This document shows, one piece after another, positions 1-45,190 of a stretch of DNA of 45,190 bases. This DNA is from Gammaproteobacteria bacterium. Lineage in GTDB: Bacteria > Pseudomonadota > Gammaproteobacteria > JACCYU01. The first letter of the stretch is position 1; every line of letters begins with the position of its first letter. Below the pieces are notes generated by a model. That model saw only the letters and a list, made by a program, of their open reading frames with translations, was not told the DNA's origin and searched no databases. Made by a program: the position numbers and the translations under genes. The stretch is taken from the NCBI GenBank assembly GCA_013696315.1, contig JACCYU010000102.1, forward strand, positions 1-45,190, in the 5' to 3' direction.

Positions 1-2
1 AC

Positions 3-596
3 GTCAAGAACTGCAACTGTGCGTTCGGTTGTCCGTGCGACTTCAATGCGCGGCCCACCTATGGTCATTGCGAGGGTATGGCCGGCATGCACATCGACGA
101 AGGTTTTTTCGGCGATGTGCGACTCGAAGGTCTGCGCTGGGCCGCGACGTATCACTGGCCGGGCGCCCTGCACGAGGGTAACGGCACCATGCAACCTATC
201 GTCGATGAGCGCGCCGACGACCAGCAAAGACAGGCGCTGCTGACCATTTTTTCGGGTCAGGAGCAGGACCAGGGCACGTTCTTCTGGATACTGAGCCAGA
301 TCGTGAGCAATTTCCTGGAACCGAAGTTCCTGCCGATCGACTTCGACTTCGATCTGAATGGTCGCACCGCAAGAGTGGCGGTTCCCGGTGTATTCGAAAC
401 CACCTCGCAGCCCATCAGGAACCCCGTCACCGGCGATCCGCACCGCATCCAGGTGCACATGCCCGAAGGCTTCGAGTACCTGGAGACCGAAATCGCCAGC
501 GCGACCACGCGGGGTACGGGCGACATCAAATTCGATTTCGCCGATCGTCACAGCTCGCTTGCCTTCGTCGATCACACGCCGTCTGGCCCGCAGTAA
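3..596 (+). CDS. DUF1326 family protein, 5' end outside the window
   Basis: The reading frame is open from the window edge, so the N-terminus is missing; 197 codons are visible. Near its start lies a CxC...CPC cluster (cysteines at visible codons 4, 6, 10 and 12, in the string NCNCAFGCPC), the hallmark of DUF1326 proteins, whose biochemical role is unknown. No membrane segment is visible. The next gene on the same strand is a DUF2182 membrane protein, a partner often seen with DUF1326, so the two probably act together, perhaps with a metal ion bound by the cysteines (inference). The family call is firm; the function is not. Confidence 0.85.
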   Translation, partial: VKNCNCAFGCPCDFNARPTYGHCEGMAGMHIDEGFFGDVRLEGLRWAATYHWPGALHEGNGTMQPIVDERADDQQRQALLTIFSGQEQDQGTFFWILSQIVSNFLEPKFLPIDFDFDLNGRTARVAVPGVFETTSQPIRNPVTGDPHRIQVHMPEGFEYLETEIASATTRGTGDIKFDFADRHSSLAFVDHTPSGPQ

Positions 597-645
597 ACCG
601 CGGGCCAGGCCGTTGCTCAACCCAGCGCTGCGCGCGCGAACTCGT

Positions 646-1440
646 ATGAATACCGAGCGGTTCCCGGCAGCATCTATGGGCGCGGTCGAAGGCTTGTTCA
701 TGCGCGAGCGCGTGTTGATCGCCAGCGCCCTGGCGGGCGTCACAGGGCTCGCGTGGCTTTGGCTTATCGACATGGCGGATATGCAAGACGCATCGGCGAT
801 CATGGCCGTCGCGATGGGCGTGGCGCCCTGGGATGCGACGGGTTTTGCGCTGATGTTTATCATGTGGGTGGTTATGATGGCCGGCATGATGCTGCCCGGC
901 GCCGCGCCCACGATCCTGCTGTTCACCGCGATCCATCGCAAGCAGACCAACCGCGTCATGCCCTACGCCCGCATCGCCGCCTTCACGCTGGGCTACCTGC
1001 TGGTGTGGACGGCGTTCAGTCTGCTCGCGACCGCTTCTCAGAACGCGCTGCAGCAGGCGTCGCTGCTTTCGCCCATGCTGGTCAGCACCAGCAGCGCGCT
1101 TGGCGGGACGTTGCTCATCGCCGCTGGCGTTTATCAGTGGACGCCACTGAAACGCGTTTGCCTCGAAAACTGCCGTTCGCCTCTGGATTTCATTCTTTTC
1201 CGCTGGCGCGGCGGTGTGGGCGGCGCGCTGCGTATGGGCGCGGAGCACGGTGCGTACTGTCTGGGTTGCTGCGGGTTGTTGATGGGCCTGTTGTTCGTCG
1301 GCGGAGTGATGAACCTCTTGTGGGTGGCGCTCATCGCAGTGCTCGTGCTCATCGAAAAGCTTTCACCGGGCGGCCTGCGACTCGCCCGAGTCACCGGCGG
1401 CGCGATGGTCATCGCCGGCGTTTATCTGCTCGATTCGTGA
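646..1440 (+). CDS. DUF2182 integral membrane protein
   Basis: A 264-residue, strongly hydrophobic protein with about six membrane segments. Family signatures are the Met-rich stretch WVVMMAGMMLPGAAP near residues 72-87 and HGAYCLGCCG near residues 200-210, which puts His and three Cys close to a membrane face and suggests a metal site (DUF2182 members are often called predicted metal-binding membrane proteins). The frame is open far upstream into the DUF1326 gene, so the start is a choice: ATG 646 gives the usual family length, while 676 and 700 are also possible. It is 49 bp downstream of the DUF1326 stop and probably co-transcribed. The gene converges on the rhomboid gene. Confidence 0.82.
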   Translation: MNTERFPAASMGAVEGLFMRERVLIASALAGVTGLAWLWLIDMADMQDASAIMAVAMGVAPWDATGFALMFIMWVVMMAGMMLPGAAPTILLFTAIHRKQTNRVMPYARIAAFTLGYLLVWTAFSLLATASQNALQQASLLSPMLVSTSSALGGTLLIAAGVYQWTPLKRVCLENCRSPLDFILFRWRGGVGGALRMGAEHGAYCLGCCGLLMGLLFVGGVMNLLWVALIAVLVLIEKLSPGGLRLARVTGGAMVIAGVYLLDS

Positions 1441-1471
1441 ACCCTTGGGTTCGCGCCTCAAACGCGCGAGC

Positions 1472-2152
1472 CTAGCTGAAAAGTTTTACGCGCCGATGCT
1501 TGAAGAACGTAATCAGCGCCATGCCGGCCACAAAACCGCCGATGTGCGCGCGAAACGCGACACCAGCGCCTTCGGGCGCGCCGAGCTCCGAGATCAATTG
1601 CAGTACGAACCATAATCCCAGCACCAGCAACGCCGGCAGGCGCATGACCTGCGAGAAGAATCCCAGCGGGATCAGCACCATCACATGCGCGCGCGGATGT
1701 AATAACAGATAAGCGCCCAGCACACCCGAGATCGCGCCGCTTGCGCCTATCATGGGAATCTCCGAACCTGGTGCGGGCAGCGCCTGCGCCAGCGCGGCGG
1801 CGATTCCGCACAGCAGATAAAACACGACGAAGCGGCCGTGCCCCATGGCGTCTTCGATGTTATCCGCGAAGATCCACAAGTAAAGCATATTGCCAATCAG
1901 ATGCAGCCAGCCGCCGTGCAGAAACATGGACGTGAACACGGTCGCGAGCGGCGGCACGATGGTCAATTCCGGCGGCAGCGACGCACCCTGCAACAGCACC
2001 GCCGGAATCAGGCCCAGCGAATAAACCGCGGCCTGCTGGTTCGCGCCCAGCGAAATCTGCCACAGAAACACGAGTACGCACGCCGCGATTATCGCGTAAC
2101 TGACCACCGGCGTAATGTGCGTGGGATTGTCGTCTTGGAGTGGAATGAGCAT
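1472..2152 (-). CDS. Rhomboid family intramembrane serine protease
   Basis: A 226-residue polytopic membrane protein. The catalytic serine is in GASGAISG (Ser138) and the paired histidine in RAHIGG (His203). The rhomboid HxxxN feature is at His84/Asn88 (HLIGNMLYLW) in the second helix. These residues define an active rhomboid, which cleaves transmembrane helices within the inner membrane; the substrate cannot be read from sequence. The length fits the short rhomboids without an added cytoplasmic domain. The start is the ATG at 2152, which has no strong Shine-Dalgarno sequence. The gene is divergent from the decarboxylase gene across about 150 bp and is probably monocistronic. Confidence 0.9.
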   Translation of the reverse strand: MLIPLQDDNPTHITPVVSYAIIAACVLVFLWQISLGANQQAAVYSLGLIPAVLLQGASLPPELTIVPPLATVFTSMFLHGGWLHLIGNMLYLWIFADNIEDAMGHGRFVVFYLLCGIAAALAQALPAPGSEIPMIGASGAISGVLGAYLLLHPRAHVMVLIPLGFFSQVMRLPALLVLGLWFVLQLISELGAPEGAGVAFRAHIGGFVAGMALITFFKHRRVKLFS

Positions 2153-2300
2153 CAGCGCGAGCCGTGAATTTGAGTAGGCGCCAGTCTAGCAGCTTGGTGC
2201 GTGCGCGTGCCTTAAGCGACTTGCGAGTCGTAATGGCGACTGGATGTTAGACTTCTCAAATAGACTGGGCTGAACCAGCGTCACAGGGGGTTTCTTGCGC

Positions 2301-4013
2301 ATGTCATCCACGGTCACATCATCCGCGTTCGAGGGGCAGCCCGTTCCCGGCCGCACCACGGCGGGTGCGAGCAACACCACCATCGGCGCCTATCTCATCG
2401 ACCGGCTCGTCGAGGCAGGCGCGCGGCACATTTTCGGTGTGCCGGGCGACTATGTGCTGAAGTTCTACGATGAGATCACGAAAAGCCGTATCAAACACAT
2501 CGGCACCACGCGCGAGGACACGGCCGCGTTCGCGGCCGACGGTTACGCGCGCTGTCAGGGCATCGGCGCGCTGGCGGTGACCTACGGCGTGGGCGCACTC
2601 AGCGTGGTCAACGCGGTGGCCGGCGCGTATGCGGAGTCGTCGCCGGTGGTGGTCATCAGCGGCGCGCCCGGTGTGCGCGAGCGGCGCGAAGACCCGTTGT
2701 TGCACCATCGCTTCGGACCATTCACTTTTCAGCGTGAGATCTTCGAGCGCATCACGTGTATGACCGCGGTGCTGGACGATCCGGTGATGGCATTTCGTTT
2801 GATCGACCGCGCCATCGCCGCGGCGCGGAGCTTAGGCAAGCCGGTGTATATCGAGCTGCCGCGCGACCGAGTGATGGAAACCGGCTATCACGTGCCGGCC
2901 GAAGCGATCGAAACGGTGCCCGCCAATCAGGGCGCGCTCACGGAGGCCGTCGCGGAGACCGTGACGTTGCTGGCGAACCGCGCCTCGCCGGTATTGATTG
3001 CCGGCGTGGAAGTCCATCGCCGCAATTTGCAGGATGCGCTGATAAGCCTTATCGAGCGCGCGAACCTGCCGGTCGCCGCCACCTTGACGGGCAAGTCCGT
3101 GGTCGGCGAGCGGCACCCGTCGTACCTGGGCGTGTACGAGGGCGCGATGAGTTCGGACACCGCGCGTCACATGGTCGAGCAGTCGGAATTGCTGCTGATG
3201 CTGGGCGTGACATTGAACGACGTAGACACCGGCATTTATACCGCGAAGCTTGACCCCGAGCGCATGGTGCGGGCGGCGCAGGGCGAGGTCATCATCCGCC
3301 ATCACCGTTACCCCAACGTCGCGCTCGGCGATTTCATCACGGCGCTGGCGGCGAAAGTTACGGCGCACGCCGCACCGTTGCCCCCGATGCCGGCCGGCCC
3401 GGACGCGCCGGGTTTTCCGGAAACCGACAAGCCCATGACCATCGCGCGCCTGATCGGCCGGCTGAATCAGGGACTCACGCCGGACATGATGGTGGTGTGC
3501 GACGTGGGCGACTGTCTGTTCGCGGCTGTGGAGATGCGCACGCACGCGCGCACCGAGTTTCTCGCGTCCGGCTTTTATACGACCATGGGTTTCGCCGTGC
3601 CGGCAGCACTTGGCGCGCAGATCGCGCGACCCGATCGACGCGCGCTGGTGCTGGTCGGTGACGGCGCGTTTCAGATGACCGGCACCGAGATCGCATCGCA
3701 TGCGCGGTTCGGTCTCGCGCCCATCGTCATTGTGTTCAATAATCGCGGCTACGGCACCGAGCGGTTTATTCTGGACGGCCCGTTCAACGACATCGGCGAA
3801 TGGCGCTTCCACAACTTAAGCCAGGTGTTCGGCCCGCTGCACGGCTTCGAGGCCGCTACCGAGACCGAGTTCGAAACCGCGTTTCAACAGGCGATTGCGG
3901 TGCGCGACGCGCCCAGCCTCATCAACGTGCATCTCGATCCCAATGATCCGTCGCCCGCGATGCGGCGCCTGGCCGAGCATTTGAAATCGCGGGTGGGCGG
4001 CGAGCATCCGTAG
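2301..4013 (+). CDS. Thiamine-diphosphate-dependent 2-oxoacid decarboxylase (pyruvate/indolepyruvate/phenylpyruvate decarboxylase-like)
   Basis: A 570-residue three-domain ThDP enzyme. The N-terminal pyrimidine-binding domain has HIFGVPGDYVLKF and the cofactor-activating Glu72 in TREDTAAFAADGYAR. A His-His pair (His135-His136, LLHHRFG) matches the catalytic HH motif of pyruvate and indolepyruvate decarboxylases and is absent from acetolactate synthases, which favours a non-oxidative decarboxylase giving an aldehyde. The ThDP/Mg motif starts GDGAFQMTG near residue 453 and ends in the Asn-Asn pair near residue 478. ATG 2301 is preferred because AGGGGG at 2285-2290 sits 10 bases upstream; an in-frame TTG at 2295 is too close. 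Which 2-oxoacid is used cannot be decided. It stands alone, divergent from the rhomboid gene. Confidence 0.85.
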   Translation: MSSTVTSSAFEGQPVPGRTTAGASNTTIGAYLIDRLVEAGARHIFGVPGDYVLKFYDEITKSRIKHIGTTREDTAAFAADGYARCQGIGALAVTYGVGALSVVNAVAGAYAESSPVVVISGAPGVRERREDPLLHHRFGPFTFQREIFERITCMTAVLDDPVMAFRLIDRAIAAARSLGKPVYIELPRDRVMETGYHVPAEAIETVPANQGALTEAVAETVTLLANRASPVLIAGVEVHRRNLQDALISLIERANLPVAATLTGKSVVGERHPSYLGVYEGAMSSDTARHMVEQSELLLMLGVTLNDVDTGIYTAKLDPERMVRAAQGEVIIRHHRYPNVALGDFITALAAKVTAHAAPLPPMPAGPDAPGFPETDKPMTIARLIGRLNQGLTPDMMVVCDVGDCLFAAVEMRTHARTEFLASGFYTTMGFAVPAALGAQIARPDRRALVLVGDGAFQMTGTEIASHARFGLAPIVIVFNNRGYGTERFILDGPFNDIGEWRFHNLSQVFGPLHGFEAATETEFETAFQQAIAVRDAPSLINVHLDPNDPSPAMRRLAEHLKSRVGGEHP

Positions 4014-4129
4014 CTCAGGTTCGGGCGCGAGCGCCGGTTATCGAGTTGTGCAATGCATAACGTGACTCGCGCCTCGCACTAGCGCACGAGAAAACTGTCA
4101 CATCGCTACTATTCGATTGAGGACACGCG

Positions 4130-4738
4130 ATGAAAAAACTTCTGATCCTGCTGCTCGGCTTCATAACCATTGCAACGCTCAACCTGCAGGCGCAGGAGAG
4201 CGGGGCCGAAGGGCGCGCCACTGCCATTTTCGCCGGTGGCTGTTTCTGGTGCATGGAGCCGCCGTACGACAAGCTGGCCGGCGTGACCGCCACCGTCTCT
4301 GGTTACACGGGCGGCGAGCTGGATAATCCGACCTACGAACAGGTCTCGGCCGGCGGCACGGGTCACGCTGAAGCGGTGCAAATCATTTACGATCCGAAGA
4401 AAGTCAGCTACGAAAAGCTGTTGGACGTGTTCTGGCACAACATCGATCCACTGGATGCGGATGGGCAATTCTGCGATCGCGGTGATTCCTATCGCTCCGC
4501 GATCTTTTATCAAAACGATCAAGAGAAGCGCCTGGCGCAGGCATCGAAACACGCACTGGAAAAATCCGGGCGCTTCGATCAGCCCATAGCCACCGAGATC
4601 GTCCCGGCCAGCCAGTTCTACAAAGCTGAGGACTACCACCAGGATTACTACCAGAAGAATTCCCTGCGCTACAAGTTCTACCGCTACTCCTGCGGCCGCG
4701 ACGGGCGTTTGGAGGAGCTGTGGGGCGAGCAGGGATAG
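4130..4738 (+). CDS. msrA: Peptide-methionine (S)-S-oxide reductase MsrA, exported
   Basis: Repairs oxidised methionine (the S-sulfoxide form) in proteins. The active-site motif GCFWC has the catalytic Cys38, and the family strings SGYTGGELDNPTYEQVSAG and GHAEAVQIIYDP follow. A hydrophobic N-terminus of about 20 residues (MKKLLILLLGFITIATLNLQ) looks like a signal peptide, so this copy probably works in the periplasm; most MsrA proteins are cytosolic. At 202 residues it has the family length plus the leader. GAGGA lies shortly upstream of the ATG. It is the last ordinary chromosomal gene before the defence island. Confidence 0.95.
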   Translation: MKKLLILLLGFITIATLNLQAQESGAEGRATAIFAGGCFWCMEPPYDKLAGVTATVSGYTGGELDNPTYEQVSAGGTGHAEAVQIIYDPKKVSYEKLLDVFWHNIDPLDADGQFCDRGDSYRSAIFYQNDQEKRLAQASKHALEKSGRFDQPIATEIVPASQFYKAEDYHQDYYQKNSLRYKFYRYSCGRDGRLEELWGEQG

Positions 4739-4815
4739 TGCGGAAGTTAGACGCTCTGCTCGCGGTTCGCGTTCTAAATTCAGCGATCCCGCGATCATTG
4801 CCTTCCTGTGTAGCT

Positions 4816-4859
4816 TTGACAATGTGCTGATTCTAATCTAGTCTGACTTCAGACTAGAT
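4816..4859 (+). promoter_or_regulatory. Promoter and palindromic operator of the phd-vapC pair
   Basis: A perfect -35 hexamer TTGACA (4816-4821) is followed 17 bp later by TAGTCT (4839-4844), a weak -10. The -10 lies inside a perfect inverted repeat, ATCTAGTCTGA-CT-TCAGACTAGAT (4836-4859; 11-bp arms, 2-bp spacer), 13 bp upstream of the antitoxin ATG. An operator over the -10 is what is expected for autorepression by a Phd/VapB-type antitoxin-toxin complex. The dyad is seen directly; the promoter assignment is inference. Confidence 0.75.
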
Positions 4860-4872
4860 AAAGGGTCTCCAC

Positions 4873-5124
4873 ATGGAAATCGGAATTTACGAAGCGAAGA
4901 CGCATCTTGCCAGCCTGATTGCGCGGGCGGAAAAAGGCGAGCGCATCACGATCACCCGGCACGGCAGGCCGGTGGCGGTACTGACGTCCCCGAAAGCGGA
5001 CGACATGGAAAAGCATTGTAAAGCCGTGGACGCTCTTTTTGAGCTTCGTGAAGAGCTTCGGCGGTCGGGGGTTAAGATCACACGCGACGAGATCATCGCG
5101 TGGAAGAATGAGGGCCGGCGGTAG
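4873..5124 (+). CDS. Type II antitoxin, Phd/YefM family
   Basis: An 83-residue protein. The first half has the Phd/YefM DNA-binding signature: start MEIGIYEAKTHLASLI, then ITITRHGRPVAVL. The charged second half is the usual toxin-binding tail. It would bind and neutralise the PIN toxin encoded 6 bp downstream, and with it repress the operon through the palindrome just upstream. Size and order, antitoxin first and toxin second, are typical. Such pairs are common at the edge of defence islands. Confidence 0.9.
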   Translation: MEIGIYEAKTHLASLIARAEKGERITITRHGRPVAVLTSPKADDMEKHCKAVDALFELREELRRSGVKITRDEIIAWKNEGRR

Positions 5125-5130
5125 CCCAGG

Positions 5131-5532
5131 ATGGCCATTGTATTCGATGGCAGCGCGGTCATCGCGTGCCTCGCACCGGATGAAATTATAGATTCACGTT
5201 TGGAAGCGGCGCTTCGTACCAATGTGCTCGTCGCGCCGCCTGTCTGGCCGGACGAAGTCAATAACGCAATACTGATTATGGCCCGGCGCGGCCGCATATC
5301 GGGAAGCCAAGCCGACCTTGCAACAACCGCATTTCTGGCGCTCACGGCGGAAGTCGAGCCGCCAGATCGTAGGCGAGTGAGTAAGGCTGTTTATCCGCTT
5401 GCGGAGCGTTACGGCCTCACTATCTACGATGCTAGCTATCTGGAGCTGGCCCAGCGCCGTAAACTGGCGCTCGCCACCCTCGACGATCGACTACGATCCG
5501 CTGCTAAGAAAGCCAAAGTGAAGACACTCTGA
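5131..5532 (+). CDS. vapC: VapC-type PIN-domain ribonuclease toxin
   Basis: A 133-residue single PIN domain. The four expected acidic residues that hold Mg2+ are visible: Asp6 (IVFDGSAV), Glu42 (PDEVNNAI), Asp100 (IYDASYLELA) and Asp118/119 (LATLDDRL). VapC toxins cleave RNA, often tRNA or rRNA at a single site, and stop translation; the target here is unknown. It starts 6 bp after the antitoxin stop and shares its operon. No frameshift or missing catalytic residue is seen, so the toxin looks active. Confidence 0.9.
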   Translation: MAIVFDGSAVIACLAPDEIIDSRLEAALRTNVLVAPPVWPDEVNNAILIMARRGRISGSQADLATTAFLALTAEVEPPDRRRVSKAVYPLAERYGLTIYDASYLELAQRRKLALATLDDRLRSAAKKAKVKTL

Positions 5533-5696
5533 GGCGTCAGGCTGAGCTTGAACCTGGTCGAGTCTCAAGTGCGTGTCGGGAGCGACCTTCCGGGCCTGGC
5601 AATCGCCTGGCATCTGCTCTTCACGACCGAGCTGCACGTCCTGTAACTTGTAATCACTCGTCTACATCAGCAGAATCCTTAGCAAGAGGGGATTCA

Positions 5697-5912
5697 ATGC
5701 CAGACTACGAACAAGTCCGCGGGGAGATTGATCGGCTGCTGATTGCGACAGGCAGAGCGGTACAGGATTACAAGCATTATGCTCCCGGGGCCGCGCGCGG
5801 CAGCGCGTTGCGCGAGGTGCCGCTCGAAGACCGCCGCTGTAATAACTGCTGGATGCGCGGCGCGGGCATCAGTATCGTCGCGGCCAAGTGGAAGGCGCAT
5901 CGAACACTATAA
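5697..5912 (+). CDS. Small hypothetical protein upstream of the Mod gene
   Basis: A 71-residue reading frame I do not recognise. Its ATG has a strong Shine-Dalgarno sequence (AGAGGGG, seven bases upstream), better than that of the large gene behind it, which argues for real translation. The first 28 residues look like a normal soluble helical protein (MPDYEQVRGEIDRLL...). The latter half, with CNNCW and loose basic residues, is less convincing, so the gene may be frameshifted in its second half. It ends 38 bp before the methyltransferase start and may be the first gene of that operon. Confidence 0.45.
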   Translation: MPDYEQVRGEIDRLLIATGRAVQDYKHYAPGAARGSALREVPLEDRRCNNCWMRGAGISIVAAKWKAHRTL

Positions 5913-5950
5913 GAACAGATCGCGCGGGCACAGCTAATTGAACGATAGCA

Positions 5951-8419
5951 ATGGCGAACGAAATCCAAACTCTGCTTGACGAGATTCCGGACGAGCGTTT
6001 GAAGGCGCGGCTGGCGACGGTCATCGGAGAACTCAAGAAGGCGAAGAAGTTCGGGCTGGTGTTCGAGGAACATTTACCCGAGCTCTTACCCATCCACAAT
6101 GCCGCGATCCGCGGCCAGTCCCGTGTGGCGCGGAAGGATGGAAAGCTGACAGAGACCTTCATCATCCTGGGCGTCGCGGAAGGCGCCGCCATGGTCAAGC
6201 CGGAGCATGGCGAGGGCGAGACTCAAAGCATTCCAGTCGCGGAACTGGTAGTGGTCAAGCGTTTCGGTGAGCCGATCTTTCCTGCGTTACGGCACGTCGA
6301 ATCCGTGTTGCGCGGCGGCGACGCGCCGCATCACACACTCATCGAAGCCGACAATTACCACGCGCTTCAGCTTCTTGAATGGCTATACGCCCGTAAGGTG
6401 GACTGCATCTATATCGATCCGCCCTACAACACCGGGGCGCGGGACTGGAAGTACAACAACGACTACGTTGATAAAAACGACGATTGGCGGCACTCAAAAT
6501 GGCTGGCGATGATGCACCGGCGCCTGCGATTGGCCAAACGGTTGTTGAATCCGAAGACCGGTGTGCTCATCGTGACGATAGACGAGCATGAAGTTCATCA
6601 CTTGGGCATGTTGCTGAAGCAAATATTCCCAAGTGCGTACCAGCAGATGGCCACGATCGTCATCAATCAGAAAGGAGTGGCTCAAGGGCGACTTGCACGA
6701 ACAGAGGAATACGCGCTGTTTCTTTTTATGCCAAATGCCTTTCTCCAAACTCACCACGATGACCTTCTTTCGCCAGATCAATCAGACCAAAAGCGATTTA
6801 TGACGCCTCGTTGGGAGTGGTTGCTGCGTGGCGGGAGCAACTCGCGACGCGAAGATCGGCAGCAACTGTTCTATCCCATCTTCGTGGACCCAATCCGTAA
6901 AGCTGTCACTCGCATCGGCGACTTTTTGCCGTTGGAAAAGAATCCAGACCTGAAAGCAGCAGACGATGGTTCCGTTGCGTGGCCTATTCGCACCGACAAC
7001 TCGTTTGGTAACTGGCAAGTCAGCCCTCGGACTTTGAGGCAACTGTTGGCACTCGGCTATGTGCGGCTCGGTGGCTTTGACAAAAAGCGCTGCACCTGGA
7101 CGGTACAGTATCTTAATAAAGGCACGCGAGCGCGGATTGACAGTGGCGCGATTCGGACCTCGGATCGTGATGTTGTAACTGGTGTTGTCAAGCTTGAATA
7201 TGCTGATGCTCAGGCGCGTCAACGAAACGTCAAGACCGTCTGGCATCGCGGTAAGCACGACGCTGGTATATATGGTTCAAATGTTCTCCGCTCCATTCTG
7301 GGCGATGAGCCTCGTTTCTCGTTTCCAAAGTCTGTGTATGCCGTGCGTGATGCTATCGGTGCGGTTGTCCGCGGCAATCCCGCTGCGTTGATCTTGGACT
7401 TCTTCGCCGGTTCTGGTACGACGCTGCATGCGGTAAACCTTCTGAATGCCGCTGATGGAGGCAATCGGCGCTGCGTGCTGGTGACCAACAATGAGGTGTC
7501 AAACGAGAACGCGAAGACCCTTCTCCGCGAGAGACATAGTCCGGGTGGCGTTGAGTGGGAGCAGTATGGTATCTGTCAGTCAGTTACCTTCCCCCGCTGC
7601 AAGTTCGTGCTAAACGGCAAGCGCGACGATGGCACGGAACTGCCGGGCGAGTACCTGACCGGTCAGTTCGAGGAACAGGAAGTCAGGCGCAGTATTCGTT
7701 CACTGGAATTCGCAACGCGCGAGACGCTGGGGAACAAAAAGGCGCGCGAGGCGCTCGCGCTGGCGGTGGGCTTTGCCAAATCTAAGGTAACCGGCAAGGA
7801 AACTTTTTTGCTGGCCAAGGATGAAAAGGTGGCTGTCCTGCTCGATCCGAGCGCCTTGGGTGAATTCATCGAAGAAGGCGAGGAGTCGGCAGAGAACATT
7901 GAGACGGTCTATCTGCCGCTTCCTTCTGGTAAGGCCTTTAATCAAGCGAAAGCCAAACTCGCGGAGGCCTGGCCTCCGCGAACCAAGAGCGTAGAAGTCA
8001 AACGTCCGATGAAAGATGGCTTCGCCGCTAACCTCGATTATTTTCGCCTGGAGTTTCTCGATCGAGCGCGAGTGGAATCTGGCGGCAGCCTCTTCGACCT
8101 GCTGCCCGCGTTGTGGATGATGGCGGGCTGCAGCGGCGAATTGCCCACGTGCGATGGCAGTGAATCCATGCTGCTTTATCCTGACTGTCCATTCGCGGTG
8201 CTGGTGGAGGAAAGCGGGATCAAGTCATTTCTGGATGAGCTTCGCAAGCGTGCGGACATCGACTGGGCTTTTCTGGTGACCAACGATCAGGATAGTTTCG
8301 CCCGCATGAGCGAGCGGCTGCCGGAGCATGTGCCGGTCACGCAGCGCGTGCACCTGTGGCGCAACTACTTGGATAACTTCTTCATCAACGCGGACAGGTC
8401 CTCGCCGGAGACGCCATGA
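5951..8419 (+). CDS. Type III-like site-specific DNA-adenine methyltransferase (Mod)
   Basis: An 822-residue N6-adenine methyltransferase of the beta class, in which catalytic motif IV precedes AdoMet-binding motif I. Motif IV is DPPYNTG at residues 156-162; motif I is DFFAGSGTT at about 483-491. The roughly 320 residues between them form the target-recognition region, as in type III Mod proteins. The protein is longer than classical Mod subunits (about 650 residues), with a C-terminal extension. It methylates the host recognition site and gives specificity to the helicase subunit, whose ATG overlaps its stop (ATGA, 8416-8419). The recognition region looks less GC-rich than the rest, suggesting exchange of specificity. 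The modified sequence is unknown. Confidence 0.88.
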   Translation: MANEIQTLLDEIPDERLKARLATVIGELKKAKKFGLVFEEHLPELLPIHNAAIRGQSRVARKDGKLTETFIILGVAEGAAMVKPEHGEGETQSIPVAELVVVKRFGEPIFPALRHVESVLRGGDAPHHTLIEADNYHALQLLEWLYARKVDCIYIDPPYNTGARDWKYNNDYVDKNDDWRHSKWLAMMHRRLRLAKRLLNPKTGVLIVTIDEHEVHHLGMLLKQIFPSAYQQMATIVINQKGVAQGRLARTEEYALFLFMPNAFLQTHHDDLLSPDQSDQKRFMTPRWEWLLRGGSNSRREDRQQLFYPIFVDPIRKAVTRIGDFLPLEKNPDLKAADDGSVAWPIRTDNSFGNWQVSPRTLRQLLALGYVRLGGFDKKRCTWTVQYLNKGTRARIDSGAIRTSDRDVVTGVVKLEYADAQARQRNVKTVWHRGKHDAGIYGSNVLRSILGDEPRFSFPKSVYAVRDAIGAVVRGNPAALILDFFAGSGTTLHAVNLLNAADGGNRRCVLVTNNEVSNENAKTLLRERHSPGGVEWEQYGICQSVTFPRCKFVLNGKRDDGTELPGEYLTGQFEEQEVRRSIRSLEFATRETLGNKKAREALALAVGFAKSKVTGKETFLLAKDEKVAVLLDPSALGEFIEEGEESAENIETVYLPLPSGKAFNQAKAKLAEAWPPRTKSVEVKRPMKDGFAANLDYFRLEFLDRARVESGGSLFDLLPALWMMAGCSGELPTCDGSESMLLYPDCPFAVLVEESGIKSFLDELRKRADIDWAFLVTNDQDSFARMSERLPEHVPVTQRVHLWRNYLDNFFINADRSSPETP

Positions 8420-10923
8420 AATTCGCGCTGCGCGAGTTCCAGAAGGCGGCCGTAAGACAACTGCTCAAGCGCCTGAAAAACGCCAAGCGAGACTTGCGGG
8501 ATGACGGCGTCGTCCAGGCTATCACCTTGTCCGCGCCAACGGCTTCCGGCAAGACCGTGATGATGACCTCCTTGATCGAGCGCATACTGTTCGGCAAGGG
8601 CGGACTGGAAGACCACGATGATCCGGATTTCCTGACCGAACCGAATGCGGTGTTCCTCTGGCTCTCCGACAGTCCGCAGTTAAACCAGCAGTCGCTGGAA
8701 AAGATGAGCGTGGCGGCGTCCGGCGAACTGATCGGTCGCCTGGAACCGGTGGAGGCCAGGTTCGACGCCGAGTACTTCGAGCCCGGATTCATCTATTTTC
8801 TGAACTCGCAGAAGTTGGGTGTGGCGGGTCTGCTGACCAAGAAGGGTGACGGCCGCCAATACTCGATCTGGGAGACGATCAACAACACCATTCAACGGCA
8901 GCAGGACCGTTTCTACGTCGTCATCGACGAGGCGCATCGCGGAATGCGCTCGAAGGCTGACGAGAATCAGGCCAAATGCATTATCCAGCGGTTTATCTTT
9001 GGCTCCGCCGACGTGCATCCCGCGCCCATCGTGATTGGCATCTCCGCTACACCTGAGCGGTTCGATGCATTACTGCCCGGTGCCGCAAGAACGCGCCACG
9101 TGGTGAACATTCCCGCAAGCGAGCCTCGCGACGCAGGACTCATCAAGGATTTCATCCTGATGTGCCACAACGACGACGATCAGCCAACCGAATGGACCTT
9201 GCTGGCCGGCGCCTGTATAGAGTTCAAGCGTATCTCGGACGAGTGGGAACGTTACTGCGCGGCAAACGATGAGCGGAGCACGGTTCGGCCCGTGCTTGTG
9301 ATTCAGGTCGAAGATGCGGGACAGGGCGGCGACGCCACGCAATCGAAAACGTCGCTGGCGAAACTGCTGGGGGTGGTCAAGAAGCAACTGCCAGATCTGA
9401 AGCCCGTTAACTTTGCTCATTGTCTGGAATCCGGAAAATTGCTTACGGCTGACGGCATTGACATTCGCTACGTCGAGCCGCACCGGATCGAGCATGATGA
9501 ATATTGCCGAATAGTCATCTTCAAGATGGCGCTGACAACAGGGTGGGACTGTCCGCGCGCGGAAGTAATGATGTCTTTCCGCAGGGCCGAGGACGCCACG
9601 TACATCGCACAGCTTGTGGGCCGCATTGTGCGCACGCCACTCGCGCGCAGGATGGCGGGTAACGATTTACTCAATAGCGTGATGCTGTTCTTGCCGTTCT
9701 ATCGCCGCGCGCAAGTGCAGGCCGTCGTGGAGCGGCTGCAAGGCGATGGCGGTGAATCCAAGGGCGCTGACGCGGGCGACCAGAGCGAGTTTCAGACACT
9801 CACAGTAGCGCCGGGCAAAGAAACACTACTGGATATTTACCGCAAGTTGCCCACTTACACGTCGCAAGAAGGTCGCAAAGTCGCGGACATCCGCCGCGCG
9901 TTGCGCTTTTGTTTCGAGCTCGCCTACGATGGCTGGCAAGATGAGGCCGTAGCGATCCGTGACGGGCTACGCGCAAAGCTGCTGCAAATCGGCAATGCAC
10001 ATCGCGAGGATGCCGATTTCATGCGGAAGTGTGAGGGATTGTCGACAATTACATATCGCGTGCTGCGGGTTGAAAACGGCGCCCTCAAGCCGGACGACCA
10101 AGGTGAGCAAACAAGCTTGCCGGTCACGGAGCAAGACGTGGAGACGGTATTCTCCCGCAGCTTCGTGACGCTCACCGAAGAGCTGGCCCGCTCATACGTC
10201 TCAGCGCGGTATGACGTAAGTGATCCCAATGCGCAGTTCTGGCGCTGCAAGCTGGAGTTGTTTCTGCTTTCGCAGGATGAGAGCGTTGTAAACAAGATTG
10301 AACGTGAGGCTATCAAGCTCATTGAAGACATCTACGAGCGCAAAAAGCCGGACATCGCCAAGCTGTCTACCGAACGGAAAGCCGCATACCGCCGGATTGC
10401 GCAGATGAGCCGTCACTTCAAGGCAACGGAGCCTTCAATACCCGATCCGGTGCGGCAAAAGACGGACAAGGATGGCCAGTTACTTTCGGATCATTTGTTT
10501 GTCACGGAGCAGGGCGAATTCAAGGCAGCGCTGAACACCTGGGAGAAGCCAGTGCTCGACAATGTTCTCATCGCACCGGATTTTCTGGGCTGGCTGCGCA
10601 ACTACCCACGCAAACCGTGGAGCATTGCGTATACCTATAAAAACAAAGGAGTGGACACGCCCGGTTATCCTGACTTCGTGGTGTTCCGGGAACAAGGCGA
10701 GCACATCGTCGTCGACCTGCTGGAGCCTCATCAAGGCGCGGATGCACTCGCCAAAGCGCATGGTCTATGCCGGTTCGCGGAGCAACACGGCGGCCAATTC
10801 GGGCGCATCGAATTCATCAGGGTCGAGGGCAACCAGATAAAGCGGCTTGACGTCAATACAGGGAGTGTGCGATCAAAGGTGCTTGCGACAAATGTGGATG
10901 GAGCATTGGACACATTAATTTAA
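8416..10923 (+). CDS. Type III-like restriction subunit (Res), DEAD/DEAH-type helicase
   Basis: An 835-residue superfamily 2 helicase. Walker A is PTASGKT (about residues 41-47), Walker B is IDEAH (about 170-174), motif III is SATPER, and motif VI is QLVGRIVR near residue 400. The C-terminus has a PD-(D/E)xK-like layout: PDFVVF with Asp753, then VVDLLEPH with Asp767, but the Lys normally two residues after the second acid is Leu769. The ATP-dependent motor looks intact; whether it cuts DNA in the classical way is uncertain. Its start overlaps the mod stop by 4 bp, so the two are translationally coupled and should form a Mod-Res complex. Confidence 0.87.
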   Translation: MKFALREFQKAAVRQLLKRLKNAKRDLRDDGVVQAITLSAPTASGKTVMMTSLIERILFGKGGLEDHDDPDFLTEPNAVFLWLSDSPQLNQQSLEKMSVAASGELIGRLEPVEARFDAEYFEPGFIYFLNSQKLGVAGLLTKKGDGRQYSIWETINNTIQRQQDRFYVVIDEAHRGMRSKADENQAKCIIQRFIFGSADVHPAPIVIGISATPERFDALLPGAARTRHVVNIPASEPRDAGLIKDFILMCHNDDDQPTEWTLLAGACIEFKRISDEWERYCAANDERSTVRPVLVIQVEDAGQGGDATQSKTSLAKLLGVVKKQLPDLKPVNFAHCLESGKLLTADGIDIRYVEPHRIEHDEYCRIVIFKMALTTGWDCPRAEVMMSFRRAEDATYIAQLVGRIVRTPLARRMAGNDLLNSVMLFLPFYRRAQVQAVVERLQGDGGESKGADAGDQSEFQTLTVAPGKETLLDIYRKLPTYTSQEGRKVADIRRALRFCFELAYDGWQDEAVAIRDGLRAKLLQIGNAHREDADFMRKCEGLSTITYRVLRVENGALKPDDQGEQTSLPVTEQDVETVFSRSFVTLTEELARSYVSARYDVSDPNAQFWRCKLELFLLSQDESVVNKIEREAIKLIEDIYERKKPDIAKLSTERKAAYRRIAQMSRHFKATEPSIPDPVRQKTDKDGQLLSDHLFVTEQGEFKAALNTWEKPVLDNVLIAPDFLGWLRNYPRKPWSIAYTYKNKGVDTPGYPDFVVFREQGEHIVVDLLEPHQGADALAKAHGLCRFAEQHGGQFGRIEFIRVEGNQIKRLDVNTGSVRSKVLATNVDGALDTLI

Positions 10924-11031
10924 CAATTCGTGAGAGGGACGGCGATTTGTGAATTCCGTCATTGCGGTTCTGCAGGCTCTAGCCTCGTATCCAGGCCGCG
11001 GTTAAGTGTTTATTCATCACCGACGCTCGAA

Positions 11032-11340
11032 ATGATTAATTCCGCTGTTAACATCCCGCACGAACGTATGGCGGACCTGTGTCGCCGGTACGGCATCCGC
11101 AGTCTTTCTTTATTCGGGTCTGCAACCCGAGCCGACTTCAGACCAGACAGCGACATCGATGTATTAGTCGAGTTTGAGAAGAACGCGGAAGCAAGTCTTT
11201 TTGATCTGGTCGAGATCGCGCGCGAGTTGTCGGAGCTATTTGGCAATCGTGCTGTCGACGTGGTCACGCCGGCAGTCTTACGCAATCCATATCGACGGCG
11301 GGCGATACTCAAAGACCTGGAGCGCGTGTATGGCGTCTGA
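11032..11340 (+). CDS. mntA: MntA-type minimal nucleotidyltransferase (cassette copy 1), lacking an adjacent HepT
   Basis: A 102-residue MNT protein with the motif GSx10DxD (Gly29-Ser30, then Asp41 and Asp43 in DSDIDVLVEF), as in MntA antitoxins that AMPylate and silence HepT RNase toxins. The start is placed at ATG 11032 because the paralogue at 14947 begins the same way; the frame is open further upstream. It is identical to that paralogue at 87 of 102 residues (counted by eye). In copy 2 a hepT gene overlaps the end of mntA, but here similarity stops at the last codons and no hepT follows. It is therefore an orphan antitoxin, or it acts on another HEPN protein. Confidence 0.88.
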   Translation: MINSAVNIPHERMADLCRRYGIRSLSLFGSATRADFRPDSDIDVLVEFEKNAEASLFDLVEIARELSELFGNRAVDVVTPAVLRNPYRRRAILKDLERVYGV

Positions 11341-11386
11341 GTAGCGGGAGCGACGTCCAAGCGGGAGGGAATTGAGCTTTACGCTG

Positions 11387-11414
11387 TGTAGCTCAATCGG
11401 CTACAATTGTAGCC
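11387..11414 (+). promoter_or_regulatory. Palindromic operator upstream of wHTH-MNT copy 1
   Basis: GGCTACAATTGTAGCC (11399-11414) is a perfect 16-bp palindrome. A third half-site TGTAGC at 11387-11392 gives three spaced TGTAGC/GCTACA units. The dyad ends 23 bp before the proposed GTG start of a protein with an N-terminal winged helix, so it is the natural candidate for its own operator (inference). Confidence 0.65.
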
Positions 11415-11437
11415 CAAAAGGCCACAAGAAGTCCCTA

Positions 11438-12088
11438 GTGATCACAAAGAATCCTATTGATCTTGGAGCTTTGTTCTTTGGTGCTTACCGCCGTCAAGTC
11501 CTCGCTTTGTTGCTGCTCCATCCGGATGAATCATTTCACCTGCGAGAGATAGCGCGGATCACCAATACGCAACCGGGCACGTTGAGACGCGAACTCGCGC
11601 TGCTTGCGGATGCTGGGGTAATCAAACGCGAGAAGATCGGGAATCAGGCACATTACCAGGCCAACCCAGCCTGCCCTATTTATGAGGACTTACGCGGCAT
11701 TTTAAGGAGAACCGCCGGTGTCGCCGATGTGCTCAAGGGCGCGCTTCAGCCTCTCAGCGAGAAAATCGTCGCTGCGTTTGTTTATGGCTCTGTGGCGCGT
11801 GGCGATGAGCGCGCGGGGAGCGATCTCGACCTTATGGTCATAGGTGAGGTTAAACTCGTCGAGTTAGTTGAAGCTCTTACCAAGGCTGCGGAGACGCTCC
11901 GACGGGAAATCAACCCCAACGTCTATTCGCGGCGCGAGTTCCGTACCAGGCTCACAGCGGGCGAACCATTTTTGCGGCGCGTGATGGACGATAAGAAAAT
12001 TCTCTTTATTGGCGCTGAAGATGACCTTAGACAACTTGCTTCGAATCGGAAAGCTCAAACCACACACACCAGACAAGGCCGAGATTGA
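11438..12088 (+). CDS. Winged-helix nucleotidyltransferase (wHTH-MNT), cassette copy 1
   Basis: A 216-residue two-domain protein. Residues about 15-75 form a winged helix-turn-helix (RRQVLALLLLHP, then LREIAR, then GTLRRELALLADAGVI). Residues about 105-200 form an MNT nucleotidyltransferase with GSx10DxD (Gly117-Ser118, Asp129, Asp131). It probably both represses its operon through the palindrome upstream and modifies the HEPN partner encoded next. GTG 11438 is chosen because it aligns with the start of the paralogue at 15635; earlier in-frame starts would run through the palindrome. Its 3' end overlaps the HEPN gene by 68 bp in another frame, so the two are tightly coupled. Confidence 0.82.
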   Translation: MITKNPIDLGALFFGAYRRQVLALLLLHPDESFHLREIARITNTQPGTLRRELALLADAGVIKREKIGNQAHYQANPACPIYEDLRGILRRTAGVADVLKGALQPLSEKIVAAFVYGSVARGDERAGSDLDLMVIGEVKLVELVEALTKAAETLRREINPNVYSRREFRTRLTAGEPFLRRVMDDKKILFIGAEDDLRQLASNRKAQTTHTRQGRD

Positions 12089-12461
12089 GCGCCTGCTGGC
12101 GGCGGCGGAACGCGCGTTGAAAGACGCTAATATGTCGCGCATAAGTTCCGATGGACGTCTTGATCTTGCCTATCGTGCCATCATGCAGACAGCGCTCGTC
12201 GCACTACTCGCAAACGGTTTCCGTCCGTCTACAGGTGAACCTGGTCACCATCAGCTTCTGATCCAAGCGCTGCCCAAGACTCTGGGTTTACCTGCTGAAC
12301 GCGTTCGCTTGCTCGACGCATTCCGGGCCGCGCGGAATCGAAGCGATTACGACGGGGTCCCTGTGTCGCATGCGGTGGCGCGGGAATGCGTTGAGGAGGC
12401 GCGCCTTCTACTTGAAGGCTTGCGTGCATGGCTTTCTATTAATCGTCCCGAACTCGTATAA
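12021..12461 (+). CDS. HEPN-domain protein, partner of wHTH-MNT (cassette copy 1)
   Basis: A 146-residue all-helical HEPN-type protein. The recognisable core is DGRLDLAYRAIMQTALVAL followed by RAARNRSDYDG, the position of the HEPN RNase motif. Here the motif is RNxxDY and lacks the usual His of Rx4-6H, as in many HEPN proteins paired with nucleotidyltransferases. It may be an RNase toxin or a binding partner controlled by nucleotide addition. The start is ATG 12021, inside the end of the wHTH-MNT gene. It is intact, unlike its copy-2 counterpart, and ends 12 bp before hsdM. Confidence 0.75.
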   Translation: MTLDNLLRIGKLKPHTPDKAEIERLLAAAERALKDANMSRISSDGRLDLAYRAIMQTALVALLANGFRPSTGEPGHHQLLIQALPKTLGLPAERVRLLDAFRAARNRSDYDGVPVSHAVARECVEEARLLLEGLRAWLSINRPELV

Positions 12462-12473
12462 GCTCACGCCATA

Positions 12474-14088
<1,615 letters not shown>

Positions 14089-14095
14089 GTTCTTA

Positions 14096-14656
14096 TCATT
14101 TGATCTCCCAGGTCGTGTTATGCGGGATATCCATCGCGGTGTAGCCGCCGGGGCCAACCAGATCAGGCATTGGTAAACAAGCAAATGGCTCACGCCCGGT
14201 GATGCCCGCGTATTTGCCGGTGCCGCCCGTGATGATATGGGTGCCACAATCCATCTTCGGCTGCGACTTGTCGATGTCGCGCGTATCGAACGTCGAGAAT
14301 ATGACGTCACCGTCGGTATCGGTCAGTGCACAGGCGCCATCAATGTATTGCTTGTCGCCCGACGCAACGCTCAGCGCTGCGCAACGGGCTGACATGTTGT
14401 CGAGCATCTTCTCTCCCTTCATGTTTTCGGTGGTCCCGACCGCCTCCAGCGTGGTGACCTTACCGACGCCGGGAACGTCAATGGTCTGCAGAGGCCGAAA
14501 AATGAAGTGCGTCACGTAGGGCGTGGTCCCCTTCGTTGCCATCGGATCTGCTAGGACGACCCCGGGGGCAAAGGACATGACTACCCCGGAGAGAAGCGCG
14601 GTTTTGACAAGGGCTGCGACGGTTGCCGCGATTATGCTCAGGTTCATGGCTTTCAT
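14096..14656 (-). CDS. Exported hypothetical protein with an allene oxide cyclase/dirigent-like GTGKYAG motif
   Basis: A 186-residue protein with an N-terminal signal peptide of about 36 residues ending near VVLADP. The string GGTGKYAGITG resembles the GTGKYxGxxG loop of allene oxide cyclase and dirigent beta-barrels, so a small exported barrel is likely; the likeness rests on this short motif only. Three later Cys residues (GACALT, MDCGTH, FACLPM) could form disulfides. AAGGAGG (plus-strand positions 14662-14668) lies five bases upstream of the ATG, so it is well translated. It sits alone between the IS remnant and cassette copy 2. No link to defence is evident. Confidence 0.7.
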   Translation of the reverse strand: MKAMNLSIIAATVAALVKTALLSGVVMSFAPGVVLADPMATKGTTPYVTHFIFRPLQTIDVPGVGKVTTLEAVGTTENMKGEKMLDNMSARCAALSVASGDKQYIDGACALTDTDGDVIFSTFDTRDIDKSQPKMDCGTHIITGGTGKYAGITGREPFACLPMPDLVGPGGYTAMDIPHNTTWEIK

Positions 14657-14946
14657 TGGTGCCTCCTTCTCGGATTGATTATGAGTACTAAGCTTTTTGG
14701 TTCATTCAGCACGTTCCTCCAGTGTGAGAGACGCGCGCTAAGTCACGGCGTTGACGCCACTATCGATCCAGGTACATGGCCGGGGGAGTCTCATCCCAAG
14801 CTGGACCTGATCACGATGTAAAGCACTGTCAAGGAATAAGATAGAAAGAACTTGCCTAGTTGTGGTAATTCAAGCGATGACTTTGGATATTATGAGCGCG
14901 CGTGAAAGTTTAAGTGGGAGTTGGCGCCGAGCTGATACAGATGGCA

Positions 14947-15255
14947 ATGACTAACTCCGCCATCGAGGTGCCACACGAACAAATAGCGGATCTCTGTCGC
15001 CGGTTCGGCATCCGCAGCCTGTCCCTGTTCGGGTCCGCGACACGAGACGACTTTCGGCCGGATAGCGACATCGACGTATTGGTCGAGTTTGAAGAGACTG
15101 CGCAAGCAAGTCTTTTTGATCTGGTCGAGATCGAGCGCGAGTTGTCGGAGCTATTTGGCAATCGTGCGGTCGACGTGGTCACGCCGGCCATCTTCCGCAA
15201 TCCGTATCGACGGCGGGCGATACTCAAAGACCTGGAGCGCGTGTATGGCCCCTGA
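14947..15255 (+). CDS. mntA: MntA-type minimal nucleotidyltransferase (cassette copy 2)
   Basis: A 102-residue paralogue of the gene at 11032 with the same GSx10DxD motif (GSATRDDFRPDSDID). In characterised HepT-MntA pairs this protein transfers AMP units onto the Tyr of the HepT Rx4HxY motif and blocks its RNase activity. The start at ATG 14947 matches the paralogue; ATG 14941 and GTG 14914 are in frame too. The hepT reading frame begins at 15245, overlapping the end of this gene by 11 bp, but hepT is broken. This antitoxin gene has outlived its toxin. Confidence 0.88.
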   Translation: MTNSAIEVPHEQIADLCRRFGIRSLSLFGSATRDDFRPDSDIDVLVEFEETAQASLFDLVEIERELSELFGNRAVDVVTPAIFRNPYRRRAILKDLERVYGP

Positions 15256-15594
15256 AGACCGCAACGCCGCTTACGAATGGGACGTGCTCGAAGCGGCGAA
15301 GGACGTGGTCGAGTTGATGGCTGGCAAGACTCGCCAAGATTAGCATGCGAACAAAATGCTTCGCATGGCGGTGGAACGCGGACTGGCGAGGCGGCAGGCA
15401 GAGTGTCGAAGCCGTTCCAGGATCAGCATCCAGAAGTTCCGTGGCGGAACACTATCGGGCAGCGTAACGTGCTGGCACATCAGTACGGCAAGATCGGCTA
15501 CGACTTGTTGTACCCGACCGCGACGCGGGATGTGCTGCGTTGTATCGAGGTGCTTCCCAAGCTGTTACCGCCCTCTTTTGAATTTCGTAGTTGA
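15245..15594 (+). pseudogene. hepT: HepT-type HEPN RNase toxin, inactivated (cassette copy 2)
   Basis: The pieces reassemble into a HepT protein: MAPEDRNAAYEWDVLEAA and VVELMAGKTRQD, then an in-frame amber codon (15341-15343), then NKMLRMAVERGL in the same frame. Near 15380 the frame shifts, apparently through a deletion of about 10 bp, and continues as GEAAGRVSKPFQDQHPEVPW and IGQRNVLAHQYGKIGYDLL. The catalytic Rx4HxY motif (RNVLAHQY) survives, but behind the stop and the frameshift. No functional toxin should be made. It follows mntA with overlap, the normal order for this pair. Confidence 0.85.
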
Positions 15595-15605
15595 AGGCTT
15601 GAGTG

Positions 15606-15641
15606 TACCCAATAAGGGAATTATCATTCCCAATATGGGTA
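15606..15641 (+). promoter_or_regulatory. Operator-like paired repeats at the start of wHTH-MNT copy 2
   Basis: Two copies of CCCAATAWGGG (15608-15618, ending AAGGG; 15629-15639, ending ATGGG) lie 21 bp apart, each a short dyad. Together they form a larger inverted repeat from TACCCA to TGGGTA with inner arms GGGAAT/ATTCCC. The second copy contains the proposed ATG start. The position matches that of the palindrome before the copy-1 gene, but the sequence is entirely different. Confidence 0.6.
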
Positions 15642-16240
15642 TCAAACGAAAAGGCCTGTCTGATGCGTTGTTCACCGCAACCCAGCGTCGCGTGCTTGGC
15701 TTGCTGTTCGGTAATCCAGACCGTAGTTACTACGTGAACGAAATCCTGCGTTTCGCCGATATGGGCATCGGAGCGGTGCAGCGCGAGCTTGAGAGTTTGG
15801 AAGCTGCTGGCTTGTTGAATGTCACGAAAATCGGCAATCAGAAGCATTACCAGGCTAACCGGCAATCGCCCATATTCGAAGAGCTTCGCGCCATTGTCAT
15901 CAAGGCTTTTGGCGTGGCTGACGTGCTCCGTGTGGCACTGGCGTCGCTCGCCGGGCATGTGCAAGCTGCCTTCATCTATGGCTCGGTCGCGAAGGGAACG
16001 GACACCGCAAGCAGCGACATTGACGTTATGGTCGTCGGTCATGATATTTCCTGCCCGGACGTCATTGGCGCACTTGAAGAAAGCGAAAAGGCGCTCGGGC
16101 GTGCCATCAATCCAACCCTCTACAATCGGCAAGAACTCCAGCGCAAACTAGCGGCGGGTAATGCGTTCCTCAACAGGGTTTTTAAGCAACCCAGAATCTT
16201 TCTGATCGGGTCTGACGATGACATCAAAGCCTCTCGATAA
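15635..16240 (+). CDS. Winged-helix nucleotidyltransferase (wHTH-MNT), cassette copy 2
   Basis: A 201-residue paralogue of the copy-1 protein with the same architecture. The winged helix covers residues about 12-75 (TQRRVLGLLFGNPDRSYYV, GAVQRELESLEAAGLL) and the MNT domain has GSx10DxD (Gly116-Ser117, Asp128, Asp130). Similar blocks include KIGNQKHYQAN and AFIYGSVAKG. The ATG at 15635 lies within the repeat that probably acts as operator; a TTG about 12 codons upstream is an alternative start. It overlaps the start of the following HEPN gene by 23 bp. It looks intact although its HEPN partner is broken, so it may persist as a regulator or as a source of cross-talk. Confidence 0.8.
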   Translation: MGIKRKGLSDALFTATQRRVLGLLFGNPDRSYYVNEILRFADMGIGAVQRELESLEAAGLLNVTKIGNQKHYQANRQSPIFEELRAIVIKAFGVADVLRVALASLAGHVQAAFIYGSVAKGTDTASSDIDVMVVGHDISCPDVIGALEESEKALGRAINPTLYNRQELQRKLAAGNAFLNRVFKQPRIFLIGSDDDIKASR

Positions 16241-16638
16241 CCTTGTGCGGGCGGCAGCCTCAAGAAAGAGGCGGGAAGCCAACAGGAAGTCGACGGCCTG
16301 GTGCGGTCGGCGCGAAATCGGCTACGCGACGCACAAATCGAGGGACTTTCATTCGATAGCCGGTTCGATCTCACATACAACGCCTCGCACGCGCTGGCGC
16401 TCGCGGCACTGCGCTGGCACGGCTATCGATCGGAAAATCGCTACCTGGTTTTTCAATGCCTGGAGCACACATTGCGCATCAACCCCGAGAGTGGAAAGTC
16501 CTTGCGAAGTGCCATCAGCGGTGCAACGCGGCGGAATATGAGGGTTACTTGGAAGCAGATGAACAGTTAGTAATTGACCTCACCAGGATTACGCACATGT
16601 TGCTTGAAAAAGTTTCGGCCATGGTGCCGGTGTCATGA
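16218..16638 (+). pseudogene. HEPN-domain partner of wHTH-MNT copy 2, frameshifted
   Basis: The start is normal (MTSKPLDNLVRA). The frame shifts near 16252, continues as SLKKEAGSQQEVDGLVRSA and the HEPN core FDSRFDLTYNASHALALAAL, then shifts again near 16490 into KVLAKCHQRCNAAEYEGYLE and a normal C-terminus ending at the TGA at 16636. Read across all three frames it is a complete HEPN protein with RCNAAEY at the motif position, like RNRSDY in copy 1. Two independent small indels make it a pseudogene unless the assembly is wrong here. The stop overlaps the ATG of the next remnant. Confidence 0.8.
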
Positions 16639-16906
16639 ATTCAGTAACCATCGTCCAGAAGCCCTGATACTGCTGCAAGCGCAACCCCCCGAGGCTCGGC
16701 CAGAGCCTCGCCCGTTCGCCCTGGCACGCGAACGCTCATATGTTCGCGAGAAATCCCGGCTCACCCTGCGCGATGACGGCCTTCGTACGGCGATTACGTC
16801 GAGCATTTGACGTTTCTGTGTTCCTGAAGATGGCGGACGAGCAGTCCAAGCCGCCGTTCGATAAGCCCGTGCCGATTCCCGCCAAATACGCGGCCAAGAG
16901 CCAGTG
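16635..16906 (+). pseudogene. hsdM: HsdM remnant (cassette copy 2)
   Basis: The first 27 bp almost match the start of the copy-1 hsdM (MNSVTIVQK against MNSATIVQK). About 90 bp of unrelated DNA with two hairpins follows. From about 16765 similarity resumes: the codons for LRDDGL, YGDYVEHLTFL (with a small indel), then FLKMADEQSKPPFDKPVPIP, before the frame ends at 16906. Only the first 60 or so residues of an HsdM are represented, and no catalytic motif remains. Its presence shows that copy 2 once had the same gene order as copy 1. Confidence 0.82.
16690..16748. repeat. Two adjacent hairpins inside the hsdM copy-2 remnant
   Basis: CGAGGCTC-GGCCA-GAGCCTCG (16690-16710, perfect 8-bp arms) is followed by CGCGAAC-GCTCATAT-GTTCGCG (16727-16748, perfect 7-bp arms). 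They lie in a segment that has no match in the copy-1 hsdM. The pair resembles a small REP-like or palindromic insertion element; the class is unknown. Confidence 0.55.
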
Positions 16907-16987
16907 AACGGCGACGGTCTCCGTGGCCTCGCCCCAAGCGACATTGCTGCCACGCTCGAATACCATTGTTTCCCGAAGAAGTTTCCC

Positions 16988-17485
16988 CTACCACCGCTCC
17001 TTTTCCCACCGCTCCGGGTTTGCCCAGTATCTGCTGTTGAGCCAGTCGGGGGTGAGCTTGTAATCGTAGATGTCGTAGTGATAGAGGTTCAGCGGTTTGC
17101 CCTCGATCGTGTAATGCCGCACTTGCCGCAGGCCATACGCGATCAGCTCCTCATTGCGCCAGTGGCTGATCGATTGCGGCCAGGTGTCACCGATGGCAAC
17201 GGTGGCGTAGGTCACTTCGGCATGTAGATCGCGCAGGCGGGCGATTAGCTGGCCCGCGTCGCGTTTATTCAGTTGTTCCATAACGCCGGTGACGATCGCG
17301 AGGCGGCTGCGCGCGATGGCGAAATCTTCGTGTAGCAATTCGGCCGCGGATACGAACCTGCAATCCGCGCCAAGCGTGCGCCGCGTCAGTTCGGCGCGCA
17401 ACGGTTCATCCGCCGGCATCACCCCCAGTATCGAGCCTGGTCGCAGCCGTTCGACGATCCCGATGATGTCGGCGCGCCAGTCCAT
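16988..17485 (-). CDS. DUF6231-like hypothetical protein
   Basis: A 165-residue protein. The N-terminal part resembles a Rossmann-like fold without a clear cofactor motif (RPGSILGVMPADEP), and the C-terminus LNSRYWANPERWEKERW matches the Trp-rich tail that I recall from DUF6231 proteins of Gammaproteobacteria, which often lie beside rnd. It starts 6 bp after the rnd stop, so the two form an operon and may be functionally linked; no reaction is known. It marks the right edge of the defence island. Confidence 0.65.
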   Translation of the reverse strand: MDWRADIIGIVERLRPGSILGVMPADEPLRAELTRRTLGADCRFVSAAELLHEDFAIARSRLAIVTGVMEQLNKRDAGQLIARLRDLHAEVTYATVAIGDTWPQSISHWRNEELIAYGLRQVRHYTIEGKPLNLYHYDIYDYKLTPDWLNSRYWANPERWEKERW

Positions 17486-17491
17486 GCGGAT

Positions 17492-18688
17492 TCACGCGGC
17501 GCCCGTGCCCGTTTCCTCCAGCTTGAGCCCGTCCGGCGCGAAGCGGACCCCCAGTTCGCCCGCGAGCATTTTCTGCAACGTGCGCCCCGCGAGCCGCGCG
17601 CGCCAGCCTTGCAGCACCGGAACGTCGGTGTCTCCCGCCACCAGCCGTTCGAGCGCGCTGCGCGTCGATAATGCGGCGGGACTGACCTCAAACCGCGCCG
17701 CCTGCGCGCGCACCAGCGCCATCAGCACGTCCACCATCGCGTCCTGCGCGGGTGTCAGGTCAAGCCGCGAGGGTGGGCTTGGCCAGGTCGCCTCCGGTTC
17801 CTGTGATGCACGGGCGATGGTCTCGATAAGCGTCGCGCCGTAGCGTTGCACCTGCTGCGGTTGCAGTCCGCGCATGCGCGCCAGCGCGGTCTGATCGCGC
17901 GGCGTCTGACGCGCCAGATCGACCAGCGCCGGGTCCGGCAGAATCCACTTGCGCGGCTTGTCGCGGTGCGCGGCTTCCCGTTCCCGCCACGTGGCCAGGG
18001 CGCGCAGAATGTTAAGCTGGCCGGATGAGAGTTTTTGCAAGCCACCAATGCGGCGCCAGACCTGCGCGGCGTCGATTTCAAAGGTGTGGGCGCGCTGCAA
18101 GCGCTCGAAATCGTCCGTCAGCCAGTCGAGACGGCCCTTGTCCGCCAGCATCGTCTGGAGCCTGGGATAAATCACGCTCAGATACCGCACATCGTCGGCG
18201 GCGTAATGAATTTGTTCAGCATCCAGGGGACGTTCGGACCAGTCGCTGCGAGTGTGTGTTTTCGAAAGTGCCACACCCAGTATCTGCTGCACCAGGTTGG
18301 CGTAACCGACCTGCTCGCCAAAGCCGAGCAGGCTGGACGCGATCTGGGTGTCGAACACAGGCCGGGCCGGTTCGCCGCGCAATTGATACAGTATTTCCAG
18401 ATCCTGGTGGGCGGCGTGCAACACCTTGATAATGCGCGTGTCGTAAATCACGTCGAGCAGCGGCGACAGACTATCCAGCGCGAGCGGGTCGATACAGGCC
18501 ACCAGTGTAGGCGTGGCGATCTGCAGCAGGCATAAGCGCGGGTAGTAGGTCCGCTCGCGGATAAATTCCGTGTCCAGCGCGATCCATTCGGCGTCTTGCA
18601 GATGCGCGCAGAGCGATGTCAGGCCCTGCGGCGTATCGATGAATAAATCGTCTTTGTTGACTGAGTCCTTCTCAACTGGTGCATGCAT
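17492..18688 (-). CDS. rnd: Ribonuclease D
   Basis: A 3'-5' exoribonuclease of the DEDDy family acting in tRNA 3' maturation. Exo I is ALDTEFIRERTYYP with the DxE pair; Exo II is around HAAHQDLEILY; Exo III is IHYAADDVRYL with the Tyr and Asp of DEDDy. The C-terminal half holds the two HRDC-type helical domains, giving about 398 residues, the normal length. The start is placed at ATG 18688 (MHAPVEKD); an in-frame ATG at 18706 is possible. The start overlaps that of the divergent ChaN-like gene, so the two promoters must lie within each other's coding ends. Confidence 0.93.
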   Translation of the reverse strand: MHAPVEKDSVNKDDLFIDTPQGLTSLCAHLQDAEWIALDTEFIRERTYYPRLCLLQIATPTLVACIDPLALDSLSPLLDVIYDTRIIKVLHAAHQDLEILYQLRGEPARPVFDTQIASSLLGFGEQVGYANLVQQILGVALSKTHTRSDWSERPLDAEQIHYAADDVRYLSVIYPRLQTMLADKGRLDWLTDDFERLQRAHTFEIDAAQVWRRIGGLQKLSSGQLNILRALATWREREAAHRDKPRKWILPDPALVDLARQTPRDQTALARMRGLQPQQVQRYGATLIETIARASQEPEATWPSPPSRLDLTPAQDAMVDVLMALVRAQAARFEVSPAALSTRSALERLVAGDTDVPVLQGWRARLAGRTLQKMLAGELGVRFAPDGLKLEETGTGAA

Positions 18689-19700
18689 GAAAATCCAACC
18701 TGGCATTGTTTATCGGCAACTGCTGCCCGCATGCATGATACTGGCGTTAGGTTCCGCTTTACCATCGCCGGACCAGGCGGGGACCAAAGACGGCGGGATC
18801 GAGTGGCAAAGCGATCATCTGTCCGGACACGTGCTGACGGGTAAAATATGGGATACGACGAACGGGCGCTTCATCACACCAGCGACACTCTATGACCGGC
18901 TGCGCGAGGCTGATTTCGTGCTGCTGGGCGAGGTACACGACAACCCCGATCATCATGCGCTGCAAGCCCTCGTGATCCAGCAGCTTGTGGCGCGCGGCCG
19001 CCGGCCCGCTATCGTGTTCGAGATGCTGGAGCGCGATCAGCAGGGGGCAATCGAGCGCACGCTCGCGCAGAGTTCTCGTTCGGCGGATCGTCTCGGTAAG
19101 GTCACGCGCATGAGTGCGCGCGGGTGGCCCTGGCCGCTTTACAGACCCTTGATCGAAAACGCGATGGCGCTCGGTTTGCCGATTGCCGGCGCGGACTTGT
19201 CAGGTCCCACAGTAGACCGGATTGTGGCGGAAGACGCGGACGTGCTGAGGCCTGAGCGCATGCGGCGACTGGCGCTGGACGCGCCGCTGGCAGCGCGCGA
19301 TGAAGAGGTCATGCGCGCGGATATCGTGGCCGCGCATTGCGGATACGCACCGCAAGCGCGGCTGGATGGCATGGTCGCGGCGCAACGCGCGCGCGATGCG
19401 ACGTTCACCGACACACTGCTCGCCCAGGATGACGAAGGCGCCGTGCTGATCGCCGGCAGTGGCCATGTGCGCAACGACTTCGCCGTGCCGGCCTACCTGC
19501 GACGGCGCGCGCCCGGCAAGTCTGCGGCGAGCGTCGCGTTTACCGAAGTTGCCGCGGGCCAGACGTCGCCCGGTGATTACCTGCCGGCAGCGGCAGATGA
19601 CCGCGCCGCATTCGATTACCTCTGGTTTACTCCCGGCAGTCAGCCCGGCGAAGCTTGCGCCAGGTTTGAGGAGAGCCTGCGCAAGCTGCGCCAGCGTTAG
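18687..19700 (+). CDS. ChaN family putative haem-iron-binding protein
   Basis: A 337-residue protein with an N-terminal hydrophobic leader (residues about 10-25). The ChaN/Tiki-like core starts with DFVLLGEVHDNPDHH, where Glu and His are the residues tied to haem or metal binding in this superfamily, followed by ALVIQQLVARGRRPAIVFEML, and later VLIAGSGHVRNDFAVP, the second conserved block with GxGH. ChaN is an outer-membrane-associated lipoprotein implicated in haem iron handling; no good lipobox is seen here, so this copy may be periplasmic. It starts back to back with rnd. No strong Shine-Dalgarno sequence is visible. Confidence 0.82.
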   Translation: MKIQPGIVYRQLLPACMILALGSALPSPDQAGTKDGGIEWQSDHLSGHVLTGKIWDTTNGRFITPATLYDRLREADFVLLGEVHDNPDHHALQALVIQQLVARGRRPAIVFEMLERDQQGAIERTLAQSSRSADRLGKVTRMSARGWPWPLYRPLIENAMALGLPIAGADLSGPTVDRIVAEDADVLRPERMRRLALDAPLAARDEEVMRADIVAAHCGYAPQARLDGMVAAQRARDATFTDTLLAQDDEGAVLIAGSGHVRNDFAVPAYLRRRAPGKSAASVAFTEVAAGQTSPGDYLPAAADDRAAFDYLWFTPGSQPGEACARFEESLRKLRQR

Positions 19701-19868
19701 CCTTAAGCGGCCGATGCCGGCGTGTGTGCGTTTTAATCCAGTGATAACAGGGCTATGATGACCTGACGCGGCGCGGCCAGATTGACCGGCCTGCAAGATC
19801 ACGTTCATGCCGGCGTTGCGCGGCATTTCCGGTAACCTGTTCGAACAACTAAATCATAAGGACTATTA

Positions 19869-21395
19869 ATGTTCTGGCGCCCAAGCAAACAGATGAACGC
19901 ACGCATTTCGAATCTGCGCGCGCATCTTAAAGATGAGAATCCGGTTCTGGTCGATGTGGTTGGCAGTTACCAGGAGCTGGACAAGGTCGCTTACCGGCTG
20001 GGTCTGCTCGATCGGAACGAGTCGTTCGCGACCCGCATCTCCTGGTGGCCGATGATCGCGGTGCTCGGCACATTCTCCGCCGGCAAATCCACCTTCATCA
20101 ATCAATATTTGAGCGCACCTCTGCAGCAGACCGGCAACCAGGCGGTGGACGACCGGTTTACCGTGATCTGCTACAGCTCCGACAACGAGGTGCGCGTGCT
20201 GCCGGGGCTCTCGCTGGACGCCGATCCGCGCTTTCCTTTCTATCAGATCAGCGAAGAGCTGGACAAGGTCGCCACCGGCGAGGGCGGCCGCATCAACGCC
20301 TATCTGCAACTGAAAACCTGTCCGTCGGAAAATTTGCGCGGCAAAATTTTCATCGACTCGCCCGGTTTCGACGCCGACGAGCAACGCAACGCCACCTTGC
20401 GCATCACCGATCACATCATCGATTTGTCTGACCTGGTGCTGGTGTTCTTCGATGCCCGGCATCCGGAACCGGGCGCCATGCAGGACACCCTTGAACATCT
20501 GGTCGCCGGCACGGTGCAGCGCAACGACGCCAACAAGGTGTTATTTATTCTCAATCAGATGGACGTGACCGCGCGTGAAGACAATGTCGAGGACGTGGTT
20601 TCCGCCTGGCAGCGCGCGATCGCGCGGGGCGGGATCGCAAGCGGTCGTTTCTATACCGTGTACAACGAGCAGGCGGCGGTGCCGATCGAGGACGCGAATC
20701 TGCGCCGGCGCTATGAAACAAAGCGCGACGCCGATCTTGCGGAAATCGGTCAGCGTATCGAGCAGGTGAGCGTGGAGCGCGTATACCGGATCGTCGGTTC
20801 GCTGGAGAGCCTCGCGAACCGTATCGAGCAGCACAGTGTGCCCATGTTGCGTAGATCCCTGGAGCGGTGGTACCGGCGGGTGATGACCCTCGATCTCCTG
20901 ATCATACTGCCCATATTGTTGCTGTTGCTGGGCGCCAGCATTTCGGCGGGTTACTGGGACGGCATTGTATTTGCACCACCCTGGATCGATGCGCTGGGCG
21001 CTGCGTGGATCACCCTGACTGTACTGGGCGCGGTACTTTTCGCCGCCATGCTGGGAATTCATTTCTGGATGCGCGCGATAATCGCCAGACGCATCGCGGG
21101 CGGGCTCGAAGACGATCAGGGTCCCGGTCATCTGGCGCGGGCGTTTCTCAAAAACACCCGCGCCACCAGGAGTGTGTTCCGCTCAACCCCGGCGGGATGG
21201 GGTAAGGCCAGCCGTAAACATATCGCCAAAGTGCGCGAGGCAGCCGACGGTTTTGTGCAGAAGCTCAACGACCGCTACACCAATCCCTCGGGCGGAAAGT
21301 CTGCCGCCGCCACGTCTGACAACGCCGGGGCGGCTAACTTCGGGGCGGATAAAGACGAATCGCCCGCCCGTCAGGCGTCCGGGCAGCGCGGCTAA
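19869..21395 (+). CDS. Dynamin-like GTPase, membrane-anchored
   Basis: A 508-residue protein with a complete GTPase domain: G1 GTFSAGKST at about 67-75, G3 DSPG at 163-166 and G4 NQMD at 229-232. A helical stalk-like region follows, then two or three membrane segments (about 341-361 and 373-400), and a polar, low-complexity C-terminus rich in Ser and Ala. This layout fits bacterial dynamin-like or EHD-type proteins, which remodel or protect membranes; the local role is unknown. AAGGA lies upstream of the ATG. Its stop overlaps the convergent mreD stop by 3 bp. Confidence 0.8.
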   Translation: MFWRPSKQMNARISNLRAHLKDENPVLVDVVGSYQELDKVAYRLGLLDRNESFATRISWWPMIAVLGTFSAGKSTFINQYLSAPLQQTGNQAVDDRFTVICYSSDNEVRVLPGLSLDADPRFPFYQISEELDKVATGEGGRINAYLQLKTCPSENLRGKIFIDSPGFDADEQRNATLRITDHIIDLSDLVLVFFDARHPEPGAMQDTLEHLVAGTVQRNDANKVLFILNQMDVTAREDNVEDVVSAWQRAIARGGIASGRFYTVYNEQAAVPIEDANLRRRYETKRDADLAEIGQRIEQVSVERVYRIVGSLESLANRIEQHSVPMLRRSLERWYRRVMTLDLLIILPILLLLLGASISAGYWDGIVFAPPWIDALGAAWITLTVLGAVLFAAMLGIHFWMRAIIARRIAGGLEDDQGPGHLARAFLKNTRATRSVFRSTPAGWGKASRKHIAKVREAADGFVQKLNDRYTNPSGGKSAAATSDNAGAANFGADKDESPARQASGQRG

Positions 21396-21877
21396 CGCAT
21401 GCCGCGCGCTCGGAAGGTTGCCTGCAACAGCACCGACACGCATGGCCACAGCACCATGCTGCTCAGCACTGGCGCCCAGTACAGCCAGGATTCCTGCGCA
21501 AAACCCTGAATGCCGTTGATCCACAATGTCGCGCTTCGGTATACCAGCAGCATGAGACCGACGAATATCGCCTGCTGATACAGCGGGAACCAGCGCAGAC
21601 GGGGATACAGGCGCAACGTGATGTAGGCGATCACCGAAAACCCCAGGGCATGCGCGCCCAGCAGCGTGCCCTGGGCCGCATCCATGATGAGCCCTAGCGC
21701 CCATCCGGCGCCGATACCCACCTGGCGCGGCACGGTCAGCACCCAGTAAATCAAGGTGAGCGCCACCCACTCGGGACGCCACGCCACTGCCCACTCCGGC
21801 AGCGGCGTCAGGGTAAGCATGCCGGCGATCGCGAAACTGCTGACAATCGCCAGTGCGGAAGACGAGGAGCGGCTCAT
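21392..21877 (-). CDS. mreD: Rod shape-determining protein MreD
   Basis: A 161-residue inner-membrane protein with about five hydrophobic segments and the MreD-type stretch WALGLIMDAAQGTLLGAHAL. It belongs to the elongasome, linking MreC and the cytoplasmic MreB filaments to cell-wall synthesis. ATG 21877 gives the usual length; GTG 21895 in frame would add six residues. It is the last gene of mreB-mreC-mreD and starts 23 bp after the mreC stop. Confidence 0.9.
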   Translation of the reverse strand: MSRSSSSALAIVSSFAIAGMLTLTPLPEWAVAWRPEWVALTLIYWVLTVPRQVGIGAGWALGLIMDAAQGTLLGAHALGFSVIAYITLRLYPRLRWFPLYQQAIFVGLMLLVYRSATLWINGIQGFAQESWLYWAPVLSSMVLWPCVSVLLQATFRARGMR

Positions 21878-21900
21878 GCTGGCGGCGCCGGCCACTTACG

Positions 21901-22767
21901 TCAGGGCGCTGCCGGCGCCGGCGCTGCCTTCGCACGCGTTCCGGGCGTGGGCGACCATACCAGCAGGACCTCACGGCTACGATCCAGATGAGAAAATGGT
22001 ACGGCTTCGAAGGTTGTAAACGGCTCGCCCGACTGGCGATGCACGCGCGTAATCGTGCCGACCGGATAGTCAGGCGGGTAGCGTCCGGCGAGTCCGGACG
22101 TGCTGACCACGTCGCCCACCCGCACATCCGCGTTAACCGATAAGTGGCGCAGGCTCAGCACCTGCGGGTTGCCGGTGCCGTACGCCAGCATGCGCAGGCC
22201 GTTACGGTTGACCTGCACCGGCAGCGCATGGCTGGGATCCGAAATCAGGATCGCCGAAGCGCTGAGTGGGTTCACTTCCGTAATCTGGCCCATTACGCCG
22301 TGCGCGTCCAGCAGCGGCTGGCCCACGAACGCGCCGTGGTTAGCGCCCTTGTTGATAACGATGCGCTGCCGGTAAGGGTCCAGGTCTACGGACAGCAACT
22401 CCGCCACCAGTACCCGCTCGCGGCGCAGTTGCGTGGATGATTTAAGCAGTTCGCGCAGACGGATGTTTTCATGCTCCAGTGCGGAGAGCTTTTGCAGCCG
22501 CGCACTAAACAGGAGTTGTCGTGCACGCAAATTTCGATTTTCCTCGACCAATCGCTTGTGCGCCACCAGCGTTTGCGTGAACCACAATCCGGCGCGCGAC
22601 GGTAGATCCACCAGGTATTGCAATGGATAAATGACCGTGGCGAGCGATGTACGCAGCGGGTCCAGATGCGTATAGCGCTGGTCGATCGTCATCAGCACGA
22701 TGGAGGTGATGACGCAGATCACCAGCTTGCCGGTGATCGATGCGTCGGCACTAAAAAGGGGTTTAAT
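21901..22767 (-). CDS. mreC: Rod shape-determining protein MreC, possible AUU start
   Basis: A periplasmic scaffold anchored by an N-terminal helix. An amphipathic coiled coil (ENRNLRARQLLFSARLQKLS) is followed by the beta-rich MreC domain (VINKGANHGAFVGQPLLDAHGVMG cut across several strands) and a Pro/Ala tail. The obvious start, GTG 22722, would cut into the membrane helix. In-frame upstream codons read KPLFSADASITGKLVICVI, like the KPIFSRG start of E. coli MreC, and the codon before Lys is ATT at 22767 with GGGAG nine bases upstream. No ATG, GTG or TTG is available at the right place, so an AUU start is proposed, giving 288 residues. Confidence 0.85.
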   Translation of the reverse strand: MKPLFSADASITGKLVICVITSIVLMTIDQRYTHLDPLRTSLATVIYPLQYLVDLPSRAGLWFTQTLVAHKRLVEENRNLRARQLLFSARLQKLSALEHENIRLRELLKSSTQLRRERVLVAELLSVDLDPYRQRIVINKGANHGAFVGQPLLDAHGVMGQITEVNPLSASAILISDPSHALPVQVNRNGLRMLAYGTGNPQVLSLRHLSVNADVRVGDVVSTSGLAGRYPPDYPVGTITRVHRQSGEPFTTFEAVPFSHLDRSREVLLVWSPTPGTRAKAAPAPAAP

Positions 22768-22911
22768 TGGCTGTTTCTCCCGTGTGGCAAGCGCGTTTGA
22801 GGCGCCGATGTTAAACCACGGGTTGCGGAGCGGATACCGATGCCGGCGACAGCCGGTCGAGGCGGGGATACCGGTGGTGAGGCGGGCCCCGCGAACGGAC
22901 GCCGGGGATGA

Positions 22912-24051
<1,140 letters not shown>

Positions 24052-24069
24052 TTATTGCGGGAGACGGCA

Positions 24070-24357
24070 GTGGCGCTGAGCGCTGAAGACATCCGCAGGA
24101 TCGCGCATCTGGCGCGGCTGCGGATTGACGAGCAGGATATCCCCCGCTACGCGGACAGCCTGTCAGAAATTCTTGACCTCGTGGAACAGCTGCGCCAGGT
24201 GGATACGCAAGGCGTGCTGCCCATGGCGCATCCGCAGGACGTTGCACAGCGGTTGCGCGCCGACGAGGTGACAGAAACCGACCAGCGCGCGCGCTTTCAG
24301 GAAAACGCGCCACTTACCGAGGCGGGCGTTTACCTGGTGCCGCGGGTGATTGAGTGA
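24070..24357 (+). CDS. gatC: Aspartyl/glutamyl-tRNA amidotransferase subunit C
   Basis: A 95-residue small subunit of the GatCAB amidotransferase, which converts Glu-tRNA(Gln) and Asp-tRNA(Asn) to the amidated forms. The start LSAEDIRRIAHLARL and the end ENAPLTEAGVYLVPRVIE are typical. GTG 24070 is chosen because it gives the usual N-terminus and has GGGAG seven bases upstream; a TTG at 24055 is in frame. It is the first gene of gatCAB. Confidence 0.94.
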   Translation: MALSAEDIRRIAHLARLRIDEQDIPRYADSLSEILDLVEQLRQVDTQGVLPMAHPQDVAQRLRADEVTETDQRARFQENAPLTEAGVYLVPRVIE

Positions 24358-24437
24358 AGGAGCGGTTAAGAGTAGTTCACTTGCGGATCGATTTGCTACT
24401 CCTCACGCCTCACTCTCCACACGACGTTTTTTAGGCA

Positions 24438-25895
24438 ATGCACGATCTCACCATCAAACAACTGACCGCAGGCCTGCGCGCGAAGGAATTCACTGCGCGA
24501 GAATTGATCTCGCATTTCCTCGCGCGCATCGAGCGCCATGCCGGCGCGCTCAACTGCTTCATCACCGTGACCCACGAGCAGGCGCTGGCGGCCGCGGATG
24601 ACGCGGATCAGCGTCTGCGCGCGGGCGAGGGCGGGCCGCTGACCGGCGTGCCCTTCGCGCACAAGGATATCTTTTGCACCGGGGGCGTAAAGACTTCGTG
24701 CGGCTCGCGCATGCTGGATAATTTCATCGCGCCTTACGATGCTACGCTGGTACTCCGCCTGCGGGAGGCCGGCGCGGTGATGCTGGGCAAAACCAATATG
24801 GATGAGTTCGCCATGGGCTCATCGAACGAGACCAGCTACTACGGCGCGGTAAATAATCCGTGGGATAAGGCGCGCGTGCCGGGTGGTTCATCCGGCGGTT
24901 CGGCCGCGGCGGTGGCGGCGCGTCTGGTACCCGCGGCGACCGGTACGGACACCGGCGGGTCCATCCGTCAACCCGCCTCACTGTGCGGCATCACGGGACT
25001 GAAACCGACTTACGGCCGCGTATCGCGTTACGGCATGATCGCGTTCGCGTCAAGCCTGGATCAGGCCGGGCCGATGGCGCGCAGCGCCGAGGATTGCGCG
25101 CTGTTATTGCGGGCGATGGCGGGGTTCGATGCGCGTGATTCGACCAGCATCGATCGCGAGATTCCCGATTACGCCACAGGCCTCGATCGCCCGCTGGACG
25201 GTCTGCGCATAGGCTTGCCGAAAGAATATTTCGGCGAGGGGCTGGACGCTGGCGTGGCTCAGGTCATTGATGAGGCGATCGCGGGGTATCGCTCGCTGGG
25301 CTGCAACGTGATCGACATCAGCCTGCCCAACACGGGCCTCGCCGTACCCGTTTACTATGTGGTCGCGCCGGCCGAATGTTCGTCCAACCTCGCGCGTTAT
25401 GACGGTGTGCGCTTCGGCCACCGCTGCGAGGATCCGCAAGATCTGCTGGATCTTTACCAGCGCTCGCGCGGTGAGGGCTTCGGGGCGGAGGTCAAGCGCC
25501 GCATCATGATCGGCACCTACGTGCTGTCGGCCGGCTATTACGATGCGTATTATCTTAAAGCCCAGCAGGCGCGGCGGCTGATCAGCGATGATTTTAAGCG
25601 CGCGTTCGAACAGGTCGATGTCATCATGGGGCCGACCTCGCCATCGGTCGCGTTCAAACTCGGCGAAAAAGCCAGCGACCCGGTACAGATGTATCTGTCC
25701 GACATCTACACGATCGCGACCAACCTCGCAGGCCTGCCCGGCATTTCAATCCCCGCCGGTTTACACCAGGACTTGCCGGTGGGCTTGCAGATCATTGCCA
25801 ATCACTTCGACGAAAGCCGGCTGCTTAATGTCGCGCATCGGTTTCAGCAGGAGACCAACTGGCATACGCGAAAGCCGGACGGCTTCGCGGAATAG
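24438..25895 (+). CDS. gatA: Aspartyl/glutamyl-tRNA amidotransferase subunit A
   Basis: A 485-residue amidase that releases ammonia from glutamine. The Lys-Ser-Ser triad is Lys76 (FAHKDIF), cis-Ser151 (GGSSGGS) and Ser175 (GGSIRQP); the spacings of 75 and 24 residues equal those of the S. aureus enzyme. Full length. It lies 80 bp behind gatC and 187 bp ahead of gatB. Confidence 0.97.
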
Positions 25896-26082
25896 TGTCC
25901 GCGAAGTGCGCCTAAAATAATGTTGCCGTTTTGCGCACTGCCGTACGCACACTGGCAAGCACTAAGAATTTGCGGCATAGCTTACTTTCCTGCGTTCGCG
26001 GGACGGCTGCATGCTAACGTTCTGACTTAAGTCTTCCGCGTTTTTTGCGTACTTCGCGGACCGCTTTCCAGAGGTAAATTAC

Positions 26083-27522
26083 ATGCAATGGGAATCCGTC
26101 ATCGGGCTTGAGGTTCATGCCCAGTTGATGACCCGATCGAAAATCTTTTCCGGCGCGTCCATCGCCTACGGTGCGGCGCCCAATTCGCAGGCGTGCGCCG
26201 TGGACCTCGGTCTGCCGGGCGTGCTGCCGGTGCTGAACGAGGCAGCGGTGCGGATGGCCGTCAAGCTGGGGCTGGCGATCGGCGCGCAGATCGCGCCGCG
26301 ATCAGTGTTCGCGCGCAAGAATTACTTCTATCCCGATCTGCCGAAAGGCTACCAGATCAGTCAGTACGAGCTGCCGGTGGTGCATCACGGGCATCTCGAC
26401 ATCGTGCTGGACGGCGGCACAATTAAAACCATTGGCGTCACCCGCGCGCATTTGGAGGAAGACGCCGGCAAGTCGCTGCACGAAGATTTTCAGGCCATGA
26501 CCGGTATAGACCTCAACCGCGCCGGCACGCCGTTGCTGGAGATCGTCTCCGAGCCGGACATGCGTTCGGCCAGAGAAGCCGTCGCTTACATGAAGAAGCT
26601 GCACATGCTGGTGCGCTATCTTAAAATCTGCGACGGCAATATGCAGGAAGGTTCGTTCCGCTGCGACGCCAACGTGTCGGTGCGGCCCGTGGGCGAGAAA
26701 AAGCTGGGCACGCGCGCGGAGCTGAAAAATCTGAACTCGTTCCGCTTCGTGGAGCGCGCCATCGATTTTGAGATCGAGCGACAGATCGAGCTGCTGGAGG
26801 GCGGCGGCTCGGTCGTACAGGAGACGCGTCTGTATGATCCTGGCAGGGACGAGACCCGCTCGATGCGCGGCAAGGAAGAGGCCAACGACTACCGTTATTT
26901 CCCGGACCCGGACCTGCTGCCGCTCGAAATCGACAGCACACTGATCGAATCGGTGCGCGCCGATCTGCCGGAACTGCCGGACGCGAAAAAGGAACGGTTC
27001 ATCCACGACTTTGGCCTGAGTGCATACGATGCCTCCGTGCTGACCAGCACGCGTGAGCTTGCGGCGTATTACGAGGATGTCGTGCGCGAACTGGACGGCA
27101 GCCCCAAGCTCGCGGCCAATTGGGTAATGGGCGATCTGAGCGCAGCGCTCAACAAAGACGGCAGGGAAATCGGCGCGAGTCCGTTAACTGCCAAAGCACT
27201 GGCCGGACTGCTCGCGCGCATCGATGACAACACTATTTCCGGCAAACTCGCCAAGGACGTGTTCGAAGCCATGTGGGCGGGCGAAGGCGATGCCGACGAC
27301 ATCATCGAGAAGCGCGGCCTGAAACAGATCACGGATACGTCGGCGATCGAATCCATGATCGACGAAGTCATCGCCGACAATCCGCAACAACTCGAACAGT
27401 ACCGCGCCGGCAAGGACAAGCTGTTCGGCTTCTTCGTCGGCCAGGTGATGAAGGCGTCGAAGGGCAAGGCAAACCCGGCGCAGGTCAATGAGATATTGAA
27501 GCTGAAACTCCGCGCGGGTTAG
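26083..27522 (+). CDS. gatB: Aspartyl/glutamyl-tRNA amidotransferase subunit B
   Basis: A 479-residue kinase and tRNA-binding subunit. The N-terminal block [20 protein letters not shown] and the block [14 protein letters not shown] hold the metal and ATP site residues; the C-terminal YqeY-like tail domain (about 400-475, ending [11 protein letters not shown]) binds the tRNA elbow. The subunit phosphorylates the mischarged amino acid and receives ammonia from GatA. Complete, with AGAGG upstream of the ATG. Confidence 0.97.
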
Positions 27523-27729
27523 CGCGCGCATCAGTCGCGTGAGGAAATCGCCTCCGACCGTGCTGGCGCAGGGCTTCGGGCGAACGTGTGCTCCCGGCGT
27601 TGATGACTCAATCGCCGTTGTGGGTACGGCAAGCGAATACGAGCAGGCTTCAAGGGGTGCTTGTGACCTAACCGCAAGCGCCCTCTCGCCGTGGCAAACG
27701 CTGGGCGCAAAGTCTGCACTGCCTTTCGA

Positions 27730-28320
27730 TCACGCCCGCGCGCCCAGATCCAGTTCGGTCGATAACGCGATATCCGCGCGCAGAACGCTGCGCATGTGTC
27801 GCAGGCTCTGCTCGTTCAATTCCGGATCTATCGATGCCACGCAGTCGGCCGGCACACATAGCTCATACTCCCGCACGTAAGCGTCGTTGGCGGTGAACAG
27901 CACGCAGCTGTCCGCCGTCAAGCCTGTCATGATAAGACGTTTGGCGCCCAGGTGGTCGAGCAGGATCGGCAGGGGCGTGGCATAAAAGCCCGAGTGTTTC
28001 GGTTTGAGGATAAAGTAGTCGTCTTCCTTAGGTCTCAGCATCTTCACGATGGGCTTGCCTCGCACATTCGATTCCAGGCCGTGCGACACCAGTGTTTCCA
28101 GGCTGGATCGCCAGCGACCAAAATTGTCGTTGACATAAACGCACGGAATGCCGGCGCGGCTGGCGCGCGCCTTGAACTCGATCAGGCACCTGGCCATGTT
28201 GAGCGCGGATTCGAACAGGCGGTCGGCGCCCGGAAACTCCAGATCGTTAATCACATCCACGATCAACAGCGCGGTACCGGCGCTATCTGGCGCGTTTCCA
28301 TGAAGATCTTTGTCAGTCAT
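27730..28320 (-). CDS. Isochorismatase-like cysteine hydrolase
   Basis: A 196-residue protein with the cysteine-hydrolase triad of the isochorismatase-like fold: Asp22 (LLIVDVIND), Lys106 (FILKPKHSGF) and Cys139 (TADSCVLFTA). Members include nicotinamidases and other amidases as well as unassigned hydrolases; nothing here fixes the substrate. The neighbouring NAD synthetase gene is divergent over about 220 bp, which makes nicotinamide a tempting guess but no more. Confidence 0.85.
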   Translation of the reverse strand: MTDKDLHGNAPDSAGTALLIVDVINDLEFPGADRLFESALNMARCLIEFKARASRAGIPCVYVNDNFGRWRSSLETLVSHGLESNVRGKPIVKMLRPKEDDYFILKPKHSGFYATPLPILLDHLGAKRLIMTGLTADSCVLFTANDAYVREYELCVPADCVASIDPELNEQSLRHMRSVLRADIALSTELDLGARA

Positions 28321-28538
28321 TTTGTGTGTCCAATGTCGTCGCCAGATTACCCGGCAAAGAGCAATCCTGATGCCAGATTGATCTGTTTTAGCGCCCGCGT
28401 TGCCTTGCTTGGCATGAACCAGCAGGCGAGATGACTGCTCGATAGGTCGGCTCGGCGCTGGCTCGGCCCTGGGGTGTCGACGCGCGGTGCGTAAAAGTCG
28501 AAACTAGACGCGTCTGTGTTCAGTCAAGGGTCGGCGTT

Positions 28539-30593
28539 ATGCCCCAACCGTTTCTCTCGATCTATACCCACAGGTTCATCCGCGCGGCCGTGTGCGTGCC
28601 GTTCGTGCGGGTGGCCGATCCCGCGTTCAATGTAGAGCAGGCCCTGGGCCTGGCGTGTCGCGCCTCGGAGATGAACGCCGCGGTCGCACTCTTTCCGGAA
28701 CTCGGCATTTCGGCCTATTCCAGCGAAGACCTGTTTCATCAGGACGCATTGCTGGACGGCGTCGAAACGGCCCTCGCCCAACTCGTCGCGGCGAGCCGCG
28801 ATCTTTCGCCGGTGTTGCTGGTCGGCGCGCCGCTGCGGTTCGAGGGCAAGCTGTTCAACTGTGCGTTCGTTGTGTACCGCGGGCGGCTGCTGGGTGTGGC
28901 GCCCAAGTCCTATCTGCCCAACTACCGCGAGTTTTACGAGAAGCGTCAGTTCACCTCCGCGCGCGCTGCCGTCGCGACGGAAGTTGAATTCGGGGGCGAG
29001 TGCGTCCCATTCGGCAACGATCTGATCTTCAAAGCATCGAACGTCAAGGATTTCTCGCTGCACGTGGAGATCTGCGAAGACTTGTACGCGCCGATCCCGC
29101 CCAGCACCTACGCCGCGCTCGCCGGTGCTACCGTGCTGGCGAATCTTTCGGCCAGCAACATCACGATCGGCAAGGCCGACTATCGCCGCGGCCTGTGCGC
29201 CTCACAGTCGGGCAAGTGCCTCGCGGCATACCTTTACTCCGCGGCCGGGCCCGGCGAGTCCACCACCGATCTGGCCTGGGACGGGCACGCCATCATTTAC
29301 GAGAACAACGAACTACTGGCCGAAGCCCAGCGTTTCTGCTCGGACGAGCAAATCATTACCGCCGACATCGATCTCGAACGACTCGCGCAGGAGCGCATGC
29401 GCATGACCAGCTTCAACGATTCGGTCGGCGCGCATCTGGAGCGCGTGCGCGGCATGCGCCGCGTATCATTCGAGTTCGAAGCGCCCGTAGGCGAAATCCC
29501 GCTGCTACGGCGCATCGAGCGCTTCCCCTACGTGCCCAATGCCCCGGACGCGCGTGATGAACGCTGCTTCGAGGCGTACAACATTCAAGTGCACGGGCTT
29601 ATGAAGCGGCTCACCAGCGCCGGCATCGAACGGATCATCATAGGCGTGTCCGGCGGGCTGGACTCCACGCACGCACTGATCGTGGCCGCCCGCACCATGG
29701 ACCGGCTGAAACTGCCACGCGAGAACATCCTCGCTTATACCATGCCGGCCTTTGCAACCAGCACCGGCACACGCGACAACGCGCACAAGCTGATGCGCGC
29801 GCTGGGCGTGAGCGCGAGTGAGATCGATATCAAGCCGTCATGCGTGCAGATGCTCAAAGACATCGGCCACCCCTACGCAAGGGGCGAGGCAGAATATGAC
29901 GTCACGTTCGAGAACGTGCAGGCTGGCGAACGTACATCGCATCTGTTCCGGCTCGCCAACCTGCATCAGGGGCTGGTGCTCGGTACGGGAGATTTAAGCG
30001 AACTGGCGCTGGGCTGGGCGACCTACGGCGTGGGCGATCATATGTCGCACTACAACGTGAATGCCTCGGTGCCGAAAACACTCATGCAGCACCTGATCCG
30101 TTGGGTGATCGGCTCCCGGCAGTTCGACGAGGACACCGGCGCCACGCTGCGGGATATCCTCGACACCGAGATCTCGCCGGAACTCGTGCCTGGCGATAAA
30201 GATCAAGACCACCCGGCGCAGAGTACCGAGGAGAAAATCGGCCCGTATGAGTTGCAGGATTTCAATCTTTACTACGTATTGCGCTTCGGCTTCCGGCCCA
30301 GCAAGGTGGCGTTTCTGAGTTTAACCGCGTGGGGCGACAGGACCAAAGGCGACTGGCCCGCGAGCTTGTCCGTCGAGGCGCGGCATGAGTACGATCTCGC
30401 GACGATCAGGAAATGGCTGGAAGTGTTTCTCTACCGCTTCTTCAAGATCAGCCAGTTCAAGCGCTCCTGCTTGCCGAACGGGCCCAAGGTCGGCTCGGGC
30501 GGCTCGCTCTCGCCCAGAGGTGACTGGCGCGCGCCTTCGGACTCGGAGGCGACGGTGTGGCTGGAGGAATTACGACGAAATACTCAGGACTAG
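28539..30593 (+). CDS. nadE: Glutamine-dependent NAD+ synthetase
   Basis: A 684-residue two-domain enzyme forming NAD+ from deamido-NAD+, ATP and glutamine. The N-terminal nitrilase-like glutaminase has the triad Glu54 ([10 protein letters not shown]), Lys123 ([13 protein letters not shown]) and Cys179 (VEICEDLY). The C-terminal synthetase domain has the pyrophosphatase loop SGGLDS at 371-376 and [12 protein letters not shown]. Length and order match the long NadE form known from mycobacteria. The gene ends by overlapping the convergent DUF4340 gene by 4 bp. Confidence 0.95.
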
Positions 30594-31417
30594 TGGACGT
30601 CGGCAGGGGGCAACAGCGGCGCGGCGGAGGTGGCCGGCAGGTGGTACTGAAGATGCAGCGCCGGGCGCGCGAGAATCAGCTCCGGCTCGCTTGCAACGAT
30701 GTTGAAGACTACCGGAGATCCATTTTCAAGCTCGACCGTTATCCGATCTCCCGATGGCTTGTTCCGGTACGTGCCTATGCGAATAGCGCTGGCTTCCCGC
30801 CAGGCGCGCAACGTGTCCTTGATTGCTCGCGGCGGAAACGCCGCTGGTGATGTTTTCCAGCTACCATCTTGCGCACGGCTGATGTCTATGTCCGGTAACC
30901 GCAGCGCCCGGATTCTCACGGCCATGGGCAGTAACGCGGTGGAAGCGTAGGCCGCCGCGCCCGAGTTTTCCAGATCGAGCAGGACATCGCTGATCAGGTG
31001 CATTGTGCGACCGGTTTGCACATAGCGTAGCTGGTTGACTGGGTTGATCCGCCCGAATGCGATCGATTTGCCGTTCAGTTTAACGGTAACGCCCGGGTTC
31101 GCCAGGCCAAAGCGCGCGAGCTTGAGCGAAGCGGCAGGGTAGCGCGTATCACCAGTCGTGATCGCCAGGTCCAGCACCGACGCGACGCGCGCCGGGTTCG
31201 CGCGGACTACAATCGGCGATGTCACCCACCAGTGTCGATGGCGCTTTTCAAGGCGGATGACCGGTTTGCGCCTGCGCTCGATAACGATGTGGTTTACAGC
31301 CTCCGCATCGATTCGCAGCAGACGCGCATCCGTCTGGCCCGGCCTCAGCCAGGCGACCGCCGCCAGCCCGGCGAGCACGACCAGCAGCCCGATATTCAAC
31401 CATGCGCGCGCCGTCAT
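30590..31417 (-). CDS. DUF4340 domain protein, partner of the Gld-type transporter
   Basis: A 275-residue protein anchored by one N-terminal helix (about residues 7-24), with a periplasmic beta-rich domain of DUF4340 type ([41 protein letters not shown]). DUF4340 genes commonly follow gldG-like genes, as here, where it comes 24 bp after the gldG-like stop. It is the last gene of the four-gene operon. Function unknown; a periplasmic accessory role is likely. Confidence 0.8.
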
Positions 31418-31441
31418 CTGGCGGTCACCGTAGGGGAACCA

Positions 31442-32800
31442 TTACCGCCGGCGGCGGCGCAGCCAGATCAACAGGCCCACCGACACCAGTGCTATGGGCA
31501 GCACGGTCAGGAAGAAAAATGCCACCGCGAAAATCTGTGTATTCCCCAGTGTAAGCACCGTGTCGGGGGCGCCTTTGGGGTTGATGGCGATCAGCTCGTC
31601 GTCGCGCGCCAGCCAGTCAAAGAGATTGGAGGCCAGCGCCAGGTTCTCGCCGTTGCCGATGTAGCCGTTCGCCAGGAAATCGCTGTCGCCCACTACCGCC
31701 ACGCGCTGCTCCAGATCCCCACGCTCGCGGGTCAGCCCCAGCGCCAGGGTCAGCGGGCCGGCGCGATCACCGTTTTGACTGCTGAAGCTGATTTCCTTAC
31801 CCGTGAGGCTGCCTGTTTCCGACCAGGTGCGCGCCAGCGTGGTGAGTATCGGAGCGGCACTCCAGTCCGTAGCGGTTCCGGTATCGAGCGCGGTGGCGAA
31901 GGGAAACAGGGTTTGCGCGGACAGGCCCTCGGTCACAGGATGCGTACCGTAATCCACCACCGGCACCACCGCGGGGTGCTGAATGCCCAGCATCTGGCGC
32001 AGCTCCGGGTTCGCGTCGACCAGCACGCCGTCGATGAATTCGATACCCAGCTCGCGGGCTAGCGGTCCCGTACCCGCTGGTTCATCCGGGTCGCGCAGCC
32101 ACAGCAGGTTGCCGCCGCCGCGCACGTAGTCGCGCAGTTTCGCGACCTCGCCCGGCAGCAGCGCTTTGCGCGGCGAGGCGATCACCAGCAGGGTGGTATT
32201 GTCCGGGATCTGCGGATCGCGGATGAGATTGAGCGTGCGCACCTGCATACCGCCACGGGTGAGATTGTCGTTCAGGCGGCTGAAGCCGGGGTTGATCTCG
32301 GCTTCCGGATCGCGTTCGTCATGGCCTTCCAGAAACACTACCCAGCGAGGAGCGTCGCGCGCAAGCCGTTGCAGCGCCTCGGCCAGGGTTTGCTCGCTCA
32401 TGTCGTCCACGGTCTCGGTGCGCTCGCCGACCGTTACCGCCATTTGTCCGGTGCTAGTGACACCGGCCGCCTGCGCGCGCTCCGGCTCCAGATCGGGATT
32501 GCTGAAACTGATGTTCAAGTCCGGCCTGAAGCGCTTATATTTCCCCAGCGTCTCCTCGATGCGGTCGCGCAAGGTCGCGTCTTCGGGCACGAACGCGGTA
32601 ATCGAAATCGGCTCGGCTATGGTCGCCAGCAGTTGCTGACTGTCCTCCGACAACGTGTTGCGATTGCCCGCGGTCCAGTCCGCCTGATACCTGTACGCGG
32701 TGCTGAGCCACGCCAGCAGGCCGATGACACCGATGAACAGCATGACGAATAGGCCGTTCTGCAGGCGCAGCCGCCAGCGCGACCTGGGGGTGATTTCCAT
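31442..32800 (-). CDS. GldG-like ABC transporter accessory protein
   Basis: A 452-residue protein with an N-terminal membrane helix (residues about 13-34), a periplasmic GldG/IFT52-like domain (ISITAFVPEDATLRDRIEE, LLWLRDPDEPAGTGPL, ALALGLTRERGDLEQRVAVV across that region) and a C-terminal membrane helix followed by an Arg-rich end. It fits the GldG family, first described in Bacteroidetes gliding but also found next to GldA/GldF homologues in non-gliding proteobacteria. It lies 7 bp after the permease gene. Confidence 0.85.
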   Translation of the reverse strand: MEITPRSRWRLRLQNGLFVMLFIGVIGLLAWLSTAYRYQADWTAGNRNTLSEDSQQLLATIAEPISITAFVPEDATLRDRIEETLGKYKRFRPDLNISFSNPDLEPERAQAAGVTSTGQMAVTVGERTETVDDMSEQTLAEALQRLARDAPRWVVFLEGHDERDPEAEINPGFSRLNDNLTRGGMQVRTLNLIRDPQIPDNTTLLVIASPRKALLPGEVAKLRDYVRGGGNLLWLRDPDEPAGTGPLARELGIEFIDGVLVDANPELRQMLGIQHPAVVPVVDYGTHPVTEGLSAQTLFPFATALDTGTATDWSAAPILTTLARTWSETGSLTGKEISFSSQNGDRAGPLTLALGLTRERGDLEQRVAVVGDSDFLANGYIGNGENLALASNLFDWLARDDELIAINPKGAPDTVLTLGNTQIFAVAFFFLTVLPIALVSVGLLIWLRRRRR

Positions 32801-32807
32801 CAGACCT

Positions 32808-33563
32808 TCATCGCGCCAGGCGTTCGTTGTCCAGCCGCCGGATGGTCAGGATCAGGAACGCGGCGCTGAACAGGAGGTAGTAAATTAAATCGCTGCTGTC
32901 GAACAGGCCCTGCAGAAAGGAGAGAAAATGGCCGAAATGCGAGAGATAGATAAACAGCTCGCTGGCCGTGCCCTCGGCGCTGCCGGACATGTAAAGCACG
33001 ACCAGCAACATGAGCAGCCCGACGCTCGCGACCGCGGCGATCAGAGGCGTTCGCACCTGCGCGGAGATGAACAGGCCCGCGGCCAGAAACGAGGCGATCA
33101 TCAAAAACAGACCCAGCATGCCGGCGCCGAACTTGCCCCAGTCGAGCTGCGTGCCGCCCAGTAGCGACAGCGGCATCAGCGCGATCAGGGCCAGCAGCCC
33201 CAGGGTGAAGATCAGCAGGCTCAGATATTTACCCAGCACGATCTCGGTGACGGACAACGGCGCGCTGGTCAGCAGGGTGAGACTGCCCAGGGCGCGTTCC
33301 TCGCTGAAGATGCGCATGGTCAACAATGGCGACACGGCAAGCATCACCACGCCGGCCCAGAACAGCACCGGCGCCAGCACGGTATCGGTCACGCCCGGCG
33401 CACCAGGCACGCCCATGAGTTGCGGCTGAATGATGTTCAGATAGTTATCGACCAGGAACAGAAACAGCAGCCCCAGCACGAGCAACACCGCCGCCAGAAT
33501 CACCCAGGCAAGCGGCGTATAGAACATGCGGCGCAGTTCGCCGCTGGCGATGGTGAGGATCAT
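32808..33563 (-). CDS. ABC-2 type permease, GldF-like
   Basis: A 251-residue membrane protein with six hydrophobic segments and the GldF-type start MILTIASGELRRMFYTPLAW. The central string ALGSLTLLTSAPLSVTEIVL is typical of ABC-2 permeases of this group. It forms the membrane channel with the ATPase encoded upstream, whose stop it overlaps by 4 bp (ATGA). Substrate unknown. Confidence 0.88.
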   Translation of the reverse strand: MILTIASGELRRMFYTPLAWVILAAVLLVLGLLFLFLVDNYLNIIQPQLMGVPGAPGVTDTVLAPVLFWAGVVMLAVSPLLTMRIFSEERALGSLTLLTSAPLSVTEIVLGKYLSLLIFTLGLLALIALMPLSLLGGTQLDWGKFGAGMLGLFLMIASFLAAGLFISAQVRTPLIAAVASVGLLMLLVVLYMSGSAEGTASELFIYLSHFGHFLSFLQGLFDSSDLIYYLLFSAAFLILTIRRLDNERLAR

Positions 33564-34525
33564 GCGATGGCGCGATTCTGGTCGGCGGCGGAACCGGCGT
33601 CCGCTTCGCTGTGCACCAGTTCCATGAAGATTTGTTCAAGCGTGGTGCTTTGTCGTTGGAGCTCGCGCAAGCGCCAGTTATTGGCGACCGATGACTCGAC
33701 CAGCGCATCCACCGCGGCCGCGTTCCCGTACACGAGCCGCAGCCGGCCGCCGTCGAGCGGCTCGACCGTTTCGATCCCGGCCAGCCGGCGCAGTTCGCTC
33801 AGTGCGGGCGGTGATTCAAACGAAACGATCCACGCGTTGGCGCCTTTGCGCTCGCTTAAACCGGTGAGCGTGTCGTTGAACACCGTGCGCCCGGCGTGGA
33901 TGATCCGCACCCGATCGCACACCGCCTGCACCTCTGGAAGAATATGCGTGGAGAGAATCACCCCATGCGTGCGGCCCAGTGCGCGGATCAGCGCGCGGAT
34001 CTCATGAATCTGCACGGGATCGAGGCCCACTGTGGGCTCGTCCATGATCACCACCGACGGGCTGTGCACAAGCGCCTGCGCGATGCCGACGCGCTGCTGA
34101 AAACCCCTGGACAGATTGCCGATGATGCGGTGCCCGACATCGATCAGGCCGCAGTGTGTCTTGACCTCAATCAACGCGTCGGCAATGCGCGCGCGCGCAA
34201 CACGATGCAGACGCGCGCAGTAGCGCAGGTATTCGTCCACGGAGAGATCGGGGTAGAGCGGTGGGCGCTCAGGCAGATAGCCGATGTGCGCCTTGGCGCG
34301 CTTCGGAGCATCGAGCAGATCGATGCCGTTAATCGCGATGCGGCCGCGGCTGGGTGCTAAGTTGCCGCTCAGCATCTGTAAAGTTGACGATTTGCCCGCG
34401 CCGTTGGGGCCCAGCAGCCCCAGCACTTCGCCGCGCCTTAACTTAAGGTTCAGGTTCTCGACCGCGCAGTGCTGACCGTAGTAGCGAAAGACGGCGTGGG
34501 CGCTGACCAGGGCTTCGTCGATCAT
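33560..34525 (-). CDS. ABC transporter ATP-binding protein, GldA-like
   Basis: A 321-residue ABC ATPase. Walker A GPNGAGKSS is at 39-47, the signature LSRGFQQR at 138-145 and Walker B with the catalytic Glu, VVIMDEPTVGLDP, at 158-170; the switch His is in ILSTHILPE. A C-terminal extension of about 90 residues is usual in GldA/NatA-like exporters. It is the first gene of the operon ATPase, permease, GldG-like, DUF4340, read leftward, and shares a 295-bp upstream region with the divergent desaturase gene. Confidence 0.92.
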   Translation of the reverse strand: MIDEALVSAHAVFRYYGQHCAVENLNLKLRRGEVLGLLGPNGAGKSSTLQMLSGNLAPSRGRIAINGIDLLDAPKRAKAHIGYLPERPPLYPDLSVDEYLRYCARLHRVARARIADALIEVKTHCGLIDVGHRIIGNLSRGFQQRVGIAQALVHSPSVVIMDEPTVGLDPVQIHEIRALIRALGRTHGVILSTHILPEVQAVCDRVRIIHAGRTVFNDTLTGLSERKGANAWIVSFESPPALSELRRLAGIETVEPLDGGRLRLVYGNAAAVDALVESSVANNWRLRELQRQSTTLEQIFMELVHSEADAGSAADQNRAIA

Positions 34526-34819
34526 TAAGGCGTAGAATATTGAGCGGCGGCGCGTCGCGCGCCATATGAATCAAAACGGGTCGGCGCGATTCTATAAGCT
34601 CCGCCGCGCAAACGATAGTGCGGTGCGGCACGCGACCCGCATGCGTGGCGGCGGCGTTCTGCCAAAGCGCACTTTGCTGCACGCGCAAATCGATACGCGG
34701 GATATTTGTCGCCGCACCGGTGTCCTATCGCGGTAGACGCCTCGAACCGGGTTGCTTTATAGTCGGTGCGGGCGTTAATTAACGTTACATATAAAATATT
34801 ACGTATATTCGAGGGAATC
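34526..34819. promoter_or_regulatory. Intergenic region between the ABC operon and the desaturase gene
   Basis: No gene is seen. The last 45 bp before the desaturase are AT-rich in contrast to the surroundings, with TTAATTAA and an imperfect 21-bp dyad CGTTACATATAAAATATTACG (first 20 bases shown run from 34783; 7 of 10 pairs match). A promoter and possibly a fatty-acid regulator site are likely, but no clear -35/-10 pair can be named. Confidence 0.35.
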
Positions 34820-36010
34820 TTGAACATAGCTACCGGTTTACTGGCCCTGCCATGGTGGGGCTACATCATCGTGGGTCTCGTGCTGACGCATGTCACCATC
34901 GTCTCAGTCACCATCTTTCTGCATCGCTATCAGGCGCACCGGGCGTTGACCCTGCATCCGGTCACCAGCCACTTTTTCCGCTTCTGGTTGTGGCTGACCA
35001 CCGGTATGGTCACCAAAGAATGGGTAGCGGTGCATCGCAAGCACCACGCCAGTACCGAAACGCAAGGCGATCCACACAGCCCGCACGTCGAAGGCATTCA
35101 CAAGGTGCTGTGGGAGGGCGCGGAACTGTATCGAGCCGAGATCAAAAATCATCCATTTACCGTGGAACAATACGGGCGCGGCACGCCGGACGACTGGCTG
35201 GAACGGCATGTTTACAGTCGCTACCCATACTGGGGCGTAACCTTGCTGGCGATTATCGAACTGTCGCTGCTCGGGCTCTACGGTGTCACCTTGTGGGCGG
35301 TGCAGATGATGTGGATTCCGTTCTTCGCCGCCGGCGTGGTGAACGGGCTGGGTCATTACTGGGGCTACCGCAATTTCGAGAGTCCGGACGGTTCCACCAA
35401 TTTGACCAACTTCGGTATCCTCATCGGCGGTGAGGAAATGCACAACAACCATCATGCATTCCCGACCTCGGCGCGCTTCTCCAACAAGTGGTGGGAGTTC
35501 GACATCGGCTGGCTGTACATTCGCCTGCTGTCCGCGCTGGGTCTGGCCAGGGTAAAGAAAGTCGCGCCTAAGCCCCTGATTCGTAATGACAAGCAGGGCA
35601 TCGACATCGAGACGGCGCGCGCCGTCATCGCCGGCCGCTTGTACGTCATGGCGCAATATGCCCGCAGCGTGACCCTGCCGGTTTTCCGCGATCAGTTGCG
35701 GCAGGCGGACCTGCCATACCGCGCCGCCCTCAAGAAAGTGAGGTTTGCTCTGGTGCGTGAGGAGAGTCGTGTGGACACGCAGGTGAAGGCAAGATTGCAA
35801 GACGCGCTGAGTCGCAACGACGCGTTGCGCACGGTGTACGAGTTTCGTGGCCGCTTGCAGGCGTTGTGGGGTCGCACCCATGATAGCCATGAGCACGTGA
35901 TGCAGGCGCTGCAGGACTGGTGCCGCCACGCGGAAGCTACCGGCCTGGAGGTATTGCAGGAATTCGCTCGGCGGTTACAGAGCTATTCACTGCAGCCGGC
36001 GCGGGTGTAA
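34820..36010 (+). CDS. Delta-9-type fatty acid desaturase
   Basis: A 396-residue membrane di-iron desaturase. The three His boxes are HRYQAH (35-40), HRKHH (72-76) and HNNHH (208-212). Hydrophobic segments flank them, and WLTTGMVTKEWVAVHRKHH is characteristic of the bacterial DesA-type enzymes that introduce a double bond into phospholipid acyl chains or acyl-CoA. The C-terminal 130 residues are charged and helical. The start is assigned to TTG 34820 by similarity with DesA N-termini, with GAGGG just upstream; GTG 34766 is in frame but would include the AT-rich promoter-like stretch. Confidence 0.88.
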   Translation: MNIATGLLALPWWGYIIVGLVLTHVTIVSVTIFLHRYQAHRALTLHPVTSHFFRFWLWLTTGMVTKEWVAVHRKHHASTETQGDPHSPHVEGIHKVLWEGAELYRAEIKNHPFTVEQYGRGTPDDWLERHVYSRYPYWGVTLLAIIELSLLGLYGVTLWAVQMMWIPFFAAGVVNGLGHYWGYRNFESPDGSTNLTNFGILIGGEEMHNNHHAFPTSARFSNKWWEFDIGWLYIRLLSALGLARVKKVAPKPLIRNDKQGIDIETARAVIAGRLYVMAQYARSVTLPVFRDQLRQADLPYRAALKKVRFALVREESRVDTQVKARLQDALSRNDALRTVYEFRGRLQALWGRTHDSHEHVMQALQDWCRHAEATGLEVLQEFARRLQSYSLQPARV

Positions 36011-36021
36011 TCTTCGCGTTG

Positions 36022-36182
36022 GAATTCCCCGCTCACTCCTCGTTGTTACTATAGGCGCGCTATTGGCGGCGTGCCCCCCATCCATGGCGAGACGCTAAAG
36101 TGCGTCGATCCCACGGCCCAGCCGTCCATGGCTGGTCGTTCGCGGGCGCAAAGCTCGATCGCTTTGCGAATTCCCCGCTCAC
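36022..36182. repeat. 15-bp direct repeat flanking a noncoding segment
   Basis: GAATTCCCCGCTCAC occurs at 36022-36036 and again at 36168-36182, 146 bp apart, between the desaturase and rpmG genes. The segment between has short inverted pieces (CCATGGC repeated) but no gene. It may be a decayed small insertion or a local duplication. Confidence 0.5.
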
Positions 36183-36183
36183 C

Positions 36184-36351
36184 TTACTTGATCTTGGATT
36201 CCTTGTAGGTCACGTGCTTGCGCACCACCGGATCGTATTTCTTGATCTCCATCTTGTCCGGCATGTTGCGCTTGTTTTTCGTGGTGGTGTAGTAATGTCC
36301 GGTGCCCGCGCTGGACACCAGCTTGATCTTGTCGCGTGCTGTTTTGGCCAT
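36184..36351 (-). CDS. rpmG: 50S ribosomal protein L33
   Basis: A 55-residue protein reading [20 protein letters not shown] at its start, then [20 protein letters not shown] and ending VTYKESKIK. It is the Cys-free form of L33, without the zinc ribbon. The ATG lies 2 bp after the rpmB stop, so the two are co-translated. L33 sits near the E site of the large subunit. Confidence 0.96.
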
Positions 36352-36353
36352 GG

Positions 36354-36590
36354 TTATACCTTGCCGCCCTGGGCGCGCATGTCGATCAGCACCTGATCGA
36401 TGCCTTTCTTGTCGATGATTCGCAAACCGCGCGTGGATACGCGCAGCCTCACCCAGCGCTGCTCGCTTTCGACCCAGAACCGGTGGAAATGAAGGTTCGG
36501 CAGAAAGCGGCGCCGGGTTTTATTATGGGCGTGCGAAACGTTGTTCCCCGTAACGGGGCGCTTGCCCGTGACCTGACAGATCCTGCTCAT
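36354..36590 (-). CDS. rpmB: 50S ribosomal protein L28
   Basis: A 78-residue protein with the signature [20 protein letters not shown] followed by [12 protein letters not shown] and the C-terminal [15 protein letters not shown]. It has the normal proteobacterial length. The start is the ATG at 36590; the frame is open upstream but the family start is clear. It is first in the rpmB-rpmG pair and divergent from folB over about 160 bp. Confidence 0.96.
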
Positions 36591-36749
36591 GCGGCGCTCC
36601 GGTTGCCGTAATCGTTCACAGACGGCGATTTTGACAAATAAGCCGTCAGGGTTCAAGGCGAACATGCGTAAACAACCGATGCACAAGGCCGCCCGAGGGT
36701 CGCCCACGGATATTGGCAGCGTGCGCCGCGGCCGCTATATTGACTACTA

Positions 36750-37127
36750 ATGAGCGAACGACCCTCCGATCTTGTCTATCTGCGCGAACTGCGACTCGCC
36801 GCAGTGATCGGTATCTACGAATGGGAGCAGCGGGTCCGGCAGACGATTAGCATCGATCTGGAAATGGCGGCGGACTTCACATCAGCCGCGGCTTCCGATG
36901 CCATCGAAGACACCCTCAACTACAAGGCCATCGCGGAACGGCTCAGCAGTTTTGTCGAAGCAAGCCGCTTCAAACTGATCGAAACACTGGCTGAACGCGC
37001 CGCCGACATGCTGCTGACGGAATTCGGCATCCGCTGGCTCAAGCTCAGCGTGAGCAAACCCGGCGCGGTACGCGGCGCGCGCGAAGTCGGCGTCGTTATT
37101 GAGCGGTCGGCCGCGGCATCATCCTGA
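36750..37127 (+). CDS. folB: Dihydroneopterin aldolase
   Basis: A 125-residue enzyme of folate synthesis, cleaving dihydroneopterin to hydroxymethyl-dihydropterin and glycolaldehyde. The N-terminal string LRLAAVIGIYEWEQRVRQ has the substrate-binding Glu, LNYKAIAERL is the middle motif, and the catalytic Lys is in LSVSKPGAVRGA. It forms an octamer in known members. It is monocistronic here, followed by a gap of about 220 bp. Confidence 0.94.
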   Translation: MSERPSDLVYLRELRLAAVIGIYEWEQRVRQTISIDLEMAADFTSAAASDAIEDTLNYKAIAERLSSFVEASRFKLIETLAERAADMLLTEFGIRWLKLSVSKPGAVRGAREVGVVIERSAAASS

Positions 37128-37350
37128 TTCTCAAATAACTATTTGGCGAGTGACATCGGTTCGTGGCATATTCGCGCCCTGGGGATGGGGCTGCCCGACA
37201 CTGCGCTCACGCAAGCTCGCGGTGAGGCGTTCGCAACTTCGATGGTCAAGCAATCAAATCTGCATCCAAACAGAAAAGCAAGCCGTATTTAGACATTACC
37301 GGAAATCTGATTCCGTACAACGTCGGGCTCATCCATAAGAGGGGAATATC

Positions 37351-38916
37351 ATGCAGATCAAACCCATTGCGCATGTATTGATGGCCGCGGGCGTCGCCGC
37401 GGCATGTGCAGGCGCCTCAATCACGGCGCAAGCTTCCAGCCACCGCGAGGCGCCGCTCATAGCCGGCTTGCCCAAGGTGGACAACACTGATTTTTACATG
37501 TTCAACAGTTACGAGTCCGGGCGCGAGGGCTTCGTCACCATCATCGCCAACTGGGTACCGTTACAGGATTCCTACGGCGGGCCCAACTACTTCGCGCTGG
37601 ACGATGCCGCACTGTACGAGATGCACATCGATAACAACGGCGACGCGGTCGAAGACATCACCTTTCAATTCCAGTTCGACACGAGCTTTCGCAAATTCTC
37701 CGTACCCACCGGCCCGGGCCTTGACGGCGCGCCGACCGAATCCGCCATTCCGTTGATCAACATCGGGCCGATCAGCCGGCCTGCCGATGCCAATCTGAAC
37801 CGAGTCGAGCGCTACACCATGAACGTGGTGCGCGGCGACCGGCGCTCTGGCGTCAGCCAGCCCGTGACCGACTCTAGCGGCGCAACAAGTTTCATCAAAC
37901 CGGTCGATAACATCGGCGAGAAATCCATCCCCGATTACCAGAGCTACGCCGACGCGCACATTTCTGACATTACCATTCCCGGTTGCAGCGCCGCCGGTGC
38001 GCGGGTTTTCGTCGGTCAGCGCCGTGAAGGTTTCTATATCAATCTGGGCGAGGTGTTCGACCTGATCAATCTCAATCCGGTCGGCGATCGCAGCGAGGGG
38101 CAGAATATCATCGACGACAAGAACGTCACCTCATTCGCACTGGAGGTGCCGACCGAGTGCCTGACCGCTGGACAGGAGCCGGTCATCGGCGCCTGGGCCA
38201 CCGCATCGCTACCGCAAGCGCGCGTGCTGGACCCGACGCCGGATTTGGACGCGCCCACCGCCGACGGCGGCGCATGGACGCAGGTGTCGCGACTGGGTTC
38301 GCCGCTGGTCAACGAAGTGGTGATCGGCCTGCCGGACAAGAATCTGTTCAACGCGAGCCAGCCGGCGAATGATGTCAGCAACTTTGCGACTTACGTGACC
38401 AACCCGACACTGCCGGTGCTGGCCAACGTGCTGTTCGACACCGCGGTGCCGACGCCGCCCCGGCTCGATCTGGTACAGGCGTTCGTGACCGGCGTCGATG
38501 GTCTGACGAAGCCGGCCAACGTCAATCTTGCCACGCTGGCGGGTGCGGGCGAGATGTTGCGGCTCAACACCGCCGTGCCGGCGACACCAATCGGCAGCCA
38601 GAGCGATCTTGCGTTTCTGGGCTGCGACCTGAGCGGCTTTCCCAATGGCCGGCGGCCCATAGACGACGTAGTGGACATCGCGCTTAGTGTCGCACTGGGC
38701 GCCATTACCGCCGAGAATCCCAATGGCCTGCAAACCTGCGACGTGAGCAATCCCGCCAGCCCGAGCGTGGTGCCGGGCGCCGTGGTTACCGACGGCGCGT
38801 CGCTGGCCAACGCCGGAGACGGCCTGTTCATCGATCAGTTTCCGTATCTGGGACTGCCTTTGCCGGGCTCGCCATTCGAGTCCAGCGAGCCGAATGGCGG
38901 AGGTACCGGACTATGA
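37351..38916 (+). CDS. Exported DUF4331 family protein
   Basis: A 521-residue protein with a signal peptide of about 29 residues ending AQASS. The mature start SSHREAPLIAGLPKVDNTDF is the DUF4331 signature. The rest is beta-rich, with the blocks NWVPLQDSYGGPNYFALDD and GLPDKNLFN and a late block DVVDIALSVALGA with few basic residues, so it is acidic. The function of the family is unknown. AGAGGGG lies upstream of the ATG. Its stop overlaps the ATG of a small lipoprotein (ATGA), and c-type cytochrome genes follow, so an extracytoplasmic redox or metal role is possible but unproven. Confidence 0.87.
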   Translation: MQIKPIAHVLMAAGVAAACAGASITAQASSHREAPLIAGLPKVDNTDFYMFNSYESGREGFVTIIANWVPLQDSYGGPNYFALDDAALYEMHIDNNGDAVEDITFQFQFDTSFRKFSVPTGPGLDGAPTESAIPLINIGPISRPADANLNRVERYTMNVVRGDRRSGVSQPVTDSSGATSFIKPVDNIGEKSIPDYQSYADAHISDITIPGCSAAGARVFVGQRREGFYINLGEVFDLINLNPVGDRSEGQNIIDDKNVTSFALEVPTECLTAGQEPVIGAWATASLPQARVLDPTPDLDAPTADGGAWTQVSRLGSPLVNEVVIGLPDKNLFNASQPANDVSNFATYVTNPTLPVLANVLFDTAVPTPPRLDLVQAFVTGVDGLTKPANVNLATLAGAGEMLRLNTAVPATPIGSQSDLAFLGCDLSGFPNGRRPIDDVVDIALSVALGAITAENPNGLQTCDVSNPASPSVVPGAVVTDGASLANAGDGLFIDQFPYLGLPLPGSPFESSEPNGGGTGL

Positions 38917-39155
38917 TTACGCGCTCACTTGTTGCGCTGCTCTGTGCCGCGCCGTTGCTCATGGCCGGTTGCGGCGGGGATGACGATGATGATGATGGCG
39001 TGGGTGCGGGGGGCAACGCCTTTACGGACATCTTCACACGGGACGCCAACTCAGAGCCGGTCGACTACGGCGATCCCGCCGCGCTTCAGCCCGGTATCGG
39101 CAAATTATTCGGTGGCCCGAATGAGGAACCCAGGGAGCCCGACGACGTTTTGTAG
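38913..39155 (+). CDS. Small Asp-rich lipoprotein coupled to DUF4331
   Basis: An 80-residue protein with a clear lipobox: leader MITRSLVALLCAAPLLMAGC, with Cys20 as the lipidated residue. The mature part begins GGDDDDDDGVG, a run of six Asp that could bind divalent cations, then a short polar region with no known domain. It overlaps the DUF4331 stop by 4 bp, a sign of translational coupling and joint function at the cell envelope. I know no named family for it. Confidence 0.8.
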   Translation: MITRSLVALLCAAPLLMAGCGGDDDDDDGVGAGGNAFTDIFTRDANSEPVDYGDPAALQPGIGKLFGGPNEEPREPDDVL

Positions 39156-39230
39156 TCCGCATGACCAATGCCGCCAGCAGGGTGTTTGACCTCAGTCAAT
39201 AAAAAGCAGGCGGCACATCGGAGGAATTCC

Positions 39231-39259
39231 AGGGGTCCACAGAGGCCCCTTCTTTTTTT
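39231..39259 (+). terminator. Intrinsic terminator after the DUF4331-lipoprotein pair
   Basis: AGGGGTC-CACAGA-GGCCCCT forms a 7-bp stem (one G-T pair) with a 6-base loop, followed by TCTTTTTTT. Position and T-run fit a rho-independent terminator separating this operon from the cytochrome genes. Confidence 0.75.
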
Positions 39260-39498
39260 CCGAGACGGCCGCCGGGCCTGCACACCCATCCACGGTGTGA
39301 CATTTCCCCTCGGTCACTAATGTAATTTTAATTGATGCCTGTGAAGAGCGTCGATCTCTTCGCCAGAGCTTCCAGTTGACCGCGCGCATGTAATTAATGC
39401 TGTCCGATGGCGGGCGATTTTGTTCCGCACAGCTGAAAAATACGGTTATACTGACGCGGTTTTTTGTCCAAGCAAAATACATCGGAGGAGAGGCAGGC
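39260..39498 (+). promoter_or_regulatory. Leader region of the cytochrome genes
   Basis: About 240 bp without a gene. A good -10-like TATACT (39447-39452) lies about 50 bp before the start, but the -35 17 bp upstream is poor, so an activator may be needed. GGAGGAG at 39484-39490 is a strong ribosome-binding site eight bases before the ATG at 39499. Confidence 0.4.
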
Positions 39499-40938
39499 AT
39501 GAGGCGAAAGCTGCCAGGCATTGGCGGAAAGTTATCGATTAAAGCCACCTGGCCGTGCGCATTCGCGATCCTGTGCGGCCCACTGAGCGGTTCAGTGCTG
39601 GCGCAAGGGAACGTCGAGGTGGGCAGGCTGAAGGCCGACACCTGTCTCGGCTGTCACGGTATACCCGGTTATACCAACGTCTATCCGTCCTATCACGTAC
39701 CCATACTGGGGGGTCAGCACGCCGATTACATCGTCTCCGCGTTGCAGGCTTACAAGGCCGGTCAGCGCGATCACGACACCATGCATGCTCAGGCAGCCGA
39801 GCTTTCCGATAAGGATATGGCCGATATCGCCGCGTATTTCGAGTCGCTGGGAAGCGCGGCGCCCGGCGCCGGCAAACAAGCGCAACAGACGGCCTCGTCT
39901 GGTAGTCAGCAAACGTCCGCGAAGTCCTCGGGTGGCGCACAGGCCGGCGGCGAGCAGACCTACGCGCAGGTATGTTCGACCTGTCACGACTCCGGCGCCT
40001 CCGGCGCGCCCAAGCTGGGCTCCAAAACGGCCTGGCAGCCGCGCATCGCACAAGGCCGGCAGACACTGTACGAGCACGCCATCAACGGTATCGGCGCGAT
40101 GCCGGCCAAGGGCGGCGATCCCAGTCTCAGCGAGGCGGACGTGCAGGCAGCCGTCGATTACATGGTCAGCGAAGCCGGCGGTGCGCAGCAGACTGCGTCC
40201 TCAGGCGGCAAGGCGGCGCAGGAATCTCAGCCCGCCGCTACCGGGGCGGGTATCAAGCAGGCAGCCGCACGCGGCGCATCGCTAGCCAATGAATCGGTTT
40301 ATCAGGGTATGTGCGCTTCGTGTCACGATTCAGGCGCGCTAGGTGCACCGAAGATAACTGACAAGAGCGCGTGGCAGACGCGCATCGCCATGGGCGCGGA
40401 AGCCCTCTACACCAGCGCCATCGGTGGTGTCGGCGCCATGCCTGCCAAAGGCGGTAATCCGCAGGCCAGCGAGGCCGACGTGAAACTCGCCGTTGACTAC
40501 ATTATTTCTCAGGTTGCGGGCGGCGGACAGCAGCAATCAGGAAAAGCGGCTGCGGCCAGCGAGCCACGGTCAGGCGCTGCAACAAAGGGGCAAAATATCA
40601 AGCAAATAGCCACGCAGGGCGCATCGCTAGCCAACGAATCTGCTTATCAGAGCATGTGTGCTTCGTGTCACGATTCAGGCGCGCTGGGCGCACCGAAGAT
40701 AACTGACAAGGGCGCGTGGCAGACGCGCATCGCGATGGGCGCGGAAGCCCTTTACACAAGCGCCATCGGTGGCGTCGGCGCCATGCCTGCCAAAGGCGGT
40801 AATCCGCAGGCCAGCGAGGCTGACGTGAAACTCGCCGTTGACTACATTATTTCTCAGGTTGCGGGCGGGCAACGGCAATCAGGAAAGGCGACCGCGGCCA
40901 ACGAGCCACAGTCAGGCACTGCCAGAAAGGGGCAATAA
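39499..40938 (+). CDS. Four-haem c-type cytochrome with internally repeated modules
   Basis: A 479-residue exported protein with a signal peptide of about 36 residues ending VLAQG. Four CxxCH haem sites lie at residues 49-53, 159-163, 272-276 and 387-391. The first module resembles a cytochrome c4/c553 half (KADTCLGCHG, PILGGQHADYIVSALQAYK). The other three resemble cytochrome c5-type domains (CHDSGASGAPK, WQPRIAQGRQTLYEHAINGI, MPAKGG) and are joined by Ser/Gly/Gln/Ala linkers. Modules 3 and 4 are almost identical in DNA. It probably carries electrons in the periplasm, with the small cytochrome encoded 3 bp downstream. Confidence 0.9.
   Translation: MRRKLPGIGGKLSIKATWPCAFAILCGPLSGSVLAQGNVEVGRLKADTCLGCHGIPGYTNVYPSYHVPILGGQHADYIVSALQAYKAGQRDHDTMHAQAAELSDKDMADIAAYFESLGSAAPGAGKQAQQTASSGSQQTSAKSSGGAQAGGEQTYAQVCSTCHDSGASGAPKLGSKTAWQPRIAQGRQTLYEHAINGIGAMPAKGGDPSLSEADVQAAVDYMVSEAGGAQQTASSGGKAAQESQPAATGAGIKQAAARGASLANESVYQGMCASCHDSGALGAPKITDKSAWQTRIAMGAEALYTSAIGGVGAMPAKGGNPQASEADVKLAVDYIISQVAGGGQQQSGKAAAASEPRSGAATKGQNIKQIATQGASLANESAYQSMCASCHDSGALGAPKITDKGAWQTRIAMGAEALYTSAIGGVGAMPAKGGNPQASEADVKLAVDYIISQVAGGQRQSGKATAANEPQSGTARKGQ
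40273..40938 (+). repeat. 345-bp tandem duplication of a haem module
   Basis: Unit 1 (40273-40617) and unit 2 (from 40618 to the stop) are nearly identical, with long exact runs such as those coding for DSGALGAPKITDK, WQTRIAMGAEALYTSAIGGV and NPQASEADVKLAVDYIISQ. The period is 345 bp, or 115 residues, so the frame is kept. The high DNA identity points to a recent duplication that could expand or contract. Confidence 0.9.
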
Positions 40939-40941
40939 TCA

Positions 40942-41265
40942 ATGAAAGCGATGCTTCTGACCTTGAGCGTCACGCTGTTTTTCAACATCGCGCAGGCGGA
41001 GAGTAACCCTGCCGCGGGCGAGAAATTAGCGCAACAATGCGCCTCCTGTCACGGGCCGGACGGGAACAGCACCTCGCCGACCTATCCCAAGCTCGCGGGC
41101 CAGCACGAGGACTATCTGGCGCAGGCGCTGCACGACTACAAATCAGGCGCGCGCGAAAATCCCGTAATGGCCGGCATGGCCGGGCCACTGTCGGAGCAGG
41201 ATATCGAAGACCTGGCCGCGTATTTCTCGCAGCAGCAAGGTTTGTCTCAACCGGAGCTCGACTGA
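40942..41265 (+). CDS. Single-haem class I cytochrome c (c553/c4-like)
   Basis: A 107-residue protein with a signal peptide of 19 residues (ending IAQA). The haem site is CASCH at 33-37, and the probable axial Met is in the string NPVMAGMAGPLSEQDI. KLAGQHEDYLAQALHDYKSG is the usual c4-half motif and also resembles the first module of the preceding gene. It starts 3 bp after that gene's stop with AAAGGGG upstream, so the two are made together. Confidence 0.9.
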   Translation: MKAMLLTLSVTLFFNIAQAESNPAAGEKLAQQCASCHGPDGNSTSPTYPKLAGQHEDYLAQALHDYKSGARENPVMAGMAGPLSEQDIEDLAAYFSQQQGLSQPELD

Positions 41266-41299
41266 ATACAGCCGCCGCCCGTGGGCGCCGGAGTATACC

Positions 41300-41545
41300 C
41301 TAGCGCGCGTTAAGCACGTGCCATTCCACAGGCGTGTAAGCCTTGATGGTTAACGCGTGCAGCTCTCCGCTGGCGATCTGCGCGTTCACCGTGGCGTAAA
41401 CCTGCTGCTGTTCCTTGACCATGCTCAAGCCTTCAAACGTCTCGCTGATAACCACGGCTTCGAATTTGTAGCCGTCGCCGGTCACAATCACCTGCGCGCC
41501 GGGAATGCCGGCCTCGATCAGTGTCTTTATATCTTCGGGCTGCAT
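41300..41545 (-). CDS. BolA/IbaG family protein
   Basis: An 81-residue protein with the BolA fold signature: VIVTGDGYKFEAVVISETFEG, then VKEQQQVYATVNAQIASGEL and HALTIKAYTPVEW. BolA-type proteins bind [2Fe-2S] clusters with monothiol glutaredoxins; the size and the Thr-rich end fit the IbaG (YrbA) branch. In many relatives the gene lies beside murA, but not here. It converges on the cytochrome gene. Confidence 0.87.
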   Translation of the reverse strand: MQPEDIKTLIEAGIPGAQVIVTGDGYKFEAVVISETFEGLSMVKEQQQVYATVNAQIASGELHALTIKAYTPVEWHVLNAR

Positions 41546-41767
41546 GACTCAAGGGTAAAGGACTTTGAGCGCGCTGTCATGCGCATGTTGATCAGCGCCC
41601 GCGGGAAGCGTTGCAGGTTCGCTTTCCGTTTATTCTCACGAGGGCTGGCAGAATAATTTCATCGTGTGACAGTATCTTTTACGAGACGAAAACCCTGATT
41701 AGATTCATCCGGACGCCTGGCATATGAGGGTAAATTTGAGGTAATTCTGGCTTAGATTTTGTTATTG

Positions 41768-42043
41768 ATGTCGTTATCGTCGTGCAGTTCGGTAACGCCA
41801 CATCAAAACTTTTTGATTCTTATAGATGATGGCGTTGGCAGGAATATAGACGATCCCCGCACTTATTGGGTAGACCGTAGTGCCCTGGTGAAACGCAGGC
41901 GCTTGCCAAATGGAAACACTGAAAACAAATATCGGTTTCGCGGCACCTGCCGCTATTATTACGAATTCAATCCAAAATCCCGCATCATTGTGAGCTGGCG
42001 ACATGAAGGGACTAACCAAGATTGCGAAATCTTACCCGTTTGA
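41768..42043 (+). CDS. Small hypothetical protein, lipoprotein-like start
   Basis: A 91-residue frame from ATG 41768, or 94 from TTG 41759. The start MSLSSCSSV has a lipobox-like Cys, but the leader is too short for export and an in-frame stop lies just upstream, so the true start may be lost. The body (YWVDRSALVKRRRLPNGN, then FRGTCRYYYEFNP) looks like a real beta-rich domain with two further Cys. It is AT-richer than its neighbours. It may be a decayed lipoprotein gene. Confidence 0.45.
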   Translation: MSLSSCSSVTPHQNFLILIDDGVGRNIDDPRTYWVDRSALVKRRRLPNGNTENKYRFRGTCRYYYEFNPKSRIIVSWRHEGTNQDCEILPV

Positions 42044-42242
42044 CACTTACGCCAACGCCGGGAACATTGTATCCACTGCAGCAAGGCGGGTGCGCTATGA
42101 GCACCCCCGGGCTTCTAAAGATGACGCACGCTCATGTTGCCAGAAGCATCGGTGTAATTACCGCGTTAACCAAAGGTAACCTAAATAGGTTGTTAACCGT
42201 GTATCGCGAGAAAAGATCGCTCGGTGGCGCGTCGCGCGCGCC

Positions 42243-45190
42243 TTAAGCCGCGTTCTCCCCGTCGATTTGTCCGTCGCGCGTCAGCGCGCGGACTTCGCGC
42301 ACGGCCACCGACAGCATCGCGAAGTTCGGCGTGCCGGCTGATTTCAGTTCGGCGATCACGCTACGATAATGGGCGAGCTTGTTCTGTTTGAGTTCCAGCC
42401 AGGTGTCGATTCGCTGCGCGAACGAAAGGCTGTCCGGCGTTAGCCTGAGTACATCTGTCGTAAGCTTGCGCAGTTCGACGCTCAGTTCGTCGCGCAACAT
42501 GCCGCGCGCGCCGCGATGCCAGTAATCCAGCGCCGGCAGATCGCGCACGCACACGTAAAGCCAGTCGAACGACAGCGCGAAGCCCAGCTCGAAATAGACG
42601 TCCGTCACCACCTCCAGCGGCGTGTCCGTGTCGCGGGCCACGGTCACGACGTTGAGCGCGGCGAACACGATCTCCTGTCCCGCGACCTGTCGCGCCAGTT
42701 CCGCCGGCACGCCCGCGTCGCACAACTCTGCGATGTGCAATTCCAGCTCCACGTGGCCGTGATCGTGCAGCAGACGCGGAATGCGGGCTTGCACTACCTC
42801 CATGCCGCCGCGGAAATGTTCGGCCGTGGCGGTAATGTCCAGCGGCATGCGGCGATTGCGCAGCAGCCACACGGTGGCGCGATCGATCAAACGGCAGATT
42901 GCGGTCATCATTTCCAGTTGCATCGCGGCCGCGACCTTAGCGTCCAGTGCCTCGATCGCCGCCCACAATGCGCGCGCACCGAAAATCTCGCACGTGGCGG
43001 CGTACGCGCGCGCGATATCATCCGCGCCGCCACCAGTGCGCTCGTGCACCAGCATGTAAAACGTACTGCCCATGCGATTGACGATGTCGTTGGTCAGATG
43101 CGTGACGATGATCTCGCCGCGTAGCGGATGATCCACCAGAGCTTGCGCGAACCGCGCGCGCAAGATGGACGGAAAATACGCTTGCAGTTCGCGCGTAAAG
43201 TACGGGTCGTCGACGATGCCGGAATCGGTGAGTTCGCGCGCCAGCCGGATCTTGCTGTAGGCGAGCAGCACCGCGAGCTCCGGGCGCATCAGTCCCGCGC
43301 GCGCAGTCTCGCGTTTGGCGATCTCTTCGTCCAACGGCAGGGCTTCGAGCGCGCGGTTCAACAGGCGCTCGCGCTCCAGTTGCGCGATCAGGCGCTTCTG
43401 GTCACCCAACAGTTCCGCGGCTTGGGAGACGGCGAGGCTGATAGCCAGCGTCTGCAAATAATTGTCGCGCAGCACCTGACTCGCGACGTCATCGGTCATG
43501 GCCGCCAGCAACGCATTGCGCTGTTCGAGATTGATTTCACTCCTGGCCAGCGCGCGGTTCAGCAAAATCTTGATGTTGACCTCGTGATCCGAACAATCCA
43601 CGCCGGCGGAGTTGTCGATCGCGTCAGTGTTGACCAGCCCGCCGCCGCGCGTGAATTCGATGCGCGCGAGCTGGGTCAGACCCAGATTACCACCCTCGCC
43701 GATTACCAGGCAGCGCAATTCGTTGGCGTCCACGCGCACGCCATCGTTGCCGCGGTCGCCCACATCAGCGTGGCTTTCCGCGCTGGCCTTCACGTAGGTG
43801 CCGATGCCGCCGTTCCAGAACAGGTCAACCGGCGCGCGCAAGATCGCGCGGATCAGTTCAATGGGCGGCAGTCGCTCGGCCTGAATGCCCAGCGCCACGC
43901 GCGCTTGCGGGCTTAACGCAATGGACTTCGCCGTGCGCGGATAAACCCCACCGCCGGTTGAAATCGCGCTAACAGCGTAATCGTCCCACGACGAACGCGG
44001 CAGCGAGAATAGCCGCTGACGTTCGGCCCACGCGAGCTCGGTGTCCGGATCGGGATCGATGAAGATATGCCGATGGTCGAACGCGGCGAGCAGGCGCATC
44101 TTCGGCCACCTCAGCATGCCATTGCCGAACACGTCGCCGGACATGTCGCCCACACCGACAACGGTGAACGCGGTGCTGCGCACGTCCAGCCCCAGCTCGC
44201 GGAAATGACGTTGTACGGACTCCCAAGCGCCGCGCGCGGTAATGCCAATCTTCTTGTGATCGTAACCATACCGGCCGCCGGAGGCGAAGGCGTCACCCAG
44301 CCAGAAGCCGTATTGCGCGGAAATCTCGTTGGCGATGTCCGAGAAACTGGCCGTGCCCTTGTCGGCCGCCACCACCAGATACGGGTCGTCCCCGTCGTGA
44401 CGCACCGTGTCCGGTGGCGGTCGCACAGCGCCATCGACGAGATTATCGGTGACATCCAGAAGGCCGCTGATGAAAGTGCGATAACAACGGATGACCTCCC
44501 GCTGAACCGCGTCGCGGTCATCCGGCGTCGGCAGATTCTTGCACACAAACCCGCCTTTGGCGCCTACCGGTACGATCACCGCGTTCTTGACGGTCTGCGC
44601 CTTCATGAGGCCCAGCACTTCGGTACGAAAATCCTCGCGCCGGTCAGACCAGCGAATGCCGCCGCGGGCAACCCGGCCACCACGCAGATGCACGCCTTCC
44701 ACCCACGGCGCATAGACGAAAATCTCGAACATCGGTTTCGGCAGCGGCAGTTCCGGGGCCTCGGCCGAGTCCAGTTTGAAGGCAAGGTAAGACTTCTCCT
44801 CGCGGCCTGCGGATTCACGTTGAAAATAATTGGTGCGCAGGGTGGCGAGCACGAGCGCCATGAAACACCGCAGAATGCGATCCTCGTCCAGGCTGGTCAC
44901 TGCCTCCAGCGCCTGCTCGATGCGCGTTTTGACTGCTTCGACGTGCTCCGATTGCGGGGGCACAGTCGGGTCGAAGCGCAGCTTGAACAGTTCCATCAGC
45001 CAGCGCGCGACCGCGGGGTTGTTCGCCAGGCTCTGCTCCATGTACGCCTGGCTCAACGGCAGCCGTGTCTGCAGCAGGTATTTGCACAGCGCGCGCAGCA
45101 GTACGATCTCGCGCCAGTTCAGTTCGGCCGCCAGCACCAGACGGTTGAAGCCGTCGTTTTCGATCTTGCCGCTGACGATGCGTGTGAACG
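42243..45190 (-). CDS. NAD-specific glutamate dehydrogenase, large (about 180 kDa) type, 5' end outside the window
   Basis: About 982 residues of the C-terminal part are visible and the frame is open to the window edge, with typical sequence (SGKIENDGFNRLVLAAELNW) right up to it. The catalytic GDH region is clear: VARGGIRWSDRREDFRTEVL, VPVGAKGGFVCK, then KGTASFSDIANEISAQYGFW and TVVGVGDMSGDVFGNGML. The long helical C-terminus typical of the 1,500-1,650-residue enzymes follows. It catalyses NAD-linked oxidative deamination of glutamate to 2-oxoglutarate. Close relatives are known in Pseudomonas and other proteobacteria. Confidence 0.95.
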   Translation of the reverse strand, partial: FTRIVSGKIENDGFNRLVLAAELNWREIVLLRALCKYLLQTRLPLSQAYMEQSLANNPAVARWLMELFKLRFDPTVPPQSEHVEAVKTRIEQALEAVTSLDEDRILRCFMALVLATLRTNYFQRESAGREEKSYLAFKLDSAEAPELPLPKPMFEIFVYAPWVEGVHLRGGRVARGGIRWSDRREDFRTEVLGLMKAQTVKNAVIVPVGAKGGFVCKNLPTPDDRDAVQREVIRCYRTFISGLLDVTDNLVDGAVRPPPDTVRHDGDDPYLVVAADKGTASFSDIANEISAQYGFWLGDAFASGGRYGYDHKKIGITARGAWESVQRHFRELGLDVRSTAFTVVGVGDMSGDVFGNGMLRWPKMRLLAAFDHRHIFIDPDPDTELAWAERQRLFSLPRSSWDDYAVSAISTGGGVYPRTAKSIALSPQARVALGIQAERLPPIELIRAILRAPVDLFWNGGIGTYVKASAESHADVGDRGNDGVRVDANELRCLVIGEGGNLGLTQLARIEFTRGGGLVNTDAIDNSAGVDCSDHEVNIKILLNRALARSEINLEQRNALLAAMTDDVASQVLRDNYLQTLAISLAVSQAAELLGDQKRLIAQLERERLLNRALEALPLDEEIAKRETARAGLMRPELAVLLAYSKIRLARELTDSGIVDDPYFTRELQAYFPSILRARFAQALVDHPLRGEIIVTHLTNDIVNRMGSTFYMLVHERTGGGADDIARAYAATCEIFGARALWAAIEALDAKVAAAMQLEMMTAICRLIDRATVWLLRNRRMPLDITATAEHFRGGMEVVQARIPRLLHDHGHVELELHIAELCDAGVPAELARQVAGQEIVFAALNVVTVARDTDTPLEVVTDVYFELGFALSFDWLYVCVRDLPALDYWHRGARGMLRDELSVELRKLTTDVLRLTPDSLSFAQRIDTWLELKQNKLAHYRSVIAELKSAGTPNFAMLSVAVREVRALTRDGQIDGENAA

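Follow-up and report, generated by a model that had tools for sequence, protein, structure and literature searches.

Two blocks of genes with a shared order lie within about 6 kb of the window, i.e., the whole stretch of 45,190 nucleotides that was analyzed. As described in the first-pass annotation, each block runs MntA, (HepT), a winged helix (wHTH)-nucleotidyltransferase, a HEPN protein, and hsdM. The loss of hepT and the overlaps of reading frames (wHTH-nucleotidyltransferase into HEPN in both copies; MntA into hepT and HEPN into hsdM in copy 2) are likewise borne out by the coordinates: hepT of copy 1 is regarded as lost because the homology to copy 2 stops at the hepT start, and the frame of copy 2 is broken. 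The features are as follows.

5657..5831, plus strand: candidate hsdR 5' remnant (tentative; 72% identity over 177 bp to L204:4829-5001 of the sister species)
5951-8419, plus strand: mod of a type III R-M system, neighbor of copy 1 (PADLOC MTase_III, E=2e-131)
8416-10923, plus strand: res of the type III R-M system, neighbor of copy 1 (Pfam ResIII, E=8e-11)
11032..11340, plus strand: MntA1, MntA-like nucleotidyltransferase of copy 1 (PADLOC PDC-S09; GSX10DXD motif present)
11330..11344, plus strand: start-codon remnant of the lost hepT of copy 1, ATGGCGTCTGAGTAG (ATG-GCG-TCT-GAG-TAG), seen from the sequence; homology to copy 2 ends here
11399..11414, no strand: putative operator 23 bp ahead of the start of M05A1, a perfect palindrome (GGCTACAATTGTAGCC) that shares bases with a -10-like TACAAT
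11438..12088, plus strand: M05A1, fusion of a winged helix and a minimal nucleotidyltransferase (PADLOC PDC-M05A, E=4e-77)
12021..12461, plus strand: M05B1, HEPN protein with a complete reading frame, overlapping M05A1 (PADLOC PDC-M05B, E=2e-55)
12474..13489, plus strand: hsdM copy 1, pseudogene with an in-frame TAG at 13314, truncated at the IS4 remnant
13493..13856, minus strand: IS4-family transposase remnant (NCBIfam NF033591, E=1e-21)
14941..15255, plus strand: MntA2, MntA-like nucleotidyltransferase of copy 2, overlapping hepT (85% DNA identity to copy 1; dN/dS about 0.17-0.18)
about 15245..15594, plus strand: hepT pseudogene of copy 2, frame-broken (tblastn with the HepT of G151; RNVLAHQYG motif remains; NCBIfam HepT below cut-off)
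15599..15640, plus strand: putative M05A2 promoter and operator (TTGAGT and TATCAT, 17 bp apart, among interleaved CCCA/TGGG dyads)
15635..16240, plus strand: M05A2, intact winged helix-nucleotidyltransferase (PADLOC PDC-M05A, E=1e-82)
16218..16638, plus strand: M05B2, HEPN pseudogene with frameshifts, overlapping M05A2 (PADLOC PDC-M05B, E=5e-33)
16635..about 16908, plus strand: hsdM copy 2, 5' fragment with a palindrome-rich insertion of ~90 bp and stops

Both hsdM genes of the window are dead. The open reading frame of copy 1 (12474-13316) stops at the in-frame TAG, while homology runs on to about 13489; the copy 2 fragment shares a 4-bp overlap (ATGA) with M05B2. The hsdR assignment upstream is only tentative since decay is too advanced for tblastn in the window; its counterpart in the sister species leads into an hsdR remnant. 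No match to the type III mod and res genes (5951..10923) was found in the sister species (G085). The MntA genes belong to NTP_transf_2 and PDC-S09 and score 41.5 and 41.9 bits against the NCBIfam MntA equivalog cut-off of 60, and an intact HepT with the RX4HXY motif is present in neither block.

The winged helix-nucleotidyltransferase and HEPN genes constitute the catalogued PADLOC candidate defence pair PDC-M05, with profile matches far beyond chance in both copies and the M05B match directly downstream of M05A. The pair is intact in copy 1; in copy 2 the HEPN gene is broken, and the invariant Arg of its RN motif is replaced by Cys. The PDC set reportedly stems from a guilt-by-embedding study (Payne et al. 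2024) of genes embedded in other defence systems. PDC-M05 has been described as a nucleotidyltransferase and a HEPN protein, its antiviral role being called unconfirmed (PMC12988326); results on toxicity, repression, or phage were not found in the literature for any PDC-M05. In profiles, order, and overlap the window genes resemble the catalogued system, from which they show no structural difference. To its description the present analysis adds the RNxx[E/D]Y motif of M05B, a putative operator, and the placement between hsdS and hsdM.

The structure model of M05A1 (pLDDT 89) is closest to the solved folds of MntA/MNT antitoxins and ArsR-like repressors. Its nucleotidyltransferase motif GSX10DXD reads GSVARGDERAGSDLD, and residues Gly127, Ser128, Asp139, and Asp141 are invariant in an alignment of 29 sequences. 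M05B1 matches Pfam HEPN (E=2e-5), and its model (pLDDT 94) retrieves in Foldseek, as the best match, the archaeal HEPN protein AF0298 (PDB ID: 2hsb; TM 0.67/0.76), followed by sacsin HEPN and HepT structures. Where the catalytic RX4-6H motif is expected, M05B1 has RNRSDY; the motif is absent from all 83 aligned HEPN relatives (0/28 and 0/55 rows), which carry RNxx[E/D]Y instead, with a near-invariant Tyr at R+5. AF0298 also lacks the canonical histidine at the aligned motif, but it has only 24% identity to M05B1, and no winged-helix partner was seen for it here. A search for M05B in phages gave no match, nor did HEPN1 as a query for close relatives in GTDB contigs.

Most M05A genes carry a putative palindromic operator in their own promoter. 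The element CCCA-N3-TGGG occurs at 78 of the 112 M05A starts, versus an expectation of 0.27, and a promoter score of at least 10 of 12 is reached in 28% compared with 1% of shuffles. A palindrome nearly identical to that of M05A1 precedes M05A at two other loci (L044 and L050), and the ATG of M05A2 sits within the last CCCA/TGGG dyad. The conserved N-terminal PxxGxIIPxMG was considered as a protein feature and rejected: the proline codon CCC is used at 87% in the operator versus 26% in the gene body, and due to this codon choice the stretch is read as a DNA operator.

The two blocks had been taken for one duplicated cassette, a view at odds with the DNA-level comparison, in which long alignments are limited to MntA (310 bp at 85% identity) and the hsdM start (87 bp at 88%); two further pieces measure 35-44 bp. 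The M05A1 and M05A2 proteins are 42% identical, and several supported branches lie between them in the family tree. In view of the short alignments and distant tree positions, duplication of a single block was rejected; the two PDC-M05 pairs represent distinct lineages, both of which would have ended up in the same operon slot.

The search for relatives with a 6-sequence alignment gave 80 loci, and the comparison set comprised 112 M05A loci in other genomes, some on short contigs. A match on a 4.6 kb 'plasmid' of Legionella adelaidensis was left out of the evidence because it has no annotated HEPN partner there. M05B adjoins M05A at 99 of the 112 loci. The gene directly downstream of the pair is hsdM at seven loci and was not found to be so at the remaining 105, where some contigs are short; any type I gene lies within 5 kb at 18, and some pairs are plasmid-borne with no adjacent hsdM. 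HEPN/MNT genes stand directly before hsdM at L062, L070, L072, and L074, and MntA-HepT alone lies between hsdS and hsdM in G151. The first-pass annotation had stated that without such recurring linkage the arrangement would be chance accretion; by that measure it is not purely chance. Recurrence of the order is limited: HEPN/MNT before hsdM recurs, but among the 112 loci MntA-HepT accompanies M05 in the sister species only. MntA-HepT beside M05 was thus rejected as a general arrangement, and the double-pair order was seen in this genus only.

In the hsdM subfamily concerned, hsdS is visible in 14 operons, and in every one of them further genes separate it from hsdM. These are often defence modules of unrelated kinds (CBASS, DarTG, SoFic, AbiD, and MntA-HepT), in keeping with what is already known of defence genes embedded in type I operons. 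The M05 pair itself lies between hsd genes at L062 and L072; for the window pairs, to which only hsdM remnants still adjoin, the original place is deduced. A 4-bp overlap between M05B and hsdM is present in copy 2 of the window and at L041, L062, L070, and L072.

We consider it fairly probable (roughly 60%) that PDC-M05 is an autonomous, self-repressed, toxin-antitoxin-like cargo in the slot of a decayed type I operon. Each block would represent the decayed downstream end of an hsdR-hsdS-[cargo]-hsdM operon, whose slot would have held small defence modules, namely a MntA-HepT toxin-antitoxin remnant and the PDC-M05 pair, the latter most likely working on its own. M05A would repress its own promoter via the palindromic operator and hold M05B in a harmless state, probably through a modification like the one that MntA makes on HepT. 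Freed in infection or stress, the HEPN protein would arrest growth, perhaps by RNA binding or an alternative active site, as suggested by the missing catalytic histidine. The M05B/hsdM overlap in several lineages speaks against autonomy, as it could reflect a functional link; besides, an HsdM partner in trans is possible given other N6 methylases in the genome.

The first-pass annotation had proposed a guard, in which nucleotidyltransferases would silence HEPN RNases while HsdM is present; under this model the RNases are freed, like PrrC, once the type I enzyme is lost or inhibited. Restraint of an embedded HEPN RNase by R-M subunits was proposed earlier, with PrrC-PrrI as precedent (PMC3710099), and the recurring M05B-hsdM adjacency and overlap, as well as MntA-HepT just before hsdM in G151, agree with it. 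Nevertheless, this reading is very improbable: most pairs have no linked hsdM, unrelated modules fill the slot elsewhere, RX4-6H is found in none of the aligned HEPN rows, and the consistent linkage to an intact hsd operon expected of a PrrC-like guard is not seen, with hsdM directly downstream at seven of 112 loci and both window copies of it dead. Pair 2 also outlasted its methylase. The insertion in hsdM2 recurs at the corresponding position in the sister species (whose contigs C28 and C69 are presumed neighbors), and after the split, as judged from two genomes only, M05A2 and M05B2 remained under purifying selection (dN/dS of 0.10-0.16 for M05A2 versus the sister species). Loss of hsdM2 therefore did not force loss of pair 2, a natural case of PDC-M05 outliving the neighboring methylase.

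Chance accretion, by which M05 pairs gather in defence islands and their place before hsdM is meaningless, is unlikely; it draws on the low counts of adjacent hsdM and of nearby type I genes given above. However, M05 and hsdM families lie within about 5 kb of each other in four of the eight genomes holding both in a 274-genome class sample (binomial P about 1e-8, which rejects random placement only), and the 4-bp overlaps in several genera together with the 14 occupied slots argue for a defined insertion site. Rather doubtful, too, is control of hsdM by M05A, whose self-repressed promoter would also drive the methylase and make the module a restriction switch, like RptR in the type I-DarTG island (PMC12255303). 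The strong conserved promoter and operator and the M05B/hsdM overlap are consistent with it, but the arrangement is rare, hsdR and hsdS of L062 lie upstream of the M05A promoter, and both window hsdM copies are dead. An extended version, which we hold to be similarly doubtful, treats the hsdS-hsdM gap as a dedicated exchange slot of a type I subfamily, in which the M05A promoter would set hsdM expression, a toxin-antitoxin repressor would become a methylase switch, and the HEPN protein would act without the usual RNase site.

Several known systems share features with the cargo module that we prefer. MntA-HepT (type VII toxin-antitoxin) likewise places MNT before HEPN in overlapping genes; GSX10DXD recurs in M05A, and the first gene of each window block is MntA-like. 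M05A differs by its extra winged helix and M05B by the missing catalytic RX4-6H. In Shewanella, the antitoxin SO_3165 represses its own operon (PMC4621449). PrrC, encoded among the hsd genes of type IC PrrI, also contains HEPN, but it combines an ABC ATPase with an active RNase site, held by the PrrI complex (PMC3710099), both of which M05B lacks. DarTG2 with RptR (PMC12255303) and TgvAB (PMC11411939) are similarly small defence modules among type I genes. The DarTG2/RptR island occupies the hsdS-hsdR site rather than hsdS-hsdM; RptR, a separate small repressor (M05A would combine both functions), binds palindromes overlapping the -10 box, and a recombination hotspot was suggested by the authors (PMC12255303). 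A speculative guard system is replaced by a specific, testable picture, and the widespread candidate PDC-M05 gains a predicted operator and a conserved non-canonical HEPN motif. As its occupants vary by genome and many are known systems, the hsdS-hsdM slot offers a practical hunting ground for new defence modules.

The locus is of a known kind in an informative state: candidate toxin-antitoxin and defence pairs that were probably the cargo of type I operons, now decayed. Two plus-strand blocks (11032-13489 and 14941-16908) show, by Pfam and PADLOC, the gene order that the first-pass annotation had deduced.

Genes common to the two blocks
First in each block, plus strand: MntA-like nucleotidyltransferase (PADLOC PDC-S09)
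Both blocks, plus strand: winged-helix nucleotidyltransferase M05A (PADLOC PDC-M05A)
Both blocks, plus strand: HEPN protein M05B (PADLOC PDC-M05B)
Last in each block, plus strand: start of the type I methylase gene, hsdM (Pfam/PADLOC)

In block 1, MntA, M05A and M05B are complete, only the first codons of hepT are left, and hsdM is ended by an in-frame TAG, its further homology truncated by the remnant of an IS4 transposase. In block 2, the complete genes are MntA and M05A; the frames of hepT and M05B are broken, and hsdM is a 5' fragment containing a palindrome-rich insertion (~90 bp, 16670-16775; REP-type or MITE-like in appearance, and common to the sister species G085). The gene overlaps reported earlier are present, including a 4-bp ATGA overlap of M05B2 with hsdM2. 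A seemingly complete mod-res pair of type III restriction (5951-10923), without a match in G085, lies directly 5' of MntA1. Between the blocks, 14096-14656 (minus strand) encodes a secreted-looking protein of 186 aa without a Pfam match, whose relative in G085 lies on another contig (78% DNA identity).

The blocks had been described as a duplicated cassette; a single duplication does not account for them. Long DNA matches between them are confined to MntA (85%, 310 bp) and the hsdM start (88%, 87 bp), the M05A proteins share 42% identity, and several well-supported branches separate them in a 114-sequence tree. Because the flanks are alike and the centres differ, the sequences suggest that one and the same site received different M05 pairs, plausibly by recombination via MntA and hsdM. 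In two relatives (L062 from G015, 8010-8432, and L074, 6449-6877), M05AB is preceded by a 5' fragment of hsdM and also followed by hsdM (L062: 10561-end), as if the pair had entered by recombination within the hsdM start.

Matches to hsdM (E<=1e-30) occur in 29 of 274 genomes. In the closer relatives, at about 52% identity and above, hsdS shares the contig with hsdM in 14 operons. Every one of these reads hsdR-hsdS-gap-hsdM (hsdR sometimes off contig), and other genes fill no less than about 0.5 kb of the gap. Its occupants include patatin phospholipase with an oligonucleotide cyclase (CBASS-like), DarT-DarG, AbiD, a SoFic-like Fic protein, PDC-M28, a Schlafen-type protein, MntA-HepT (G151) and an ATPase with M05AB (G015). 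With occupants so varied, the slot therefore reads as a cargo site with many tenants, PDC-M05 among them. In two further genomes (G260 and G170), with no hsdS in view, AbiEii-type genes lie 5' of hsdM. Of the four hsdM relatives at greater distance (43-45% identity), three lack the gap. Defence genes embedded in type I operons are already known, e.g., DarTG2 (PMC12255303), TgvAB (PMC11411939) and HEPN genes (PMC3710099).

The M05A search covered 274 genomes from the class, followed by GTDB contigs, and yielded 112 other loci; as some contigs are short, neighbour counts are lower bounds. M05B adjoins M05A at 99 or more loci, hsdM lies directly downstream at at least 7, and a type I gene of any sort lies within 5 kb at at least 18. 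The arrangement first reported is real and recurs in part, the hsdM linkage being found elsewhere and an adjacent MntA or HepT, among these loci, in G085 only. Some pairs are plasmid-borne without adjoining hsdM (e.g., Legionella hackeliae plasmid II and Sulfuricella pSCD).

The proposal that the HEPN module guards HsdM is not supported. In G085, the ortholog of block 2 has the same rnd neighbour, and the start of its hsdM contains an insertion identical in site and kind. As the M05B2 frameshifts differ between the two species, their common ancestor had M05B intact, with hsdM already interrupted. Given this shared lesion and the low dN/dS (0.10-0.16 for M05A2; about 0.07-0.22 for the in-frame parts of M05B2), selection thus kept pair 2 beyond the loss of hsdM at this site, which argues against a device meant to kill the cell once HsdM disappears. 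Methylases elsewhere in the genome could possibly partner the pair. An hsdR remnant 3' of msrA on another G085 contig agrees with a former type I operon having stood between msrA and rnd, the adjacency of the two contigs being inferred.

The M05B1 model has a confident HEPN fold (pLDDT 94), its nearest solved structures including AF0298, human sacsin HEPN and HepT. The RX4-6H motif occurs in none of the 28 and 55 rows of two M05B alignments (copy 1 included in both); the motif is instead R-N-x-x-[E/D]-Y-x-G, in which R and N hardly vary. In this HEPN branch the histidine is often replaced and another site may serve; RNA binding is a possible role of HEPN domains that lack the motif (PMC3710099). 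Mutating R or H of the motif abolishes toxicity of the Shewanella HepT SO_3166 (PMC4621449).

The M05A model (pLDDT 89) combines a winged helix with an MNT domain. Just 5' of the wHTH core, CCCA-N3-TGGG occurs in 78 of 112 M05A genes (0.27 expected from surrounding DNA), often as two dyads flanking a TATAAT-like box that a TTGA-like box precedes by about 17 bp; promoter scores reach at least 10 of 12 at 28% of loci vs 1% of shuffles. The region is readable in frame, and its conservation evidently resides in the DNA, because the proline codon is CCC in 87% vs 26% in the gene body. Copy 2 has the site at 15599-15640, with the ATG inside; copy 1 instead has GGCTACAATTGTAGCC, a palindrome of another sequence that covers a TACAAT box and is near-identical to those of two relatives (L044 and L050). 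The natural reading is that M05A would repress its own promoter via this putative operator, with SO_3165, the MntA antitoxin that represses its own operon, as precedent (PMC4621449).

In L045 (G247), two 99.8% identical copies of a 1171 bp M05A-M05B unit (6948-8118 and 13349-14519) lie 6.4 kb from each other, in a stretch where a small transposase-like gene recurs several times; the pair seems to have been copied there recently. On the conjugative L. hackeliae plasmid (L207, 4989-6796), M05A and M05B precede an overlapping gene whose annotation reads aminoglycoside adenylyltransferase-family protein and which is possibly a third member of the module.
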